Assembly (NCBI GenBank): GCA_016865035.1
Contig: CP018227.1
Location: 1,582,001 to 1,646,000, forward strand
Reading direction: 5' to 3'
From: Kordiimonadales bacterium IMCC3096
GTDB lineage: Bacteria; Pseudomonadota; Alphaproteobacteria; Minwuiales; Minwuiaceae
DNA: 64,000 nucleotides
In this document: positions 1 through 64,000 of the stretch, one piece after another
Layout of the letters: every line of letters begins with the position of its first letter
Position numbering within the stretch: position 1 is the stretch's first letter
The notes under the pieces: generated by a model
The model's database searches: none
What the model was told of the DNA's origin: nothing
The model's input: only the letters and a program-made list of their open reading frames with translations
Made by a program: the position numbers and the translations under genes

Positions 1-415
1 CCTCCACCGTCACGATCACCCGCCGTTCAAGATACATCAGCACAGGGGCTGCTTCATCCGATCCGTCACGCAACGCCACCAGGTCACCGCGGACCACGGC
101 CGTGCGCCGACCGGAGAGAAGACTGGCATGCAGCCAGCCCTCCTCTCCCCAGGGATCGCGAATCTCGCGCCAGTTCTCGTGCTCGCCCACGATCTGGACC
201 GGCAGGTTGCGGCGCAGATAGGTCCAGCGCACCGGATACTTCTGGCCCGGCCCGGCGCGCAGGTTGGCCTTTCCGGCCTTGATGGAGACGAATCGCGGCA
301 GGGGCAGTCCCGTCACGCTGCCTTCGGTCGCGGCGGGGCCTTCGACCGCCTGGACGGCGGCGGGCGGCGGCAGCAGCAGCAGAAGTGCGAGGCACAACAG
401 TCTAGGCAGGTACAT
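1..415 (-). CDS. Secreted bacterial SH3-domain protein (partial, runs off left edge)
   Basis: The visible 138 codons start at the ATG at 415 and remain open to base 1, so the C-terminus is missing. Residues 1-22 form a signal peptide (a run of Leu, then a small-residue cleavage region). A bacterial SH3 (SH3b) domain follows: NLRAGPG at residues 50-56 and GWLHASLLSG at 92-101 are its usual opening and closing elements. A second SH3-like half seems to begin near residue 106 and is cut. SH3b domains bind peptidoglycan or peptide stems in the envelope, so a periplasmic cell-wall role is inferred. The start is fixed by the signal peptide. The exact family is not determined. Confidence 0.8.
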   Translation of the reverse strand, partial: MYLPRLLCLALLLLLPPPAAVQAVEGPAATEGSVTGLPLPRFVSIKAGKANLRAGPGQKYPVRWTYLRRNLPVQIVGEHENWREIRDPWGEEGWLHASLLSGRRTAVVRGDLVALRDGSDEAAPVLMYLERRVIVTVE

Positions 416-483
416 GACCGAAACAATCAACAGGCAACAGGCAACCGGGGCGACGAATCAACCCGCAGATACTGCCAGCCGGA

Positions 484-759
484 TCACTCCCCGTCGCGTA
501 CCCGCTTCGCGACACGACGCAGCAGCCGCCCGGCCACTTCGGCATTGGAGGCCTGTTCCCCGGCACGTTCGCGCGCGGCGTTGATGTCGGCACGCAGCAG
601 CTCGCGTTGCCGCAGGGTTTCCTCCCCCGCCTTGCGCGCGACGGTCTTCGCCCGCGGCAGCACTTCCTGCTGTGCGACATTGACCGCACGGGCACGCAGC
701 TCGGGATTGCTGGCGATACGCCGCGCAGCCTCCATCAGGATAGTTCGCACGATCGGCAT
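484..759 (-). CDS. Small charged helical protein of unknown function
   Basis: A 91-residue protein rich in Arg, Ala and Glu with almost no hydrophobic stretch after residue 10. It looks like one or two long amphipathic helices: the central part (about residues 25-75) alternates charged and Ala residues. No catalytic motif is visible. It resembles short conserved hypothetical proteins of alphaproteobacteria, but I cannot name a family. It lies on the same strand as the SH3 protein, 68 bases upstream of it, and diverges from the exchanger at 971. The palindrome at 812-831 lies 53 bases upstream of its ATG. Confidence 0.6.
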   Translation of the reverse strand: MPIVRTILMEAARRIASNPELRARAVNVAQQEVLPRAKTVARKAGEETLRQRELLRADINAARERAGEQASNAEVAGRLLRRVAKRVRDGE

Positions 760-811
760 TGTGACCTTCCTGCAATACGGTCAGGGCATGAATCATCATA
801 TGGTGACGGAT

Positions 812-831
812 TGCAATCTTGGAAGATTGCA
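812..831. promoter_or_regulatory. 20-bp palindrome between divergent genes
   Basis: Perfect 9-bp arms (TGCAATCTT and AAGATTGCA) separated by GG, placed between the small protein (start 759, minus) and the exchanger (start about 971, plus). The symmetry suits a dimeric repressor or activator. As RNA it could also form a hairpin with a very tight 2-nt loop, which is less likely. The cognate regulator is unknown. Confidence 0.4.
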
Positions 832-970
832 CCTCGCCGGTCCGCATGCCAGAGAGACCTGCGTGATGGCGGTTCAATCCGGCGAGACCATCGCCATATG
901 ATGCTGATGCCCGGTGCCGGAGAAGAACGAGAGTGAACGCCAAACGCCCAGGGGGAATCGTCTGTTGCTG

Positions 971-1948
971 ATGTATGGAATGGTGGCACTCGGCCTTGTG
1001 CTGCTTCTTGTCGGTGGTGAGGCGCTGGTGCGTGCCGCCGTCGCGCTGGCCGACCGCCTGGGTGTCTCGCGGCTGGTGATCGGCCTGACAGTCGTTGCCT
1101 TCGGAACATCCGCGCCGGAACTTCTGGTCTGTGTTCAGGCGGCGCTGGAGGACGCGCCGGGTATCGCCATCGGCAACGTTGTCGGATCGAACATCGCCAA
1201 TGTGCTGCTGGTGGTCGGATTGCCGGCCCTGATCGCGCCGTTCCTCTGCGAGCGCGGCGTGATGCGGCGGGAAGGTGTGGCCATGGTGGCCGCGTCTGCG
1301 CTGGTCATCCTGATCGCCTGGTTCGACGGCATCCGGTTCTGGCCGGGCCTGCTGCTGTTGCTGCTGCTGATCGGTTTCCTGTTCAACGCCTATCGTCAGG
1401 CCCGTCGTGACGGAAACCAGAGCCTGTCCGATGAGGTCGAGGAACTTGGTGAAGGCGTGCCGGGCAATCCCATGATCATCATCGCGCTGATGGTCGTCGG
1501 TGTCGCTGGTCTGGTCGCCGGCTCGCACCTGCTGGTGGAAGGCGCGCGCGACATTGCCCGCTCCGCTGGCGTGTCCGAGGAAGTCATCGGTGTGACGCTC
1601 GTGGCGCTGGGCACCTCGCTGCCGGAGCTGGCGACGACAACCGTTGCCGCATTCCGGCGCCACGGTGATGTCGCCATCGGCAATGTGCTCGGCTCCAACC
1701 TCTTCAACATTCTCGGCATCCTGGGCATCACCGCCATGGTCAGTCACATTCCGGTGCCGCCGCAGATGCTGGAGTTCGACCTCTGGGTGATGCTGGGCGC
1801 AGCACTGGTGCTGTTCCCGTTCGCGTTCGCACGCATACCGGTCGGACGGGTCGCCGGGGTCATTTTCCTGCTGGCCTACGCCGGCTACGTGCTGGCCCAG
1901 TTCCACGGCGTCTCCGGCATGCCGGTCAGCAAGCTCGCCGGGCTCTGA
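971..1948 (+). CDS. Calcium/sodium-type antiporter, CaCA family (YrbG-like)
   Basis: Inner-membrane cation exchanger of the Ca2+/cation antiporter superfamily, related to E. coli YrbG. The two inverted alpha repeats are clear: GLTVVAFGTSAPEL at residues 38-52 and GVTLVALGTSLPEL at 207-221. Each is followed by its partner GN-V-GSN motif at 68-79 and 237-248. About ten membrane segments are split by an acidic cytoplasmic loop near residues 145-165. Length (325) fits the family. An upstream in-frame GTG at 914 would add a charged tail that homologues lack. AGGGGGAA at 950-957 would instead suit a TTG at 965, so the start is uncertain by a few codons. Ion specificity cannot be read from sequence. 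Confidence 0.9.
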   Translation: MYGMVALGLVLLLVGGEALVRAAVALADRLGVSRLVIGLTVVAFGTSAPELLVCVQAALEDAPGIAIGNVVGSNIANVLLVVGLPALIAPFLCERGVMRREGVAMVAASALVILIAWFDGIRFWPGLLLLLLLIGFLFNAYRQARRDGNQSLSDEVEELGEGVPGNPMIIIALMVVGVAGLVAGSHLLVEGARDIARSAGVSEEVIGVTLVALGTSLPELATTTVAAFRRHGDVAIGNVLGSNLFNILGILGITAMVSHIPVPPQMLEFDLWVMLGAALVLFPFAFARIPVGRVAGVIFLLAYAGYVLAQFHGVSGMPVSKLAGL

Positions 1949-1950
1949 CC

Positions 1951-2742
1951 ATGCGCAGCAAGGTCCCCTCGACCGTTGGTGCATCCGCGGCCCTGATCAC
2001 GGGCGGCGCAGTGCGGATCGGGCGGGCAATTGCCCTGCAGCTTGCCGCCAATGGCACGGATGTGGCCATTCACTACCGGAATTCGGCGGAAGAGGCCGAA
2101 CAGACGGCGGCGGAGATCCGGGCGCACGGTGTGCATACCGTGACGGTGGCGGCAGACCTGACGGACAGTGCCGCAACAGCCGACCTGCTGCCCAGGGCCG
2201 CAACGGCGCTCGACCGGCCCATTGATCTGCTGGTCAACAACGCATCCCTGTTCGAGAACGATTCGATCCGGTCCCTGACACCGGACAGCCTGGACGCCCA
2301 CCTCTCCGTCAATCTGAAGGCGCCCCTGCTGCTCGCCCAGGCGTTTGCCAGGGCGCTGCCGGAGGATCGTGGTGGCAACATCATCAACATCATCGACCAG
2401 AGGGTCTGGAAACCGACGCCCTGGTTCACGTCCTATACCGTCTCCAAGGCCGGGCTGCTGTCCCTGACGCAGACCCTGGCGATGGCACTGGCCCCAAGGA
2501 TCCGCGTCAACGGGATCGGCCCCGGGCCGGTGCTGGCGAACGAGCGGCAGACGGCGGAACAGTTCGAAAGGCAGTGGCAGTCAACACTGCTGCAACGCGG
2601 TGCCGAGCCGGACGAGATCGCGGCTGCCGTGACCTTTCTGCTCGACGCGCCGGCGATGACCGGTCAGATGCTCGCGCTGGATGGTGGCCAGTTCCTGCCA
2701 TGGCCGCCGCTGACCGGTGAAGTGGCCGACCTGGACGGGTGA
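1951..2742 (+). CDS. SDR-family pteridine reductase-like oxidoreductase (FolM-like)
   Basis: A 263-residue short-chain dehydrogenase. The NADP(H)-binding motif TGGAVRIGRA is at residues 17-26 and NNAS at 96-99. Ordinary SDRs have a catalytic Ser, but here Asp149 precedes Tyr162 and Lys166. This Asp-Tyr-x3-Lys arrangement, together with an Arg-rich glycine loop, is typical of pteridine reductase/FolM enzymes that reduce dihydromonapterin or dihydrofolate. The gene follows the exchanger by two bases and probably shares its transcript. Substrate is inferred from the triad; another SDR function is possible. Confidence 0.75.
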   Translation: MRSKVPSTVGASAALITGGAVRIGRAIALQLAANGTDVAIHYRNSAEEAEQTAAEIRAHGVHTVTVAADLTDSAATADLLPRAATALDRPIDLLVNNASLFENDSIRSLTPDSLDAHLSVNLKAPLLLAQAFARALPEDRGGNIINIIDQRVWKPTPWFTSYTVSKAGLLSLTQTLAMALAPRIRVNGIGPGPVLANERQTAEQFERQWQSTLLQRGAEPDEIAAAVTFLLDAPAMTGQMLALDGGQFLPWPPLTGEVADLDG

Positions 2743-3075
2743 CCGAGGCCACAGGAAAGTCACAGACAAATTGATCCAATGCTGTTTTGGCGGGTTGACT
2801 CCCTCAATTCGATTTGCACAGGGATCGGGGCAGGTGCGCACAACCCCCGGAAACACAAGGAATTTCCCTTCGTATTTGCTGAAATGCAAAAAAATATCAA
2901 TTAAATCAATATGTTAATTATATTGCACAAAAATTAGGCAGCGTAACGAAACCGTAATGATTACGGGCGACTAGACCTTCTCTCTCGAATTGGCCAACAA
3001 GGTTATCCACAGGACTCGTGGAGCATTTTTCCCGTCAATGGCCCTGACCTTTATGTCTGCCCGAAACGGAGGCGG
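2743..3075. other. AT-rich gap between convergent genes, with DnaA box
   Basis: 333 bases with no credible ORF, bounded by the 3' ends of both neighbours, so no promoter for either is needed here. Bases about 2867-2940 are strikingly AT-rich against the GC-rich background. A consensus DnaA box (TTATCCACA) lies at 3003-3011, and a 15-bp palindrome (CCGTAAT-G-ATTACGG) at 2952-2966. A small inverted repeat (TTTGC/GCAAA) sits at 2875-2890. I see no clear terminator. An origin-like element, a small RNA or a nucleoid-protein site are all possible. Confidence 0.4.
3003..3011 (+). promoter_or_regulatory. Consensus DnaA box
   Basis: TTATCCACA, an exact match to the high-affinity DnaA-box consensus, placed some 60 bases from a strongly AT-rich stretch. 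One nine-base match can occur by chance in a window this size, and only weak relatives (for example TTTGCACA near 2813) are nearby. Confidence 0.4.
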
Positions 3076-4497
3076 TCAATTCCTGGGCAAAGACCGCGCC
3101 GTTGTGCAGATCAGGTCCCAGGCGGCATCGACGTGGCGCTGTTCGGTCCGGGTCTGACCGATCGAGATGCGGATGGCATAGCGCCCATTGACCCGGTTGG
3201 GCGTGAAATAGGCATCGCCGGAATCGTTGAGGGCGTGCAGCAGACGCTCGTTCAGGACATCGCAGGCATCATCACCGGCCCCCTCCGGGTGGAAGCGGAA
3301 GTTCAGCAGCGAGAGCACCCGCGGTGCCACCAGTTCGAAATCCGGGGTGGCATCAATCGTCCGCTCCAGCCCTTCCGCCATCGAGATATGGCTGCGCAGG
3401 ATCTGCTGCAACCGCTCGACACCATAGCTGCGCAGCACGAACCAGAGTTTCAGTGCCCGGAACCGTCGCCCCAGTGGCACGCCCCAGTCCCGGTAATCGA
3501 TCACCTGCCGCCCTTCCCGGCTCTGCAGGAAGGCCGCATCAATGGCGAAGGTGCGGATCAGGGCTTCCGGGTCACGGACATAGTGTGCGGCGCAATCGAA
3601 GTTGGTCAGCAGCCACTTGTGCGGATTGAAGACCAGACTGTCGACCTGGCCCTGCCCCTCCAGCATCCAGCGATGCTCCGGCAGGATCAGGGCCGAGCCC
3701 GCCCAGGCGGCATCCACGTGGAAGAAGATGTCATGGCGGGCACAGATCTCGCCAATGGTCGCCAGCGGGTCCACGGCGCCGACACCCGTCGCCCCCAGGG
3801 AGGCGACGACACAGGCGGGACGGATCCCTGCCGCGATGTCGGCCCGGATCGCGGCCTCCAGCGCCTCGGGACGCATCGCGAACCGCGCGTCGGTGGCGAT
3901 CTTGCGCACGAAGCGCCGGCCATAGCCCGCGATCTTGGCACCCTTCTCCGTCGCCGTATGGGTCTGGTCGGAGCAATAGACAGCCAGCGGCGTAGTACCT
4001 GCCAGCCCGTTCTCGTTGGCATCGTCACCGGTCACCCGCTCCCGCGCGGTCAGCAGGGCGCAGAGAATCGCGCCGGAGGCCGAATCCTGGATAACCCCGT
4101 GAAACCCCTCTTCCAGCCCGATCATCTGACGCAGCCAGTCCAGCACCCGGGTTTCCATCTCCGTCGCGGCGGGGGAGGTCTGCCACAGCATGCACTGGGC
4201 ACCGATGGTCGCCGTCAGCATCTCCGCAAGCACAGAGGGCGGGCTGGAATTTGCCGGAAAGTAGGCGAAGAAGCTGGGGTGCTGCCAATGGGTGATGCCA
4301 GGCATGATGTCCCGGTTGAAATCCGCCATGATCTCGCTGATGGGCTCACCATGTTCCGGCGCTGCGCGGGGCAGGGTCGCATCGACATCACCCGGGGCCG
4401 TCTGCGCGCGAACCGGCAGATTCTCCACCCGGTCCATGTAGTCGGCCATCCAGTCCACCATCTGATGGGCGTGGCTGCGGAATTCGTCTATATCCAT
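3076..4497 (-). CDS. PLP-dependent group II (aromatic-L-amino-acid type) decarboxylase
   Basis: A 473-residue cytosolic pyridoxal-phosphate enzyme of the aromatic-L-amino-acid/tyrosine/tryptophan decarboxylase family, which releases CO2 from an aromatic amino acid to give the amine. Lys294 in NPHKW is the PLP-binding lysine, Asp262 in HVDAAWAG contacts the pyridine nitrogen, and His180 (QTHTATEK) stacks on the ring. The N-terminal proline-rich membrane-facing segment and HPSFFAYFP (73-81) are typical. Length equals the family norm. It stands alone, diverging from trxB. Substrate (Tyr, Trp, Phe or DOPA) cannot be decided. Confidence 0.9.
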   Translation of the reverse strand: MDIDEFRSHAHQMVDWMADYMDRVENLPVRAQTAPGDVDATLPRAAPEHGEPISEIMADFNRDIMPGITHWQHPSFFAYFPANSSPPSVLAEMLTATIGAQCMLWQTSPAATEMETRVLDWLRQMIGLEEGFHGVIQDSASGAILCALLTARERVTGDDANENGLAGTTPLAVYCSDQTHTATEKGAKIAGYGRRFVRKIATDARFAMRPEALEAAIRADIAAGIRPACVVASLGATGVGAVDPLATIGEICARHDIFFHVDAAWAGSALILPEHRWMLEGQGQVDSLVFNPHKWLLTNFDCAAHYVRDPEALIRTFAIDAAFLQSREGRQVIDYRDWGVPLGRRFRALKLWFVLRSYGVERLQQILRSHISMAEGLERTIDATPDFELVAPRVLSLLNFRFHPEGAGDDACDVLNERLLHALNDSGDAYFTPNRVNGRYAIRISIGQTRTEQRHVDAAWDLICTTARSLPRN

Positions 4498-4599
4498 GGC
4501 AATGTCCGGTACCGTGCTGTGATCGTCGGGGACTCAACTTGACATGCGCGCGGACGATGCGAAATAGCGTGTGCCAACCGGATGCAAGGGAGCGGGATC

Positions 4600-5562
4600 A
4601 TGGCCGAGACAATTCACACGAAGGTTCTGATCATCGGCTCCGGCCCGGCAGGCTGTACTGCGGCCGTCTATGCCGCCCGTGCCGGGCTGGAACCGGTCAT
4701 GGTGCATGGCATCCAGCCGGGGGGCCAGCTGACCATCACCACGGATGTGGAGAACTATCCCGGCTTTGCGGAAGTCATCCAGGGTCCCTGGCTGATGCAG
4801 CAGATGGAGCAGCAGGCAGCCCATGTCGGCACCCGGATCATCCATGACATCATCGCGGAAGTGGACCTGAACAGCCGTCCCTTCGTTGCCCGGGGCGACA
4901 ATGGCGACACCTACATCGGCGAGACGCTGATCATCTCCACCGGCGCCTCGGCCCGCTGGCTGGGGCTGGAAAGCGAGCAGAAGTACCAGGGGTTCGGCGT
5001 TTCCGCCTGTGCCACCTGCGACGGTTTCTTCTATCGCGGCAAGGAAGTCTGCGTCGTCGGGGGCGGCAACACGGCAGCCGAGGAAGCCCTGTTCCTGACC
5101 AATTTCGCCACCAAGGTCTGGCTGGTGCATCGTCGTGATCAGCTCAAGGCGGAGAAGATCCTGCAGGACCGTGTCCTGAAACACCCGAAGATCGAGTGCG
5201 TCTGGGACCATGTGCTGGAGGAAGTGCTGGGTGAGCAGGACCCGCCGGGCGTCAGCGCCGTGCGACTGCGCCACGTCGCGACCGGAGAAATGCGCGAGAT
5301 TCCCATGCATGGCGTCTTCATCGCCATTGGCCACGACCCCAATACCGGACTGTTCCGGGATCAGCTGGCAATGGATTCCGAAGGTTATCTGATCACCGCG
5401 CCGGATTCGACGGCGACCAGCATTGCCGGAGTCTTCGCCGCCGGCGACGTTCAGGACAAGACCTATCGCCAGGCCGTCACGGCCGCCGGTACGGGATGCA
5501 TGGCAGCGCTGGAAGCGGAGAAGTTCATCGCCGCGAACGAGTTGGCGGAGGCCGCCGAATAG
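4600..5562 (+). CDS. trxB: Thioredoxin-disulfide reductase
   Basis: Flavoprotein that passes electrons from NADPH to thioredoxin. The FAD-binding GSGPAG is at residues 13-18, the redox-active CATC at 137-140, and the NADPH-binding GGGNTAAE at about 154-161. A C-terminal GVFAAGDVQD FAD motif completes the fold. At 320 residues it is a standard low-molecular-weight TrxR. The ATG at 4600 is chosen over the one at 4582 because AAGGGA at 4587-4592 gives a proper ribosome-binding spacing and because the chain then starts at the usual place. It is followed by the LysR gene, a pairing common in alphaproteobacteria. Confidence 0.97.
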   Translation: MAETIHTKVLIIGSGPAGCTAAVYAARAGLEPVMVHGIQPGGQLTITTDVENYPGFAEVIQGPWLMQQMEQQAAHVGTRIIHDIIAEVDLNSRPFVARGDNGDTYIGETLIISTGASARWLGLESEQKYQGFGVSACATCDGFFYRGKEVCVVGGGNTAAEEALFLTNFATKVWLVHRRDQLKAEKILQDRVLKHPKIECVWDHVLEEVLGEQDPPGVSAVRLRHVATGEMREIPMHGVFIAIGHDPNTGLFRDQLAMDSEGYLITAPDSTATSIAGVFAAGDVQDKTYRQAVTAAGTGCMAALEAEKFIAANELAEAAE

Positions 5563-5575
5563 CACCGCATAGCAG

Positions 5576-5619
5576 CCCGACGGCGAATCTTCCTGATTTT
5601 GCTTGTCGATTCCGTCGGG
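5576..5619 (+). terminator. Possible hairpin between trxB and lysR-type gene
   Basis: CCCGACGG(CG)AATC pairs with GATTCCGTCGGG across an 18-base loop, leaving a two-base bulge. It lies wholly between the two genes. There is no clean U-tract, so it may be an attenuator or RNA-stability element rather than a full terminator. Confidence 0.3.
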
Positions 5620-5637
5620 AAGGATATTTTCCCCACC

Positions 5638-6528
5638 ATGGATTGGGACAAGCTGCGCATATTTCACACGGTCGCCGAGGCCGGAAGCTTCACTCACGCA
5701 GGTGACCTGCTGAATCTCAGCCAGTCGGCTGTCAGCCGTCAGGTCAGTGCCCTGGAGGAAAGCCTGCGCACCACCCTGTTCCGCCGCCATGCCCGCGGCC
5801 TGATCCTGACGGAGCAGGGCGAACTGCTCTATCAGACCGCCCGGGACGTGTTCGCCAAGCTGGCGATGGCGGAGGCGATGCTGACCGATGCCAAGGAAAA
5901 GCCGCGCGGCGAACTGAAGGTCTCGACGACCATCGGGCTTGGTTCGACCTGGCTGACCCCGCGCATCCGCGAATTCATCGAGGCCTATCCCGATATCAAC
6001 GTCAACATGGTGCTGACCGATGGCGAGGTCGACCTGACGATGCGGGAGGCGGACATCGCCATCCGGCTCTGGCCGCCGACCCAGCCCGACCTGGTGCAGC
6101 GGAAGCTGATGACGGTGAATTTCCACCTCTATGCGTCGCCGGACTATGTGAAGCGTCGGGGCATGCCGAAGTCACCGGAGGATCTCGACCGTCATTCGCT
6201 GATCGTCTACGGCGATGACACACCGAATCCGGTCCGCGCCAGCGAATGGCTGATGGAGCTTGGCGCCAATCCGGACAAGCCGCGCAATCCGGTGCTGAAG
6301 GTCAACAATATCTACGGCCTGCTGCTGGCGGTTCAGAGCGGGCTCGGTATCGGTGCCCTGCCGGACTACATCGTTCAGGGCCACACCCAGCCGGTTCGCG
6401 TGCTGGATGACGTGGCCGGGCCGAAGTTCGACACCTACTTCGTCTATCCGGAAGAGTTGCGGAACTCCAAACGCATCACCGTTTTCCGCGATTTCCTGAT
6501 CCAGAAGGTCGCAGAAACCCGTTTCTGA
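5638..6528 (+). CDS. LysR-family transcriptional regulator
   Basis: A 296-residue LysR-type regulator. The N-terminal winged helix-turn-helix (residues 1-60) includes MDWDKLRIF, GSFTHAG and LNLSQSAVSRQVSALEE. The substrate-binding domain fills residues about 90-290, with the usual L-V-STTIGLG start. The ATG at 5638 is preferred over the upstream GTG/ATG options since MDWDKLRIF is the conserved start of this subgroup. It sits 75 bases after trxB and in the same direction. Its ligand and targets are unknown; the recurrent linkage to trxB suggests a link with redox state, which is inference only. Confidence 0.92.
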   Translation: MDWDKLRIFHTVAEAGSFTHAGDLLNLSQSAVSRQVSALEESLRTTLFRRHARGLILTEQGELLYQTARDVFAKLAMAEAMLTDAKEKPRGELKVSTTIGLGSTWLTPRIREFIEAYPDINVNMVLTDGEVDLTMREADIAIRLWPPTQPDLVQRKLMTVNFHLYASPDYVKRRGMPKSPEDLDRHSLIVYGDDTPNPVRASEWLMELGANPDKPRNPVLKVNNIYGLLLAVQSGLGIGALPDYIVQGHTQPVRVLDDVAGPKFDTYFVYPEELRNSKRITVFRDFLIQKVAETRF

Positions 6529-6654
6529 CCATTTTGGCGGCATGGCCTATTTGCAACAACCCGCAAGTAGTATTCACGTGTGACGAGAAACCCGCGGAAT
6601 ACTGCGCCTCCCAAGCCATTCGCAAACTGCATGGCCCGCGTGCAGGCGCTGCCC

Positions 6655-6816
6655 TTTATTTCCGCAGACGGAAACCCTAAATCTCCTCCTGTCGATGTTG
6701 CAGCGCAATATCACCGGGCATTCCTGGCGCCTCCCTGTTCAGCAATGTCCGACGTCTCCCAGACGTGAAGCCTCCCTGTTTGACTCGGCGGGTCGTTCGC
6801 GACCCGCCTTTTTTTT
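6655..6816 (+). ncRNA. Putative small RNA with three CCTCC segments and hairpins
   Basis: Between the lysR-type gene and a strong terminator lies a modular stretch without a credible ORF. Hairpins occur at 6659-6674 (TTTCCG/CGGAAA), 6694-6712 (GATGTTGC/GCAATATC) and 6752-6766 (ACGTCT/AGACGT with a CCC loop), and the terminator at 6787-6816 is the last. Unpaired segments between them repeat the motif CTCCTCCTGT (6681-6690), GCCTCCCTGTT (6729-6739) and GCCTCCCTGTT (6770-6780). Such C-rich, anti-Shine-Dalgarno-like segments are a hallmark of several alphaproteobacterial trans-acting sRNAs (the CcsR and cuckoo types). The 5' end and promoter are not resolved; the limits given are an estimate. Confidence 0.55.
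6787..6816 (+). terminator. Strong rho-independent terminator
   Basis: A perfect 9-bp GC-rich stem (GGCGGGTCG/CGACCCGCC) is closed by a stable TTCG tetraloop and followed by eight T residues. It is 259 bases past the lysR stop, which is too far to be just that gene's terminator and fits an independent small transcript ending here. Confidence 0.9.
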
Positions 6817-6902
6817 GCGTCAGCCAAAAATGAACAGCGGCTCAGGAACTGGTGGCGAAACCGGTGCAATGACCGGAAACAGGACGGCGATCGTGTCCCC
6901 CG

Positions 6903-7034
6903 CGCGATTCATGTGCGGACCCCGGCCTGCCCTCTCGCGATTCATATGTGGACCCCGGCCTGCCCTCTCCCCCTCCCGACCACCCATTAGGATAGCCCCG
7001 TGGGTGGTCGGGAGGGGGAGAGGGCAGGCCGGGG
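6903..7034. repeat. Long palindromic repeat, copy A, with duplicated arm
   Basis: The core at 6953-7034 has perfect 34-bp inverted arms (6953-6986 and 7001-7034) around a 14-base spacer containing AGGATAG. Just before it, a 33-bp unit is repeated in tandem (6903-6935 and 6936-6968, two mismatches); it contains the outer half of the left arm. Four related palindromes lie at 23579-23659, 36887-36956, 40177-40240 and 43998-44078. No ORF is inside. It resembles REP/MITE-like non-autonomous elements. Here it sits between the small RNA and the 3' end of an acyl-CoA dehydrogenase gene. Confidence 0.9.
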
Positions 7035-7052
7035 CCATCAGACGACTGCAGT

Positions 7053-8219
7053 CTAGCGCTTCAGGCCCAGCAGTTTCCGCGCGACGACCCAGCGATGAAC
7101 TTCGGACGGTCCGTCGTAGATGCGCATCAGCCGGATCTGGGCAGCCATCTGGTGCAGCGGCAGTTCTCGGGTCATTCCCATGGCACCAAAGGTCTGCATG
7201 GCATTGTCCAAGACTTCCCAGGCCATCTCCGTGGCATAGACCTTGATCATGGAGACATCGGTGCGGACATCCTGTCCCTCATCCAGCTTCCAGGCGGTCT
7301 CATAGGCCATCAGGCGACTGGCCCGGATCTTCGCGGCGGCGTCGGCAACCCACCACTGGATCGCCTGGCGCTCGGCCAGCGGGGCGCCGAAAGTCTGCCG
7401 CTGGGGGGCGAATTCGCAGATCATCTCCAGTGCGCGCTCCGCCATGCCGATGCACCATGACGCCATCTCCAGCCTGCGGGTGGACAGGCGGACCTGCATC
7501 GGCGCGAACCCCTGTCCCTCCTTCCCCAGCAGATTGGCGTGCGGCACCCGGCAATCCTCCAGCGCGATCTCGTAGGTGAAGGCCCCGCCGATCATCGGGA
7601 TACGCCGCGCGATGTTGAAACCCGGCGTGCCCCGGTCAACCAGAAAGGCGGAGATGCCGCCGCGCGCGCCCTTCTCCCGGTCCGTCACGGCCATCAGGAT
7701 GGTGAAATCCGCTTCCTCGGCCCGGCTGATCCAGATCTTGGAGCCGTTGATGACCCAGTCATCCCCGTCCCGCACCGCGCGCGTCCGCATGCCGGCCGGA
7801 TCCGCCCCGGCACCGGGTTCCGAGATGCCGATGGCGGAGACCGTGCCGCCCTTCACATAGGGTTCCAGATAGCGCTTGCGCTGGTCCTCGTTCACCGTGG
7901 CCATCAGCATCCGCAGGTTCGGCGAGTCCGGCGGCAGCATGTAGGGGGTGACGGTGCGCCCGAGTTCGATGTTGACCCCGATCATCGCCACGGTGGGCAG
8001 GTCGACGCCGCCGACATCCTCCGGCGCGTCCAGACCCCAGAGCCCGAGTTCCCGCGAGCGGGCATCGATGCGCGCGCGCTCCTCCGACGACAGGGCCGCA
8101 CCCTCGCCCCGTGCCTCCCGCGCCAGCACCTCCGGCTCCAGCGGCATGAGTTCGTCCTGCACGAACCGCTGCACCAGGTCGCGCAGCATCCGGTGCTCTT
8201 CACTCAGTTCGAAATCCAT
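7053..8219 (-). CDS. Acyl-CoA dehydrogenase family protein
   Basis: A 388-residue flavoprotein of the acyl-CoA dehydrogenase superfamily, oxidising an acyl-CoA at alpha-beta and passing electrons to ETF. The N-terminal helical domain begins MDFELSEEHRMLRDLVQRF. The middle beta-domain carries GISEPGAGADPAG and VINGSKIWISRAEEADF, and the C-terminal helical domain has QTFGAPLAERQAIQWWVAD and RIYDGPSEVHRWVVARKLL. The ATG at 8219 has GGGGAGGA upstream. It stands alone, with its 3' end next to repeat copy A. Substrate chain length cannot be read; the IYDGPSEVHR ending fits branched or medium-chain subfamilies. Confidence 0.9.
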   Translation of the reverse strand: MDFELSEEHRMLRDLVQRFVQDELMPLEPEVLAREARGEGAALSSEERARIDARSRELGLWGLDAPEDVGGVDLPTVAMIGVNIELGRTVTPYMLPPDSPNLRMLMATVNEDQRKRYLEPYVKGGTVSAIGISEPGAGADPAGMRTRAVRDGDDWVINGSKIWISRAEEADFTILMAVTDREKGARGGISAFLVDRGTPGFNIARRIPMIGGAFTYEIALEDCRVPHANLLGKEGQGFAPMQVRLSTRRLEMASWCIGMAERALEMICEFAPQRQTFGAPLAERQAIQWWVADAAAKIRASRLMAYETAWKLDEGQDVRTDVSMIKVYATEMAWEVLDNAMQTFGAMGMTRELPLHQMAAQIRLMRIYDGPSEVHRWVVARKLLGLKR

Positions 8220-8367
8220 CACGTGTCCTCCCCTGCAAGCTGCTGATCCTGATGCGGTTGGCAGCGCGCAGCAAGACAGTTGGTCTCCGGGCTTGATTGG
8301 TACCGGGGTGCGCGGCACCTATGTGTCCGGGTCCCGGCACCTGCCATCATGGAAGAGGCGCACCGCA

Positions 8368-8961
8368 ATGGCCGATCTGGAAAAGCGACCGCTCCAGTCC
8401 GTTGTCGAGATGGCAGCCGACGAAGCCGATGGCGAGAAGGTCACGGTGGCCGAACTGCTGGAGATCTTCCAGGACCGGGGCTTCGGCCCCATGCTCATCG
8501 CGCTCGGCCTGCTGGCGGCGTCTCCGCTCGGCGCCATTCCGACGGTCCCGAGCATGCTCGGCCTGGTCGTCATCCTGGTATCGGGCCAGCTTGTCATTGG
8601 CCGCAATCATCCCTGGCTGCCCGGACGACTGCGCCGCCAGGGCTTTTCCGTGCGGAAGATCGAGAGCGCCGGAAAGAGGGGCCAGGACTGGCTGCGGCGC
8701 GCCGACTGGCTGGTCCGCACCCGTCTGACCTGGGCAACCAGCACCCTTGCCAGACGGCTTGCCGCGCTGCTCTGTGTCGGTCTCGCGGGACTGATGATCC
8801 CGCTGGAGCTCGTGCCGTTCGCGGTGCTGCTGCCCGCGACCACCATCCTCATTTTCGGCATGGCCCTGACCGCCCGCGACGGGCTGTTCATGGTGATCGC
8901 CATCGCCATGACCGTCCTGACCGGCACCCTGGCCCACGGCTGGCTGTCCGACCTCGGGTAA
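8368..8961 (+). CDS. exoD: ExoD-family membrane protein (exopolysaccharide synthesis)
   Basis: A 197-residue inner-membrane protein of the ExoD family, named for a rhizobial gene needed for exopolysaccharide production and alkaline tolerance; its biochemical role is not established. After a polar N-terminus (about 40 residues), a hydrophobic pair surrounds GFGPMLIALGLLAASPLGAIP and VPSMLGLVVILVSGQLVIG, typical of the family. Two further membrane segments lie in the last 70 residues. The ATG at 8368 is supported by an upstream AGAGG. It diverges from the acyl-CoA dehydrogenase gene and converges on copB. Confidence 0.85.
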   Translation: MADLEKRPLQSVVEMAADEADGEKVTVAELLEIFQDRGFGPMLIALGLLAASPLGAIPTVPSMLGLVVILVSGQLVIGRNHPWLPGRLRRQGFSVRKIESAGKRGQDWLRRADWLVRTRLTWATSTLARRLAALLCVGLAGLMIPLELVPFAVLLPATTILIFGMALTARDGLFMVIAIAMTVLTGTLAHGWLSDLG

Positions 8962-8972
8962 GAGGTCGCCAG

Positions 8973-9001
8973 GGCCCCCGCCCTCGGTCGAAGCGGGGGC
9001 C
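8973..9001. terminator. Hairpin between convergent exoD and copB
   Basis: GGCCCCCGC (8973-8981) pairs perfectly with GCGGGGGCC (8993-9001) across an 11-base loop. It lies exactly between the two stop codons and could end transcripts from both sides. There is no T-tract on either side, so termination strength is uncertain. Confidence 0.5.
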
Positions 9002-9013
9002 AAGGCAGCAGGA

Positions 9014-9715
9014 TCAGAAGATCATGCGCGCGCCGACAACCAGAAAGGCCGCACTCGCATCCTCCCCACCGGCCCGGACAAGATCAGCGCTGCCCCCGAA
9101 CGTGCGCTCGTAATGGAACCCCACATAAGGTGACAGCAGCCGGTCAACGAGGTCGTAGCTCACCCGCGCACCGATCTCCAGTCGTGGCCCGAAGGCCACC
9201 CGGTTCAGGGCAGTGTCATCCGTCAGCGGAACATCCAGCTCGATGCTCGGCACGACGATGATCCGATTGGTGATCAGGCCTTCGTACTCGACCTCGAACC
9301 GCACGGAAGGATGATCGGAGACAAACAGGTCGGCATCGATCTCGAACCATTGACGGGTCAGCCCGTGAAGGCCGATCACACCATGTACCCTGTCCGGACC
9401 GCTGGCCGTATCGAACCGCACACCCGCTACCCCGTCGAAGAAATCGGAGATTGGCGTGGAAAGGCGGAACTGGTTCTCCAGCGTCTCGAAGGCCTCCTCC
9501 TCCAGCGCATATTCCCCTTCACTGCGGTAGACGAAGCGCACTTCGTCATTGCCGTAGAAGGCATCCAGATCCCAGGCGGCCACATCGGTGTCCCCACCGA
9601 ACCGGTATTCCAGCTGTTCCGCCTGGATACCCCAGACGTTGGACTCAGCGGCGGCAGGTACGGCGAGAAGCAACGCCGGACACAGAAGTCCGGCAACGAG
9701 GAACAGTCGTCGCAT
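9014..9715 (-). CDS. copB: Copper resistance protein B (outer-membrane)
   Basis: A 233-residue precursor with a clear signal peptide (residues 1-23, ending AAA-E). The mature part is built of alternating amphipathic beta strands and ends in Phe (GARMIF), as in outer-membrane barrels. The sequence WGIQAEQLEYRFGGDTD and the SPYVGFHYERTFGGSADL segment are characteristic of the CopB/PcoB family, which binds or exports copper at the outer membrane. It lacks the long Met/His-rich N-terminal extension of some CopB proteins. It is the last gene of the copper operon, four bases after copA. Confidence 0.92.
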   Translation of the reverse strand: MRRLFLVAGLLCPALLLAVPAAAESNVWGIQAEQLEYRFGGDTDVAAWDLDAFYGNDEVRFVYRSEGEYALEEEAFETLENQFRLSTPISDFFDGVAGVRFDTASGPDRVHGVIGLHGLTRQWFEIDADLFVSDHPSVRFEVEYEGLITNRIIVVPSIELDVPLTDDTALNRVAFGPRLEIGARVSYDLVDRLLSPYVGFHYERTFGGSADLVRAGGEDASAAFLVVGARMIF

Positions 9716-9719
9716 GACC

Positions 9720-11594
9720 TCAGCCCCCCTGTTTCATGCTGGGTGCCGCTGCGGCGCTATCGGGTCCGCCCTCCACCACGATCTTCCGGAACATGCCGGA
9801 ATCGGCGTGATAGGACAGGTGGCAGTGAAACGCCCATTCGCCCGGCGCATCCACCTCTGTCTCCATGTAGACCGTGGTGGCCGGCGCGACGCTGATCACG
9901 TGTTTCACCGGATTCCACTTGCCGCTGCCATTGTCCAGGATCGACCACATGCCATGCAGGTGCATGGGGTGGGTCATCATGGTGGTGTTGACGAACTTGA
10001 AACGCACCCGCTCCCCGTAGGTCAGGCGTATCGGGTCGGCATCGGCATACTTCACACCGTTGATCGACCAGATGTAGCGTTCCATGTTGCCGGTCAGCTC
10101 CAGTTCGATCTCGCGCGTTGCGGGCCGGTGCTCGTAGAGCGGCTTCTGCGCCTTCAGATCGGCATAGGACAGGAACCTGCCCCCGTTGGCGGCTTCGGGA
10201 CGCAAGCCACTGCCCGGTGCGTAGAACGGGTCAGGACGACCCGTTTCGCCCTTCGGCATGGCGCCGTGGCCCATCGCGGCATGGTCCATCTCGCCCTTCG
10301 GCATCGAACCATGACCCATCGCGGCGTGATCCACCTCGCCCTTCGGCATCGAACCATGACCCATCGCGGCGTGATCCACCTCGCCCTTCGGCATCGAACC
10401 GTGACCCATCGCGGCGTGATCCACCTCGCCCTTCGGCATCGAACCGTGACCCATCGCGGCGTGATCCACCTCGCCCTTCGGCATCGAACCGTGACCCATC
10501 GCGGCGTGATCCATGGAACCATGGTCCATGCCGCCATGACCGGCCATGTCGCCCATGGTCAGCAAGGGCGGTTCACGGAGATCAGGAACTTCGGCGGCCA
10601 TGCCCTCACGTGGCGCCAGCGTGCCGCGCGCAAAGGCCGTCCGCCCCATCGATTCACCATATATCGTGTAGGCGCGATCCTCCGTCGGCTGCACGATGAC
10701 GTCATAGGTCTCCGCGACGGCAATGCGGAACTCGTCAACCACGACCGGCTGCACGTCATTGCCGTCGGCCTGCACGACGGTCAGCTTCAGCCCCGGAATC
10801 CGGATGTCGAAATAGGTCATCGCCGAGGAGTTGATGAAGCGCAGCCTTACCCTCTCGCCGGGCCGGAAGAGGCCGGTCCAGTTCTGCTCCGGGCCCTTGC
10901 CGTTGATCAGCGGAGTGAAACCCTGCAGGTCCTCGACATCGGTCGGCATCATGCGCATGTCACCCCAGTCGCCGCGGTCGTCCAGCGCCGCGCGGACGCC
11001 CTTCTCCTTCGCATCATCAAGGAAGTCGAACAGGGTGCGCTGCCTGCGGTTGTAGTAGTCCGGCATCATCTTCAGATTGCGCATGATCCGGTCGCCGGAG
11101 TGCGGATGCGCATCGGCAAGCTGGATCACGTATTCGCGGTCATAGCGGTACGGCTCCCGGCCCTCCGGCTCGATGATGATGGCCCCGTAGGCCCCGTCCG
11201 GCTCCTGGAACCCGGAGTGGCTGTGGAACCAGTAGGTTCCGCTCTGCACTATGGGAAACCGGTAGGTGAAGGTCTCGCCAGGTGCGATGCCGGGATAGCT
11301 GATCTTGGGAACGCCATCCTGCTGATAGGGCAGGATCAGCCCGTGCCAGTGGATCGAGGTGTCCTCGTCGAGGTTGTTGGTCACGTTGATCGTGACCTCC
11401 TCGCCCTCCCGGAACCGCAGCACGGGCCCGGGGCTGGCGCCGTTGAAGCCGACACCCGAGCGCGTGAAGGTACCGGTGTCGATCCTTACCGGATCAACGG
11501 TCAGATTGTATTCGCCGGCCATGGCACCGCCCCCGAGGGCAAGTGCCAAACCGGTTCCGAGCATTGCGGCCCGGAGCATGGTGATGCGTGACAT
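9720..11594 (-). CDS. copA: Multicopper oxidase CopA (copper resistance)
   Basis: A 624-residue periplasmic multicopper oxidase that binds and probably oxidises Cu(I). It has an N-terminal signal (residues 1-26) without an obvious twin-Arg. Copper ligands are visible in HWHGLILP and HSHSGFQ near the N-terminus and HPMHLHGMW and HCHLSYHADSGMF near the C-terminus. Between them is a Met/His-rich linker of six 15-residue units (DHAAMGHGSMPKGEV type) that should bind copper. Such Met-rich segments are usual in CopA, but the near-identity of these units points to recent expansion. It precedes copB in the operon. Confidence 0.96.
   Translation of the reverse strand: MSRITMLRAAMLGTGLALALGGGAMAGEYNLTVDPVRIDTGTFTRSGVGFNGASPGPVLRFREGEEVTINVTNNLDEDTSIHWHGLILPYQQDGVPKISYPGIAPGETFTYRFPIVQSGTYWFHSHSGFQEPDGAYGAIIIEPEGREPYRYDREYVIQLADAHPHSGDRIMRNLKMMPDYYNRRQRTLFDFLDDAKEKGVRAALDDRGDWGDMRMMPTDVEDLQGFTPLINGKGPEQNWTGLFRPGERVRLRFINSSAMTYFDIRIPGLKLTVVQADGNDVQPVVVDEFRIAVAETYDVIVQPTEDRAYTIYGESMGRTAFARGTLAPREGMAAEVPDLREPPLLTMGDMAGHGGMDHGSMDHAAMGHGSMPKGEVDHAAMGHGSMPKGEVDHAAMGHGSMPKGEVDHAAMGHGSMPKGEVDHAAMGHGSMPKGEMDHAAMGHGAMPKGETGRPDPFYAPGSGLRPEAANGGRFLSYADLKAQKPLYEHRPATREIELELTGNMERYIWSINGVKYADADPIRLTYGERVRFKFVNTTMMTHPMHLHGMWSILDNGSGKWNPVKHVISVAPATTVYMETEVDAPGEWAFHCHLSYHADSGMFRKIVVEGGPDSAAAAPSMKQGG
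10246..10515. repeat. Six 45-bp tandem repeats inside copA
   Basis: Six in-frame 45-bp units begin at 10246, 10291, 10336, 10381, 10426 and 10471. The first (C-terminal in the protein) is the most diverged and the central ones are nearly identical. Each encodes a 15-residue Met/His-rich copper-binding segment. Unit number is expected to vary between strains by slippage or unequal recombination. Confidence 0.95.
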
Positions 11595-11626
11595 GATGTG
11601 TTTCCTGATCTGTGTGCTGCGCGGGT

Positions 11627-12178
11627 TCAGTGCTTCAGCCGGATGCTTCCGACCATGCCGGTCTGGTAGTGGCCCGGCACATTGCAGGCGAACTCCAGCC
11701 TGGCGTGGTCAGGGAAGGTCCAGATGATCTCCGCGCTCTGCCCCGGTTCCAGCAGGACACTGTTCGGATCGTCATGCTTCATGCCATGGCTGCCATGGTT
11801 CATCATCGCATGGTTGATCCGGTCCGGCTCCAGCATGCCGCTCTCCATCATGCCCATCATTTCCTCCTGATGGGCCGCATGCATGGTCGCGGTACCGATG
11901 TTGAACTCGTGAACGAACTCACCTTCGTTCCTGACAGTGAAGCGCACCGTCTCGCCCTCGCGGATCTCGAGCGTTTCGGGCTCGTAGAGGTTGTCGCGCA
12001 TGATGATGCCGATGGTCCGGGTGACATCCGTGGCTACACCGGGTTTCCCGATGTCCGGTCCCTTGCCGTGGCCGTGGCCGTGGCCGTCACCATGGCCACC
12101 GGCGGCAAACGCGACCGGGGCCGCCGGCAGGAGCGAGAGGGCAAGCGCGCAGGCGCGCAGTCGCGTCATTGTCGACAT
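11627..12178 (-). CDS. Periplasmic cupredoxin-like copper protein
   Basis: A 183-residue secreted protein. After a signal peptide (about 1-25) comes a His-rich GHGDGHGHGHGKG stretch, then a cupredoxin domain. Type-1 copper ligands are recognisable: His in EFVHEFNIG, then Cys, His and Met in ACNVPGHYQTGM near the C-terminus. An insertion of about 45 residues rich in Met and His (MHAAHQEEMMGMMESG) lies between strands. It probably buffers or delivers copper for CopA. ATG 12178 is preceded by CAGGAGAG. It is the second gene of the copper operon, 32 bases upstream of copA. Confidence 0.88.
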   Translation of the reverse strand: MSTMTRLRACALALSLLPAAPVAFAAGGHGDGHGHGHGKGPDIGKPGVATDVTRTIGIIMRDNLYEPETLEIREGETVRFTVRNEGEFVHEFNIGTATMHAAHQEEMMGMMESGMLEPDRINHAMMNHGSHGMKHDDPNSVLLEPGQSAEIIWTFPDHARLEFACNVPGHYQTGMVGSIRLKH

Positions 12179-12237
12179 GGAAACTCTCCTGAAAGGTACA
12201 ATTCCGGCCCCGGCGACCGGGACCGACAGAACTGGAC

Positions 12238-12630
12238 TCAGGAGTGGTTTCGTGGCGGAGGCGGCTGATGCGCCATGGCATGGGAAGTCAGCCGCATCGG
12301 CCCTGCATCGTCGTGCAGAACGGCGACACGGGTTGCGGTCGCACCGGCAGGCACGGCCAGGCCCGGCGTGCAGACACCATGATCGCACCCCCCGTCACCG
12401 GCGCACATGTCGTAACCGGCACCGGCATCCGGCATTGCGTCCGCCACCATGACCATCCGCACGTCGTCCGTCGCCGAATGCCCGGCATGGGCCGCGGAAG
12501 CATCCGCGACGGAACCTGCCTTTCCGCCCAGACCACACATCGCCGAGGCACCCGTACCGGTACTCAGCATCATGGCGAGCACGGTGAGCACCGTCAGCAT
12601 CAGTCGGAATGTCCGCAGCGGAAGCATCAC
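12238..12630 (-). CDS. Small secreted Cys/Met/His-containing protein of copper operon
   Basis: A 130-residue hypothetical protein. Residues 1-30 form a signal peptide (hydrophobic LMLTVLTVLAMML). The mature part has several Cys (MCGLGG, DMCAGDGGCDHGVC) and scattered His and Met, and a Pro/His tail, consistent with metal binding. It has no named domain that I recognise. It opens the operon cupredoxin-copA-copB. A TTGACA element lies at 12663-12658, so near that transcription may begin at the start codon itself, suggesting the second ATG (12627) or a leaderless start. Function is inferred from context only. Confidence 0.6.
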   Translation of the reverse strand: MMLPLRTFRLMLTVLTVLAMMLSTGTGASAMCGLGGKAGSVADASAAHAGHSATDDVRMVMVADAMPDAGAGYDMCAGDGGCDHGVCTPGLAVPAGATATRVAVLHDDAGPMRLTSHAMAHQPPPPRNHS

Positions 12631-12632
12631 CT

Positions 12633-12663
12633 ATCATGTCGGCCCGCAGGGCACCCCTGTCAA
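12633..12663 (-). promoter_or_regulatory. Candidate copper-operon promoter with long spacer
   Basis: On the minus strand a perfect -35 TTGACA (12663-12658) is followed 19 bases later by CATGAT (12638-12633), four of six matches to the -10. A 19-bp spacer is the mark of promoters activated by MerR/CueR-type sensors, which fits a copper operon. No cueR gene is in the window, and no textbook CueR dyad is obvious. Confidence 0.35.
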
Positions 12664-12683
12664 GCGCCCGCCGCGCGAACCGA

Positions 12684-13490
12684 TCAATCCCGCGTCATGG
12701 TCCGCCGTGCGCCGGGTGCGGGGGGTTGCTCCGGCGCGCCGGCAAAGCACTGGGCAATGGACATCCAGTCGGTGGCGTTCGGTCCGGTGACCTTCAGCCG
12801 CGTGTCGGCAATGTTGCGGACCTGGGTCACGACCTGGCAGAAGTCCTCCGCCGGGCCTTCGATCAGTTCCGTCTCCGACGGGTCGTTCCACGTCCAGACC
12901 GCGCCGGACGGGGCGGTCAGGCGGAGGTGTGGCGCAGGGCTCGGCGCTTCCAGGCCGCGGACCTTGTAGGTCCAGCCATGGGTGTTCACCCCCAGCACGG
13001 CGATCGACTTGATCCGGTCCGCGTTCTGCCGCACCACACCCAGCATGTCGTAGACTTCCTGCCCGTGCGCCCAGGTCTCCATCAGGCGCGCGGAGATGGA
13101 AGACCGCACGCTCATCGACGGTCCGGCCCAGGGGACCCGGGCTGACGGATCGGCGGCGGCAAAGCGGTCGGCCATGCCGTGATAATAGTCGCGCCAGGCC
13201 GTCGCCAGCGCCTGGCCGCCGATGCCCTTGCGCCAGTCACGTTCCAGATCGCCGACACTGCCGCCGCCATCCCTGTGCCTGATGACGTCCTGCATGAAGC
13301 TCTGGAAGCCCTCCGCATCCGTCAGCGACAGGTCGGCGGCCCAGTTCCACATGTGCAGATGTCCCAGCACGCGGTTGATGGTCCAGTCCTTGAACGCCGT
13401 CGGTTCATCGAAGGCACTGTCGGGCAGATCGCTGACCAGCTGGTACAGCGCATCACTCTCCGCGCGAAAATCCTCGGCCTGTTCCAGCAT
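12684..13490 (-). CDS. DinB-fold maleylpyruvate isomerase-like protein (TIGR03084 type)
   Basis: A 268-residue protein of the DinB/MDMPI superfamily, four-helix metal-binding proteins that include mycothiol-dependent maleylpyruvate isomerase. The N-terminal helical domain contains TINRVLGHLHMWNW, and a second His/Glu cluster is ETWAHGQEVYDMLG; these would bind a divalent metal. A C-terminal domain (from about residue 175, HGWTYKVRGLEAP onward) matches the SCP2-like extension of TIGR03084 members. Proteobacteria do not make mycothiol, so another thiol or none is used. It ends 53 bases before the copper operon start and may not be related to it. Confidence 0.75.
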   Translation of the reverse strand: MLEQAEDFRAESDALYQLVSDLPDSAFDEPTAFKDWTINRVLGHLHMWNWAADLSLTDAEGFQSFMQDVIRHRDGGGSVGDLERDWRKGIGGQALATAWRDYYHGMADRFAAADPSARVPWAGPSMSVRSSISARLMETWAHGQEVYDMLGVVRQNADRIKSIAVLGVNTHGWTYKVRGLEAPSPAPHLRLTAPSGAVWTWNDPSETELIEGPAEDFCQVVTQVRNIADTRLKVTGPNATDWMSIAQCFAGAPEQPPAPGARRTMTRD

Positions 13491-13588
13491 TTCGTTCCTC
13501 CCCCATCACGATTGCCTTGCGGCAGACAGCATGCCGCGATCAGCCATTTGTGCAAGCCGTCAGGGTGCAGGCCGGTCCGGCAGCCGGA

Positions 13589-13603
13589 TTAACTCGCCTT
13601 TAA
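13589..13603 (+). promoter_or_regulatory. CtrA-type site (TTAA-N7-TTAA)
   Basis: TTAA CTCGCCT TTAA, an exact match to the alphaproteobacterial CtrA consensus TTAA-N7-TTAA, 53 bases before the ATG of the hybrid kinase. It overlaps a 13-bp palindrome (CGCCTT-T-AAGGCG, 13595-13607). Chance occurrence in GC-rich DNA is unlikely but binding is not shown. Confidence 0.5.
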
Positions 13604-13656
13604 GGCGTGCTGTGCCAGCCTTCTCCAATCGCTAGGAACAGGGCCAGGTGCCGACC

Positions 13657-15942
13657 ATGCAAGCGCAGAAACTGAATCGAGCCTTCAATGGCTTCATCGA
13701 CAGCTGGGTCCCCGCCACGCTGATGAACGATCGCAATTCGGCGCAACGCGTCCGGATGTTCGTGATCAGTCACACGCTGGGGCCGTTTCTCGGCCATACC
13801 ATCACGCTGGCGCTGCTGCTGCTCGATCCTCAACCGACACCCCATGTCTATGTCCTGGCCGGTTCGATAACACTGTTCTGCATCTTCCCGCCCGCGCTGA
13901 AGATCAGCAGTCGCTATTTCGACGCCCATCTCTGCTACAGCGTGCTCGCCCTGCTGTCGGTGATGAACCTGATCTTCGCGGTGCTGTGGGGGTCGTATCA
14001 CTACGCCGGAATCAGTTCGCCGTTCCTGGTCTGGCTGCTGGTGGTGCCGCTGCTGGCCTTCTTCTATCTGGGCTCCAACCCCGTGGCACGGAACTTCGTG
14101 TTCGGCATGACCGGTTCCGGTCTTGTGGCGTTCTATCTGCTCTACCAGTTCGGCGGCGGCTTCCCGGAGCATGTCGAGAGCAGCGCCCTGGTGCCCATCG
14201 GCATCATCTCCATCATCTGCGCCATGGCCTATGTCACCATGATGGCGGTCTACTACGCCAACGTGGTCGATTCCCAGTCGGAGCTGCTGGCGGAGATCGA
14301 GCGGCATCAGTCCACCACCAGCCAGTTGCTGGAAGCCAAGGAAGAGGCGGAGCGCGCCAATGGCGCTAAGTCCGACTTCCTGGCCAAGATGAGCCATGAG
14401 CTGCGCACCCCGCTGAATGCCGTCATCGGCTACAGCGAGATGCTGCTGGAGGACGCGGAGATCGACGGACGCGGCGAGGATTCCGCGGACCTGAAGAAGA
14501 TCAATTCCGCCGGCAAGCATCTGCTTGCACTGGTCAGTGAAGTGCTCGACCTGTCGAAGATCGAAGCCGGCAAGATGGAACTCTATACGGAGGAAGTCGA
14601 CCTCGACGGCTTTGTCAGCGAGGTCGCCTCCACCTGTCGCCAGATCATCGCCAAGAACGCCAACGAACTGGTGATCCGCCGCTCCAGCGACCTCGGACGG
14701 CTGGAATGCGATGCCACGAAGCTGCGCCAGGCCCTGCTGAACCTGCTGAGCAATGCCGCGAAGTTCACCGAGAATGGCCGCGTCATCCTTTCGGCCCGGC
14801 GGGAGCGGATCGACAATCGCGACTGGGTCAAGATCGAGGTGCAGGATACCGGCATCGGCATCGCGCCGGACCAGATCGGCAACCTGTTCCACAATTTCTC
14901 GCAGGCCACCCCGTCGATCTCCTCGAAATTCGGCGGCACCGGCCTCGGCCTGTCACTCAGCCAGAAGCTCTGCCGCTTCATGGGGGGGGACATCACCGTC
15001 GAGAGCACGATGGGTGTCGGAACCACCTTCACCATCGTCCTGCCCGCCACGACCCGCGCCCTCGCAGCCGTCTCGACGCCGAGCGAGGAGACCGTGTCCC
15101 AGATGCCGTCCGAAGCGTCCGCGAAGGTCACACCGCTGGAACCGGCGGTCGCACGCCTTGGCCAGGACGGGCCGAAGCAGACCATCCTTGTGATCGACCC
15201 GGACCCGTCGGCGCTGGAGATCATGGAGCGGTCGCTGCAGAAGGAAAACTATCGCGTCGTGACGACCGAGCGCGCGAAGGAAGGGCTGGAGATTGCCCAG
15301 ACCCTGCGACCCGATGCGATCATCCTGGACGTTGCCGTCAGCGACATGGATGGCTGGGAAGCGCTCGGTGCGCTGGGTTCGCAGGACGACACGGCCGGGA
15401 TTCCGGTCATCGTGCAGTCCATCATCGACGATCCGCGCAGGGGCTACCAGCTCGGTGCCGCCGCTTTCCTGGTGAAACCCGTCGAACGCGAACCGCTGCT
15501 GGAAACCATCAGCCAGGTCTGCGACGAGGCCGGTTTTCCCGGGAATGAAGTCCTGGTGATCGACGATGACGGGACCGCATCCCGGTCCACCGTGACCGCT
15601 GCGCGGGAAGCAGGCTGGCATGTGACCGTCGTGCCGGATTTCGGCATCGGCCTGACCCGCGCGCACCAGGTGCAGCCCGATCTCGTGATCGTGGACAGCG
15701 ACAGCATCAGCGCAGGCCTGGTTGCCTTCGTTGACGGGCTGAAGGATCTGGATGGCATCTCCATCCTTGTCCTGATCGACAGCGAGGCCGCGCCGACAAG
15801 TACGCTGACCATTCCGCGACCTGCAAGGTCCATCTTCAACGCCAGCGACCGCGATGACGTCCGCGCCACCGCTCTCGCCATGCTGAAACGCACCGACGAC
15901 CTGCCCAGGCAGTCGTACAGGAAGGAGGCCGCCCATGGCTGA
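13657..15942 (+). CDS. Membrane hybrid histidine kinase with two receiver-like domains
   Basis: A 761-residue sensor kinase. Residues about 30-205 hold six or so membrane helices with short loops, so sensing is probably within the membrane. A coiled linker leads to the HisKA box SDFLAKMSHELRTPLNAV (phospho-His). The ATPase domain shows the N box (LLNLLSNAAKFT), DTGIGIAPDQ and GGTGLGLSLS. A first receiver (about 505-625) keeps the acceptor Asp (IILDVAVSDMDG) and the Lys (FLVKPVE). A second (about 630-755) keeps acidic residues (VIDDD, VIVDSDS) but lacks the conserved Lys and looks degenerate. The stop overlaps the next gene by eight bases. The ATG at 13657 is chosen over a GTG at 13648. Confidence 0.92.
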   Translation: MQAQKLNRAFNGFIDSWVPATLMNDRNSAQRVRMFVISHTLGPFLGHTITLALLLLDPQPTPHVYVLAGSITLFCIFPPALKISSRYFDAHLCYSVLALLSVMNLIFAVLWGSYHYAGISSPFLVWLLVVPLLAFFYLGSNPVARNFVFGMTGSGLVAFYLLYQFGGGFPEHVESSALVPIGIISIICAMAYVTMMAVYYANVVDSQSELLAEIERHQSTTSQLLEAKEEAERANGAKSDFLAKMSHELRTPLNAVIGYSEMLLEDAEIDGRGEDSADLKKINSAGKHLLALVSEVLDLSKIEAGKMELYTEEVDLDGFVSEVASTCRQIIAKNANELVIRRSSDLGRLECDATKLRQALLNLLSNAAKFTENGRVILSARRERIDNRDWVKIEVQDTGIGIAPDQIGNLFHNFSQATPSISSKFGGTGLGLSLSQKLCRFMGGDITVESTMGVGTTFTIVLPATTRALAAVSTPSEETVSQMPSEASAKVTPLEPAVARLGQDGPKQTILVIDPDPSALEIMERSLQKENYRVVTTERAKEGLEIAQTLRPDAIILDVAVSDMDGWEALGALGSQDDTAGIPVIVQSIIDDPRRGYQLGAAAFLVKPVEREPLLETISQVCDEAGFPGNEVLVIDDDGTASRSTVTAAREAGWHVTVVPDFGIGLTRAHQVQPDLVIVDSDSISAGLVAFVDGLKDLDGISILVLIDSEAAPTSTLTIPRPARSIFNASDRDDVRATALAMLKRTDDLPRQSYRKEAAHG

Positions 15943-16318
15943 GATACTCCTCGTCGAGGACAATGAGATGAACCGGGACATGCTGGGCCGACGTCTTGAA
16001 CGTCGGGGATATTCCGTGATCTTCGCGGTTGACGGCCCCGGCGGTGTCGCAGCCGCAAAGGACAGGCGCCCCGATCTGATCCTGATGGACATCGCGCTCG
16101 GCCAGATGGATGGCTGGGAGGCGACGCGGCTGATCAAGTCGGATCCGGACACGATGTCGATCCCGGTCATCGCCCTGACCGCCCACGCGCTTTCCAGTGA
16201 CCGGGAGCGCAGCGCACAGGTCGGCTGCATCGATTTCGACACCAAGCCCATCGACATGCCGCGCCTGCTGCGGAAGATCGAAGCCTGCCTGGACGGGCGC
16301 GCCGTCTCCGCCGCCTGA
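15935..16318 (+). CDS. Single-domain response regulator (DivK-like)
   Basis: A 127-residue receiver with no output domain. It has the acidic pocket EDNEMNRD, phospho-acceptor Asp in LILMDIALGQMDGWEATR, Thr in VIALTAHAL and Lys in DTKPIDMPRLL. The NEMNRDMLGRRLERRGY start and the overall form match DivK/PleD-type receivers of alphaproteobacteria, which work by protein contact with kinases. Translation overlaps that of the hybrid kinase, so it is almost certainly its phosphorelay partner. Assigning it to divK itself is not justified from sequence alone. Confidence 0.92.
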   Translation: MAEILLVEDNEMNRDMLGRRLERRGYSVIFAVDGPGGVAAAKDRRPDLILMDIALGQMDGWEATRLIKSDPDTMSIPVIALTAHALSSDRERSAQVGCIDFDTKPIDMPRLLRKIEACLDGRAVSAA

Positions 16319-16408
16319 CTTCCGTCCAGGGTTCTCCGGTCAGGGATCCGTGGCCGATGTCCTCTGGCCCATGCTCTCTGGCTATTGACCCCCGGACATG
16401 ATTGCATC

Positions 16409-16429
16409 GGAACAGTCGGGAACTGTTCC
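16409..16429 (+). promoter_or_regulatory. Hairpin abutting the ribD ribosome-binding site
   Basis: Perfect 8-bp arms GGAACAGT/ACTGTTCC enclose CGGGA. The last arm ends at 16429, directly before AAGAGGGCG, the presumed Shine-Dalgarno of ribD (ATG 16444). It could be a translational control hairpin or a DNA operator. It does not resemble an FMN riboswitch, which would need far more sequence. Confidence 0.4.
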
Positions 16430-16443
16430 AAGAGGGCGCACGC

Positions 16444-17559
16444 ATGAAGACCGCTGACAGCCGGGATGATCTCCGGCACATGCGCCATGCACTGCGGCTG
16501 GCACGCCGCGGCCTCGGGCGCACCGCCCCCAATCCTGCGGTCGGCTGCGTCATCGTCCGCGATGGCCTGACGGTCGGGCGCGGGTGGACCGCCCCCGGCG
16601 GGCGGCCGCATGCCGAGACCGGTGCGCTGGCCCAGGCCGGTGACCGGGCGGAAGGCGCCACGGCCTTTGTCACGCTGGAACCCTGCAGCCACCACGGACA
16701 GACCCCGCCCTGTGCCCGAAGCCTGATCGATGCCCGCGTTGCCCGTGTCGTCATCGCCATGACCGATCCCGACAGTCGCGTCGACGGGCGGGGCATCGCC
16801 ATGCTGCGCGATGCCGGGATTCAGGTGCTGACAGGTGTCTGCGAGACGGAGGCGCGGGACCTGCAGCATGGTTTCGTGCTCAACCGCACCATGGGTCGCC
16901 CCCTCGTCAGCCTGAAGGTCGCCAGCAGTCTGGACGGGCGCATCGCGACCGCGTCCGGTGAAAGCAAGTGGATCACCGGACCCGGGGCCCGCGCCGACGG
17001 TCACATGCTGCGCGCGACCCACGACGCCATCCTGATCGGCGCCGGAACGGCCCAGGCCGATGATCCGGAACTGACCTGCCGCCTGCCCGGCCTGGCCGAC
17101 AGGTCGCCGATCCGCGTCGTGCTGGATCGCCACCTGCGCCTGTCGCTCAGCGGTCGGCTTGTCCGCTCCGCCGCCGGGATTCCCCTGATCGTCTATGCCG
17201 ATCCGGGCGTCGATCCGGACCGCAAGGCCGCGCTGGCCGATGCCGGGGCCGACGTTCGCCATGTCGCGACCGACCCGCACGGCCGCCCCGATGCCAGGGC
17301 GGTGGCGGAGGATCTGGCCCGCGATGGCGTCACCCGACTGCTGCTGGAGGGCGGCGGCGGCATCGCGGCGTCCTTCCTTGCCGCCGGGCTTGTGGACCGG
17401 GTCTTCTGGTATCGCGCCGGACTGACCATCGGCGGCGACGGGCGACCGGCGCTGGCACCGCTGGAACTGGACCGGCTGGCCGACGCGCCGCGCTTCCAGC
17501 GCATGGCGGCAATACCCCTGGGTGATGATCTGCTGGAAACGTGGCGCAGGCAGGCGTAA
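16444..17559 (+). CDS. ribD: Bifunctional riboflavin deaminase/reductase RibD
   Basis: A 371-residue enzyme for the second and third steps of riboflavin synthesis: deamination of the pyrimidine and NADPH reduction of its ribose. The N-terminal zinc deaminase shows HAE at 56-58 and PCSHHGQTPPC at 80-90 (zinc ligands His56, Cys81, Cys90). The C-terminal reductase (from about 150) has SLKVASSLDGRIA and the LLEGGGGIAASFL nucleotide site. ATG 16444 follows a hairpin and an AGAGGG ribosome-binding site; the upstream in-frame ATG at 16402 is less likely. It opens the ribD-ribE-ribB-ribH-nusB cluster. Confidence 0.96.
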   Translation: MKTADSRDDLRHMRHALRLARRGLGRTAPNPAVGCVIVRDGLTVGRGWTAPGGRPHAETGALAQAGDRAEGATAFVTLEPCSHHGQTPPCARSLIDARVARVVIAMTDPDSRVDGRGIAMLRDAGIQVLTGVCETEARDLQHGFVLNRTMGRPLVSLKVASSLDGRIATASGESKWITGPGARADGHMLRATHDAILIGAGTAQADDPELTCRLPGLADRSPIRVVLDRHLRLSLSGRLVRSAAGIPLIVYADPGVDPDRKAALADAGADVRHVATDPHGRPDARAVAEDLARDGVTRLLLEGGGGIAASFLAAGLVDRVFWYRAGLTIGGDGRPALAPLELDRLADAPRFQRMAAIPLGDDLLETWRRQA

Positions 17560-17633
17560 AACCCCCAGCAGCTTCAGTCGGGCGTCCGCGCCCGGCGCAC
17601 ACGAACAAGCGTCCGGGCTTGGGAGGAGATCGC

Positions 17634-18227
17634 ATGTTCACCGGCATCGTTACCGACATCGGCCGCATCCGCGCCATCGAACCCCGTGGCGACATGCGCC
17701 TGGTCATCGAAACCGCCTTCGACATGGCGACGGTGGACATGGGCGCGTCCATCGCCTGTCACGGCATCTGCCTGACGGTGGTCGACAAGGGACCAGGCTG
17801 GTTCGCGGTCGACGTCAGCCAGGAAACCCTGGACCGCACCGCGCTGGGCCAGCTGGACGTCGGGTCGCGGCTGAACCTCGAACGCTCGCTGCGCGTCGGT
17901 GACGAGCTGGGGGGCCATATCGTGACCGGGCATGTGGACGGCGTCGCCACCATCGAGGCTCTGGAGACCGTGGGCGACAGCCGCCGCTTCGTCTTCCGTG
18001 CCCCGCCCCAGCTCGCCCGCTTCGTGGCGGAGAAGGGCTCCGTGGCGCTGAACGGGGCGTCCCTGACCGTGAATTCGGTCGAAGACGCCACGTTCGAGAT
18101 CAACATCATCCCGCACACCCAGTCGCGCACCACGTTCGGCGACGCGAAGACCGGGGACCGGGTCAATATGGAAATCGACGTGCTGGCGCGGTATGTGGCC
18201 CGTCTGCAGGACACGGTCGCAAGCTGA
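17634..18227 (+). CDS. ribE: Riboflavin synthase (alpha chain)
   Basis: A 197-residue riboflavin synthase, dismutating two 6,7-dimethyl-8-ribityllumazine to riboflavin. It shows the invariant start MFTGIV and the two tandem lumazine-binding barrels (about 1-90 and 95-190), the second with GGHIVTGHVDGVA and VALNGASLTVN. A GGGAGGAG ribosome-binding site precedes the ATG at 17634. It lies 74 bases after ribD in the same direction. Confidence 0.96.
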   Translation: MFTGIVTDIGRIRAIEPRGDMRLVIETAFDMATVDMGASIACHGICLTVVDKGPGWFAVDVSQETLDRTALGQLDVGSRLNLERSLRVGDELGGHIVTGHVDGVATIEALETVGDSRRFVFRAPPQLARFVAEKGSVALNGASLTVNSVEDATFEINIIPHTQSRTTFGDAKTGDRVNMEIDVLARYVARLQDTVAS

Positions 18228-18261
18228 CGGCCACTCAATTCTCACGTTTCAGGATCAACGC

Positions 18262-19377
18262 ATGTCATCGGAATATACCCGCTACCTTTCCTCCATCGAG
18301 GACGTCGTCGAGGATGCCCGCAACGGCAAGATGGTCATTCTGGTCGATGACGAGGACCGGGAGAACGAGGGCGATCTCTACATCCCGGCACAGTTCGCCA
18401 CGCCGGAAGCGGTCAACTTCATGGCCAAGCACGGGCGTGGCCTGATCTGCCTGTCGATGACGCAGGGCCGGGTGGATGAGCTGGGCCTGTCGCTGATGTC
18501 CCAGAACAACAAGGCCCGGCACCAGACCGCCTTTACCGTGTCGATCGAGGCCAAGGACGGCATCTCCACCGGCATCTCGGCGCATGACCGGGCCCTGACG
18601 ATCCAGGTGGCCATCGATCCCGCCCGCACCGCCGACGACATCGTCACTCCCGGGCATGTCTTCCCGCTGGTGGCGAAGGATGGCGGTGTGCTGCGCCGCG
18701 CCGGTCATACGGAGGCTGCGGTGGACATCGCCCGCATGGCCGGACTGCACCAGGCCGGTGTGATCTGCGAGATCATGAACGACGACGGGACGATGGCGCG
18801 CATGCCGGACCTGATCAAGTTCGCGCAGTACCACAACATGAAGATCGCCACCATTGCCGATCTGATCGCCTATCGCCGCCGCTCCGACAGGTTGGTGAAA
18901 CGCAGCTACGAGACCACGCTGACCAGCGACTTCGGCGGGGAATTCAGGCTGGTGGTGTTCGATTCGGAAGTTGCCTACGCGGAGCCCCTGGCGCTGGTGA
19001 AGGGCGATATAACGGGCGACGAGCCGCCGCTGGTGCGGATGCATGCCTATGACCCGCGCAACGACCTGTTCGGCGAATCCGGCGGCAAGGCGAAGCAACT
19101 GGAACAGGCCATGCGCATCATTGGCCAGGAAGGCCGGGGCGTGCTGGTCTTCCTGCGGGAAACCCGGGAACTGCGCATGTCGGAATTCCTGCAGTTGCAG
19201 GAGGAAGGCAATGTCGAGCAGTTGCGCGAACTGCGCGACTATGGCATCGGCGCGCAGATCCTCACCGACCTCGGGATCTCCCGCATGGTCCTGCTGACCA
19301 ACTCACCGAAGAACGTTGTCGGGCTGGAGGGCTATGATCTGGAGATCGTCGGCACCCGCCCCCTGAAGGAAGACTGA
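18262..19377 (+). CDS. ribB: 3,4-Dihydroxy-2-butanone-4-phosphate synthase with degenerate GCHII tail (RibBX type)
   Basis: A 371-residue protein. Residues 1-205 are a complete DHBP synthase: [11 protein letters not shown] at 29-39 binds Mg2+ and ribulose 5-phosphate, and [11 protein letters not shown] and TPGHVFPL follow. Residues about 210-371 have the GTP cyclohydrolase II fold signature ([40 protein letters not shown]) but the zinc-binding Cys set (C-x10-CDC type) is absent, so GTP hydrolysis is unlikely. This matches the RibBX variant described in Proteobacteria. A real ribA must exist elsewhere in the genome. AGGA at 18251-18254 supports ATG 18262. It is often misnamed ribBA. Confidence 0.9.
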
Positions 19378-19379
19378 CC

Positions 19380-19832
19380 ATGGCCGGACCGCACCTGCTG
19401 ATCGTCGAATCCCCCTATTACGAGCATATCGCCAACGGGCTGGCCCAGGGCGCCATCGCGGCAATCGAGAAGGCGGGCGGCACCTATGACCGCCTGTCCG
19501 TCCCCGGCGCGCTGGAGGTGCCCGGCGCCATCGCGATGGCGGAGGCGGCGGTGGACCGTGGCGACCGCAGCTATGACGGCTATGTCGCGCTGGGCTGCGT
19601 CATCCGCGGCGAGACCCTGCACTACGAGATCGTGTCCAATGAGTCCGCGCGCGGCCTGATGGACCTGACGATCTATGACGGTGTCGCGGTCGGCAATGGC
19701 ATCATCACCGTGGAGAACGAGGAACAGGCCCTGGTCCGTTCCGACCCGGCGCAGAAGGACAAGGGTGGGGATGCGGCACGCGCGGCCCTGCGCATGGTGG
19801 AGATCCGGCGCGAGCTCGAAGCCGAATCATGA
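19380..19832 (+). CDS. ribH: 6,7-Dimethyl-8-ribityllumazine synthase
   Basis: A 150-residue lumazine synthase that condenses DHBP with the pyrimidine intermediate. Substrate-contact motifs are [15 protein letters not shown] (40-54), [18 protein letters not shown] (73-90, with general-base His81) and [14 protein letters not shown]. It starts two bases after the ribB stop and its stop overlaps nusB by four bases, so the three are co-translated. Confidence 0.96.
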
Positions 19833-20341
19833 GCAACCCCCGCAGTGGCAGGACCGGCGGCAGGACCAGTGCCGAAGACCGCCGGAAACGCAGCACCGCG
19901 CGCATGCATGCGGTGCAGGCGGTCTATCAGCTGGAACTGAACGAAGGCCGCGTCGCCGATGTGGTGGCCGAATATTTGGACCATCGCCTGGGTCAGGACA
20001 TCGACGGGGAGGAACTGCTGCCCGCCGACCGGGACTTCTTCCAGGACCTGGTGCTGGGAACCGCCGACCGCAGGCTGGAGCTGGACACCATCGTCGAACG
20101 CTCCCTCAGCCTCGACTACACCATGGACCGGCTGGAGACCCTGCTGCGCGCCCTGTTGCGGGTCGCCGCCTACGAGATGCTGGCGCGGATCGACGTGCCG
20201 GCCAAGGTCGTGATCAACGAATATGTCGATCTGGGCGTCGCCTTCTTCGCCGGGGGCGAGACCGGACTGGTGAACGGCGTTCTGGACCGCATGGCCCGCG
20301 AGATCCGTCCCGGCGAGATCGGGGACCGGGCGCGGCGGTAG
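19829..20341 (+). CDS. nusB: Transcription antitermination factor NusB
   Basis: A 170-residue RNA-binding protein that acts with NusE (S10) at boxA in rRNA transcription. A basic, disordered N-terminus of about 25 residues leads into [16 protein letters not shown]. All-helical NusB features follow: [39 protein letters not shown] and [11 protein letters not shown]. Overlap with ribH (ATGA) is the usual ribH-nusB arrangement. Confidence 0.96.
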
Positions 20342-20414
20342 ATTGCGGAGCGGTTTTTCTTGCCCATATCCTGAACGAGTTGCCTGTCTGTAGAGGCTGG
20401 CCCCCGGCACCCTG

Positions 20415-20550
20415 CTTCCCCCCTTGAGGGGGAAGTGGCCGCGCAGCGGTCGATGGGGGGTGAGGCCGCAGGCCATGGGGGTGTGGACCAATTGCCATTC
20501 GGCTGCGCCGATTCACCCCCTTCCCGACCTTCCCCCATCAAGGGGGAAGG
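20415..20550. repeat. Composite palindromic element between nusB and thiL
   Basis: A 136-base element bounded by two hairpins: CTTCCCCC/GGGGGAAG with loop CTTGA at 20415-20435, and CCTTCCCCC/GGGGGAAGG with loop ATCAA at 20528-20550. The two ends are inverted versions of each other and a GGGGGTGA/TCACCCCC pair lies inside. It has no ORF. The whole 283-base nusB-thiL gap otherwise holds only the thiL ribosome-binding site. It differs in sequence from the other palindromes in this window and resembles BIME-type mosaics. Confidence 0.75.
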
Positions 20551-20624
20551 AGGTGGGCGGCAGATCGATGCAGCAGACGAACTGCTGAAACCGGAAGCGG
20601 AAACCTGGCGCAGGAGACGGCACA

Positions 20625-21599
20625 TTGACCATCGAGGGCGGAGAGTTCGGGCTGATCGCGGACCTGCTGGCGCCCCTCGCGGCGGAGGGCGCCTTTGGCC
20701 TGACCGACGACGCCGCGCTGCTGCCGGAGCTGCCTGCGGGGCAGGGCTGGGTCATGACCAAGGACGCCATGGTCGCGGGTGTCCACTTCCTGCCCGATGA
20801 TCCGCCGGACCTGATCGCGCGCAAGCTGCTGCGGGTGAACCTGTCGGACCTGGCCGCCATGGGCGCGGTGCCCTGCGGCTACCTGCTGGCCTGTGCCTGG
20901 ACGCCCGAGACCACTCACGGCTGGATCGAGGGTTTCGTGGCAGGGCTGGCAGCGGATCAGGCAGAGTTCGTTATCGGTCTCTATGGCGGCGACACCGTTT
21001 CCACACCGGGACCGCTCACCCTGTCCCTCACCGCCTTCGGGACCGCGCCACGCCAGTCCCTGCTGCGCCGCAATGGCGCGCGGGCCGGGGACGACGTGAT
21101 GGTCTCCGGCACACTCGGCGACGCCGCGCTGGGACTGAGGGTATTGCAGGGCACGCTGGACGCCGCGCCGGAACATGCCGCCGCCCTGGCCCAGCGCTAC
21201 CGGCTGCCGCAACCGCGCACGACACTCGGGCCCGCACTCGTCGGCCTGGCCAGCGCCGCGCAGGATGTGTCCGACGGGCTGCTGGCCGACCTCGGCCATA
21301 TCGCGCATCACTCCGATGTCGGCATGGAGGTGCATCTTGAACTGCTGCCCCTCTCCGTCGCCGCCCGCGAGAGCCTGGTCGAACGCCCCGACCTGGCGCA
21401 ACTGCCGCTGAACGGCGGTGATGACTATGAACTGGTCTTCACCGCGCCGCCCGCCGCGCGGGAGCGGATCACGGAGACGGCTGCGGCAACCGGCACACCG
21501 GTCACCCGCATCGGCCGCGTAGTCGAAGGCAGCGGCGTCAGCCCCTTCGCCGCCGGTCGCCCGCTGCCGGTCAAGGGCCAGGGCTGGCAGCATTTCTGA
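20625..21599 (+). CDS. thiL: Thiamine-monophosphate kinase
   Basis: A 324-residue kinase making thiamine diphosphate from thiamine monophosphate and ATP. It has the PurM-like fold: EFGLIADLL and GLTDDAALL at the N-terminus, DAMVAGVHF, VNLSDLAAMGA and YGGDTV for Mg-ATP, and NGGDDYELVFT near the C-terminus. The start appears to be TTG at 20625, since AGGAG lies eight bases upstream and no ATG is suitably placed. It lies downstream of nusB, the usual alphaproteobacterial order, but separated by a palindromic element. Confidence 0.95.
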   Translation: MTIEGGEFGLIADLLAPLAAEGAFGLTDDAALLPELPAGQGWVMTKDAMVAGVHFLPDDPPDLIARKLLRVNLSDLAAMGAVPCGYLLACAWTPETTHGWIEGFVAGLAADQAEFVIGLYGGDTVSTPGPLTLSLTAFGTAPRQSLLRRNGARAGDDVMVSGTLGDAALGLRVLQGTLDAAPEHAAALAQRYRLPQPRTTLGPALVGLASAAQDVSDGLLADLGHIAHHSDVGMEVHLELLPLSVAARESLVERPDLAQLPLNGGDDYELVFTAPPAARERITETAAATGTPVTRIGRVVEGSGVSPFAAGRPLPVKGQGWQHF

Positions 21600-21690
21600 G
21601 GCGGCGCGGCAACGGCCTTAAACCTTTGGAGAGATTTCATCCCTACCCTCTGCCTCTGCCCTTTCATGGTGGATGCGGAGAGCTGGTCCA

Positions 21691-22137
21691 ATGAAGAAGA
21701 TCGTCCTCATCGGTGCCGCGGTCCTGCTGCTTGGCGGCGGCGGCGCGGGTGCGTTCATGATGATGGGCGGCGAGGACAAGGCCGCACATGGCGAGACGGC
21801 GATGCCGGAGATCGTCATGAGCAAGGATCCGGTCTACCTGCGCCTTGACGGCCTGACCGCCCCGATCATGAAGGGCAGCCACGTCCGCCACTACATCTTC
21901 CTGAACATCAGCATCGAGATGGTGGACGACAGCGCCCGCGATGATGCCAGCCCGCTGAAGCCGCGCCTGCACGACGCCTTCCTGCGCGAATTCTACAGCA
22001 AGACCATCGCCCGCGGCGACGGCACCATCGATTTCGCCAATGTCTCCAAACGCCTGACCAAGCAGGCCCGGAAGGTGCTGGGCGAGGACCAGGTGGTCAC
22101 CGTCCTGATCACCCGCGCCATGCGCGGCGCGGGCTGA
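21691..22137 (+). CDS. FliL-like membrane-anchored periplasmic protein
   Basis: A 148-residue protein with an N-terminal membrane anchor (residues 3-20, very Gly-rich) and a periplasmic domain. DPVYLRLDGLTAPI, HYIFLNISIEMVDD and PRLHDAFLREFYSKT follow the pattern of FliL, the basal-body protein next to the flagellar stator. No flagellar genes adjoin it here, so it may be one of the FliL-like paralogues found after nusB-thiL in related genomes. A direct role in motility is unproven. ATG 21691 is preferred over 21673, since it starts exactly at the lysines before the anchor. Confidence 0.65.
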   Translation: MKKIVLIGAAVLLLGGGGAGAFMMMGGEDKAAHGETAMPEIVMSKDPVYLRLDGLTAPIMKGSHVRHYIFLNISIEMVDDSARDDASPLKPRLHDAFLREFYSKTIARGDGTIDFANVSKRLTKQARKVLGEDQVVTVLITRAMRGAG

Positions 22138-22167
22138 GGTGACCCATCGGCAGGCAAGGCCCGTGCT

Positions 22168-23487
22168 TCAATAGACCGCCAGATACCGCGCGCACATTTC
22201 CTCCGGGGTCAGCCCTTCCAGCACGGCCAGTTCGCCGCGCTTGTGCGCCAGGTAGACATCGCGGAAGGTCTGGCCGAACCATTCACGGATGCAGTCTTCC
22301 GCGGCGAAGGCCTCCAGCGCCGCCTCGAGCGACGTCGGCAGTCGCGTGATCCCCATTTCGGTGAGTTCCCACGTGTCCATCGTGCTCAGGTCCGACTCCG
22401 TCACGGTCGGCGCGGGCAGGTTGCGGGCGATACCCTCCGTTCCGGCGTGGATGATGGCCGCCAGTTGCAGGTAGGGGCTGGCGGCGGCGTCGCAGGCCCG
22501 GACCTCCAGATTGAACTGCCGCGCGATGGCCAGGGGATCGAGCGAGGTTACCGGGCAGATGCGCACCGATGCCTCCCGGTCCCGCAGTCCCAGATTGTTG
22601 AACGCGGCGCTCCAGCGGTGCGGTGTCAGGCGCAGGTAGGAGATCGCGCTGGGGGCCAGCAGCGCCAGGATGCCGGGCAGGAAGGTGGTGATTCCTGCGG
22701 CGAAGGATGCGGCAACGTCGGACAGTCCGGTCGCGCTGTCCGGGTCGTGGGTCACGGGCTGACCGTCGGCATCGTTCAGGCTGACATGGACATGGACCCC
22801 GTTGCCGACACCTGCCGGGTCACGGATCGGGGTGAAGCTGGCACGCTGGTCCCGCTCCCGCGCCGCCACCCGCACCAGTTCGCGCAGGATCACGGCCCGG
22901 TCGGCGGCGGCAAGCCCGTCCGCCGGTTTCATCGTCACCTCGAACTGGTCCGCACCGAATTCCTTCATGAAGGTATCCGGGCGCAGGCCGTTGCGCGCCA
23001 TCAGCTGGAAGATGCGCCGTCCCATCGCCGCACCGGACCGCGCCCCGGCCAGGGAATAGGAACTGCCACTGTCCCCAGCCGTCCCGCCGCTGACCTGAAA
23101 CTCATGCTCGAACGCCACCGTGGTGGTCAGTTGCGCCACGTCCTGCAGCCGCTGCAGCGCTGACTTCAGGATCGACCGTGTGCAGCATTCCCACGGCTCC
23201 CCCGCCAGCGTGCGGATATCGCCCAGCATCACATGTTCCACCGGGTCGCCAATCTGGTCATGGATCACCCAGGTGGCAGTCGGGTCGGGGACCAGGGCCA
23301 GATCGCCCAGCGCCCCGAAGGGACTGTCGGCAATCACGTCGAAGCAGGTGATCTGCACGTTCGTCGGGGTCCAGCCGACACCGCGCTGCAGGCGCAGCGG
23401 CAGATCGATCTCCGGGAAGCCCTTGCCCCGCACCTGGCCGGCTATGTCGGCACAGCAGGCCATGATGATCTGTTCACTGCTCGCCAT
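22168..23487 (-). CDS. Glutamine synthetase family protein (gamma-glutamyl ligase-like)
   Basis: A 439-residue enzyme of the glutamine synthetase superfamily. It has GS catalytic features: EHEF (metal-binding Glu), NGVHVHVSL, APSAISYLRLTPHRWSA and VRICPV. The N-terminal beta-grasp domain is shorter than in true GlnA, there is no adenylylation Tyr loop, and ends differ. It more likely joins glutamate (or a similar acid) to an amine, as gamma-glutamylputrescine or gamma-glutamylmethylamide synthetases do. ATG 23487 has AGGTGGGA upstream. It diverges from the formylglutamate amidohydrolase gene, so amide and glutamate metabolism is a shared theme. Confidence 0.8.
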   Translation of the reverse strand: MASSEQIIMACCADIAGQVRGKGFPEIDLPLRLQRGVGWTPTNVQITCFDVIADSPFGALGDLALVPDPTATWVIHDQIGDPVEHVMLGDIRTLAGEPWECCTRSILKSALQRLQDVAQLTTTVAFEHEFQVSGGTAGDSGSSYSLAGARSGAAMGRRIFQLMARNGLRPDTFMKEFGADQFEVTMKPADGLAAADRAVILRELVRVAARERDQRASFTPIRDPAGVGNGVHVHVSLNDADGQPVTHDPDSATGLSDVAASFAAGITTFLPGILALLAPSAISYLRLTPHRWSAAFNNLGLRDREASVRICPVTSLDPLAIARQFNLEVRACDAAASPYLQLAAIIHAGTEGIARNLPAPTVTESDLSTMDTWELTEMGITRLPTSLEAALEAFAAEDCIREWFGQTFRDVYLAHKRGELAVLEGLTPEEMCARYLAVY

Positions 23488-23578
23488 TCCCACCTGCTCC
23501 AACACTTTCATCCGGTTGCGGGAAATCATCCGGGCGGCGCATAGTCCTGTCAAATCGGGAGGACTGTTGACTTGTGGT

Positions 23579-23659
23579 CTGTTCCATCCCTCTCCCCCTC
23601 CCGGCCATCCAATCAGGATAGTGCCGTGGGTGGCCGGGAGGGGGAGAGGGATGGAACAG
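23579..23659. repeat. Long palindromic repeat, copy B
   Basis: Arms of 33 bp (23579-23611 and 23627-23659, one mismatch) with a 15-base spacer containing AGGATAG. Inner arm sequence is shared with copy A, while the outer ends (CTGTTCCAT) define a second subtype also seen in copies D and E. It lies in the divergent gap between the glutamine-synthetase-like gene and the formylglutamate amidohydrolase gene, ending 24 bases before the latter's ATG, so it may affect its expression. Confidence 0.9.
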
Positions 23660-23683
23660 GCAGCCAGAACCAGAGGAAGACCG

Positions 23684-24430
23684 ATGCTGACTGCCGACGA
23701 TCCAGATCCTGTCCTGTTTCAGGGCTCCGCGGGCGGGGGCGGTATCCTGCTGACCTGCGAGCATGGCGGACAGCTTGTGCCTCGCGCGCTGGGTGATCTG
23801 GGCGTCAGCGCGGCGGACATGCAGCGCCACATCGCCTGGGACATTGGCGCGCTGGCCCTGTCGCAGGCCCTGCTGGAGAACGTTTCAGCGCGTCTGGTCA
23901 GCCAGCGTTTCAGCCGCCTGGTGATCGACTGCAACCGGGGTCCGGCCTCCCCCGACCTGATCCCCACCGTCAGCGACGAAACACATGTTCCGGGCAATCG
24001 CGACCTGTCCCCGACCGAGGTCGGCGCGCGGACAGCCGCGATCCATGCGCCGTTCCATGACCGTATCGCGGCAGAGATCGCGCGCGACCGGCCTCGCCTG
24101 CTGGTCTCCATCCACAGCTTCACGCCGGTGATGGGGCAGCAGCGCCGACACATGCATGCCGGGTTCCTGGCCAACCGGATGCCGGAGGTGGCGGAGCGTT
24201 TCATGGCCACGATCGGGGCGGCGGCACCGGAACTGGTGCTGTCGATGAACGAACCCTATACGGTTGATGACATATCGGATTACACCGTGCCGGTGCATGG
24301 GGAGGGCAATCGCCTGCCGCATGTGCTGGTGGAGGTGCGGAACGACCAGTTGCAGGACCCGGCCGGCATCCGTCGCTGGGCCAACCTGCTGGCCATCGCG
24401 ATCAGGGATGTGGAGGCAGCAGAGCCATGA
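23684..24430 (+). CDS. N-formylglutamate amidohydrolase
   Basis: A 248-residue zinc hydrolase of the N-formylglutamate deformylase family, releasing formate and glutamate. The family motifs are LLTCEHGG (metal His), HIAWDIGA, DCNRG and SIHSFTPV, plus EVRNDQLQD near the C-terminus. ATG 23684 has AGGAAG upstream. The alternative ATG at 23651 lies inside palindrome copy B. It overlaps the following hydrolase by four bases (ATGA). It is the non-HutG clade often found apart from hut genes. Confidence 0.88.
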   Translation: MLTADDPDPVLFQGSAGGGGILLTCEHGGQLVPRALGDLGVSAADMQRHIAWDIGALALSQALLENVSARLVSQRFSRLVIDCNRGPASPDLIPTVSDETHVPGNRDLSPTEVGARTAAIHAPFHDRIAAEIARDRPRLLVSIHSFTPVMGQQRRHMHAGFLANRMPEVAERFMATIGAAAPELVLSMNEPYTVDDISDYTVPVHGEGNRLPHVLVEVRNDQLQDPAGIRRWANLLAIAIRDVEAAEP

Positions 24431-25086
24431 CACAGGACCACCCGACAAGCCGTGACCTGCCGCTGGTGCCGGCGCAATCGGCCTTGCTGTTCATCGACGT
24501 GCAGAACTTCAGCGCCGATCCGGAGGGCGGCGAATATGAAGGCATGGACCCGGCGCATTTCGAGGAGAAGTACGGCTGGTACTTCCGTCATTTCGCCGCC
24601 GAGACCCTGCCGAACATGCAGCGGCTGCAGGGCGCCTTCCGGCGGCACGGGATCGAGGTCATGTACACGGTGATCGAAAGCCTGACCCGCGACGGGCGCG
24701 ACCGCAGCCTGGATTACAAGATCACCGGTTTCAACGTCCCCCGGGGGTCACGGGACGGGCAGGTGATCGATGCCCTGGCACCGGGGGAGGACGAGATCGT
24801 CATCCCCAAGACCTCGTCGAGTGTCTTCATCTCCACCAACATCGACTATGTGCTGCGCAACCTCGGCGTCCGGCAGCTTGTGATCAGCGGCCTGCTGACC
24901 GACCAGTGCGTCGATTCCGCCGTCCGGGACGCCTGCGATCTGGGCTACCTCGTGACGGTGGTGACGGATGCCTGCGCCACCCACAGCATGGAACGCCACG
25001 AAAGCTCGCTCGGGCTGAACCGGGGCTACTGCCGACAGATCACCACTGACGCACTGCTGGCGGAATTGGACAGAAACGAACTTTGA
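24427..25086 (+). CDS. Isochorismatase-family cysteine hydrolase
   Basis: A 219-residue cytosolic hydrolase. The catalytic triad is evident: Asp24 (LLFIDVQNF), Lys128 (VIPKTSSS) and Cys161 (LLTDQCVDSAV). Members hydrolyse amides or vinyl ethers such as N-carbamoyl compounds, nicotinamide or isochorismate. Given the formylglutamate amidohydrolase it overlaps, an amide or ureido compound is the likelier substrate; this is inference. Confidence 0.85.
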   Translation: MTQDHPTSRDLPLVPAQSALLFIDVQNFSADPEGGEYEGMDPAHFEEKYGWYFRHFAAETLPNMQRLQGAFRRHGIEVMYTVIESLTRDGRDRSLDYKITGFNVPRGSRDGQVIDALAPGEDEIVIPKTSSSVFISTNIDYVLRNLGVRQLVISGLLTDQCVDSAVRDACDLGYLVTVVTDACATHSMERHESSLGLNRGYCRQITTDALLAELDRNEL

Positions 25087-25372
25087 CGGGACTGTACGTG
25101 GGGTGCGGGCATTGCCCATTGCGGGGGCAGGCACGGCTGCTATCGTTTCAGGCTGAGAAGGTCATGCCGTTCAGGAGGGCACGCCGTCATTCTTGCCGTT
25201 GATGCGATCACCGTGGACCGCCTGCGCGACACCTCCCCCGCCGGGCACGGACAGCGCTTCACGTGCGCCGGCAAGCAGACGCCGTTCGCGCCGGTCTGGC
25301 AGGCCTCGCTTCACGAGAGCGGCAGCTATATCCTGAAACGCAACGACTGAACGCCAGCAGAAGGAGGGCATC
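25087..25372 (+). other. Gap with a possible 54-codon coding remnant
   Basis: No clear gene, but the frame ending at the stop at 25348-25350 reads plausibly (GQRFTCAGKQTPFAPVWQAS, then LHESGSYILKRND) and codon choice resembles the neighbours. A perfect AGGAGG at 25173-25178 precedes it, yet the only nearby candidate starts are non-standard (ATT at 25189, GTG at 25213). It may be a remnant or a small protein with a rare start. The rest of the gap holds only the pxpA ribosome-binding site (AGAAGGAGG near 25360). Confidence 0.3.
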
Positions 25373-26110
25373 ATGGCCGTCGAGATCAACTGCGACATGG
25401 GCGAGAGCTTCGGGCTCTACAAGATGGGTGACGACGAGGGGCTGATGCCCTTCATCACCGTGGCAAACGTTGCCTGCGGCTTCCATGGCTCCGACTTCAA
25501 CCACATGCGCGAGACGGTGCGCCTGGCCAAGCGCCACGGCGTCCGGGTCGGCGCGCATCCGTCCCTGCCCGACCTGCAGGGCTTCGGCCGTCGCGAGATG
25601 AAGATGGAACGCGAGGAAATGGCCAACTGCCTGATCTACCAGATCGGCGCGCTGAAGGGCTTCCTGGAAGCCGAGGGCATGAGCCTCAATCACATCAAGC
25701 CGCATGGCTCGCTCTACGGCATGGCGGCGAAGCAGGGACATATCGCCCATGCCGTCGCCGACGCGGCGGACGTGTTCAAGGTGCCGCTGTTCGGCATGAT
25801 CGGCACGCTGCATGAGGAGATCTATCCCGCGCGCGGTCATGAGCTGGTCGCGGAGTATTACGCCGACCTGTTCTATGGCGATGCCGGCAACCTGCTAGTC
25901 ACCCGCGTGCATGACCCTGTGGACCCGGAAGACTCCGCCGCCCGCGCCATCCGCGCGGTGACGGAAGGCAAGACGCTTTCCACCGGCGGTGTCGATGTCG
26001 CCGTGCGCGCCGACAGCATCTGCGTCCATTCCGACACACCCAACGCCCAGGCAGTGGCGGAAGCAGTGAATGCCGCGATCCGCCCCTACATGGCCCAGGC
26101 GGCCGAGTAA
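25373..26110 (+). CDS. pxpA: 5-Oxoprolinase subunit A homologue (LamB/YcsF family)
   Basis: A 245-residue member of the LamB/YcsF family. It opens with the signature INCDMGESFG, then ANVACGFHG, RVGAHPSLPD, NHIKPHGSLYG and a C-terminal ICVHSDTPNA. In PxpABC-type 5-oxoprolinase this subunit works with PxpB and PxpC to open 5-oxoproline to glutamate with ATP. Here genes for a biotin carrier and a biotin carboxylase lie between pxpA and pxpBC, which suggests a biotin-dependent variant. An AAGGAGG ribosome-binding site precedes the ATG. Confidence 0.92.
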   Translation: MAVEINCDMGESFGLYKMGDDEGLMPFITVANVACGFHGSDFNHMRETVRLAKRHGVRVGAHPSLPDLQGFGRREMKMEREEMANCLIYQIGALKGFLEAEGMSLNHIKPHGSLYGMAAKQGHIAHAVADAADVFKVPLFGMIGTLHEEIYPARGHELVAEYYADLFYGDAGNLLVTRVHDPVDPEDSAARAIRAVTEGKTLSTGGVDVAVRADSICVHSDTPNAQAVAEAVNAAIRPYMAQAAE

Positions 26111-26136
26111 CAGTCCCAACCAGAGGAATCCATTCC

Positions 26137-26373
26137 ATGGCCGAACAGATCGTTTCCCCGCTTCCCGGCACCTTCTACCGCAAGCCCTCACCCGATGAGC
26201 CGAACTTCAAGAACGAGGGCGACACGGTGGCCGTCGGCGACGTGATCGGGCTGGTGGAGGTCATGAAGACCTTCAACGAGGTGAAGGCCGACAAGGCCGG
26301 CACCATCGCCAGCTTCGTTGCCGACAATGAGGAGGCCGTCATGGCCGGTCAGCCTCTGGTCGAACTGGGCTGA
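26137..26373 (+). CDS. Biotin carboxyl carrier domain protein (AccB-like)
   Basis: A 78-residue stand-alone biotinyl domain. Lys44 in EVMKT is the biotinylation site, and the SPLPGTFYRKPSPDE opening and GQPLVELG end frame the usual barrel. It is much shorter than AccB of acetyl-CoA carboxylase, lacking the N-terminal extension. It lies 26 bases after pxpA and ten before the biotin carboxylase, so it should carry carboxybiotin between that enzyme and a carboxyltransferase, most simply PxpB/PxpC. Confidence 0.92.
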   Translation: MAEQIVSPLPGTFYRKPSPDEPNFKNEGDTVAVGDVIGLVEVMKTFNEVKADKAGTIASFVADNEEAVMAGQPLVELG

Positions 26374-26383
26374 TCGCGATCTC

Positions 26384-27745
26384 ATGGCCATCAGCAAGCT
26401 TCTGATCGCGAACCGTGGCGAAATCGCCGTCCGGATCATCCGGGCGGCGCAGGCGCTGGGCATACGGACCGTGCAGGCGCACAGCATGGCGGACGCCGAT
26501 TCGCTGGCCGTGCAGCTGGCGGATGAGGCCGTGAACATCGGCCCGCCACATGCCGCCAAATCCTACCTGAAGGTGGATGCGGTGCTGGAGGCGGCGAAGT
26601 CCAGCGGCGCCGATGCCGTCCATCCGGGCTATGGCTTCCTGTCCGAGAATGCGGCTTTCGCAAGGGCGGTGGAGGATGCGGGCCTGATCTTCGTCGGCCC
26701 GAAGCCGGAAACCATTTCCCGGCTGGGCGACAAGGCGGCGGCCCGCGCGGCGGCGGAGGCGGCGGGCGTGCCCACTGTTCCGGGCAGCGAGGGACTGATC
26801 GATTCCGTCGATGCGGCGCGGGATGCGGCGGAGCGCATCGGCTACCCGGTGATGATCAAGGCGTCAGCCGGCGGCGGCGGACGGGGCATCAAGATCGCGG
26901 AGAACGCGGACGAGCTGGCCAAGCTGGTCTCCCAGGCCCGGTCGGAGGCGCAGGCCGCCTTCGGCGACGGCAGCCTCTACATGGAAAAGCTGGTACGCAA
27001 CGCACGCCATATCGAGGTTCAGGTGCTGGGCGACGGCACGGACGCGGTGCACTGCTTCGAGCGTGAATGCTCCATGCAGCGCCGCCGCCAGAAGGTCTGG
27101 GAGGAAGCGCCCTCCGCCGCGCTGGACGACGCCAAGCGCCAGGCCATCTGCACCTCTGCGGTGGATCTGGCACGCTCCGTCGGCTATCGCGGTGCCGGGA
27201 CGCTGGAGTATCTCTACGACGATGCCAGCGGCGAATTCTACTTCATCGAGATGAACACCCGCATCCAGGTGGAGCACCCGGTGACGGAGATGATCACCGG
27301 CATCGACCTGGTGCAGGAGATGATCCGTATCGCCGGGGGCGAGAAACTGCGCCTGAAGCAGGACGACATCCGCCTGAACGGCCACGCCATCGAATGCCGG
27401 ATCAATGCGGAGGATCCGTCGAACGGCTTCATGCCCGCGCCGGGAACGGTGGAGCGGCTGGTGGTGCCTGCGGCGGATCATGTCCGTTTCGACACCCTGC
27501 TGTACGAGGGCTATACGATTCCGCCCTTCTACGACTCCCTGCTGGGCAAGCTGATCGTGCACGGCCCGGACCGTGCGACGGCGATCGACCGCATGGCGGC
27601 GGCACTCGACGGGCTGACCATCGACGGCTTCAAGACCACAGTCGCCCTGCACAAGGCGCTGGCCCGGTCGGCGGACGTCCGCGCGAACGCCATCCACACG
27701 CAATATCTCGAGCCCTGGCTCGAGGCCCATCCCATTCCGTCCTGA
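26384..27745 (+). CDS. Biotin carboxylase (AccC-like)
   Basis: A 453-residue ATP-grasp enzyme that carboxylates biotin with bicarbonate and ATP. It has the N-terminal LLIANRGEIAVRIIRAA, HPGYGFLSENAAFA, the glycine-rich ATP lid ASAGGGGRGIK (160-170), catalytic EMNTRIQVEHPVTE and a C-terminal biotin-carboxylase domain. Length equals AccC. No acetyl-CoA carboxyltransferase gene is near. Its place within a pxp operon suggests it serves the PxpB/PxpC pair, as the BC domain does in urea carboxylase. Confidence 0.93.
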   Translation: MAISKLLIANRGEIAVRIIRAAQALGIRTVQAHSMADADSLAVQLADEAVNIGPPHAAKSYLKVDAVLEAAKSSGADAVHPGYGFLSENAAFARAVEDAGLIFVGPKPETISRLGDKAAARAAAEAAGVPTVPGSEGLIDSVDAARDAAERIGYPVMIKASAGGGGRGIKIAENADELAKLVSQARSEAQAAFGDGSLYMEKLVRNARHIEVQVLGDGTDAVHCFERECSMQRRRQKVWEEAPSAALDDAKRQAICTSAVDLARSVGYRGAGTLEYLYDDASGEFYFIEMNTRIQVEHPVTEMITGIDLVQEMIRIAGGEKLRLKQDDIRLNGHAIECRINAEDPSNGFMPAPGTVERLVVPAADHVRFDTLLYEGYTIPPFYDSLLGKLIVHGPDRATAIDRMAAALDGLTIDGFKTTVALHKALARSADVRANAIHTQYLEPWLEAHPIPS

Positions 27746-27771
27746 CGCAATCCAGAGGAGGTTCTCTCTCA

Positions 27772-28641
27772 ATGGAATCCAGATACACCTTCGGCGGTGA
27801 CGAGCACGTCTTCTGCGAGGTCGATACCGAAATGTCGCTGGAGGCGTTCTTCAAGAGCCTCTCCATGACCAATGCGGTGCGCGAAAGCCAGATCCGTGGT
27901 GTCACCGAGATCTGTCCCGCCAATGCCTCGTTCCAGATCAAGTTCGACCCGGACATCATCAAGCCCGACGACATGCTGGCAGAGATCAAGAAGCTGGAAG
28001 TCCAGGCGGAGAGCGCTGAATCGTCCATGGACACCCGCATCGTCGAGGTGCCGGTGCTCTACAACGATCCCTGGACGCACGAGACACTGATGCGGTTCCG
28101 GGAACGGCACCAGGACCCGAGCGGCACCGATCTGGACTATTCGGCCAGGATCAACGGCTATGACACGGTGGACGACTTCATCGCCGCCCATTCCGGTTCG
28201 CCCTGGTTCGTGTCCATGGTGGGTTTCGTGGCAGGTCTGCCGTTCCTGTATCAGACGGTGGAACGCGAGAAACAGATCGAGGTGCCGAAGTATCTCCGTC
28301 CCCGCACCGACACGCCGAAGCTGACGGTTGGCTACGGCGGCTGTTTCAGCTGCATCTATTCCGTGCGCGGCGCGGGCGGGTACCAGATGTTCGGCGTGAC
28401 GCCGATGCCGATCTTCGACCCGCAGCAGCGGATCAAGTACCTGCAGGACTTCATGATCTTCTTCAAGCCGGGCGACCTGGTGAAATTCTCCCCCATCGAC
28501 CGCGACACCTATGACGCGGCGGTCGAGGCGGTGGAAGCCAACGAATTCGAGCCGAAGATCCGCGACGTGCGCTTCTCCCTCGACGAGTTCAACGCCGACA
28601 TCAATGCTTGCAACGCCAAGCTGGAGGGAGCACTGAAATGA
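27772..28641 (+). CDS. pxpB: 5-Oxoprolinase subunit B homologue (KipI / carboxyltransferase domain 1)
   Basis: A 289-residue protein of the allophanate hydrolase subunit 1/KipI family. The C-terminal part has the family core FVAGLPFLYQT, GYGGCFSCIYSVRGAGGYQMFGVTP and FKPGDLVKFSPIDR. It is longer than the usual stand-alone KipI/PxpB by roughly 50 residues, mostly at both ends, closer to the corresponding domain of urea carboxylase. AGAGGAGG precedes ATG 27772. Its stop overlaps pxpC (ATGA). Confidence 0.88.
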   Translation: MESRYTFGGDEHVFCEVDTEMSLEAFFKSLSMTNAVRESQIRGVTEICPANASFQIKFDPDIIKPDDMLAEIKKLEVQAESAESSMDTRIVEVPVLYNDPWTHETLMRFRERHQDPSGTDLDYSARINGYDTVDDFIAAHSGSPWFVSMVGFVAGLPFLYQTVEREKQIEVPKYLRPRTDTPKLTVGYGGCFSCIYSVRGAGGYQMFGVTPMPIFDPQQRIKYLQDFMIFFKPGDLVKFSPIDRDTYDAAVEAVEANEFEPKIRDVRFSLDEFNADINACNAKLEGALK

Positions 28642-29603
28642 TCAAGGTTCTCAATCCCGGCCTCGCCACCAGCGTCCAGGACATGGGACGTCACGGCTAT
28701 TACCACCTGGGCATCCCGCAGTCGGGCGGCATGGACCAGCTTGCACTGCAGGCCGCCAACCTGCTGGTCGGCAATGCGTCCGACGCCGCCGTTCTGGAAG
28801 CCACCTTCATGGGTCCGGAACTGGAGTTCACCGCCGACGCGGTGGTCGCCGTCACCGGTGCCGCCATGACGCCGAAGGTCGATGGCGCGGAACAGGCCAA
28901 CTGGGAGTCCTTCGCGGTCAAGGCCGGACAGGTCCTCAGCTTTGACTATCTGAAGGGGGGTGCCCGCGCCTATATCGCCATCTCCGGCGGTATCGACGTG
29001 CCCGTCGTTCTGGGCAGCCGTTCCACCTACACGCTGGGGGCACTCGGCGGCTTTCAGGGCCGCCCGCTGGCAGCAGGCGACGAAGTGCCCGTCGGTCAGG
29101 GCAAGGGCACGGCAGGCCGTTCGCTCGACGCTTCGCTGCGCCGCGCACCGGGCTCGCCTGCGGAGATCCGCGTCCTGCCGGGTATCTACTGGCACTGGGT
29201 CACCGACAAGTCGGGGGCGCAGTTCTACGAGGACACCTGGAAGGTGGCGCCGGAGGCTGATCGCATCGGCTACCGCTTCCGCGGCGGCAGGCCGATCGAG
29301 TTCACGGAGCGGGAACGTCCGTTCGGTGCGGGCTCCGATCCGTCGAACATCGTCGATGGCTGCTATCCCTATGGCTCCATCCAGGTCCCCGGCGGCACGG
29401 AACCGATCATCCTGCATCGCGATGCGGTGTCGGGCGGCGGCTACTTCATGCTCGGCACGGTGATCTCCGCCGACATGGACCTGATCGGCCAGATGCAGCC
29501 GCATACGCCGACGCAGTTCGTCAAGGTCACGATGGACGAGGCCCTGCAAGCCCGCGCCGACCGCACTGCCCTGATCGGACGCATTCACGAGGCACTGGCG
29601 TAA
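28638..29603 (+). CDS. pxpC: 5-Oxoprolinase subunit C homologue (KipA / biotin-dependent carboxyltransferase)
   Basis: A 321-residue member of the KipA/allophanate hydrolase subunit 2 family. It shows VLNPGLATSVQDMGRHGYYHLGIPQSGGMDQ at the start (given here in parts: NPGLATSVQD, GIPQSGGMD), AYIAISGGIDVPVVLGSRST in the middle and SDPSNIVDGCYPYGSIQVP near the C-terminus. With PxpB it forms the carboxyltransferase-like heterodimer of 5-oxoprolinase or, in urea carboxylase, the carboxyltransferase domain. It ends the operon; a hairpin follows. Confidence 0.9.
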   Translation: MIKVLNPGLATSVQDMGRHGYYHLGIPQSGGMDQLALQAANLLVGNASDAAVLEATFMGPELEFTADAVVAVTGAAMTPKVDGAEQANWESFAVKAGQVLSFDYLKGGARAYIAISGGIDVPVVLGSRSTYTLGALGGFQGRPLAAGDEVPVGQGKGTAGRSLDASLRRAPGSPAEIRVLPGIYWHWVTDKSGAQFYEDTWKVAPEADRIGYRFRGGRPIEFTERERPFGAGSDPSNIVDGCYPYGSIQVPGGTEPIILHRDAVSGGGYFMLGTVISADMDLIGQMQPHTPTQFVKVTMDEALQARADRTALIGRIHEALA

Positions 29604-29626
29604 GCCAGCACCCCTGATTGACGCGA

Positions 29627-29667
29627 CCGCATCTGCCTGTTCCACCGGAAGGGGCAGGCAGATGCGG
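29627..29667. terminator. Long hairpin between convergent pxpC and MaoC genes
   Basis: Perfect 13-bp arms CCGCATCTGCCTG (29627-29639) and CAGGCAGATGCGG (29655-29667) with a 15-base loop. It lies between two stop codons and probably limits readthrough in both directions, though there is no T-tract. Confidence 0.55.
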
Positions 29668-29693
29668 CTGTGAGACCCGGGCGTCGGCAGGTT

Positions 29694-30173
29694 TCAGGGG
29701 GTCGTGACACCGTTGGTGGGATCGCCCGCGGCGAGCATCTCCTTCAGCCGCTGTCGCTGGTTCGCGTCCGGCAGCACGCCGGTCGTCTCCGCCTCCAGGA
29801 CCGTGACACCCGCTTCGTTGACGATGGTGACCTCGGCCCTGGCATGCCCGCTTCCGTCGACCTCGCGTATGATCCAGGTGCAGGTCAGGGTCTCTTCCGG
29901 ATAGACGGGACGCCGGAACCGGAACGACATGTCCCTGGCCAGCCAGCCGATCTGGCCGCCGATCTCCGTGACCAGACTGCCTGTCAGCAGGCCATGGGCG
30001 ATGGGCCCCCGCATGCCCTTCAGCGCCGCATAGTCGCTGTCGCAATGCACGGGATTGTAGTCCCGGGAAAGGCTGGCGAAGGCCGCGATTTCCGGGCCGC
30101 TGAAACGGCGCGTTACCTCGAACCGGTCGCCTTCGCGAATGCCGTCAGCCGCGCGCGCCCTCAAGTCCGTCAT
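29694..30173 (-). CDS. MaoC-family (R)-specific enoyl-CoA hydratase-like protein
   Basis: A 159-residue hot-dog-fold hydratase. The hydratase-2 motif is clear: Asp38-x4-His43 in SRDYNPVHCD, followed by IAHGLLTGSLV. Small enzymes of this type (PhaJ-like) hydrate trans-2-enoyl-CoA to (R)-3-hydroxyacyl-CoA, linking beta-oxidation to PHA. The gene lies 31 bases downstream of the DUF3501 gene and in the same direction, which may be incidental. The phaZ gene at 51 kb shows the strain handles PHA. Confidence 0.85.
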   Translation of the reverse strand: MTDLRARAADGIREGDRFEVTRRFSGPEIAAFASLSRDYNPVHCDSDYAALKGMRGPIAHGLLTGSLVTEIGGQIGWLARDMSFRFRRPVYPEETLTCTWIIREVDGSGHARAEVTIVNEAGVTVLEAETTGVLPDANQRQRLKEMLAAGDPTNGVTTP

Positions 30174-30204
30174 GGATGTTCCTCGCGCGGGCCGCGTCAG
30201 GCAC

Positions 30205-30807
30205 TCAGGTCAGATCCTCGGCCAGCGACGCAATCTGATCGGCGGTCAGCCCGGCCATGTGATTGTAGTTCGGGTGGCTGATCCTCAACTGCACTTCGGC
30301 GGAGCCGTCCTTCAGGCTGGCGGCCTGCGCATCGGACAGGCTGAAGACGAAGAAGTGCACCGACGAGGCCTTGCCGTCGGCGTTGGTGCGGTCCAGGTCG
30401 TCATCGGCCTCCCCCTTCACCGCCTCGCCATTGATCACCAGGGCGACCTCATGCTCGATCCCGCCCAGCCGCGAAAGTTCCCGGTGGCGACGCACCGGAT
30501 CCTCGATCTGCAGCATCATGGTGGCGGTCAGCGTGCGGCCGGAGGGGACCAGCGGCGCATAGGCCTCCAGCTCCTCCACCAGCTGCTCGGCACCACCGCC
30601 CTCGACCCGCAGCATCTCCTGAACCTGCCACCACATGGTGAAGTAGCTCTCGAAGAAGACGGAGGCGAAGGGGCCGACGTCGACACGGCGGTGCTGCTTG
30701 TGCGTCCGCAGTTCGGCCTGCAGCGCCGTGCGCTCCGCGTCGAAGCGGGCGGGGGGCAGGATGTGCTCGGCGAGCAGCGATGTATGGCGTTCGATCATTT
30801 CACTCAC
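30205..30807 (-). CDS. DUF3501 family protein
   Basis: A 200-residue soluble protein matching DUF3501: ILPPARFDAERTALQAELRTHKQHRRVDVGPF (in part: RTHKQHRRVDVGPF), FESYFTMWWQVQEMLR and the C-terminal SHPNYNHMAGLTADQIASLAEDL. It has conserved His and Glu but no Cys, so it may bind metal without Fe-S. Its function is unknown. It stands after the Fe-S oxidoreductase and rubrerythrin genes, a trio that recurs in many proteobacteria and suggests peroxide or oxygen defence under iron control. Confidence 0.85.
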   Translation of the reverse strand: MSEMIERHTSLLAEHILPPARFDAERTALQAELRTHKQHRRVDVGPFASVFFESYFTMWWQVQEMLRVEGGGAEQLVEELEAYAPLVPSGRTLTATMMLQIEDPVRRHRELSRLGGIEHEVALVINGEAVKGEADDDLDRTNADGKASSVHFFVFSLSDAQAASLKDGSAEVQLRISHPNYNHMAGLTADQIASLAEDLT

Positions 30808-30858
30808 TCTTGCTTGTCTGGCACTCTTTCCGGTCGGGCAGTCGAACCGGCGCGCTGG

Positions 30859-32208
30859 TCACAGCAGGCCGCAGGCCTTCGCGAACAGCTCCACCGGATG
30901 GCTGGCGACCGAAGGCGGTGCCTTGAAGGTATCCGGGTTCTCGGCGTTCAGCCGCTCCATGCCCTGCAGCATGTGCACACCGGCCAGCGGACATTCGGAG
31001 GCCACATGGGCCTTGTCCTCACGTCCCGCAGCACGGGCCGCGTTCTTGCCGACCTTCAGCGCGGTCTCGAAATTGTCCTTCTTGATGCCCCAGCTGCCGC
31101 CGTGACCGGAACAGCGCTCGATGATCTTCAGTTCCATGTCCGGGATCAGCCGCAGCATGTCCGCCGCCTTCTGGCCCATGTTCTGGGCGCGGGCATGGCA
31201 GGCCAGATGCAGGCTGACGCCGCCGTCCAGGGGTTTCGGTTCCGCCGCCAGCCCTTCGTTGCGGGCAATGTCGACGACATATTCGGCAACATCCTTCGTC
31301 GCCTTCGACAGGCGCGCGACGTCCGGATCATCGGGCAGCAGCAGCGGCCATTCGAACTTCAGCATCAGCGCGCAGGACGGCACCAGACCGATGACGTCAT
31401 AGCCATCCTCGATCCAGGGCTTCATGGCCAGCGCCACGTTCTTCGCACGCCGCGCCACATCGTCCAGGTCGCCCTGTTCCAGTTGGGGCATGCCACAGCA
31501 TTCGGGGTAGACCACTTCGGTCTCGACGCCGTTCGCGGCCAGGATGGCCTGGGTGGCAATGCCGATGCCCGGATTGTTGTAGTTCACGAAGCAGGTGGCA
31601 TAGAGCACCGCCTTGCGCGCCGCCGCCGGTGCGTCCGTATTGCGGGCAGGCGGATGGGCGGCATGGGCCGTGAAGCTCTTCGCATGGAACTTCGGCAGTT
31701 CCGCGTTCCGGTCCACGTCGGCGATGTCTTCCAGGATCGGGCGGGTGATCCGGTTGCCCCGGTCCGTCGCCCAGTTGGCGATCCCGGATGTCATGCCCGC
31801 CAGCTTGCCGTTGCGGTCGGTCTTCGTCATCTGGCGGTCCCAGAACGGCGTCTTGCCGTCCCGGTGTTCCGTTGCGCGATAGCGCAGCATCAGATGCGGA
31901 AAATCGAGCTGGAACTCATGCGGCGGCGTATAGGGGCAGGTGGACATGAAGCACATGTCACACAGCGTGCAGGCATCGACCACCGGCTTGAAATCGGCGG
32001 AATCGACGGTGTCGAGTTCCCCCGACTCGCTCTCGTCGATCAGGTCGAACAGGCGCGGAAAACTGTCGCAGAGATTGAAGCACAGGCGACAGCCGTGACA
32101 GATGTCGAACACCCGCCGCAGTTCCGCGTCGATTGCCTCCTTGTTGTAGAAATCAGCACTCTGCCAGTCGAGCGGATGCCGCTCCGGCGCGCCAAGGCCG
32201 CCTTCCAT
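30859..32208 (-). CDS. Fe-S oxidoreductase with two 4Fe-4S clusters and CCG-type domain
   Basis: A 449-residue GlpC/HdrD-like protein. Cluster I ligands are Cys37, 40, 43 and 47 ([11 protein letters not shown]); cluster II Cys80, 83, 86 and 91 ([12 protein letters not shown]). Cys-rich modules of heterodisulfide-reductase type follow ([13 protein letters not shown] and [11 protein letters not shown]). No membrane segment is seen. It probably passes electrons to or from rubrerythrin, whose gene lies just upstream and is oriented the same way. A hairpin at 32369-32392 separates them, so it may be expressed at a lower level than rubrerythrin. Confidence 0.9.
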
Positions 32209-32368
32209 CTGTCATCTCCACCGTGATTCAGATTGCCGGGGCTGATCATCACGACAGCCGCGTCGGCGTGTCGAGCATGCAGGTATCTCCGTACCCGCAT
32301 ACACGATATCGGTCGTCCGCTGACCTGCTGACGGGCTACGGACCAGTGCAGCCCGCCACAGGAATGAT

Positions 32369-32392
32369 CGGGGGCGACGGATGCCGCCCCCG
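32369..32392 (-). terminator. Hairpin between rubrerythrin and Fe-S oxidoreductase genes
   Basis: CGGGGGCG and CGCCCCCG form a perfect 8-bp stem with an 8-base loop just after the rubrerythrin stop. In the transcribed (minus) direction no U-run follows, so partial termination or 3'-end stabilisation is more likely than a full stop. The remaining part of this 193-base gap (32209-32368) holds nothing I can assign. Confidence 0.5.
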
Positions 32393-32401
32393 AAAATCCG
32401 G

Positions 32402-32818
32402 TCAGCCCATCGAGTCGAGAGCCTTCTGGAAACGACCGGCGTGGCTCTTCTCTGCCTTCGCCAGGGTCTCGAACCAGTCGGCAATCTCGTCGAAGCCTTC
32501 GTCGCGCGCGGTCTTCGCCATACCCGGATACATGTCCGTGTACTCATGCGTCTCGCCCGCGATGGCGGCCTTCAGATTGGCTTCCGTGGAGCCGATCGGC
32601 TCACCCGTCGCCGGGTCGCCCACTTCCTCCAGGAACTTCAGATGGCCGTGCGCATGGCCCGTCTCGCCCTCGGCGGTCGAGCGGAAGACGCTGGAGACAT
32701 CGTTGTAACCTTCGACGTCAGCCTTCTGCGCGAAATACAGGTAGCGGCGGTTTGCCTGGGATTCGCCCGCAAAGGCTTCCTTCAGGCTCTGTTCAGTCTT
32801 CGAACCCTTGAGCGACAT
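32402..32818 (-). CDS. Rubrerythrin (diiron domain only)
   Basis: A 138-residue ferritin-like diiron protein that reduces hydrogen peroxide. The four helices carry the iron ligands: [41 protein letters not shown] and AEKSHAGRF. The C-terminal rubredoxin domain of classical rubrerythrin is absent, so electrons must come from elsewhere, plausibly from the Fe-S protein encoded downstream. ATG 32818 has GAGGAGGAGG upstream. Its promoter carries an Irr-box-like palindrome. Confidence 0.93.
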
Positions 32819-32879
32819 GACCTTGTCCTCCTCCTCATGATGACGTGCCGGATGTTCATCCTGAACAGCCGACATACCA

Positions 32880-32907
32880 ATTATGGGGTCTGGCGAGACA
32901 AGGTCAA
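32880..32907 (-). promoter_or_regulatory. Sigma-70-like promoter of rubrerythrin
   Basis: On the minus strand -35 TTGACC (32907-32902) and -10 CATAAT (32885-32880), each five of six consensus, are separated by 16 bases. Transcription would start near 32873, giving a leader of about 55 bases before ATG 32818. Confidence 0.65.
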
Positions 32908-32910
32908 TAG

Positions 32911-32927
32911 TTTGGAATTATTCCAAA
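32911..32927. promoter_or_regulatory. Irr-box-like (ICE) palindrome
   Basis: TTTGGAAT-T-ATTCCAAA, a perfect 17-bp palindrome. The alphaproteobacterial iron-control element bound by Irr is TTTAGAAYNRTTCTAAA; this site matches in length, symmetry and all but the two mirror positions (A4 to G and T14 to C). It ends four bases upstream of the rubrerythrin -35. The irr gene itself is next door. Confidence 0.65.
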
Positions 32928-32965
32928 GACGATTTCCGGATGGAACCCGGCATGAGCCGCCCTTC

Positions 32966-33379
32966 TCAGGCGTCGCGCAGCCTGATGATGACTTCGGCGC
33001 GTTCGATCACCATGCCATCCGGCGCCGCCGGCAGATGCCCCAGCGCGATGGTCTCACCGGGAATGTCGGTCAGCTTGCCCGAACCCTCGTGATAGAAATG
33101 GTGATGCTCCGCGACATTGGTGTCGAAGTAGGACCTGCCGGGGTCGACCACGACCTCGCGCACCATCCCGGCCTGGGTGAACTGATGCAGGCAGTTGTAG
33201 ACCGTCGCCATCGAAACCGGGACGCCGGCCTGGCGTGCCTCGTCGAACAGCATCTCCGCCGTCAGGTGCCGGGGTCCGGCGGACAGCAACAGCTCCGCCA
33301 GCGCCACGCGCTGCCGTGTCGGACGCAGGCCCGAGCCGCGAAGCCGGTCCGCAATCGTCATGTCAACCGTCTCAGTCAT
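32966..33379 (-). CDS. irr: Fur-family iron response regulator Irr
   Basis: A 137-residue Fur-superfamily repressor. GLRPTRQRVALAELLL and PVSMATVYNCLHQFTQAGMVREV are its winged helix; RSYFDTNVAEHHHFYHE contains the triple His (92-94) that serves in haem or metal sensing in Irr. The N-terminal haem-regulatory Cys-Pro motif of Bradyrhizobium Irr is absent, as in many relatives. A TATATT (33391-33386) lies six bases before ATG 33379 and no Shine-Dalgarno is seen, so the mRNA may be leaderless. Its place beside fabA-fabB-fabI is the conserved alphaproteobacterial layout. Confidence 0.92.
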   Translation of the reverse strand: MTETVDMTIADRLRGSGLRPTRQRVALAELLLSAGPRHLTAEMLFDEARQAGVPVSMATVYNCLHQFTQAGMVREVVVDPGRSYFDTNVAEHHHFYHEGSGKLTDIPGETIALGHLPAAPDGMVIERAEVIIRLRDA

Positions 33380-33457
33380 GCCTGCAATATAGTTACGAGC
33401 GGGTCGCAATAGAAGCCCCCACCGGGCAACTGGCAGTACACGCCTGTTTTGCGGGTT

Positions 33458-33484
33458 TTGTCGCCAGTGTCATATGGCTATAGT
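33458..33484 (+). promoter_or_regulatory. Candidate promoter of fabA-fabB-fabI
   Basis: TATAGT at 33479-33484 is a good -10, with TTGTCG at 33458-33463 as a weak -35 and a short 15-base spacer. The divergent irr-fabA gap holds no other strong candidate for fabA. Confidence 0.35.
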
Positions 33485-33562
33485 CCACCACACAAATCAT
33501 CATGGACGGCCTGCGGCCACGGCGGCGATTCCGACAGGCGAACTTTGAAGCGAGGCGACACC

Positions 33563-34072
33563 TTGACGGATCGGAAGAGCAGCTTTTCCTACGAAGAACT
33601 CCTGCAATGCGGCCACGGGGAACTGTTCGGTCCCGGGAACGCCCGGCTGCCCCTGCCTCCGATGCTCATGTTCGACCGGATCACGAAGATCAGTGACGAG
33701 GGCGGCAGCTACGGCAAGGGCGAGATCCTGGCGGAGCTGGACGTGACGCCGGACCACTGGTTCTTCAAGTGCCACTTCGAGACCGATCCCGTGATGCCGG
33801 GATGCCTCGGGCTGGACGCCATGTGGCAGGCCGTCGGGTTCTATCTCGGCTGGCTCGGGCTGCCCGGACGCGGTCGGGCGCTGGGCGTCGGCGAGGTCAA
33901 ATTCGGCGGGCAGGTTCTGGAAACCGTGAAGCTGGTTACCTATCATCTGTCCATCAAGCGCACGATCGCGCGGCGGCTGGTTCTGGGCATCGCGGACGGT
34001 ATCGTGAAGGCTGACGGCGAGGAAATCTATACGGCCAAGGACATGCGCGTCGGGCTGTTCACCACCACCTGA
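33563..34072 (+). CDS. fabA: 3-Hydroxydecanoyl-ACP dehydratase/isomerase
   Basis: A 169-residue hot-dog dehydratase that also isomerises trans-2- to cis-3-decenoyl-ACP, the branch to unsaturated fatty acids. Catalytic His71 and Asp85 lie in [21 protein letters not shown] (70-89 region), matching E. coli FabA numbering within one. [10 protein letters not shown] and [11 protein letters not shown] complete the family pattern. The TTG at 33563 is chosen as start: GAGG lies seven bases upstream and the length then equals FabA, while the upstream in-frame sequence is non-conserved. Confidence 0.95.
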
Positions 34073-34090
34073 GACAATTGAGGGCTATTC

Positions 34091-35314
34091 TTGAAACGGG
34101 TTGTTGTTACAGGGCTGGGTATCGTTTCGTCGATCGGCAACGATGCTGCGGAAGTCATCGAGTCCCTCAAGAGCGCACGTTCCGGCATTGAATTCGCGCC
34201 GGAGTATGCCGAAGTCGGCATGCGCAGCCAGATCCAGGGTTCCCTGAAGCTGGATCCGGCTGACCATATCGATCGCCGCGTGCTGCGCTTCATGGGTGGC
34301 GGTGCGGCCTACAACTACATCGCCTTGAAGCAGGCGATTGCCGACGCGGGACTGGAGGAGGACGAGGTTTCCAACCCGCGCACGGGACTGATCGCCGGTT
34401 CCGGCGGCCCGTCGACCTCCAATCAGGTCCAGGCCGCCGACATCGCGCGGGAGAAGGGCGTCAAGCGCATCGGCCCCTACATGGTGCCGCGCTGCATGTC
34501 CTCCACCAACTCCGCGAACCTCTCGACGGCCATGAAGATCAAGGGGATGAGCTATTCCATCTCCTCCGCCTGTTCCACCAGCGCGCATTGCATCGGCAAT
34601 GCCATGGAGACGATCCAGCTGGGCAAGCAGGACATCATCTTTGCCGGCGGCGGTGAGGAACTGCACTGGACCCTGTCGATGCTGTTCGACGCCATGGGGG
34701 CCATGTCCAGCAAGTACAACGACCGCCCGGCGGAGGCGAGCCGGGCCTATGACAGGGACCGGGACGGCTTCGTCATCTCCGGCGGCGGCGGCATCCTGGT
34801 GATGGAGGAACTGGAGCACGCGAAGGCGCGCGGCGCGAAGATCTATGCGGAGATCGTCGGCTATGCGGCGACCTCCGACGGCGCCGACATGGTCGCGCCG
34901 TCCGGCGAAGGGGCGGAGCGCTGCATGAAGCTGGCGATGTCCACCATCGGCGACACCAGGATCGACTACATCAATGCCCATGGCACCTCGACGCCTGTCG
35001 GGGACATCATCGAACTGAACGCGATCCGCGCCGCCTTCGAGGGCCGGGACCTGCCCTGGGTCAGCTCCACAAAGAGCCTGACCGGCCACAGCCAGGGCGC
35101 GGCAGGCGTGCAGGAAGCGATCTATTCCCTGCTGATGCTGAACAACGACTTCCTGGCGGAGTCAGCGAATATCGAGAACGTTGACGACGGGGCCGGCGAC
35201 TTTCCGCTGGTGCGGCAACGTATCGACGATGCCAACCTGAACTGCGTCATGTCGAACAGCTTCGGATTCGGCGGCACCAACGCCAGCCTGATCTTCAAGC
35301 GGTTCGAGGACTGA
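34091..35314 (+). CDS. fabB: 3-Oxoacyl-ACP synthase I
   Basis: A 407-residue condensing enzyme that elongates unsaturated acyl-ACP. Nucleophile Cys161 is in [14 protein letters not shown]; the two catalytic His lie in [11 protein letters not shown] and [10 protein letters not shown], and [15 protein letters not shown] is the C-terminal signature. The start is a TTG (34091), since [14 protein letters not shown] is the conserved N-terminus and no ATG is in frame nearby; GAGGG lies six bases upstream. It is 18 bases after fabA. Confidence 0.96.
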
Positions 35315-35318
35315 ACGC

Positions 35319-36122
35319 ATGGCAGACAAACTGATGCAGGGTCGCCGCGGTCTGATCATGGGCGTGGCGAACGACCACTCCATTGCCTGGGCCATTGCCC
35401 GGGCAGCGCACGAACAGGGCGCAGAGCTGGGATTCACCTATCAGGGCGATGCCTTCCTGAAGCGCGCGAAGCCGCTGGTCGACCAGGTGGACGGGGCATT
35501 TCTGGAGAACTGTGACGTCACCCGCGACGGCGATCTGGAACGGGTCTTCGACCGGGTGGCGAACACCTGGGACCGGCTGGATTTCGTGCTCCACGCCGTG
35601 GCCTATTCCGACAAGAGCGAACTTTCAGGCCGTTACATCGACACGACGGCTGCCAATTTCAGCAATACCATGGCAATCAGTTGCTACTCCTTCACGGAGA
35701 CGGCACGCCTGGCCGCGCCGCTGATGACCAACGGCGGCAGCCTGCTGACCCTGTCGTTTGCCGGATCCGAACGCTGGATGCCGAGCTACAACGTCATGGG
35801 TGTCGCCAAGGCGGCGCTGGAGGCCAGCGTGCGCTATATCGCCGTGGACCTGGGCCCGCAGCAGATCCGCGCCAACGCGATTTCCGCCGGGCCGATGCGG
35901 ACGATTTCCGGCTCCGCCGTCGGCGATGCCCGCTATGTCTACGGCTGGACCCGCGACCACGCCCCGCTGCAGCGGGCCATCACGCAGGAAGATGTTGGCG
36001 GCGCCGGCGTCTATTTCCTCTCCGACCTTTCCGCAGGCGTGACCGGCGAAATCCACCATGTGGACAGCGGCTTCAACGTCATGGGCATGGTCAACCCGCA
36101 CCGCATCCACGACAAGGACTGA
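35319..36122 (+). CDS. fabI: Enoyl-ACP reductase (NADH)
   Basis: A 267-residue FabI of the SDR superfamily that completes each elongation round. It has GRRGLIMGVANDHSIAWAIA (cofactor loop with SIAW), LDFVLHAVAYSD and the catalytic Tyr/Lys in YNVMGVAKAALEAS, then NAISAGPMRTISGSAV. It starts four bases after fabB, so fabA-fabB-fabI form one unit. The target of triclosan-type inhibitors in related bacteria. Confidence 0.96.
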   Translation: MADKLMQGRRGLIMGVANDHSIAWAIARAAHEQGAELGFTYQGDAFLKRAKPLVDQVDGAFLENCDVTRDGDLERVFDRVANTWDRLDFVLHAVAYSDKSELSGRYIDTTAANFSNTMAISCYSFTETARLAAPLMTNGGSLLTLSFAGSERWMPSYNVMGVAKAALEASVRYIAVDLGPQQIRANAISAGPMRTISGSAVGDARYVYGWTRDHAPLQRAITQEDVGGAGVYFLSDLSAGVTGEIHHVDSGFNVMGMVNPHRIHDKD

Positions 36123-36381
36123 CAGCCGCCTTCCCGGCGGGCCCGCGCCTGGCGGGTTCGACGCCGCGATGGCACTGCTGCCGGGTCAAAATTCTTCCAG
36201 TGAGGCAATGCATCCCCGGTCCGGAGTGACAGCCGGTGGTCCCGCAAGTGCCCTGTTGACGTCACTGCGCATCGGCAGGTCGGATTTCGGACTCGAAAGG
36301 TGAACCATGCCATGCCGGACAGCATCACGGCACGGCGCGGAAGCCTGGCAGAAACAGACGTCTGAAAGCCGTCGCCAACGA

Positions 36382-36846
36382 TCAGTCGTCGTCGCGACCC
36401 GCGATCTCGCGGCCGATGAAATCCTCGAAGTCGGCAGCCTCGCGGAAGTTGCGGTAGACGGAGGCGAAGCGCACGTAGGCGACCTGGTCGATGCTGGCGA
36501 GCGCCTGCATCACCAGTTCCCCGATCCTGACCGAATCGATCTCCGACTCGCCGGAACTTTCCAGCTGGCGGACGATGGCATTGATCATCCGCTCCACCCG
36601 CTCCGGATCCACCGGGCGCTTGCGGATGGCGATGTCGATGGAGCGGGCGAGCTTGTCGCGGTCGAAGGGTGTGCGCTGCCCGTTCTTCTTCACCACCGTC
36701 AGATCGCGCAGCTGAATGCGTTCGAACGTCGTGAAGCGCCCGCCACAGCCGGAACAGGAGCGTCGGCGCCGGATCGCGGTATTGTCCTCCGTCGGGCGCG
36801 AGTCCTTCACCTGGGTATCGGCATTCTGGCAATAGGGGCAGCGCAT
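36382..36846 (-). CDS. nrdR: Transcriptional repressor NrdR
   Basis: A 154-residue zinc-ribbon plus ATP-cone protein that represses ribonucleotide reductase genes in response to dATP/ATP. Zinc ligands are Cys3, Cys6, Cys31 and Cys34. The ATP-cone starts at [18 protein letters not shown], and [12 protein letters not shown] is the usual C-terminal region. It ends the rpiB-glyA-nrdR run, with palindrome copy C between it and glyA. The 259-base convergent gap to fabI (36123-36381) contains a weak CCGCC/GGCGG hairpin at 36126-36140 and nothing else I can assign. Confidence 0.95.
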
Positions 36847-36886
36847 GACGGTGATTCCTCGGTTGCTTCTTGCTTGTGGTCCCCGG

Positions 36887-36956
36887 CCAGCCCTCTCCCC
36901 CTCCCGACCACCCACTGGATTATCCTTATGGGTGGTCGGGAGGGGGAGAGGGCTGG
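36887..36956. repeat. Long palindromic repeat, copy C
   Basis: Perfect 28-bp arms (36887-36914 and 36929-36956) around a 14-base spacer with TATCC, that is, in the opposite orientation to copies A and B. It lies in the transcribed gap between glyA and nrdR, where its RNA would form a very stable hairpin and could limit nrdR readthrough or protect the glyA mRNA. Confidence 0.9.
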
Positions 36957-36982
36957 CGCAGACTCCGCCTCTGGCGAAGCCC

Positions 36983-38290
36983 TCAGATGATACCCTTCGT
37001 ATAGATCGGATGGCGCGCACAAAGCTCCAGCACCGATTCACGGGCTTTGGCCTCGGCGGCGCCATTGTCGCCGTTCGAAGCGGCATAGCCTTCCAGCACA
37101 TCGGCGATCAGCGCGCCGACCTGGCGGAATTCATCGGTACCGAAGCCGCGGGTGGTCGCTGCCGGGGTGCCGAGGCGGACACCGGAGGTCACCATCGGCT
37201 TCTCCGGGTCGAACGGCACGCCGTTCTTGTTGCAGGTCATGTGCGCGTTCTCCAGCGTGCGCTCCGCGTCACGGCCGGTCACACCCTTTGACCTGAGATC
37301 GACCAGCATCAGATGCGTGTCGGTGCCGCCGGAGACGATGTCGAAGCCCCGGTCCATCAGCGATGCCGCCAGCGCCTGCGCATTGTCCACCACCTGCTGC
37401 GAGTAGGCCTTGAAGTCGGGACGCAGTGCCTCCCCGAATGCCACCGCCTTGGCCGCGATGACATGCATCAGCGGGCCGCCCTGCAGACCGGGGAAGACGG
37501 CGGAGTTGATCTTCTTGCCCAGATCGTCGTCGCGGGTGAGGACCATGCCACCACGCGGGCCACGCAGGGTCTTGTGGGTGGTGGTCGTCGCCACATGGGC
37601 ATGGTCCAGCGGGTTCGGATGCACACCACCGGCGACCAGACCGGCGAAATGCGCCATGTCGACCATGAACAGCGCGCCCACTTCATCGGCAATCGCACGA
37701 AAGCGGGCGAAGTCGATGAAGCGCGGATAGGCTGAGCCGCCGGCCACGATCAGCTTCGGCCTGTGTTCCTTCGCCAGCCGCTCGACCTCGTCGAAGTCGA
37801 TGCGGGCATCCTCCCGACGCACGCCGTACTGCACCGCATTGAACCACTTGCCCGACTGGTTCGGCGGAGCGCCATGGGTCAGATGCCCACCGGCAGCCAG
37901 CGACATGCCCATGAAGGTGTCACCGGGCTTCAGCAGGGCCTGGAAGACGGCCTGGTTGGCCTGTGCGCCGGAATGCGGCTGCACGTTGGCAAAGGAACAG
38001 TCGAACAGCTTGCACGCCCGCTCGATGGCCAGCGCCTCGACCACATCGACGTGCTCGCAGCCCCCATAGTAGCGACGGCCCGGATATCCCTCCGCGTACT
38101 TGTTGGTCAGCACACTGCCCATGGCCCGGATCACGGCCGGGCTGGCGATGTTCTCCGACGCGATCAGCTCGATCTCGCTCTGCTGGCGACCGAACTCGGC
38201 GTTGATGGCGTCGAAGACCGCCTTGTCATCCCGTTCCATGTCGGCGGACCAGATGGCTTCACCCGCTGCTGCGGTGGCGACCATGTTCAT
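36983..38290 (-). CDS. glyA: Serine hydroxymethyltransferase
   Basis: A 435-residue PLP enzyme interconverting serine and glycine with tetrahydrofolate. [40 protein letters not shown] and the PLP-lysine motif [16 protein letters not shown] are all present, with the usual length. GGGAG seven bases upstream supports the ATG at 38290. It follows rpiB by 56 bases on the same strand; a 16-bp palindrome lies in that gap. Confidence 0.97.
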
Positions 38291-38314
38291 GTGCGATGCT
38301 CCCTTGAAGCTCTT

Positions 38315-38330
38315 GATCGTTCGAACGATC
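38315..38330. promoter_or_regulatory. 16-bp perfect palindrome in glyA leader
   Basis: GATCGTTC followed directly by GAACGATC, a perfect dyad 25 bases upstream of the glyA start and 16 bases past the rpiB stop. Its lack of a loop fits a protein-binding site rather than an RNA hairpin. The regulator is unknown. Confidence 0.4.
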
Positions 38331-38346
38331 GAATCAGTTCCGGGCC

Positions 38347-38775
38347 TCAGCCCAGCTTGTCCACGCGACGCTGGTGCCGCCCCCCGGCAAACGGCGTCTC
38401 CAGAAAGGCCCGCACGCAGTCGCGCGCGGTCTCGGTGCCGATCACCCGCGCGCCCAGGGCCAGGATGTTGGCGTCATTGTGTTCGCGCGACAGGCGCGCG
38501 GTGGTGATGTCGTGACATAGGGCGGTGCGCGCGCCGGGCACACGGTTCGCGGCGATGGAAATGCCGATGCCGGTGCCGCAGACGATCACACCCGCCTCCG
38601 CCTCGCCCGCGGCCACGGCCTCCGCGGCCTTGCGGCCGAAATCCGGATAATCGACCGAATCGAGACTGCTGGTGCCGAGGTCGAGCACGTCATGGCCCAA
38701 CCCCTTCAGTTCATCGCGCAGAGCCTCTTTCAGCTCGAACCCGGCATGGTCTGACGCAAGGGCAATCCTGGACAT
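38347..38775 (-). CDS. rpiB: Ribose-5-phosphate isomerase B
   Basis: A 142-residue RpiB/LacAB-family isomerase linking ribose 5-phosphate and ribulose 5-phosphate. The start [14 protein letters not shown], the active-site Cys in [17 protein letters not shown], and [26 protein letters not shown] are typical. It diverges from an acyl-CoA dehydrogenase gene across 178 bases and heads rpiB-glyA-nrdR. Confidence 0.95.
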
Positions 38776-38953
38776 GAGCAGTTCTCGCGGCGACTGGGAT
38801 CGGAAGCCGCGCTGTTACCACATCTGGTGGTCGGTCGCCAAGCACTGGCAAGATCGATTCCCACCATGCCGCATCTGCGGGTGCACAGACGCCGCTGTTC
38901 GGGTCTATCATCGGCGCGCCTGTTGCCAGGCACCACTGCCGGGGGAGGAAACC

Positions 38954-40117
38954 ATGGGCGTCTACACACATGAACATCTGGAGATCCAGCGATCCGCACG
39001 GAAGCTGATCGAGGAAGAGATCAATCCGCACGTGGATGCATGGGAAGCGGAGGGTGCCTTTCCCGCCCACGAGGTCTTCAGGAAGTTCGGCGACATGGGC
39101 TTCCTCGGCATCCACAAGCCGGAGGAATATGGCGGCCTCGGCCTCGACTATTCCTACAACCTGGCCTTCGCGGAGGCGCTGGGCAGCATCAATTGCGGCG
39201 GTGTTCCCATGGCGCTGGGCGTGCAGACCGACATGGCCACCCCGGCGCTGTCGAACCATGGCTCCGATGAGCTGCGCCGGGAGTTCCTGGCCCCGGCCAT
39301 CGCCGGCGAGATGGTGGCCTGCATCGGTGTCTCCGAACCCGGTGCCGGGTCGGACGTGGCATCGCTGAAGAGCTGGGCGCGCAAGGATGGCGACGACTAC
39401 ATCATCAACGGCCAGAAGATGTGGATCACCAATTCCTTCCAGGCCGACTACATGGTCATGCTGGTGAACACCGACCCGGACGGGGCCGTGCACCGCAACA
39501 AGTCGCTGGTGGTCGTGCCGATGGATACGCCGGGGGTCACGCGGGCGAAGAAGCTCGACAAGATGGGCATGCATTCCTCCGACACCGGCCTGATCTTCTT
39601 CGAGGATGTGCGCGTGCCGCAGCGCCACCGCATCGGCGACGAGAACAAGGGCTTCACCTACCAGATGCAGCAGTTTCAGGAGGAGCGGATGTGGGCCATC
39701 GCCTCCGGCATCACCGGGCTGCAGAAGGCCATCGACCAGACCATCGAATATACCGGCCAGCGCATGGTCTTCGGCAAGCCGCTGCTGGACAACCAGGTGA
39801 TCCACTTCCGTATGGCCGAACTGCAGACGGAGGTCGAGCTGCTGCGCAGCCTGATGGACCGCTGCATCGAGGAATATACCGCAGGCAGGGACGTCACCCG
39901 CCTCGCCTCCATGGGCAAGCTGAAGATCGGACGGCTGAAGCGGGAGGTCTACGACAGCTGCCTGCAGTACTGGGGCGGCATGGGCTACATGAACGAGACC
40001 CCGATCAGCCGCATGTACCGTGACGGCCGTCTCGCCTCCATCGGCGGTGGCGCCGACGAGGTGATGCTGTCGATCATCTGCAAGAGCATGAACATCCTGC
40101 CCGGCAAGCGCGGATAG
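38954..40117 (+). CDS. Acyl-CoA dehydrogenase family protein
   Basis: A 387-residue acyl-CoA dehydrogenase. The order of domains is normal: helical start (MGVYTHEHLEIQRSARKLI), CIGVSEPGAGSDVASLKS, YIINGQKMWITNSFQADY, then RMVFGKPLLDNQVIHFRMAELQ and the C-terminal GGGADEVMLSIICKSMNI. The last motif has ADE where many members have TDE/Glu-base patterns of the long-chain and isovaleryl group. GGGGGAGGAA precedes ATG 38954. It is followed by a crotonase-family gene, fitting a fatty or branched acyl-CoA degradation pair. Confidence 0.92.
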   Translation: MGVYTHEHLEIQRSARKLIEEEINPHVDAWEAEGAFPAHEVFRKFGDMGFLGIHKPEEYGGLGLDYSYNLAFAEALGSINCGGVPMALGVQTDMATPALSNHGSDELRREFLAPAIAGEMVACIGVSEPGAGSDVASLKSWARKDGDDYIINGQKMWITNSFQADYMVMLVNTDPDGAVHRNKSLVVVPMDTPGVTRAKKLDKMGMHSSDTGLIFFEDVRVPQRHRIGDENKGFTYQMQQFQEERMWAIASGITGLQKAIDQTIEYTGQRMVFGKPLLDNQVIHFRMAELQTEVELLRSLMDRCIEEYTAGRDVTRLASMGKLKIGRLKREVYDSCLQYWGGMGYMNETPISRMYRDGRLASIGGGADEVMLSIICKSMNILPGKRG

Positions 40118-40176
40118 GACCCGTTCGCTGAGAGACCGCCCTCTCGCCCGAAGATTCTGTTGATGGACTGTTCCAT

Positions 40177-40240
40177 CCCTCTCCCCCTCCCGGCCACCCA
40201 CGCAAGTATCCTGAAATGGGTGGCCGGGAGGGGGAGAGGG
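40177..40240. repeat. Long palindromic repeat, copy D
   Basis: Perfect 24-bp arms (40177-40200 and 40217-40240) around a 16-base spacer with TATCC. The left flank keeps the CTGTTCCAT end seen in copies B and E, but the right flank has diverged, so this copy is decayed at one end. It lies between two plus-strand genes, in their likely common transcript, 31 bases before the next ATG. Confidence 0.88.
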
Positions 40241-40271
40241 GAGGCACGGTCGACCAAAAAGGGAACCCACC

Positions 40272-41081
40272 ATGACCGAAGAAATCGTCCTCACCCGCCG
40301 TGAAGGCGGTGTCCTGCACATCACCATGAACCGACCCGATGCCCGCAATGCCATGTCGCAGGAACTGCTGGACGGCATCGACGCGGCCATCGCCTCTGTC
40401 GCCGAGGACCGGACCTGCCGCGCCATCGTGCTGCGCGGCGCGGGCAAGAGCTTTTCAGCGGGCGGCGACGTGCGCGGCTTCAAGGCCAGCCAGCAGACCG
40501 GCGCGGCGGATGGCACCGGCGGCGCCGACCCGATCGCGGAGCGGAACCGCCAGGGCGGGGCCTTCTTCCAGCGCATGGACCGCACGCCGCAGCCGCTGAT
40601 CGTGGTGGCCGACGGCGCGGCGCTGGGCGGCGGCTTCGGACTGGTCTGCGCCGCCGACATCGTCATTGCCACGCCCCGCGCCCGCTTCGGCCTGACCGAG
40701 GCACGGCTGGGCGTGCTGCCCGCCGCGATCCTGCCCGTCGTCATCGGGCGCATCGGGGAACGGCTGACCCGGCGTCTGGCGGTGATGAGCAACATGCTCT
40801 CCGGCGCGGAAGCCGTGGAGATCGGCATCATCGACTGGCTGTGCGAGGACGCCGACGCGGCGGAGCAGAAGGTGACGGAAGTCCTGGCCGAGATCCTGAA
40901 GGGCGCCCCCGGAGCCATCGCCCGCGCCAAGACCGTCATCCGCGCCGTCCGCGACCAGGACGTGGAGACCGCCCTAGACATCGCCGCCACCCAGTTCGCC
41001 GCCGCCCAGCGCTCCGCCGAAGCCACCGAAGGCGTCCAGGCCTTCATCGACAAGCGCCCGCCGAACTGGGCCGCTGGGTAG
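40272..41081 (+). CDS. Enoyl-CoA hydratase/isomerase family protein
   Basis: A 269-residue crotonase-fold enzyme. The CoA-binding and oxyanion elements are KSFSAGGDVRGF and GAALGGGFGLVCAADIVIA; the segment FGLTEARLGVLPAAILPVVIGRIG supplies Glu at the usual hydratase position. It lies after an acyl-CoA dehydrogenase gene. The exact reaction (hydratase, methylglutaconyl hydratase or isomerase) cannot be fixed. Confidence 0.88.
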   Translation: MTEEIVLTRREGGVLHITMNRPDARNAMSQELLDGIDAAIASVAEDRTCRAIVLRGAGKSFSAGGDVRGFKASQQTGAADGTGGADPIAERNRQGGAFFQRMDRTPQPLIVVADGAALGGGFGLVCAADIVIATPRARFGLTEARLGVLPAAILPVVIGRIGERLTRRLAVMSNMLSGAEAVEIGIIDWLCEDADAAEQKVTEVLAEILKGAPGAIARAKTVIRAVRDQDVETALDIAATQFAAAQRSAEATEGVQAFIDKRPPNWAAG

Positions 41082-41206
41082 GCTGCGCAACGGCCAGGGA
41101 AAATCGTTCGGGGCAGCGCTGAATCCGCTCGCCAAGGTTCCGGCATGGGTATAGAGGCTCGCGCGGCGCGACACCTGTCCGCCCTTCGCCCGTCCCTGGA
41201 ACAGCC

Positions 41207-43120
41207 ATGAAACACCATCACGCCATCACCCCCGCCCCCTTCGGAACCGTTCTGGGGCATGGTCCCGGCGGAACCGAGGTCTATTCCTCCGACTATGATT
41301 CGGTGGACCGGGAGGCGATGCCGACGCGGCAGGCGTTCCACAGCACCGTCGACGGTGTCTACATGGGTTTCAAGTGGCAGTGCGTGGAGCTGGCGCGGCG
41401 CTGGATTTACCAGAACCGGGGCTATGTCTTCGAGGACATCGCCATGGCCTATGACATCTTCCGTCTGCGCCAGGTGAAGGTGATCGCCGACGGCAGCACC
41501 CTGCCGCTGCATTCCTTCCGCAACGGTTCCACCCGCCCGCCGGAGCCCGGCTGCCTGCTGATCTGGAACGAGGGCGGTGAGTTCGAGGTCACGGGCCATG
41601 TCGCGGTGGTGACGGAGGTTCTGGCCGACCGCGTGCGCTGCATCGAACAGAACGTGCATGATTCCGTCTGGCCGGCCGGTCAGAACTGGTCACGCGAACT
41701 GCCGCGACGCCTGACCGGTGATGGCGGCTGCTGGCTGGACTGCACCTATCACGACGGCAGCATCCTGGGCTGGGTGATCCAGACCGACGACACGACAGGG
41801 GCCGAGACGGAGCTGGAGGATGATCCGGCGCTCTTTGGCATCAAGCGCCAGACACTGGAGACCGCGCCGGGGGCGGCGGAGGCGGTCGCCTGGCTGGATC
41901 CATCAGACCCGATCGATGCCAACTACATCGACCTGATGGGCGGCCAGGTGCTGTCGAAGGACCCGGCGGACCTGCGTGCCTGGTACTGCATCAGCGAGAC
42001 CGCGATGCGGGAACTGCAGCGCGCCACCAACGAGCTGCACCGCATGTTCCTGCACGCGACCAATCAGGTGCTGTCCGATGACACGCTGCTGGCGCGGTTC
42101 AACCTGCCGCCCGCGCTCTGGTCGCGCATTCGCCAGTCCTGGAACAACCGCCGCAACGAGATGATCACCGGGCGCTTTGATTTCGCCATGCGGCCGGAGG
42201 GGCTGAAGGCGTACGAATACAATGCCGACTCGGCATCCTGTTACATGGAGGCCGGGTCGCTGCTGGGACGCTGGGCGGAGGCCTTTGGCTGCACCGACGG
42301 GCGTGACCCCGGCGGGCGGCTGTACGATCTGCTGGTGGATGCCTGGCGGGAAACGGCCATTGACGGCGTGCTGCACATCATGCGCGACGACGATATCGAG
42401 GAAACCTACCACGCCCTGTTCATGAAGCGCGCGATGGAGCAGGCCGGTCTGACCTGCCGCATCGTGACGGGTGTCGAGGGGCTGCGCTGGGGCGACGGCG
42501 GCGAGGTGCTGGACGCAGACGGCGTACCGATCCGCTGGGTCTGGAAGACCTAGGCGTGGGAGACCGCGCTGGACGAGATCCGCGAGGATCTGGCGGAGGA
42601 CGAGGAGAACCTGCGCCTGCACCGCACCATCGACCGTGCCACCCAGCCGCCGCGCATCGTCGATGTGCTGCTGCGGGAGGGCGTGATGGTCTTCGAACCG
42701 CTCTGGACCCTGGTCACCAGCAACAAGGCGATCCTGCCCGTGGTGCGGGAGATGTTCCCGAGCAGTCGCTTCCTGCTCGACACCGGCTACGAACTGACCG
42801 ACGCGTTGCGCGCGGCGGGCTATGCCGCCAAGCCCATCGTCGGGCGCTGCGGGGCCAATATCGCGCTCTACAGCCAGGACGCGGATCTGGTGGCGGCGAC
42901 GGAAGGCCAGTTCGAGAGCCGGGACACGATCTATCAGGAACTCTGGAAACTGCCCCGCGTCGCCGGTCGCAACGCGCAGCTCCAGGCCTTCTCCGTCGCC
43001 GGTTCCTTCGCCGGCGTCGGCATCCGCGTGGACCCCGCCCTGATCATCACCACCGACAGCGACCTGCTGCCGCTGCGCGTGCTGCCGGATGCGGAGTTTC
43101 TGGCGCGGGTGTCGGACTGA
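41207..43120 (+). pseudogene. gss: Glutathionylspermidine synthetase/amidase interrupted by in-frame TAG
   Basis: A 638-codon reading frame for a bifunctional Gss, broken only at codon 449 (TAG, 42551-42553). The N-terminal CHAP amidase is intact, with Cys59 in FKWQCVELARRW and His131 in GHVAVVTEV, matching E. coli Gss positions. The ATP-grasp synthetase begins near residue 205 and includes MRPEGLKAYEYNADSASCYMEAG. The TAG falls in VWKT-stop-AWET, where family members read VWKTWAWET, so a single TGG to TAG change is implied. The frame after it is open and conserved to 43120 (QELWKLP, GVGIRVD). The product would be an amidase plus part of the synthetase, unless the codon is read through or is a sequencing error. 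Confidence 0.85.
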
Positions 43121-43123
43121 GGT

Positions 43124-43936
43124 CTACCGACCCGTGAAGGTGGCCGGGCGGCGTTCGATCATGGAGGCGAGGCCTTCCCGCGCGTCTGCGGTGCCGGAGA
43201 GTTCGGCGACGTTGCGGGCTTCCTCCGTGAAGCAGGCCTCCACCGGCAGGGCCTTGCCCTGACGCAGCAGCCGTTTCACCGCGGCCTGTGCCAGCGGCGG
43301 GCCGCTCGCCAGTTCACGCGCCAGATCCATGGCGGCGTCCAGCAGATCCGCGTCCGGTACCACGCGGTTGACGATGCCCAGATCCTTCGCCTCCTCAGCC
43401 GTCATGGTCGGGTTGGTCAGCAGGATCTCCATCGCCTTGCGGTGACCGACCAGCGCGGGCAGCGTCGTGGTGGTACCGGCGTCCGGTGACATGCCGACCT
43501 TGGTCGCGCCCGCGAGGAACTTCGCGCTCTCCGCCGCCACCACCAGGTCCACCGCGCAGGCCATGCCGAAACCACCGCCGCCGGTGGCATAGCCCTGGAT
43601 GGCGGCGATCACCGGCGCATCCAGCCGCATCAGCGCCTGTGCCGCATCCTGCAGCAGTGCCGTGGCGGTGCGGATATGGGCGGGCAGTTTCTCGCCCTTC
43701 GACGCGAATTCCTTGATGTCGCCCCCGGCGCAGAAGTTCTTCCCCGCCCCGGTCAGCAGCACGGCGCGCACATCCTCCGAGCCATGGCAGACCATGATCG
43801 CCTGATAGAGGTCGCGCAGCAGGCCGTTGTTCATGCCGTTGGCGTCATTGGGACGGTTCAGGCGGATATGGGCGATGCCGTCGGTGTGGCTCAGAAGCAC
43901 ATTGCCGTCGCCTACGGGTTCGGTTAGCAGGTTCAT
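43124..43936 (-). CDS. Enoyl-CoA hydratase/isomerase family protein
   Basis: A 270-residue crotonase-superfamily enzyme. Oxyanion-hole segments are KNFCAGGDIKEF and GYATGGGGFGMACAVDLVVA; ATKVGMSPDAGTTTTLPALVG has Asp at the site where PaaG/isomerase-type members keep an acid. Hence a delta-isomerase or ring-related hydratase is likelier than a classical hydratase. It lies upstream of the dioxygenase genes on the same strand, separated by nested palindromes. Its stop is three bases from that of gss. Confidence 0.87.
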   Translation of the reverse strand: MNLLTEPVGDGNVLLSHTDGIAHIRLNRPNDANGMNNGLLRDLYQAIMVCHGSEDVRAVLLTGAGKNFCAGGDIKEFASKGEKLPAHIRTATALLQDAAQALMRLDAPVIAAIQGYATGGGGFGMACAVDLVVAAESAKFLAGATKVGMSPDAGTTTTLPALVGHRKAMEILLTNPTMTAEEAKDLGIVNRVVPDADLLDAAMDLARELASGPPLAQAAVKRLLRQGKALPVEACFTEEARNVAELSGTADAREGLASMIERRPATFTGR

Positions 43937-43963
43937 GATGGATCTCCGGAGGTTGTTTTCAGG

Positions 43964-44111
43964 CCCCGGCCTGCCCTCTCGGGAGTCTGTTTGCGGCCTG
44001 TTCCATCCCTCTCCCCCACCCGGCCACCCACGGGAGTATCCTTATTGGGTGGCCGGGTGGGGGAGAGGAATGGAACAGTCCAACGACAAACCGGGAAAGG
44101 GCGGGCCGGGG
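43964..44111. repeat. Long palindromic repeat, copy E, nested in older copy
   Basis: The inner palindrome (43998-44078) has 33-bp arms with one mismatch (43998-44030 and 44046-44078) and a 15-base TATCC spacer. Outside it, CCCCGGCCTGCCCTCTC at 43964-43980 and GGGCGGGCCGGGG at 44099-44111 match the two outer ends of copy A. So a copy of the CTGTTCCAT subtype seems to have entered one of the CCCCGGCC subtype, or the ends recombined. It lies between the dioxygenase beta-subunit gene and the crotonase gene. Confidence 0.85.
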
Positions 44112-44117
44112 ACCACA

Positions 44118-44609
44118 TCAGATGAGAAACGACAGCGTGAAGAGCGGCTTGTCGTTATTGACCAGCGCCACCTTCTTGCGGGCCATGCGAAAGCCGTCAG
44201 GCGTGTCGCGCAGCAGATATTCAGTGCGTGCGGCCCAGAGGGTTTCGCCCCGCAGGCTGGATTCATAGACCATGACATTGCAGCCGACGCTGACCTCGTC
44301 ACCCGACCGGTCCAGCACCTCGACATTGGTGATCAGGTGCCGGATCGCGGACTTCGGGTCCTGGGTATAGCGCTTGCCGCTGAGAAGCTGCCGCACCCGC
44401 ACCCCGATGCGGGAACGGTTGTCGTAGATGATCGACATCTGCTGTTCGGGGTCGATGGCGTCGCCATTGGCGGGCAGCCAGTAGATCGCGTCGTCGGTCC
44501 AGAGCGCCTCCCACGCCGCATATTCGTGCTCGTCCTGCAGGCGGGCCTCCGCGTAGATGAACTGTTCGACCCGGCGCGTGATGTCCTGTTCCACGGTGAT
44601 CATCCCCAT
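44118..44609 (-). CDS. Aromatic-ring-hydroxylating dioxygenase, beta subunit
   Basis: A 163-residue small subunit of a Rieske non-haem iron oxygenase, with the NTF2-like cone fold: VEQFIYAEARLQDEHEYAAWEALWTDDAIYWLP at the start (shown in part: EARLQDEHEYAAW) and RIGVRVRQLLSG in the middle. It lacks cofactors and supports alpha-subunit assembly. Its ATG (44609) shares one base with the alpha stop, so the two are translationally coupled. Ferredoxin and reductase partners are not adjacent. Confidence 0.92.
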   Translation of the reverse strand: MGMITVEQDITRRVEQFIYAEARLQDEHEYAAWEALWTDDAIYWLPANGDAIDPEQQMSIIYDNRSRIGVRVRQLLSGKRYTQDPKSAIRHLITNVEVLDRSGDEVSVGCNVMVYESSLRGETLWAARTEYLLRDTPDGFRMARKKVALVNNDKPLFTLSFLI

Positions 44610-45874
44610 CACTCGGCCTCCATCATCTGGCGGTAGTGACGCCATATCCCGCGCGAGGGCACCTCGTCGGTGGCATGGCCGACGCGGAAACCGTCCTCGT
44701 CCGTGCGCTCCCGATGCTCCCCGCGCGCCAGATACAGCCACTCCGGATCGCGGGAGAGCACGCCACGGTGCGTGCGCTCGTACATCTCCGAATCATCCGC
44801 CAGCAGGAATCCGGCGGGGCCGACGGAGCCCATGGTCTGCTGGCGCAGGCGACGGTTGATGTCAGGCGCGCCCTTGAACTGCAGCGCCGTGACATGCTGC
44901 ACGGTGTCGTCCACCGCGCGGGGCTGCAGCACGAAGATCTGGATCTCCGCGATGAACAGGTTGGGGAAGATCATCACGTGCGGAGTGCCGTCGATCATCA
45001 CCTCCCGCGCCTTCTCCGGCCCATGCGCCTGTTCCATGGCCGCGACATAGTCCGGCAGCCGTTCCGGCGTGGTGCCGAACCAGTTCAGAGGCTGGTCGCG
45101 GAGGCGGAACTCCGGGCGCAGGTCCAGTTCGGTGTGCCCATTGCCGAAGTCACGGGTAACGGCAGTGGACTTCGAGCCATAGAGGCCGCCGATGCCGCTG
45201 TCCGTCACCTTGAAGACGGAGGCATGGACGAAGGCGGGGTGATAGCCATCGGTCTCGTTCTCCAGCACGAACTTCCAGTTTGCCTTCACACGGTGCTGCA
45301 GGAATCCGGCAGTGATCTCCACCTCACCGGTGGGCGATGAATCGCAGAGCCGGTCCAGCGTCTCCGCCGCGCCGCCCAGATGTTCCTCCAGCGTCGGGCC
45401 TTCGGTGGCGAAGGAGCCGAAGACAAAGCCGCGATAGCTGGCGACACGCGCGACCTTGCCCAGCGACAGGGCCGCCATGTCCTGCCCCTTGTAGCCATCG
45501 GCAAAGGCCGTCGCCTCCAGCCTGCCGTCATTGGCGAAGGTCCAGTTGTGGAACGGACAGGTGAACTTGCGCGCGTTGCCCCGTGGCTCCGTGCAGACCT
45601 CGTTGCCGCGATGCGGGCAGCGGTTCTGCAACAGGTTGATCTGCCCGTCCGCGCCACGGGTCATGATGATCGGCTGCGGCCCGATGGACTTGGTGACGAA
45701 ATCGAACGGTTCCGGCACCTCGCTCTCATGCCCGACATAGACCCAGGTGCGATACCAGATGCGGTCCAGTTCCATGCGGAAGATGTCCGCATCGGTATAG
45801 AGCGATCCATGCACCCGATCCTGTTCGATCAGGGTGGCAAAGTCCGGCACGTACGGGCGGGTCATGACATTCAT
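44609..45874 (-). CDS. Aromatic-ring-hydroxylating dioxygenase, alpha subunit
   Basis: A 421-residue catalytic subunit. The Rieske [2Fe-2S] ligands are Cys86-x-His88 and Cys106-x2-His109 (CPHRGNEVC, CPFHNW). The mononuclear iron site is Asp209, His212 and His217 in ENETDGYHPAFVH. It would dihydroxylate an aromatic ring or, as some members do, demethylate or monohydroxylate. It diverges from a CoA-ligase gene, with a TetR gene beyond, forming an aromatic-degradation locus. ATG 45874 has GGGAG upstream. Substrate unknown. Confidence 0.95.
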   Translation of the reverse strand: MNVMTRPYVPDFATLIEQDRVHGSLYTDADIFRMELDRIWYRTWVYVGHESEVPEPFDFVTKSIGPQPIIMTRGADGQINLLQNRCPHRGNEVCTEPRGNARKFTCPFHNWTFANDGRLEATAFADGYKGQDMAALSLGKVARVASYRGFVFGSFATEGPTLEEHLGGAAETLDRLCDSSPTGEVEITAGFLQHRVKANWKFVLENETDGYHPAFVHASVFKVTDSGIGGLYGSKSTAVTRDFGNGHTELDLRPEFRLRDQPLNWFGTTPERLPDYVAAMEQAHGPEKAREVMIDGTPHVMIFPNLFIAEIQIFVLQPRAVDDTVQHVTALQFKGAPDINRRLRQQTMGSVGPAGFLLADDSEMYERTHRGVLSRDPEWLYLARGEHRERTDEDGFRVGHATDEVPSRGIWRHYRQMMEAE

Positions 45875-45933
45875 CGGGCGCGCTCCCTGTCGGTTGGCAG
45901 GCGGTGGTTTATTCATTGAACGGCTGTCCGGTT

Positions 45934-45939
45934 TATAAT
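45934..45939 (+). promoter_or_regulatory. -10 element in divergent dioxygenase/CoA-ligase gap
   Basis: A perfect TATAAT at 45934-45939 points toward the CoA-ligase gene; its -35 is weak. The minus strand has TATAAA 17 bases from TTGCAG, serving the dioxygenase genes. The overlap of the two would let one regulator, plausibly the nearby TetR protein, control both sides. Confidence 0.4.
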
Positions 45940-46012
45940 AGAAGGATTGAAACTCTGCAATGCCCAACCTTCGGCGCACGCCGGCAGGGGATACGGAACG
46001 GGGAGACGACGA

Positions 46013-47347
46013 ATGGCCGGAACAGAGGCAGACATGCTGCATCCCGAGATCGAGGCGCTGGACCACGATGACCTGCTTGCCATCCAGAACCGCAAGCTCG
46101 GGGCCCTGGGGCAGCGACTGGCCCAGTCCCCCGAATGGGTGGATCATTTCCGGGAGTCCGGGCTGCATCCGCACGACCTGTCGGACCGGCAGGCGCTGGA
46201 CAGCCTGGGGTTCCTGCAGAAGTCGCAGCTCCGCGACCGCTACCCCTTCCCCATGCTGGGCACCACGACGGAGAAGGTGGAACGGTTCTGCGCCACTTCC
46301 GGCACCACCGGCCTGCCGGTCCTGTTCGGCTATACCCGCGAGGACATGCAGGTGCTGCTGGCCCGGCAGGTGGCGCGACAGCTCCACGCTCACGGCTGCC
46401 GGCCCGGCGACCGGGGCTACAACGGTTTCGGCTTCGGCCTCTGGGTTGGCGGGCTGGCCTATGACCTGGGCATGGCGGAACTGGGCATGACCAACTTCCC
46501 CGTCGGGCCGGGGCGCAGCGACCTGGTGGTGGAATGGATGCGCGACATGGAATGGTCGCTGGCCACGGTCTCGCCGGTCTTCCTCGCCACCCTGATCCGC
46601 ACCAGCCAGGAGAAGGGCATCGATCTGAAGACCGACTGGAAGCTGAAGCGCGCCGTCATCGGCGGCCAATCCGTCTCCCGCGCCTTCCGTGATGAGCTGG
46701 AGGCCGGACTGCCGTCCGACTTCATGACCTTCAACACCTATGGCACGACAGAGGCCGGTGGCCCCATCGTCGCCGCCTCCTGCCCCTGGAGCCATGCCCG
46801 CGACGAGATGCATCTGTTCAACGAGGATACGGTCCTGACCGAGATCCTCGACCCGGAGACCTTCAGGCCGGTCGGGCCGGGTGAGGTCGGCGAGATCGTC
46901 GTCACCACGCTGGACAAGCAGGCGTCACCGGTGGTGCGCTGGCGCACCCGCGATCTAGTGCGCCTGTCGGAGCATCCCTATGACTGCCCCTGCGGGCGCC
47001 GCGGGATGCGCAACATCGGGCGGATCATCGGCCGCTCCGACGACATGCTGAAGGTGCGCGGGGTCATCGTCTACCCGTCCCAGGTGGAGGATGTCATCGC
47101 CACCACCCCGGGGACAGTGAAGGAAGCCTGGCAGATCTATGTCGACACGCCGGGCAGCGCGCCGAAGCAGATCGTCGTGGCCATCGAGAAGGAGCGCAGC
47201 CACAACGGCTCCCCCGATGAACTGGCCGACGCCGTCGGCCGCAGCCTGACCAGCCGCCTCGGCCTGAAGGTGCCGGTGGAATGCCATGAGGAAGGCACCC
47301 TGCCCCGCTACGAGGCCAAGGCACAGCGGGTTCTGGTGCGCGACTGA
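46013..47347 (+). CDS. Phenylacetate-CoA ligase family (PaaK-like) acid-CoA ligase
   Basis: A 444-residue adenylate-forming enzyme of the PaaK/coenzyme-F390-synthetase family. The phosphate loop is ATSGTTGLPVLFGYT (near residues 93-106), then NTYGTTEAGGP, VRWRTRDLVRL and GRIIGRSDDMLKVRGVIVYPSQVE in the C-terminal lid. A Cys pair (CPCGRRG) matches the metal-binding loop of PaaK relatives. It should activate an aromatic acid to its CoA ester before or after ring attack by the neighbouring dioxygenase. GGGGAG is seven bases before ATG 46013. Confidence 0.9.
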   Translation: MAGTEADMLHPEIEALDHDDLLAIQNRKLGALGQRLAQSPEWVDHFRESGLHPHDLSDRQALDSLGFLQKSQLRDRYPFPMLGTTTEKVERFCATSGTTGLPVLFGYTREDMQVLLARQVARQLHAHGCRPGDRGYNGFGFGLWVGGLAYDLGMAELGMTNFPVGPGRSDLVVEWMRDMEWSLATVSPVFLATLIRTSQEKGIDLKTDWKLKRAVIGGQSVSRAFRDELEAGLPSDFMTFNTYGTTEAGGPIVAASCPWSHARDEMHLFNEDTVLTEILDPETFRPVGPGEVGEIVVTTLDKQASPVVRWRTRDLVRLSEHPYDCPCGRRGMRNIGRIIGRSDDMLKVRGVIVYPSQVEDVIATTPGTVKEAWQIYVDTPGSAPKQIVVAIEKERSHNGSPDELADAVGRSLTSRLGLKVPVECHEEGTLPRYEAKAQRVLVRD

Positions 47348-47390
47348 GGGGTGGTACGCTCCCCCTGCCGAATCAGGATGGAAACAGACG

Positions 47391-47984
47391 ATGGCGCGGA
47401 AGCAGGCCGAGAACTACGAGGAGATCCGCCGCCGCATCATGGCCTGCGCCGCGACCGAGTTCGCGCGTCAGGGCTATGCCGCGACCAGCATCGCGGATCT
47501 GGCAAAGGCAAATGGCGTCTCGCGCGGCCTGCTGTACCACTATTTCGCCTCCAAGGAGGCATTGCTGCAGGAGATGCTGAGCAGCCATCTCGACATGATG
47601 CTGGACGCCGCCAGCACTGCTGCGACGGACGGCGTGACGGCACAGGACCGCTTCCGTTCCACCATCCGCACCATCGTCGGCATCAACGCCGGGTCCCGCG
47701 ACCTGCAGGTGGTGCTGCTGCACGACCTGCAGAACCTCGGCACGGCGGAGCGGGCAGAGATCGTCGGCAAGCAGCGGCGCATCATCGCCGTGCTGCGCGA
47801 CCTGATCCGCGACTGTGACCAGAGCGGCCACATCACCAGCCGCACCCTCATGGCCCAGACCATGATGTGCGTCGGCATGATTAATTACACCTACCTCTGG
47901 TACGACCCAGCGGGGCCGGTGGGGCCTGACGAATATGCCACCATGGTCGCCGACACCTATCTGGCAGGGCTGGAGCGGCGCTAG
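47391..47984 (+). CDS. TetR/AcrR-family transcriptional regulator
   Basis: A 197-residue repressor. The N-terminal helix-turn-helix is typical: AATEFARQGYAATSIADLAKANGVSRGLLYHYFASKEALL (residues about 20-58). The ligand domain contains a TetR_C pattern found in regulators of CoA-ester pathways, but the ligand cannot be assigned. It lies 43 bases after the CoA-ligase gene in the same direction and is the natural candidate to control the dioxygenase/ligase region. Confidence 0.92.
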   Translation: MARKQAENYEEIRRRIMACAATEFARQGYAATSIADLAKANGVSRGLLYHYFASKEALLQEMLSSHLDMMLDAASTAATDGVTAQDRFRSTIRTIVGINAGSRDLQVVLLHDLQNLGTAERAEIVGKQRRIIAVLRDLIRDCDQSGHITSRTLMAQTMMCVGMINYTYLWYDPAGPVGPDEYATMVADTYLAGLERR

Positions 47985-47986
47985 GA

Positions 47987-48553
47987 TCAGGACCGCGTGG
48001 GGTGTAAGGGAGGGGGGCTGACACGGCGAATCGCCTTGATCGCATCGATGAACCCGGGCGTATCGAGGACATGGACCGCCGCGAGACCCGCGTCCCGCAG
48101 CGCGGGCAGGCCATCGCGCAATGACTTCGACTGTGCGGCAATCACCTCCCGCCCCACATGGCGACCGCCCCCGGCGGCCCTGTGGCGGTTGCGGGCGATG
48201 CAGGTCGCCGGGTCCAGCAGCAGGACCAGCGCCACCACCGGCGCATGAAATCGCCTGGCGAGGTCGAGCAGCGGCCGCCGGCCCCTCACCTTCAGGTTGG
48301 TGGCATCGATGACAGTCAGACGGCGGGCGGCGAGGCGCTTCTCCGTGATCAGATGCAGCAGTTCGAAGGCCGCCGCGCTGGCCGACTGGTCGGCTTCATC
48401 ATCCGAGACCAGCCCCCGGCAGGCATCGGACGACACCACCTCTGTCGGCCGGAAATGCCGGGCGGCGAAGGTCGACTTGCCCGCCCCCGAGGCCCCGACC
48501 AGCAGGACGAGGCAGAAGTCGGGGATGGTCAGGACCGCCTCCGCCGCAGGCAT
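47987..48553 (-). CDS. P-loop kinase resembling the PNK domain of Pnkp
   Basis: A 188-residue ATPase. Walker A is GASGAGKST at 20-28. The pattern FRPTEVVSSDACRGLVSDDEADQSA and RLTVIDATNLK closely follows the kinase domain of bacterial polynucleotide kinase-phosphatase (Pnkp). Here the phosphatase and ligase parts are absent, so it is a stand-alone 5'-OH polynucleotide kinase-like or nucleoside kinase-like protein. It converges on the TetR gene and lies four bases after the CoA-ligase gene at 48558, an unexpected partner. Confidence 0.75.
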   Translation of the reverse strand: MPAAEAVLTIPDFCLVLLVGASGAGKSTFAARHFRPTEVVSSDACRGLVSDDEADQSASAAAFELLHLITEKRLAARRLTVIDATNLKVRGRRPLLDLARRFHAPVVALVLLLDPATCIARNRHRAAGGGRHVGREVIAAQSKSLRDGLPALRDAGLAAVHVLDTPGFIDAIKAIRRVSPPPLHPTRS

Positions 48554-48557
48554 CGCC

Positions 48558-50075
48558 TCAGGCGAGGCCGAGTTTCTCGGCCAGACCGATGCGCTGCAGC
48601 TTGCCGGTGGCGCCCTTCGGAATCTCGTCGAGGATCAGCAGCTTGCGCGGCACCTTGAAGTCGGCCAGCCGGGTGGCGACGAAGTCGCGGATCTCGCGAT
48701 CCGTGGCGCTCGCCCCCTCACGCAGCACCACGGCGGCGGCGACTTCCTCCCCCAGCTTCGGATGCGGCATGGCGAAGGTGACGACCTGGGCCACGGCTTC
48801 ATGGTCCATCAGCACCTCGTCCACCTCACGCGGGGAGATCTTCTCGCCGCCCCGGTTGATGATCTCCTTCAGGCGCCCGGTGATGCTGAGATAGCCTTCC
48901 GCGTCCAGCACGCCCTGGTCCCCGGTGCGGAACCAGCCATTGGTGAAGTTCTCGGCATTGGCCTTGGGATTGGCCTCGTATCCGGCGGTGACATTGGGGC
49001 CACGGATGACGACTTCCCCCGTCGCGCCCTGATCCATCAGATTGCCGTCCGGGTCCATGATCGCGACCTCCGGCCCGGCGGCGATGCCGACGGAACCCGG
49101 CTTGCGCGCGGCGGGCGGCAGGGGGTTGGAGGCCATCTGGTGCGCCGCCTCGGTCATGCCATAGCTCTCGATCACCGGGCAGCCGAAGGTCTCCTCCAGT
49201 TCCGCCATCACCTGCGGCGGCAGGGAGGAGGAGGAGGAGCGGATCAGCCGCAGCGGCTGGGCAGCGATCAGCTCGGCATTGCGCCCGGCCCGGCTCAGGA
49301 TCGCCTGATGCATGGTCGGCACCGCCGTGTACCAGTTGGGTTTCGCCACCTCCATCCACGTGAAGAAGCGCAGGGCGTTGAAGCCCGGGCTGCACCAGAC
49401 ACTGGCACCCGCCGCCACGGAACTCAACACCGCCGCGATCAGGCCGTGGATGTGAAACAGCGGCATGATGTTGAGACAGCGATCCGCCGCCGTCAGATCA
49501 AGGGCGGCACGGATGTGCCGGGCGCTGGCCGCGACATTGGCCTGCGACAGCGGCACGATCTTCGGCCGCGAGGTGGTGCCGGAAGTATGCAGCACCAGAG
49601 CCACATCATCCGCCCCCGCCATGCCGCCCGCCTGCGGCGCCGAGGCTGCCGCGGGTCCGGCAAGGTCGAACAGGCCGGCGGCATCGTCAGTGCGCGGCGT
49701 CAGGCGCAGGATCGCGATGCCCCGCTTCTCCGCCGCCGGGACGGCATCACCCTCATAGTCGTCGGCCACGATCAGGGCCCTGGCGTTCAGGTCATCCAGG
49801 TAGAAGTCGAACTCATCGGCGCGGTAGGCCGGATTGAGCGGGGCCGTGGTAGCGCCACAGGCCACCGTCAGGAAAGCGGTCGCCATCTCCGGTCCGTTCG
49901 GCAGCACGATGGCGACCCGGTCGTTGCGCCCGACGCCGAAACCGTTCAGGTCGGCCACCACCTTCACCGCAAAGTCCCGCAGCCCGCCGTGGGTCAGATC
50001 GGCGCGACCTTCCGCGCCAATGGCCGGCGCATCGTCCGCGCCCGTGTCCAGCAGTTCCCGCAAGCTAGTGGCCAT
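48558..50075 (-). CDS. AMP-dependent acyl-CoA ligase, AAE3/oxalyl-CoA synthetase-like
   Basis: A 505-residue adenylate-forming ligase. HTSGTTSRPKIVPLSQ is the phosphate loop; FHIHGLIAAVL, IRSSSSSLPP, ESYGMTEAAHQMASNPLPP, GWFRTGDQG and GRLKEIINRGGEKISPREVD follow. HxSGTTSRPK, a Ser-rich patch and MTEA-HQM-SNPLPP are features of the AAE3/Pcs60 group that activates oxalate to oxalyl-CoA. No oxalyl-CoA decarboxylase or formyl-CoA transferase gene is near, so substrate remains open between oxalate and medium-chain acids. Confidence 0.82.
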   Translation of the reverse strand: MATSLRELLDTGADDAPAIGAEGRADLTHGGLRDFAVKVVADLNGFGVGRNDRVAIVLPNGPEMATAFLTVACGATTAPLNPAYRADEFDFYLDDLNARALIVADDYEGDAVPAAEKRGIAILRLTPRTDDAAGLFDLAGPAAASAPQAGGMAGADDVALVLHTSGTTSRPKIVPLSQANVAASARHIRAALDLTAADRCLNIMPLFHIHGLIAAVLSSVAAGASVWCSPGFNALRFFTWMEVAKPNWYTAVPTMHQAILSRAGRNAELIAAQPLRLIRSSSSSLPPQVMAELEETFGCPVIESYGMTEAAHQMASNPLPPAARKPGSVGIAAGPEVAIMDPDGNLMDQGATGEVVIRGPNVTAGYEANPKANAENFTNGWFRTGDQGVLDAEGYLSITGRLKEIINRGGEKISPREVDEVLMDHEAVAQVVTFAMPHPKLGEEVAAAVVLREGASATDREIRDFVATRLADFKVPRKLLILDEIPKGATGKLQRIGLAEKLGLA

Positions 50076-50134
50076 GGAAGTTCCCCCGATCCGGTCGTTC
50101 GATGCAATTCTGTCCGGGGGATGCTTTACACCAG

Positions 50135-51241
50135 TCAGCCGTTCTGTTCCATCCAGCGGCGCAAACGTTCCGGGTCAGTGCCGAGGAAGGCAAAGGGGCC
50201 CCGCCGGTGCAGCACCGTGGCGGCATCCTCCGCCCACTCATGGCGCATCATCCAGTCGACCTCCCGACCGAACAGCCCACCGCCCAGGTCCTCCCCCAGA
50301 TCGGCATCCCTGTGGACCCCGTCCAGCATCTCCGGCACGGAGGCACCATGGCGGGAGATCAGGGTGCGGATATAGGCAGCATCCAGATGCGCCCATGTCG
50401 CTGCGACCCGGTTGGCGAACAGGCCATAGCCGCCATCCATGCCACCGTCATGCAGCGGACCGGAGCTGGCGGAGAGTCCCTCCGCGCAGGGCAGCAGGTC
50501 GCGCAGGCAAGCCGTCGCGCCGACGTCGCCTGCCAAGACCGTGCGCAGGGTCGCGCGCCGGGTGAGGATTGCCGCCAGCAGCCCCTCCAGATCCCTGCCG
50601 GAAGTGACCTCCCCGCCTGTCGGGACATGCGCCAGCATCAGGTCATTGGGCATCGGGATGAGACTCAGCGGCCCGGCCACCGTCGGCAGTTCATGCAGTC
50701 CCGCCATTTCCGGCCAGGGCCGGGCAAGCACGGCATAGAGACCCGTCGCCGCGCTGGCTTCCACAACGTCGCCGCTGTCGCCCGGCGTGACCTGGCCGCC
50801 CAGCCGCACGGCATCCCGCGCCAGGGCAACCGTCAGCCGGGTGACGTCGGTCAGGGTGGCCTTCGCGACCTGAAATGTCCCCTCCGGTGCCGCCAGCATG
50901 CCGCTGATCAGCCTGTCCGATGCGTCGAGGATCTCACCCGCGCCCAACCTGCCCCCACCGAACAGGCGGCGCAGGCCGCGTGCCCTGGGTGCGGGGCGCA
51001 ACATGCGGATGGGTTGAACCAGATGGGGCGCCGCGGCCATGAGCCAGTCCGCCAGCGTCTTCTCGGCAGGCGATTCCCCCGGAAACAGCAGATCGCACGG
51101 CAGCGGAATGGCCGGTCGGTCGGTCAGGCCCGCGCGGAAGTGCCAGTCACGTGGCTGTCCGCCCGCCGCAGCCTGCCAGGCCCGGAATGCATTGACGACG
51201 CCGGGGCCTCCCAGCGGATCGCTGCCCCCGGCCCCCGCCAT
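50135..51241 (-). CDS. GlpD-derived protein lacking the FAD core
   Basis: A 368-residue protein that I link to aerobic glycerol-3-phosphate dehydrogenase (GlpD) by several remnants: PHLVQPIRMLRP resembles the PHL-PLRFVLPH of GlpD, and the C-terminal GLFGREVDWMMRHEWAEDAATVLHRR resembles the GlpD C-terminal helical domain (EVDYL-EWA-DVLWRR). The N-terminal Gly-x-Gly-x2-Gly dinucleotide fold and the catalytic centre are missing, so it is not a working dehydrogenase by this route. It starts four bases from the phaZ stop and is translationally coupled to it, suggesting a role in PHB or lipid metabolism. The link is by eye and needs a profile search. Confidence 0.5.
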   Translation of the reverse strand: MAGAGGSDPLGGPGVVNAFRAWQAAAGGQPRDWHFRAGLTDRPAIPLPCDLLFPGESPAEKTLADWLMAAAPHLVQPIRMLRPAPRARGLRRLFGGGRLGAGEILDASDRLISGMLAAPEGTFQVAKATLTDVTRLTVALARDAVRLGGQVTPGDSGDVVEASAATGLYAVLARPWPEMAGLHELPTVAGPLSLIPMPNDLMLAHVPTGGEVTSGRDLEGLLAAILTRRATLRTVLAGDVGATACLRDLLPCAEGLSASSGPLHDGGMDGGYGLFANRVAATWAHLDAAYIRTLISRHGASVPEMLDGVHRDADLGEDLGGGLFGREVDWMMRHEWAEDAATVLHRRGPFAFLGTDPERLRRWMEQNG

Positions 51242-51244
51242 GCA

Positions 51245-52489
51245 TCAGGCGCCGAGTACCGGGAAGGAGCGGATGAAGTCGCGGATGCGGGGCTGGATCT
51301 CGGTGCGCCAGCGGCCGCCGTTGAACACACCGTAATGACCGACGCCATCCTGAATGTAGTCCATCTGCTTCTTCGCCGGGATGTTGATGCAGAGATCATG
51401 CGCCGCCTGGGTCTGGCCGATACCGGAGATATCGTCCTTCTCGCCCTCCACGGTGAACAGGGCGGTCTTCCTGATCTTGGTCAGATCAACGCGGCGGCCC
51501 CGGTGCATCATCGTGCCGTTCGGCAGATCGAAGCGCTGGAACACCACCTCCAGCGTCTGCAGGTAATATTCGGCCGTCAGGTCCAGTACCGAGAGATACT
51601 CGTCATAGAACTTGCGGTGGCCGTCGGTGGAATCGCCGTCGCCCGCGATCAGCCCTTCATAGAGCTTCTTGTGCGCATCGATATGGCGATCCAGGTTCAT
51701 GGTCATGAAACCGGTGAGCTGCAGGAAGCCGGGATAGACCGGACGCATGAAACCGGCATGCGGCAGGGGCACCCGGGTAATGACGTTGGTCTTGAACCAT
51801 TCGATCGGACGGGACGTCGCCAGGTCGTTGGGCACAGTCGGGCTTTTCCGCGGATCGATCGGGCTGCCCATGATGGTCAGGGTCGCCGGGGTCGCCGCAT
51901 CATTGTCTTCCGACATCAGCGCTGTGGCGGCAAGAACCGCCGGACCGGGCTGGCAGACAGCGACGACATGGGTATTCGGTCCGAGCACCCGCAGGAAGTC
52001 GATGACGTAGTCGATGTAATCTTCCAGATCGAAGTTGCCTTCCGACACCGGCACGTTGCGCGCGTCACGCCAGTCGGTGATGAAGACCTCATGCTCCGGC
52101 AGCATCGCGGCAACCGTGCCGCGCAGCAGCGTGGCATAGTGGCCGGACAGCGGGGCCACGATCAGCACGCGCGGATCGGCGCGACGCCGGTTCAGGCTGC
52201 TGGTATCGCGGGAGAAATACTTGAGCTGCCCAAAGGGCTTGCGATAGATTACCTGCTCCGTCACCGGCACCGGTGCGCCGTCGATGGTGATTTCGTCCAG
52301 CCCGAAGGACGGCTTGCCGTAACGGCGGGTAATACCCTCGAACACATCGGCCGCCGCCGCAACGGCGCGGCCTGGCGCTGTATGCGCAGCCGGGTTCATG
52401 GGGTGACGCAGCATCATCTGGGTCATGTGCGCGGCAGCGCGCCACGGCTTGATCGCCGCGTGGTTCAGTTCGTACATCTGGTACAGCAA
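51245..52489 (-). CDS. phaZ: Intracellular polyhydroxybutyrate depolymerase
   Basis: A 414-residue PhaZ of the intracellular type. The N-terminal MLYQMYELNHAAIKPWRAAA is the standard family opening. The nucleophile is the Cys in VCQPGPAVLA, replacing Ser of lipases, and DWRDARNVPVSEGNFDLEDYIDYVIDFLR and KTALFTVEGEKDDISGIGQT are further family blocks (each quoted only in part here). It degrades native PHB granules to 3-hydroxybutyrate. A TGC/GCA palindrome lies 57 bases upstream of its start. Confidence 0.95.
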   Translation of the reverse strand: MLYQMYELNHAAIKPWRAAAHMTQMMLRHPMNPAAHTAPGRAVAAAADVFEGITRRYGKPSFGLDEITIDGAPVPVTEQVIYRKPFGQLKYFSRDTSSLNRRRADPRVLIVAPLSGHYATLLRGTVAAMLPEHEVFITDWRDARNVPVSEGNFDLEDYIDYVIDFLRVLGPNTHVVAVCQPGPAVLAATALMSEDNDAATPATLTIMGSPIDPRKSPTVPNDLATSRPIEWFKTNVITRVPLPHAGFMRPVYPGFLQLTGFMTMNLDRHIDAHKKLYEGLIAGDGDSTDGHRKFYDEYLSVLDLTAEYYLQTLEVVFQRFDLPNGTMMHRGRRVDLTKIRKTALFTVEGEKDDISGIGQTQAAHDLCINIPAKKQMDYIQDGVGHYGVFNGGRWRTEIQPRIRDFIRSFPVLGA

Positions 52490-52545
52490 ACTGGATCTCC
52501 CGATTGCGTCGCGAATCGAAGGATAGCGGACATCCCTCTCATTTG

Positions 52546-52564
52546 TATTGTGCAGCGCACAATA
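52546..52564. promoter_or_regulatory. 19-bp palindrome upstream of phaZ (PhaR-type candidate)
   Basis: TATTGTGC-AGC-GCACAATA, perfect 8-bp arms with a three-base centre. PhaR regulators of PHA metabolism bind TGC/GCA-based palindromes in several Proteobacteria, so PhaR is the natural candidate. It lies in the divergent gap between phaZ and a dienelactone hydrolase gene and could serve either. Confidence 0.5.
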
Positions 52565-52706
52565 ATGTCACGGACTTGTCAAGCGCGGCTGTCACCATGG
52601 TGTCATGCACGCCCTGTCGGAATGGTTAACGCGAGCGTGATTGGCGGCATGCGGCGTGTCGAATACCATCTCTGTATCACCAACCAATCTGGCAGGAGTG
52701 ACCGAC

Positions 52707-53468
52707 ATGTATGCGCGCAGGACAGTTCTGAAGGGGGCCGCAAGCCTGCCCCTCGCCGCCATTCTGGCCGATCCGATGCTGGCACGGGCTGCGGCCCACG
52801 GCCTTCAGGATGTTGCCATCACCACCGCAGGCGGGAAGGCGGTCAGTGGCGCACTCGCCCTGCCCGCGAAGACACCCGCGGCGGCAGTGCTGCTGATCCA
52901 CGAATGGTGGGGCCTGAACGACCAGATCAAGTCCGTGGCCGCGAAGCTGGCGGAGGAAGGGTACGTGGCCCTGGCCGTGGACCTCTATGACGGCAAGGTC
53001 GCCACCGAGGCCGGTGATGCCCGCAGCTACATGGGCCAGGTCAAGGGGGACGAGGCCACCGATACGCTGGCGAGCTGGATCGGCTGGCTGAAGGATCACG
53101 ACAGGACCAACGGCAAGGTGGCAACGGTCGGCTGGTGCTTCGGTGGCGGCTGGTCGCTGAACGCCTCCATCGCCGCGCCGGTGGACGGCACGATCATCTA
53201 TTATGGCAATGTCAGCCGGAAGGCGGCGGACCTGGAGGCGCTGAAGGGTCCGGTACTGGGTCATTTCGCAACCGAGGACCAGTGGATCAACCGGGCCATG
53301 GTCAGCGGCTTCGAGGCTGAGATGAAGCAGGCCGGGAAGCAGCTCACCACCCACTGGTATGATGCCAACCACGCCTTCGCCAACCCGACCAGCGCCCGCT
53401 ATGACGAGGCCGATGCCGCCCTGTCCTGGCAGCGCACCCAGGCATTCCTGAAGGAAACGCTCGGGTGA
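52707..53468 (+). CDS. Exported dienelactone hydrolase family protein
   Basis: A 253-residue alpha/beta hydrolase. A twin-Arg-like leader ARRTVLKGAASLPLAAIL suggests Tat export. The nucleophile Cys144 is in VGWCFGGGW, as in dienelactone hydrolase; the Glu in LIHEWWGL near residue 66 and His in YDANHAFANP complete the site. GGCAGGAG upstream supports ATG 52707. A role in chlorocatechol breakdown is not implied; many such proteins have unknown esters as substrates. Confidence 0.87.
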   Translation: MYARRTVLKGAASLPLAAILADPMLARAAAHGLQDVAITTAGGKAVSGALALPAKTPAAAVLLIHEWWGLNDQIKSVAAKLAEEGYVALAVDLYDGKVATEAGDARSYMGQVKGDEATDTLASWIGWLKDHDRTNGKVATVGWCFGGGWSLNASIAAPVDGTIIYYGNVSRKAADLEALKGPVLGHFATEDQWINRAMVSGFEAEMKQAGKQLTTHWYDANHAFANPTSARYDEADAALSWQRTQAFLKETLG

Positions 53469-54184
53469 TCACCCTTCGGCAATACCCGGCGGCGCTGGGC
53501 CTGCCGAACCCGAGCCCGTTCTGCATGAAGGCGGAGATCCTGCTGAAGATGTCCGGGGCACCCTTCACCGTGGAAACGGTGAACGATCCCCGCAAGGGAC
53601 CGAAGGGCAAGCTGCCCGCCGCCAGCTTCGACGGTGGACCGATGGTCGGGGATTCGGAACTGATCCGCCGCGAGATGGCGCGGCGCCTCGGTTTCGACCC
53701 TGACGCGGCGCTGGACGCCGGCCAGAAGGCGACAGCCCATGCGATCGCGCGCATGCTGGAGGAACGGCTCTACTGGGCCATCGTCCACACACGCTGGATG
53801 GATCCGCCCACCTATGACCGGATCGCCCGGGAGCTGTTCGCCACCATGCCGCCGGTGATCCGGTCGATCATCAAGGTGGTCGCACAGCGGAAGGTGCGGT
53901 CCAACCTGGCCGGACACGGGCTGGGCCTGCATGAGGTTCAGGACATCATGGCCTTCGGCGCGGCGGATATCGATGCCTGCGCGGGTCTGCTGGGGGATCA
54001 GGACTGGTTCATGGGTGCGGAACCGACCGGCGTGGACGCGACCGGTGTCGCCTTTCTCGCCAATGTCCTTGTGCCGGATATCGAAAGCCCGCTGAGAACG
54101 GCCGTGCGCCAGCACCCGAACCTGGTCGCCTACGTGGAGCGCGGCAGGGCGCGGTGGTATCCGGATTACCCGAGCTGGGCCTGA
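53465..54184 (+). CDS. Glutathione S-transferase family protein
   Basis: A 239-residue GST-fold protein. The N-terminal thioredoxin-like part contains LPNPSPFCMKAEILLKM and DSELIRREMARRLG (in place of the usual E-S glutathione contact). The helical C-terminal half ends TGVDATGVAFLANVL and ARWYPDY. It looks like the Faxc/metaxin-like branch rather than a classical detoxifying GST. GTG start (53465) overlaps the stop of the preceding gene by four bases. Confidence 0.82.
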   Translation: MITLRQYPAALGLPNPSPFCMKAEILLKMSGAPFTVETVNDPRKGPKGKLPAASFDGGPMVGDSELIRREMARRLGFDPDAALDAGQKATAHAIARMLEERLYWAIVHTRWMDPPTYDRIARELFATMPPVIRSIIKVVAQRKVRSNLAGHGLGLHEVQDIMAFGAADIDACAGLLGDQDWFMGAEPTGVDATGVAFLANVLVPDIESPLRTAVRQHPNLVAYVERGRARWYPDYPSWA

Positions 54185-54233
54185 TCACGGGACCTGTCCA
54201 AGGGGCCTGATAGCACCGACCTTGGCCCCAACG

Positions 54234-54259
54234 AAAAAGCCGGGCACATGGCCCGGCTT
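54234..54259 (-). terminator. Rho-independent terminator of rpmB
   Basis: In the minus direction AAGCCGGGC pairs with GCCCGGCTT across CATGT, and runs into a T-tract (complement of A at 54234-54238). It lies 25 bases past the rpmB stop. It could also serve the GST transcript from the other side, less efficiently. Confidence 0.88.
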
Positions 54260-54283
54260 CGTCAGATCCGTCTGTCGCTGAAA

Positions 54284-54598
54284 TCAGGCTTCGGCGGAGG
54301 CCGCCGGTGCTGCCGCCTCGGCACGGGCCTTGGCGATCTCGCGCTTCAGCTTGCGGGCGTTGTCGGACAGCTTTGCGTCGGACTGCTTCAGGATGAAGTT
54401 GTCCAGACCGCTGTTGTGATCGATGGAACGCAGCGCAGCGGCGGAAATCCGCAGCGAGACGGAACGGCCCAGCGCATCCGACATCAGCTTGGTGTGGCGC
54501 ACGTTCGGCAGGAACCGACGATTGCTCTTGATGTTGGAGTGGCTGACATTGTGTCCGGTCTGCACACCCTTGCCGGTAAGCTCACAGCGTCGCGCCAT
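54284..54598 (-). CDS. rpmB: 50S ribosomal protein L28
   Basis: A 104-residue L28. [22 protein letters not shown], then [26 protein letters not shown], is the classical sequence (quoted here in short parts: [18 protein letters not shown]). The C-terminal Ala/Lys-rich extension of about 25 residues is typical of alphaproteobacteria. It is monocistronic with its own terminator. The start at 54598 is set by MARR. Confidence 0.97.
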
Positions 54599-54845
54599 GG
54601 TTGTTCTCCCGCATGTTCGGCCCATATGGCCGCAAGTCGTGAAAATTGGATCGGCCGCCTGACTGGAGGCCGGAGCGCGGGTGTTTAGCGGGTTCCCGCG
54701 CGGTGGTCAAGCGCTGCGGACACCCTGTGCGGACCGGAAGCCGCGAACTGCATGGCTGTCAGCATTTGATCCCGCGCGCCATAGCCACCACAATGACCCC
54801 CATCAGACACCCTGGGGAGGGAGCCGGCCGCGCCGGACAGCACGC

Positions 54846-56483
54846 ATGACACAGACAGAAGCAGCAAGCGACCACACGCCGGCGGCAAGCCAGCCAGCCA
54901 CCGACATGGATGTCATCGTTGTCGGCGCGGGTTTCGCCGGAATGTATCTGCTGCACCGCCTGCGCGGTCTCGGGTTCCGGGTGCAGGTGATGGAGGCCGG
55001 CAGCGACGTCGGCGGCACCTGGTACTGGAACCGCTATCCCGGCGCACGCTGTGATGTCGAGAGCATGCAGTATTCCTATCAGTTCGATGACGACCTGCAG
55101 CAGGAGTGGGAGTGGAGCGAACGCTACGCCACGCAGCCGGAGATCATCCGCTATGCCCGGCACGTCGCCGACCGCTTCGACCTGCGGCGCGATATCCGCT
55201 TCGACTGCCGTGTCGCGGCGGCCCACCTGGATGAGACACAGGATGTCTGGCGGGTCACGACGGAGGGGGGTGACACCCTGACCACCCGATGGTTCGTGAT
55301 GGCCACGGGCTGTCTCTCCTCGGCCAACATGCCCGACATTCCCGGCGTCGAGAGTTTCCGCGGCGCGATCTTCCACACCGGGCAGTGGCCGCATGAGGAT
55401 GTGGATTTCACCGGCAAGCGGGTGGCGGTGATCGGTACCGGGTCGTCGGCCATCCAGTCGATCCCGATCATCGCGGAACAGGCCGCGTCCCTGACGGTCT
55501 TCCAGCGGACCGCCAACTACGCCATCCCGGCCCGCAATCGCCCCCTGGATCCGGAAGACGTTGCACGGATCAAGGCGCACTATGGGGAGATGCGGGCGCA
55601 GGCCAAGAAGATGCCCGCCGGGATACTCTTCCAGGCCAATGATGTGTCGGCCAGGGCGGTGGATGACGCGGAACGGCAGGCCCGCTTCGAACACCGCTGG
55701 CAGAAGGGCGGACTGACGTTTCTCGGCGCCTTCAACGACCTGTTGCTCGACGAGAAATCCAATCGCTACGCCGCCGATTTCGTCCGCAACAAGATCCGCA
55801 AGACCGTGAAGGACCCGAAGGTGGCGGAACTGCTCTGCCCGACCAACATCATCGGCTGCAAGCGGCTGTGCGTCGATTCCGGGTACTACGAGACCTTCAA
55901 TCGCCAGAACGTGCATCTGGTGGATATCAGCGGCAGCCCCATCGAGGCGCTGACGGAGAGCGGGCTGCGCACGGGCGGAGAGGAGTACGCATTCGACTGC
56001 ATCGTCTTCGCGACCGGCTTTGATGCGATGACGGGGTCGCTGCTGCGGGTGGATATCCGGGGATCGGAAGGGCGCCCGCTGGCGGAAAAGTGGCAGGAAG
56101 GACCGAAGACCTATCTCGGCCTGATGACCGCCGGTTTCCCGAACATGTTCATGGTGACCGGCCCGGGCAGCCCGTCGGTGCTGACCAACATGCTGCCATC
56201 CGTGGAGCAGCACGCCGAGTTCATCGCCGACTGTATCGCGCATATCGCAGGGAACGGTCTGAAACGCATAGAGGCCGAGCCCGAGGCGGAAGAGGCATGG
56301 GTGGCGCACGGCGACCAGGTCGCGGGCCTGACGCTGCGGTCGACCTGCAGTTCCTGGTACGTCGGGGCGAACATTCCGGGCAAGCCACGGGTCTTCATGC
56401 CCTATATCGGGGGCTTTCCCGCCTATCTGGACAAGTGTGCCGAAGTGGTCGCGAACGGCTATGAGGGCTTTCGCCTGAGCTGA
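54846..56483 (+). CDS. Baeyer-Villiger-type flavin monooxygenase
   Basis: A 545-residue class B flavoprotein monooxygenase. FAD-binding GAGFAG at 27-32, the Baeyer-Villiger fingerprint FRGAIFHTGQWP at 171-182, and the NADPH-binding GTGSSAIQ just after it are all present. Together with GGTWYWNRYPGARCDVES they place it with cyclohexanone- or phenylacetone-type enzymes that turn ketones to esters or lactones. An upstream start at 54681 is in frame, but ATG 54846 gives the expected N-terminus. It stands alone and its substrate is unknown. Confidence 0.93.
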   Translation: MTQTEAASDHTPAASQPATDMDVIVVGAGFAGMYLLHRLRGLGFRVQVMEAGSDVGGTWYWNRYPGARCDVESMQYSYQFDDDLQQEWEWSERYATQPEIIRYARHVADRFDLRRDIRFDCRVAAAHLDETQDVWRVTTEGGDTLTTRWFVMATGCLSSANMPDIPGVESFRGAIFHTGQWPHEDVDFTGKRVAVIGTGSSAIQSIPIIAEQAASLTVFQRTANYAIPARNRPLDPEDVARIKAHYGEMRAQAKKMPAGILFQANDVSARAVDDAERQARFEHRWQKGGLTFLGAFNDLLLDEKSNRYAADFVRNKIRKTVKDPKVAELLCPTNIIGCKRLCVDSGYYETFNRQNVHLVDISGSPIEALTESGLRTGGEEYAFDCIVFATGFDAMTGSLLRVDIRGSEGRPLAEKWQEGPKTYLGLMTAGFPNMFMVTGPGSPSVLTNMLPSVEQHAEFIADCIAHIAGNGLKRIEAEPEAEEAWVAHGDQVAGLTLRSTCSSWYVGANIPGKPRVFMPYIGGFPAYLDKCAEVVANGYEGFRLS

Positions 56484-56528
56484 CGGGTGCGGCCCGTGCC
56501 GGTTCCATCCGGTGACGGACAGTCCGCG

Positions 56529-57542
56529 CTACCCGCTGGCGCTGGCCAGACGGGACGTCGCTTCCGCCGGCACACAGAGATCGGTCACCGTTCCACCGCC
56601 TGAGCCACTGGGCAGCACGCTGTCCGGCTGCAGCAGCCAGCGGCCCACATCATGCTGGACAACAGGCCCCTGCAGATCGCGGAACAGCAGGTGCCAGCCA
56701 TCGTCGTAGAGGGCCAGGTCCGGCTCGGCGTGGAAGCGTTCCAGGGTCTTCTGGACGGCCTGGCAGGGGACGATCTGGTCCCGTCGGCCATACAGCACCA
56801 GCAAGGGCGTCCTGATTGCCGGGACGGCATTGTAGGCGGCATCCATCAGGTCAACCAGGCCGGAAACCGTATCGAACCGCGTTGCCTTGATGAACAGCGG
56901 GTCTGCCCCCATCGCCCGGAGCACCATGTCGTTGTCCGACGCGCGCACACCCAGACCGCCGCCTGTGGCCTTGTATCCCGGCATGGTGGACGAGAAGAAG
57001 TCCAGCGCCCAGCGGGCAAAGCCGGTCATGGTCTTTCGGCTCCAGACCGCAGGCGCCGACAGCACTGCACTGGCCACCCGGGGTGGCTCGGCCGCGCCCA
57101 GCGCCGCCATCACCACCGCGCCCCCCATGCTTTCGCCCACCAGATGGACCGGCAGGCCCGGATGGCGCGCGTGGACCAGTTCCACGACACTGGATAGGTC
57201 CTGCGTCAGGGTCGGCACACCGGGCCAGATGCCGCGGTTCTCTGTTTCACCGAAGCCGCGCTGGTCATAGGCATAGACGGCTATGCCCTGACGTGACCAG
57301 CGTTCCGCCGGCTCCGACCAGGCGCGGCGATAGTCATTGAAACCATGCAGGGCGATCACGACCGCCCGTGGTTCCGACGGGACCGAGCGCATGTAGGGCA
57401 ACCGATAGCCATCCGCCATCACGAAGTGGCTGCCGGTCGCCTCCGGTGTCACGACGCTGGGGCCGGCGGGCTGTTGCATGGCGGTGCAGGCGCTCAACAT
57501 GCCCAGTGCCATTCCGGCGCAGAGCAGGCTGTTGAGGCGCAT
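56529..57542 (-). CDS. Lipoprotein alpha/beta hydrolase (monoacylglycerol lipase-like)
   Basis: A 337-residue hydrolase with a lipoprotein signal: MRLNSLLCAGMALGMLSAC, with lipobox LSAC near residue 19. The catalytic Ser is in VGESMGGAVV; HGFNDYRRAW, YDQRGFGETE, Asp in LYGRRDQIVP and His in DDGWHLLFRD fit the Serine aminopeptidase S33/monoacylglycerol lipase fold. In-frame ATGs at 57581 and 57587 would add a polar tail ahead of the signal and are less likely. It diverges from the NTF2-like gene across 63 bases. Confidence 0.87.
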   Translation of the reverse strand: MRLNSLLCAGMALGMLSACTAMQQPAGPSVVTPEATGSHFVMADGYRLPYMRSVPSEPRAVVIALHGFNDYRRAWSEPAERWSRQGIAVYAYDQRGFGETENRGIWPGVPTLTQDLSSVVELVHARHPGLPVHLVGESMGGAVVMAALGAAEPPRVASAVLSAPAVWSRKTMTGFARWALDFFSSTMPGYKATGGGLGVRASDNDMVLRAMGADPLFIKATRFDTVSGLVDLMDAAYNAVPAIRTPLLVLYGRRDQIVPCQAVQKTLERFHAEPDLALYDDGWHLLFRDLQGPVVQHDVGRWLLQPDSVLPSGSGGGTVTDLCVPAEATSRLASASG

Positions 57543-57605
57543 GGCATCGCGGTTCAGCCGCAGCGTATTGATACAATTCATGATCATGGACGCTATGATG
57601 CCCGG

Positions 57606-58022
57606 ATGACGGATGAAATCGACCCCAAAGATCACCTGCTGGCGATTAACGAAGCGTTCTATGCCGCCTTTGCCAGCGGAGACCTGGGCTGGATGACGGA
57701 TATCTGGTCCGGTCGGCGGGAGATCACCTGCATTCATCCCGGCCACCGGGCCGGGCAGGGACGCACGGAAGTGCTGTCCGGCTGGTTCGACATCCTGCAG
57801 CGGCCGCCGGGCATCAGCTTCGGCAAAGCGGTGGCCTACCTGCATGGTGATACCGGGATCGTGCTCTGCACCGAACGGATCGGACCGCACGAACTGGCAG
57901 CGACCAACGTGTTCGCACGGGAAGGCGGGCGTTGGCGCATGGTGCACCATCAGGCCAGCGCCATACATGCGCCCCCTGCCGATACGGAGTCAGGCCCGAC
58001 CGGTTCGGGCAATATTCACTGA
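57606..58022 (+). CDS. NTF2-like (SnoaL-type) protein
   Basis: A 138-residue protein of the nuclear transport factor 2 superfamily: LLAINEAFYAAFASGDLGWMTDIWS and TCIHPGHRAGQGRTEVLSGWFDIL (the first quoted in part: NEAFYAAFASGDLGWM) form the helix pair, and GGRWRMVHHQAS the final strand. Similar proteins are annotated as DUF4440 or SnoaL-like. Function is unknown. ATG 57606 is the only sensible start for this fold. Confidence 0.8.
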   Translation: MTDEIDPKDHLLAINEAFYAAFASGDLGWMTDIWSGRREITCIHPGHRAGQGRTEVLSGWFDILQRPPGISFGKAVAYLHGDTGIVLCTERIGPHELAATNVFAREGGRWRMVHHQASAIHAPPADTESGPTGSGNIH

Positions 58023-58035
58023 ATCCGGGCAGGCC

Positions 58036-58623
58036 TCACGCAAGCAGACTTGTGACGCGCCGGCGCAGGGCGGGAATCACCTCCGCCTCGAACCATGGAT
58101 TGCGCGCCAGCCAGCCGTTGTTGCGGCCCGACGGATGCGGCAAGGGCAGATAGCGCGGCATGTAGTCGGTCCAGCCAGCCACCGTTTCGGTGAGGGTTTT
58201 CCGTCGCCGGTCACCGAGATGCCAGTCCTGGGCATATCGCCCGAGGACGAGGGTGAACTCGACCCTGGGCAGGGCCTGCATCAGCCGCGCATGCCAGGCG
58301 GCGGCACATTCGGGCCTTGGCGGCAGATCGCCTGAGCCCTTGACCGTGCCCGGATAGCAGAAACCCATCGGGATGATAGCGAACCGGGTCGGATCATAGA
58401 AAGTCTCCCGCCGGACCCCCAGCCAGGCGCGAAGCCGGTCCCCGGAAGGATCATCCCAGGGCACGCCGGAGCGGTGGACACGGATTCCGGGGGCATGGCC
58501 CGCGATCAGGATCCGGGCCCGGGTGGTCGCGGCCAGCACGGGGCGGGGTGCGTGCGGCAGGTGGTCCGCGCAGATTCGGCAATTGCGGATCTCCGCCAGC
58601 AGCCGGTCGAGCGTGCCGGTCAT
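58036..58623 (-). CDS. Uracil-DNA glycosylase family protein
   Basis: A 195-residue protein of the uracil-DNA glycosylase superfamily. NCRICADHLPHAPRPVL at the start, then ILIAGHAPGIRVHRSGVPWDDPSGDRLRAWLG (short parts: GHAPGIRVH, DPSGDRLRAWLG) and LPLPHPSGRNN near the C-terminus follow this family. The first Cys pair occurs (CRIC) but the Fe-S set of family 4/5 enzymes is incomplete. The DNA substrate is not certain. It starts at ATG 58623; an upstream in-frame extension to 58680 looks non-conserved. Confidence 0.83.
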   Translation of the reverse strand: MTGTLDRLLAEIRNCRICADHLPHAPRPVLAATTRARILIAGHAPGIRVHRSGVPWDDPSGDRLRAWLGVRRETFYDPTRFAIIPMGFCYPGTVKGSGDLPPRPECAAAWHARLMQALPRVEFTLVLGRYAQDWHLGDRRRKTLTETVAGWTDYMPRYLPLPHPSGRNNGWLARNPWFEAEVIPALRRRVTSLLA

Positions 58624-58737
58624 CTGTCCCGCCGCGCCCGTTGACGGGCAAGCAGGCGCCGGAACGGAAACGGGGCGCACCTGTCAGATGACCGGCACGC
58701 CCCGTGTTCGTGACTGAATGCTTTCATGGCCTGCTGA

Positions 58738-60018
58738 TCAGGCATCAAGCTCCATATCGGACTTCGGTGTCGAGATACAGGTAAGGCAGGAGCCCTTGTT
58801 CACCTCGGCACTGGGTTCGGTCGCATAGTTGACATCCCCCTTCAGCACGGCGGTGACACAGGTGCCGCAGGCCCCCGCGCGACAGCCGGAGTCCATGTCG
58901 ATATCGTTGGCTTCCGCGAATTCGAGGATCGAGTCCGCCGAACCGTCCCAGACAATCTCCTTCTCGGAGCGGACGAACTTCAGCTTGAAGCCCGTTGCCG
59001 GAGCCGCGCCCGCATCGGCGGGGGCGTCGGTGGACTTCTTGGACTTCACCGTCGCGGGGCCGAAGGCCTCGAAATGGATATTGGCTTCGGGAACATCCCA
59101 GTCGCGCAGGCCGTGGAACAGGCTCTCCATCATCGGGGGCGGTCCACAGAAGTAGTAATCGTAGTTGTTGGACGGCAGGACTTCCTGGAACAGCGGAGCG
59201 CCGACGCGGGCCTTGTGATGATAGTCCTTGCCCTCGACATCCGTATCATCGGGCCCCGAGTAGCAGATGCGGACGTGCACGTTCTCGTGCGCACGGTCGA
59301 TGGCTTCCAGATGCTCGCGGAAGACATGCTCCTTGCCGTTGCGGACGCCCAGGAAGAACCAGGTCTCCCGCTTCGAGCCGGATTCCACGATCGCGTTCAG
59401 CATGGACAGGACCGGCGTGATGCCGATTCCGCCGCCGATCAGGACCACCGGCGTCTGGCGATGCATATCGAGGAAGAAGTCCCCGTTCGGCGCCAGCACG
59501 TCGAGGATATCGCCCTCTTCGATGTTGTCGTGGAAGAAGTTGGAGGATGACTTGCCCACATCCGCCTTGGCCGGATCCTTCGGCGGCGGATTGCGCTTGA
59601 TCGAGACCCGGTAATATTCGCTCTTCGGGCTGTCGGAGAGGGAATAGCAGCGTGTCGTCACCTTCTTGCCCGACGGCAGGTCGAGCTTGAACGTCAGGTA
59701 CTGGCCGGGATTGAAGGGAGGCAGCGGACGTTCGTCGTGCGGGCGCAGGTAGAAGGAGCAGATGTCCTTGTTCTCGGGGTTCTTCCGCTCCACCCTGAAC
59801 TTGCGGATACCGTTCCAGGAGAGCTCGTTCTTCTGCTTGTCGAACTCGCGAACCGCCTTGATCTGTTCGACCTTCTGGCGAAGGAAACCGATCTCCTCCT
59901 GCACGCCGCGATCAACGATGCCCGCCGTGCGGAAGTTGTTGTAGATCAGGCTGAGTACATAAAACCCGAGCAAAGCCAGTACGGCGAATGCTGCGGCATT
60001 GACCAGTCCGAATTCCAT
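58738..60018 (-). CDS. Membrane-anchored NqrF-like NADH:ferredoxin-type reductase
   Basis: A 426-residue protein. One N-terminal membrane helix (about 5-27) is followed by a coiled stretch, then an FAD-binding barrel (RCYSLSDSP), an NAD-binding domain (LIGGGIGITPVLSMLNAI, CGPPPMMES), and a C-terminal plant-type [2Fe-2S] domain (CRAGACGTC, then CLTC). The order FAD-NAD-2Fe-2S is the reverse of NqrF, which has 2Fe-2S first. It would feed electrons from NADH to a membrane or periplasmic partner. It is last in an operon with two multihaem cytochromes c and an outer-membrane barrel. Confidence 0.88.
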   Translation of the reverse strand: MEFGLVNAAAFAVLALLGFYVLSLIYNNFRTAGIVDRGVQEEIGFLRQKVEQIKAVREFDKQKNELSWNGIRKFRVERKNPENKDICSFYLRPHDERPLPPFNPGQYLTFKLDLPSGKKVTTRCYSLSDSPKSEYYRVSIKRNPPPKDPAKADVGKSSSNFFHDNIEEGDILDVLAPNGDFFLDMHRQTPVVLIGGGIGITPVLSMLNAIVESGSKRETWFFLGVRNGKEHVFREHLEAIDRAHENVHVRICYSGPDDTDVEGKDYHHKARVGAPLFQEVLPSNNYDYYFCGPPPMMESLFHGLRDWDVPEANIHFEAFGPATVKSKKSTDAPADAGAAPATGFKLKFVRSEKEIVWDGSADSILEFAEANDIDMDSGCRAGACGTCVTAVLKGDVNYATEPSAEVNKGSCLTCISTPKSDMELDA

Positions 60019-60061
60019 CCCGTCCCCCTTTGGATATCGCAGGTCAGCCCCGTCCGGCGGT

Positions 60062-60089
60062 CGGGCGGGTGGATCATGCCACCCGCCCG
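60062..60089. terminator. Hairpin between barrel and reductase genes
   Basis: CGGGCGGGTGG and CCACCCGCCCG form a perfect 11-bp stem with a six-base loop. It lies in the 84-base gap and has no T-tract, so attenuation or mRNA processing between the two cistrons is the likeliest role. Confidence 0.5.
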
Positions 60090-60102
60090 TTGCCGTATCC
60101 GG

Positions 60103-61614
60103 TCAGAACTTCCGGCGAACTTCGAACCGGACACCACCGATGTCGTCGTCGTTGAAGCGAACACCGTACATGGCGTCGGCACGAAGAATCCATGCCTTCG
60201 AAATCGGCAACTGCCAGCGCACGCCCAGGGCGTACTGGTCACCGGCGATGTTTGCCTGCTCCCCATACTGCTGCACCGTCGCGGCCTCGACAACCAGCTG
60301 CTGGTCGAGGTTGAACAGATACTGCAGACCGATGGCACCACCGAAGGTGTCAGCCGCGGTATCGTCCAGGAACGGGAAGCCGGTCAGACCGTCCGTCTCG
60401 AAGTTGATACCGGTGTTGACCAGCAGGCCCTCCGCGTTGGCGAGCGGCTGCGGCCGGTTGATGCCGAGAAAGAAGTTGGCGTAGGGAATGAGCGTATAGG
60501 GCTTGTGGGTCATCCAGCTGGTTTCCAGCAGGAAGGCCATGCCGTTGCCCAGGTCCCTACCGCCGTCGTCACGCTTCTGGCGGCTGATGAACGTCCGCAG
60601 CGAGTAGCCGAAGATGTTCTTGTAGCGGGCGGACCATGAAATGCCGAGGCTGTGCAGGTCCTGGTCACCGATCTTGCTGCGGTCGGCATCGAGGATGCCG
60701 TAGCCGATTTCCAGATACCCCTCACGTGCCTCGATGAAGGCATGCGCGCCATAGGCCTGGACGCTGTGGTCAGCCACGCCGCCGCCGAGATTGCGGATCG
60801 CCGGGTTGTTCACGTCGTTGAAGCCGTAGAACAGCGTGAAATCCATGTTGGAGATGTCGAGCACCGGCGAATTCAGTGCCGGGAAGGAGAAGGCACCGCC
60901 GAAGATCGCATCATCCATCCACAGGCCGTTCTGGAAGAACAGCGGCACGAAGCCGAACGTGAACGGACGGTCCGTCTTGTAATAGTCACCCGTGATACCC
61001 GACAGGATGTTCGAGAAATCACCTTCGAAGAAGAGCGTCTCCAGATTCAGGTCAGCCTGAAGCTTGCACCCCTGATCCTTGTCGTTGCCGGCAAGCTCGC
61101 AGCGGGTGAAATCCGCGCCGCTGTCCAGCGGACGAATGAAGGCATGCAACCGCTCCGTCGACGTGATCTTCATGTCGATGTCGATGTTGAGGCGGGTCGC
61201 GATCTGGGCCAGTTCATTATTGCCGAAATCGTTGAAGGCGACGGCCGTACGCCAGTCACCAAAGGCCTGAACCGCGAAATTGGTCGGATTCAGCTCACCG
61301 AAGACCTCACTCGGCTCCGGAAGCTGTCCGGGGACATACTGCTTGCGGCCCAGTTCGAAGAGCGGGCGCGGGGCCTCGACCTCCGACTTGCCACCATAGA
61401 TGGCGAGCTGCGCATCGATATCATATGCCTGTTCCTCATAGGCCGGATCAGGCTTGAAGGCGTCATCCTGCAGTTCGACACGCTTCGCGCCGGATGACAT
61501 CTTCGGATTGTAGTCTTCAGCGGCCCATGACGGCCCGGTGAATACGGCTAGCGCCGCGACTGCCGTGAGGCTCGCGACTGACCGTCGTACGAGACGGAGA
61601 TCCAGAATACCCAA
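60103..61614 (-). CDS. Outer-membrane beta-barrel protein of cytochrome operon
   Basis: A 503-residue secreted protein with a signal peptide (about 1-31, ending SWA-A). The chain alternates short amphipathic strands and turns and ends with Phe (VRRKF), as in porin-type barrels. One Cys pair (TRCELAGNDKDQGCK) may form a disulfide. I cannot place it in a named porin family. The start is probably TTG 61614, with AGGAGGGG upstream. Sandwiched between a multihaem cytochrome and an NADH reductase gene, it may form the sheath of an electron conduit across the outer membrane or merely be a porin. Confidence 0.75.
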   Translation of the reverse strand: MGILDLRLVRRSVASLTAVAALAVFTGPSWAAEDYNPKMSSGAKRVELQDDAFKPDPAYEEQAYDIDAQLAIYGGKSEVEAPRPLFELGRKQYVPGQLPEPSEVFGELNPTNFAVQAFGDWRTAVAFNDFGNNELAQIATRLNIDIDMKITSTERLHAFIRPLDSGADFTRCELAGNDKDQGCKLQADLNLETLFFEGDFSNILSGITGDYYKTDRPFTFGFVPLFFQNGLWMDDAIFGGAFSFPALNSPVLDISNMDFTLFYGFNDVNNPAIRNLGGGVADHSVQAYGAHAFIEAREGYLEIGYGILDADRSKIGDQDLHSLGISWSARYKNIFGYSLRTFISRQKRDDGGRDLGNGMAFLLETSWMTHKPYTLIPYANFFLGINRPQPLANAEGLLVNTGINFETDGLTGFPFLDDTAADTFGGAIGLQYLFNLDQQLVVEAATVQQYGEQANIAGDQYALGVRWQLPISKAWILRADAMYGVRFNDDDIGGVRFEVRRKF

Positions 61615-61664
61615 CTTCCCCTCCTGCTCCTGACAGAGCACCTGTTATATCCGGTTGATGCTTC

Positions 61665-61686
61665 GGGGCGGCCCGCCGACCGCCCC
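61665..61686. terminator. Hairpin between cytochrome and barrel genes
   Basis: GGGGCGG and CCGCCCC pair across an eight-base loop in the 97-base gap. There is no T-tract. It probably tunes the relative amount of the two proteins. Confidence 0.4.
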
Positions 61687-61711
61687 GGCACCAATCGCGT
61701 GAGGTCCCTTC

Positions 61712-63487
61712 TTACTTGACCTCGATCTCCACAGTGTAGGGATGCATGTCCAGCATCCATTCGTTCATCGCCTGCTCCATTTCCTTCGTCGCGCCGACAA
61801 AGCGCATGAAGTAGATGGGCTCGGCACGGCTGCGCATGCGGGCCGACAGACGATAGGTTCCCGGCTTGGTCAACAGTTCACCCGGCACCGAATACTGGGC
61901 TTCCCGATCGCCCAGGGGCGGGATCGAGCGACCCTCCATCCGGATGAACTGCGGATGGTTCAGCACTGTGGTCGGCACGTTGGCCTGGCGCAGGAACGGG
62001 CGCTGGTCGATATCGAAGTTCACCGGCAGGAACATTTCCCGATCCGTACCCTTCAGGTTCGTCGTCAGGAACTTGGTCTGCAGGTTGAACAGCTGTTCAT
62101 CGTACTCGATCAGACCTGCCTGGACATCCGCCGAGTGCTGGTCCGCCATGTCACCGGCACTGTCGACATAACCCGACTCCCAGATGCGGTTGCCATCCGG
62201 ATCGGTCAGCGCGACGTTCAGCCAGATTTCCGGCTGGGCGCCAAGGCTGCCCGAAGGCAGGTTGTGCCCGGAGTTGATGTTGGTGACCAGATAGTTGAAG
62301 TCGAAGTCCTGACCGACCCGCGGGCTGCCATCGAAGAACGGACCATCCAGATGGCTGCCGTTCTCCATCACCGCGCGGCGCAGTTCCCGCTTGTACTCGA
62401 GACCTTCGATGTTCTCCTCGATGATCTCACGGGCCTCGAAGCGGTCGTCTTCCGAATCCCAGACTTCAGGGAACTTGACCTCGATCTCGCCATTGTAGAC
62501 CTTTTCCTCGAACTCCTCGGTGCCCCACCCGGCGCGGTAGTCGAACTGCAGCCATTCATCAATGGTCCAGTTCTCTGCCGCAGGGTTGTGCGGGAAGATG
62601 CCCGGGTGCGCGATCGGATAACCAGGGCCGTAGAAGGCATGGTTGTGACGGACACGGTCAGGATTGATCTCCTCACCATTCACGACAGCAGCCGGGCCGC
62701 GGGCATAGCCGTTCGGCAGGCCCGGGTCCTTGCCCATGTGGCATTCCTGGCAGGTGACGCCAGCCGCATTGGCCGGGCTGTCACGATACTGGTCCCAGAC
62801 AACCTCCAGCTTGATGCCGAGATTGACCGCCACCTGATGGCAGCTGACACAGAATTCCGACTCGGAGATCTGCGTGAACTTCACCACTTCCGTATGGATC
62901 TGGTTGCCACGCTCCTCGTCGCTGGTTGCGACGCGATAGAAGCTCTTGTCGTCCAGAACCTTCTTCAGGCCTTCGCCGTCGGAATTGGTGTAGACCGGCG
63001 AATAGATCTTGCCCGGCTCGATGCGGCGCTCACCGTTTGCCTTGGCGTAGGTATCCTTCACGCGGTGGCAGGTGATGCAGGTGATGCCCTCGCGGGAAAC
63101 CTGGCTGCGTTCCCAGAGCGGGGCCGCACGGCTTTCACCGATCGTCGTGCCGACACTCTGGTGACAGCGCACGCAGAAGGTGCCGATCGTGCCCTGGGTC
63201 AGGTTGGTGATTGCCTGCTCGAACTTGTGGAACATCGGGGAAATCGATGCATAGGCATGGTTCGAAGACGACCATTCCTTGTAGATTTCCTCATGACATG
63301 CCGCACATTTCGAAGCACTCGGGAACACTTCCTCAGAGAAGAGTTCCGTATGGGCTGCGTCGGCGGCACTGGTCTCCTGCGCGTCAACCTGCGTTGACAC
63401 GCTGAAGAACAGCACAGCTGCGAACAGCGAAAGAAACAGACGGGCCGACTTCGTGGCTACACGATGGCCCTCAAACGCGTCTAACAT
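61712..63487 (-). CDS. Pentahaem c-type cytochrome with large C-terminal domain
   Basis: A 591-residue periplasmic protein. A signal peptide (about 10-37, ending VDA-Q) is followed by five CxxCH haem motifs in the first half (CAACH, CVRCH, CITCH, CVSCH, CQECH). The first part resembles the cytochrome c554/multihaem family. The second half (from about 330) has no haem motif and looks beta-rich, with NSGHNLPSGSLGAQPEIWLNVAL typical of multihaem-cytochrome partner domains. ATG 63487 has GGAAGGAGG upstream and lies three bases past the stop of the preceding cytochrome gene. Confidence 0.88.
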   Translation of the reverse strand: MLDAFEGHRVATKSARLFLSLFAAVLFFSVSTQVDAQETSAADAAHTELFSEEVFPSASKCAACHEEIYKEWSSSNHAYASISPMFHKFEQAITNLTQGTIGTFCVRCHQSVGTTIGESRAAPLWERSQVSREGITCITCHRVKDTYAKANGERRIEPGKIYSPVYTNSDGEGLKKVLDDKSFYRVATSDEERGNQIHTEVVKFTQISESEFCVSCHQVAVNLGIKLEVVWDQYRDSPANAAGVTCQECHMGKDPGLPNGYARGPAAVVNGEEINPDRVRHNHAFYGPGYPIAHPGIFPHNPAAENWTIDEWLQFDYRAGWGTEEFEEKVYNGEIEVKFPEVWDSEDDRFEAREIIEENIEGLEYKRELRRAVMENGSHLDGPFFDGSPRVGQDFDFNYLVTNINSGHNLPSGSLGAQPEIWLNVALTDPDGNRIWESGYVDSAGDMADQHSADVQAGLIEYDEQLFNLQTKFLTTNLKGTDREMFLPVNFDIDQRPFLRQANVPTTVLNHPQFIRMEGRSIPPLGDREAQYSVPGELLTKPGTYRLSARMRSRAEPIYFMRFVGATKEMEQAMNEWMLDMHPYTVEIEVK

Positions 63488-63489
63488 CC

Positions 63490-64000
63490 TCAACCTCCTT
63501 CCCTGCCGGTTTCAGATTTTCCCTGGGCTTGATGCTGAAAACCCATCGTCCGATTGAAACCTGGCTCCAGGTGGTACTCATGACAAAGCTGACAGTCCTG
63601 CCGGACCTTGCCCGCAGTATGACACTGCGTGCACGTTTCCTGCGAGACCGGCAGGAAGCCCGGAGCGAATTTCGTTGCGTCGTGTTGCTTGTATGACGCA
63701 GCGAACTCCGCCTGCAGATCCTGCTTGTGGCACGTCGTGCACAGGGTGCCCGGCCCAAGCAGGTTAACATGCGGCCTGTGGTCGTATTCGACGTACGGGC
63801 GATCAGTCACAGATTGATACCCCCATTCCACTTTCAGGCCAGTGATATTCTCGGCTGCTTCCGACCCGCCGTCGGTGACTTGGGTCACAGCGTGGCATTT
63901 CGTGCAGTTACCGAGACCGAATTCGGAGGTCAGCAGGTCGCTCAGTGCCGCCGCCTGCTCGATCACCACATCGTCCGCTTCGGCTGCCTTCGCGGCCTGT
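63490..64000 (-). CDS. Multihaem c-type cytochrome (partial, runs off right edge)
   Basis: The visible 169 residues are the C-terminal part, with the N-terminus beyond base 64000. Four CxxCH motifs are seen (CTKCH, CTTCH, CTQCH, CQLCH) in 159 residues, a dense packing like NapC/NrfB or MtrA-type modules. The tail after the last haem is short and Gln/Gly-rich. It opens the visible operon and its stop lies almost on the start of the pentahaem gene. Total haem number is unknown. Confidence 0.88.
   Translation of the reverse strand, partial: QAAKAAEADDVVIEQAAALSDLLTSEFGLGNCTKCHAVTQVTDGGSEAAENITGLKVEWGYQSVTDRPYVEYDHRPHVNLLGPGTLCTTCHKQDLQAEFAASYKQHDATKFAPGFLPVSQETCTQCHTAGKVRQDCQLCHEYHLEPGFNRTMGFQHQAQGKSETGREGG

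Follow-up and report, generated by a model that had tools for sequence, protein, structure and literature searches.

A predicted small RNA gene behind an LsrB/VtlR-like regulator gene in many Alphaproteobacteria, a probable counterpart of AbcR by position

Positions 6690-6816 (forward strand) of the 64,000-nucleotide stretch of DNA analysed here (the window), taken from the 4.29 Mb, single-contig genome of Kordiimonadales bacterium IMCC3096, very probably hold a small regulatory RNA gene that adjoins a conserved LysR-type regulator gene in many Alphaproteobacteria. The predicted RNA very probably fills the place that AbcR occupies in rhizobia and their relatives, and by analogy it probably turns down nutrient-transporter genes. 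On sequence grounds, the best reading is that of an AbcR counterpart by position whose seed resembles those of SorX and MmgR. We consider it fairly likely that, with such a seed, it acts as AbcR does, as an LsrB-activated, stand-alone, Hfq-dependent and trans-acting sRNA that represses transport mRNAs. Conservation and covariation, together with a promoter-like arrangement and a terminator, give good support to the view that the region encodes a regulatory sRNA, as proposed in a first-pass annotation, and that this predicted RNA carries several anti-Shine-Dalgarno (anti-SD) segments.

A conserved locus and a widespread RNA core

The gene order of the locus is trxB, LysR gene, sRNA element and a convergent acyl-CoA-dehydrogenase-like gene (7053-8318, reverse strand; model matches below cut-offs). 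trxB, encoding thioredoxin-disulfide reductase (4582-5562, forward strand; TIGR01292 at 397.7 bits, cut-off 343.45), is the first gene of the conserved locus. The LysR gene follows at 5599-6528 (forward strand; its start may be the ATG at 5638, MDWDKLRIFH). Among the 25 of 42 matches listed, no NCBIfam model exceeded its cut-off for this gene, and we call it LsrB/VtlR-like by its locus, since it is linked to trxB and, in relatives, to AbcR. Its closest named records are Minwuia MAGs with 99% and 94% identity. Relatives of the protein were found at E<=1e-70 in 106 of 190 class genomes, and 81 of 103 class loci of these relatives had trxB inside the fetched stretch. In A. tumefaciens the order is described as trxB-vtlR-abcR1-abcR2 (PMC7486931), and S. 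meliloti AbcR1/2 are placed between lsrB and SMc01226 (PMC7143759). LsrB of A. tumefaciens is described as a redox sensor that works through cysteines (PMC11975290). The window's protein has no Cys, and among the 103 class relatives the aligned part, to which these counts apply, contains none in 59 and two or more in 14; thiol redox sensing thus probably does not apply to the LsrB-like protein of the window. Elsewhere in the window, a multicopper-oxidase-like ORF (recognised by eye; 9720-11594, reverse strand) carries about six tandem Met/His-rich repeats (DHAAMGHGSMPKGEV).

The sRNA core was represented by a covariance model, R1, built with a hand-supplied structure from 50 sequences (alignment A1); these were 50 of 62 stretches that had themselves been picked by a CCTCCC-type motif plus terminator, a possible source of bias. 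Within A1, C25 and T27-G32 are invariant. RNAalifold found no structure on the plain MAFFT alignment, probably owing to misaligned terminators of unequal length. A DNA search matched the sRNA in 39 of 96 genomes, the source genome included. In the covariance search, which the first-pass annotation had itself suggested, R1 matched 95 of the 190 class genomes (E<=0.01); the core is therefore not lineage-specific, which that annotation had raised as a possibility, and a narrower spread is suggested only for the extra hairpin whose loop carries CCTCCCTGTT. In the source genome, R1 matched a single place up to E 10. Genome G001, of the same genus, gave no DNA match and a best R1 match of 16.1 bits, which reflects either loss or an assembly gap (99% complete, 230 contigs).

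Location of the matches ties the core to the regulator. Of the R1 hits of at least 48 bits (n=79), 55 follow an LsrB-like gene in the same orientation at a distance of at most 700 nt; the other 24 comprise 16 located elsewhere and 8 whose genomes gave no LysR hit at E<=1e-70. Five of the 16 are within 6 kb downstream, and one, at 734 nt, is the third of the tandem copies in G175. Good R1 matches without such a LysR hit were seen in G092, G153, G021, G060, G035 and G186, several of which are small genomes; in these the RNA may have survived the loss of its regulator or moved away from it. A search of 80 named LysR loci gave 53 R1 matches up to E 0.05, some of them weak; the matched records include Azospirillum griseum, two Thalassospira species with two copies each, Kiloniella majae, and one MAG each of Niveispirillum and Nisaea. 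Two to three tandem cores stand behind the LysR gene at L039 (2595-3193, G175), L341 (about 1500-1790, G007) and the Thalassospira loci L271 and L273, an arrangement reminiscent of tandem abcR1-abcR2. Twenty LsrB loci that lacked a good R1 match had no Rfam match up to E 0.05.

Covariation was evaluated on 65 R1 matches from 100 of the 103 fetched LsrB loci (alignment A2; L038, L135 and L138 left out). In this alignment, which is fitted to the R1 model, 12 of 14 pairs are changed on both sides (reached by 5 of 500 shuffles), 92.9% of paired cells are pairs versus 72.8% in shuffles (0/500), and the covariation score is 0.478 versus 0.127 (0/500). Motif and promoter counts given below refer to 62 of these 65 matches, two extra L039 copies and the 22-bit L107 match having been dropped.

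Promoter and parts of the predicted RNA

The 3' limit of the RNA is given by an intrinsic terminator (6787-6816, forward strand) with a 9-bp stem, TTCG loop and T8, as the first-pass annotation had recognised; in A2, 7 of its 8 modelled pairs are changed on both sides. The 5' limit, at 6689-6691, is inferred from promoter spacing. A start near 6690 would yield an RNA of about 127 nt and would put the LsrB-box-like site GCATGGCCCGCGT (6629-6641, forward strand; imperfect) at about -61 to -49. For S. meliloti, an LsrB box GCAT-N3-TG-N3-T is described at -61 to -49 of PabcR1, with RNA lengths of 121 nt for AbcR1 and 114 nt for AbcR2 (PMC8844928). The window's site has GCAT at 6629 and CC in place of the inner TG; loci L005 and L006 carry the exact box GCATAGCTGAATT at the same offset. 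The predicted -35 hexamer CTTTAT (6654-6659, forward strand) and -10 hexamer CTAAAT (6677-6682, forward strand) recur in L002-L006, five relatives from the genus, with the 17-nt spacing kept and CTAAGT, CTAAAT or CTACAT at the place of the latter. A sigma-70 scan of the region, whose consensus is of the E. coli type, called no promoter.

Class-wide, the exact published box is present in 13 of the 62 loci (100 shuffles: 1.5 on average, at most 5), and the palindrome TTGC-N2-4-GCA occurs 21 times in the loci, preceded at 67-70 nt by GCAT in 13 cases; neither count is circular. Aligned on GCAT, the loci read GCATGGCTG..., and across the class a -10-like hexamer follows at about 48 nt, a consensus that is partly circular in that GCAT was picked partly by its own -10 and TG. 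The GATGTTGC palindrome was also considered as a LysR operator and dropped, as it lies just past the predicted start, with sites of the published box type about 69 nt upstream of it.

These limits change how the pyrimidine-rich segments are counted. In the first-pass annotation, three hairpins alternated with three CCTCC-type segments over 6655-6816. The letters are there (CTCCTCCTGT at 6683-6692, GCCTCCCTGTT at 6729-6739 and 6770-6780), but hairpin 1 (6660-6674) falls in the N17 spacer of CTTTAT/CTAAAT and the first CTCC segment is likewise in the promoter region. Since the promoter hexamers are kept in L002-L006 while hairpin 1 and this segment are not, both are probably promoter DNA outside the RNA. 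The number of three anti-SD-like segments nevertheless stands for the RNA itself, for a C-rich hairpin, ACGTCTCCCAGACGT, had been missed: one copy of CCUCCCUGUU is in a hairpin loop, CUCCCA belongs to a second hairpin, and the other CCUCCCUGUU copy precedes the terminator. The fold of 6690-6816 has a z-score of -4.63 against dinucleotide shuffles and is better than all 200; for 6655-6816 the z-score is -4.55, again beating 200 of 200.

The predicted RNA begins with a 5' hairpin, GATGTTGC-AGC-GCAATATC (6694-6712, forward strand), at whose position YTGC-N2-4-GCAR is kept in 20 of 62 loci (shuffled mean 0.59, maximum 4). The apical part of the next hairpin (6715-6751, forward strand) presents anti-SD copy 1 (GCCUCCCUGUU, 6729-6739). 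Over six distinct sequences, from the genus plus G065, 7 of 12 pairs of this hairpin are changed on both sides, and the covariation score of the whole structure over the same six was reached by 0 of 500 shuffles. At the equivalent place, G007 and G008, from two other genera of the family, have by eye hairpins with CU-rich loops and unrelated stems. CU-rich loops just 5' of the CUCCCA hairpin were counted in 11 of 62 loci (mononucleotide shuffles: mean 4.5, maximum 11), a weak signal class-wide.

The C-rich hairpin (6752-6766, forward strand) has CUCCCA at 6756-6761, the letters of AbcR motif M1, and 5 of its 6 pairs are altered on both sides in A2. Anti-SD copy 2 (GCCUCCCUGUU, 6770-6780, forward strand), single-stranded or in a weak 4-bp loop, is the predicted main seed. 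CTCCCA is found at the hairpin position in 43 of 62 loci and CCTCCCTG at anti-SD copy 2 in 58 of 62, high counts that are favoured by the choice of loci with a model built on the same core. ORFs of 62 aa (6580-6768) and 183 aa (6695-7246) cross the region, which had been described as free of a credible ORF; indels of 1 to 3 nt in relatives and the covarying stems argue against a coding role.

A long inverted repeat (6942-7045; 45-nt arms, 89% complementary, 14-nt spacer) starts 126 nt past the terminator. Low-E microRNA matches at 6924-7059 correspond to this repeat and were discarded as RNA families. Further inverted pairs of the arm core lie at 23588-23650, 36891-36952, 40177-40240 and 44007-44069; the five inverted pairs in the window, with more in the genome, are a dispersed palindromic repeat family.

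Relation to known RNA families

An Rfam scan of the window at gathering scores returned no family, and the RNA is not assignable to any Rfam family tested. Matches at the element remained below gathering for SorX (RF02784; 35.3 bits versus 46.6), suhB/MmgR (RF00519; 30.7 versus 41) and SorY (32.6 versus 111), and three other families were likewise far below. Rfam ar15 (gathering 40), searched up to E 10 in the source genome, gave only 13.2 bits at another place; over the 190 class genomes it had no match, a result that is uninformative because the control was silent too. At LysR loci, ar15 scored 44.3 bits in Pleomorphomonas, 25.1 in Roseibium and 24.1 in Kaistia; in several Hyphomicrobiales it is thus AbcR that occupies this slot.

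With AbcR1/AbcR2 (alpha-r15, RF02345), a family assigned to Rhizobiaceae and Brucellaceae (PMC3712013), the window RNA shares the slot behind trxB-lsrB/vtlR, a GCAT site near the predicted -61 (the box itself being imperfect in the window), a length of about 120 nt, and the succession of CUCCCA hairpin, C-rich motif and terminator. For the Brucella AbcR RNAs, CUCCCA in the first hairpin followed by GUUCCC is described (PMC5461406). The window RNA differs in that it fails Rfam ar15, has CCUCCCUGUU as second motif where AbcR has GUUCCC, possesses an extra hairpin with another CCUCCCUGUU copy, and is encoded by a single gene rather than in tandem. Among the 80 named loci, TGTTCCCCTCTGGAAGG was found in 12 and a shorter variant in 5 more, mostly in records named as Hyphomicrobiales genera, with CTCCCA just upstream in 8 of these 17. 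The AbcR GGAAGG motif (GUUCCC-CUCUGGAAGG or variant) was seen in 0 of 103 class LsrB loci versus 17 of 80 named loci, a difference behind which may lie a class draw poor in Hyphomicrobiales.

The core ACCUCCCUGUUGGA plus terminator of SorX, from Rhodobacter, is close to that of the window, although the window RNA scores under the SorX gathering value. SorX itself is described as repressing the polyamine-transporter gene potA (PMC9438474). Behind the LsrB-like gene of L136, perhaps from Rhodobacterales, SorX was above gathering (52.3 versus 46.6). MmgR/SisA-D (alpha-r8, RF00519) share with the window RNA the anti-SD 10-mer UUUCCUCCCU after a hairpin, followed by the terminator. The alpha-r8 RNAs are described as having UUUCCUCCCU in common, as FGase-linked and as present in several copies in many genera, and SisA as repressing an mRNA through UUUCCUCCCU (PMC12559287). 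The window RNA, below the MmgR gathering score, has as neighbours the LysR gene and the acyl-CoA-dehydrogenase-like gene rather than an FGase gene, and the genome encodes a separate MmgR (C1:1223601, 66.9 bits) beside an FGase-like gene recognised by eye. By analogy, the window RNA probably works like AbcR, SorX and SisA.

The kinship with CcsR and cuckoo RNAs that the first-pass annotation had proposed was not borne out: the RNA is in the AbcR place behind an LsrB/VtlR-like gene, its core resembles SorX and MmgR, and CCUCCUCCC, the NfeR1/CcsR-related motif, is absent from 6690-6816. Likeness to NfeR1 (alpha-r14) and CcsR/cuckoo RNAs is confined to the presence of more than one anti-SD motif, in part within hairpin loops whose stems vary. 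CcsR derives from the 3' UTR of ccaF1, a DUF1127 gene, whereas the gene upstream of the window RNA encodes a LysR-type regulator. NfeR1-type RNAs are described with an anti-SD motif in all loops (PMC7143759), and in related S. meliloti models this motif is CCUCCUCCC (PMC3927594), which the window RNA lacks. No family named NfeR1 or CcsR/cuckoo was in the list of Rfam families scored at the element.

Candidate targets, alternative readings and meaning

The RNA would be transcribed from the predicted promoter near 6690, and the neighbouring LsrB/VtlR-like regulator would activate it through the box near -61. It would act in trans, probably with Hfq. Its two CCUCCCUGUU copies and CUCCCA would base-pair at the ribosome-binding sites of numerous mRNAs, mainly those of solute-binding transport proteins, and, to judge from AbcR, SorX and SisA, pairing would repress translation.

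Target prediction from the complement of the CCTCC segments, also proposed in the first-pass annotation, covered the whole genome. CAGGGAGG-N4-10-ATG occurs at 42 sites (3 read backwards); this total includes the complement of the RNA gene itself, and one site enters it twice. The control CCGGGAGG occurs at 41 (4 backwards), 10 of them copies of a dispersed repeat. Given 41 sites for the control, the number of target sites proves nothing, and target enrichment was dropped as proof. Pfam domains were sought in 20 of 32 target ORFs, selected by eye, and in 10 of 17 control ORFs, drawn from 30 of the 41 control places; solute-binding proteins made up 5 of the 20 and 1 of the 10, too few to separate the sets. 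The five are two NMT1_3, two DctP and one LivK-like Peripla_BP_6 protein. At six ORF-bearing sites the match extends to AACAGGGAGG, and the genes encode three solute-binding proteins, an Rrf2 regulator, a TetR regulator and FliJ. The LivK-like gene has GAAACAGGGAGG at its ribosome-binding site, and of its six orthologues in the genus, its own copy included, five have AACAGGGAGG and the sixth ACAGGGAGG; for the gene of L174, AACAGGGAGG is kept in 4 of 7. LivK is described as an AbcR1 target in S. meliloti (PMC3712013). These data are no more than suggestive of solute-transport mRNAs as targets.

The position of 55 of the 79 stronger R1 hits close behind lsrB, on the same strand, would also suit an RNA 6690-6816 that does not arise from a promoter of its own. 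We regard this as unlikely, since the spacing of GCAT and palindrome is kept in 13 of 21 cases while the length of the intergenic region varies, since -35/-10-like hexamers are kept in the genus, and since AbcR1 is described at the equivalent slot with its own LsrB-dependent promoter (PMC8844928). Alternatively, the RNA could be one more MmgR/alpha-r8 paralogue with no special tie to LsrB, as its 30.7 bits with suhB/MmgR and the UUUCCUCCCU shared by the multicopy alpha-r8 RNAs of many genera (PMC12559287) might suggest. Its score is however under the gathering value of 41, the genome's own MmgR at 66.9 bits stands by the FGase-like gene, R1 finds only the LsrB-locus RNA in this genome up to E 10, and R1 is linked to LsrB loci in general, which makes such a paralogue quite improbable.

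The terminator does stand behind lsrB, and the region might be merely lsrB terminator and 3' UTR, with hairpins devoid of any trans function. Yet 58 of 62 loci retain CCTCCCTG, a segment not part of the modelled stems, while the stems change by compensation, and 43 of 62 retain CTCCCA, in loci chosen with a core-based model that favours such counts; we consider this reading highly improbable. The reading of an AbcR-like sRNA gene with its own promoter is the one we retain.

Work on AbcR has centred on rhizobia, Agrobacterium and Brucella. The present data suggest that a regulator-sRNA pair of the AbcR layout, with a different seed, also exists in Azospirillum, Thalassospira, Kiloniella, Minwuia and others. 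In the literature searched we found no description of an R1-type RNA at an LsrB locus, and an earlier notice is possible. We tentatively propose, as a possibility that we rate somewhat below even, that the LsrB-plus-sRNA module is ancestral to most Alphaproteobacteria and that AbcR, SorX-like RNAs and the window type form one positional lineage, in which promoter, C-rich hairpin and terminator stayed, the second seed was rewritten and anti-SD hairpins were added. As most LsrB-like proteins, this one included, have no Cys pair, the ancestral signal would not have been thiol redox, and Cys-free LsrB-like proteins would set the module apart from thiol redox sensing. The wider occurrence of this regulator-sRNA pair would, if true, connect AbcR with SorX and with MmgR-like RNAs, and the ancestral part of the module would become testable.
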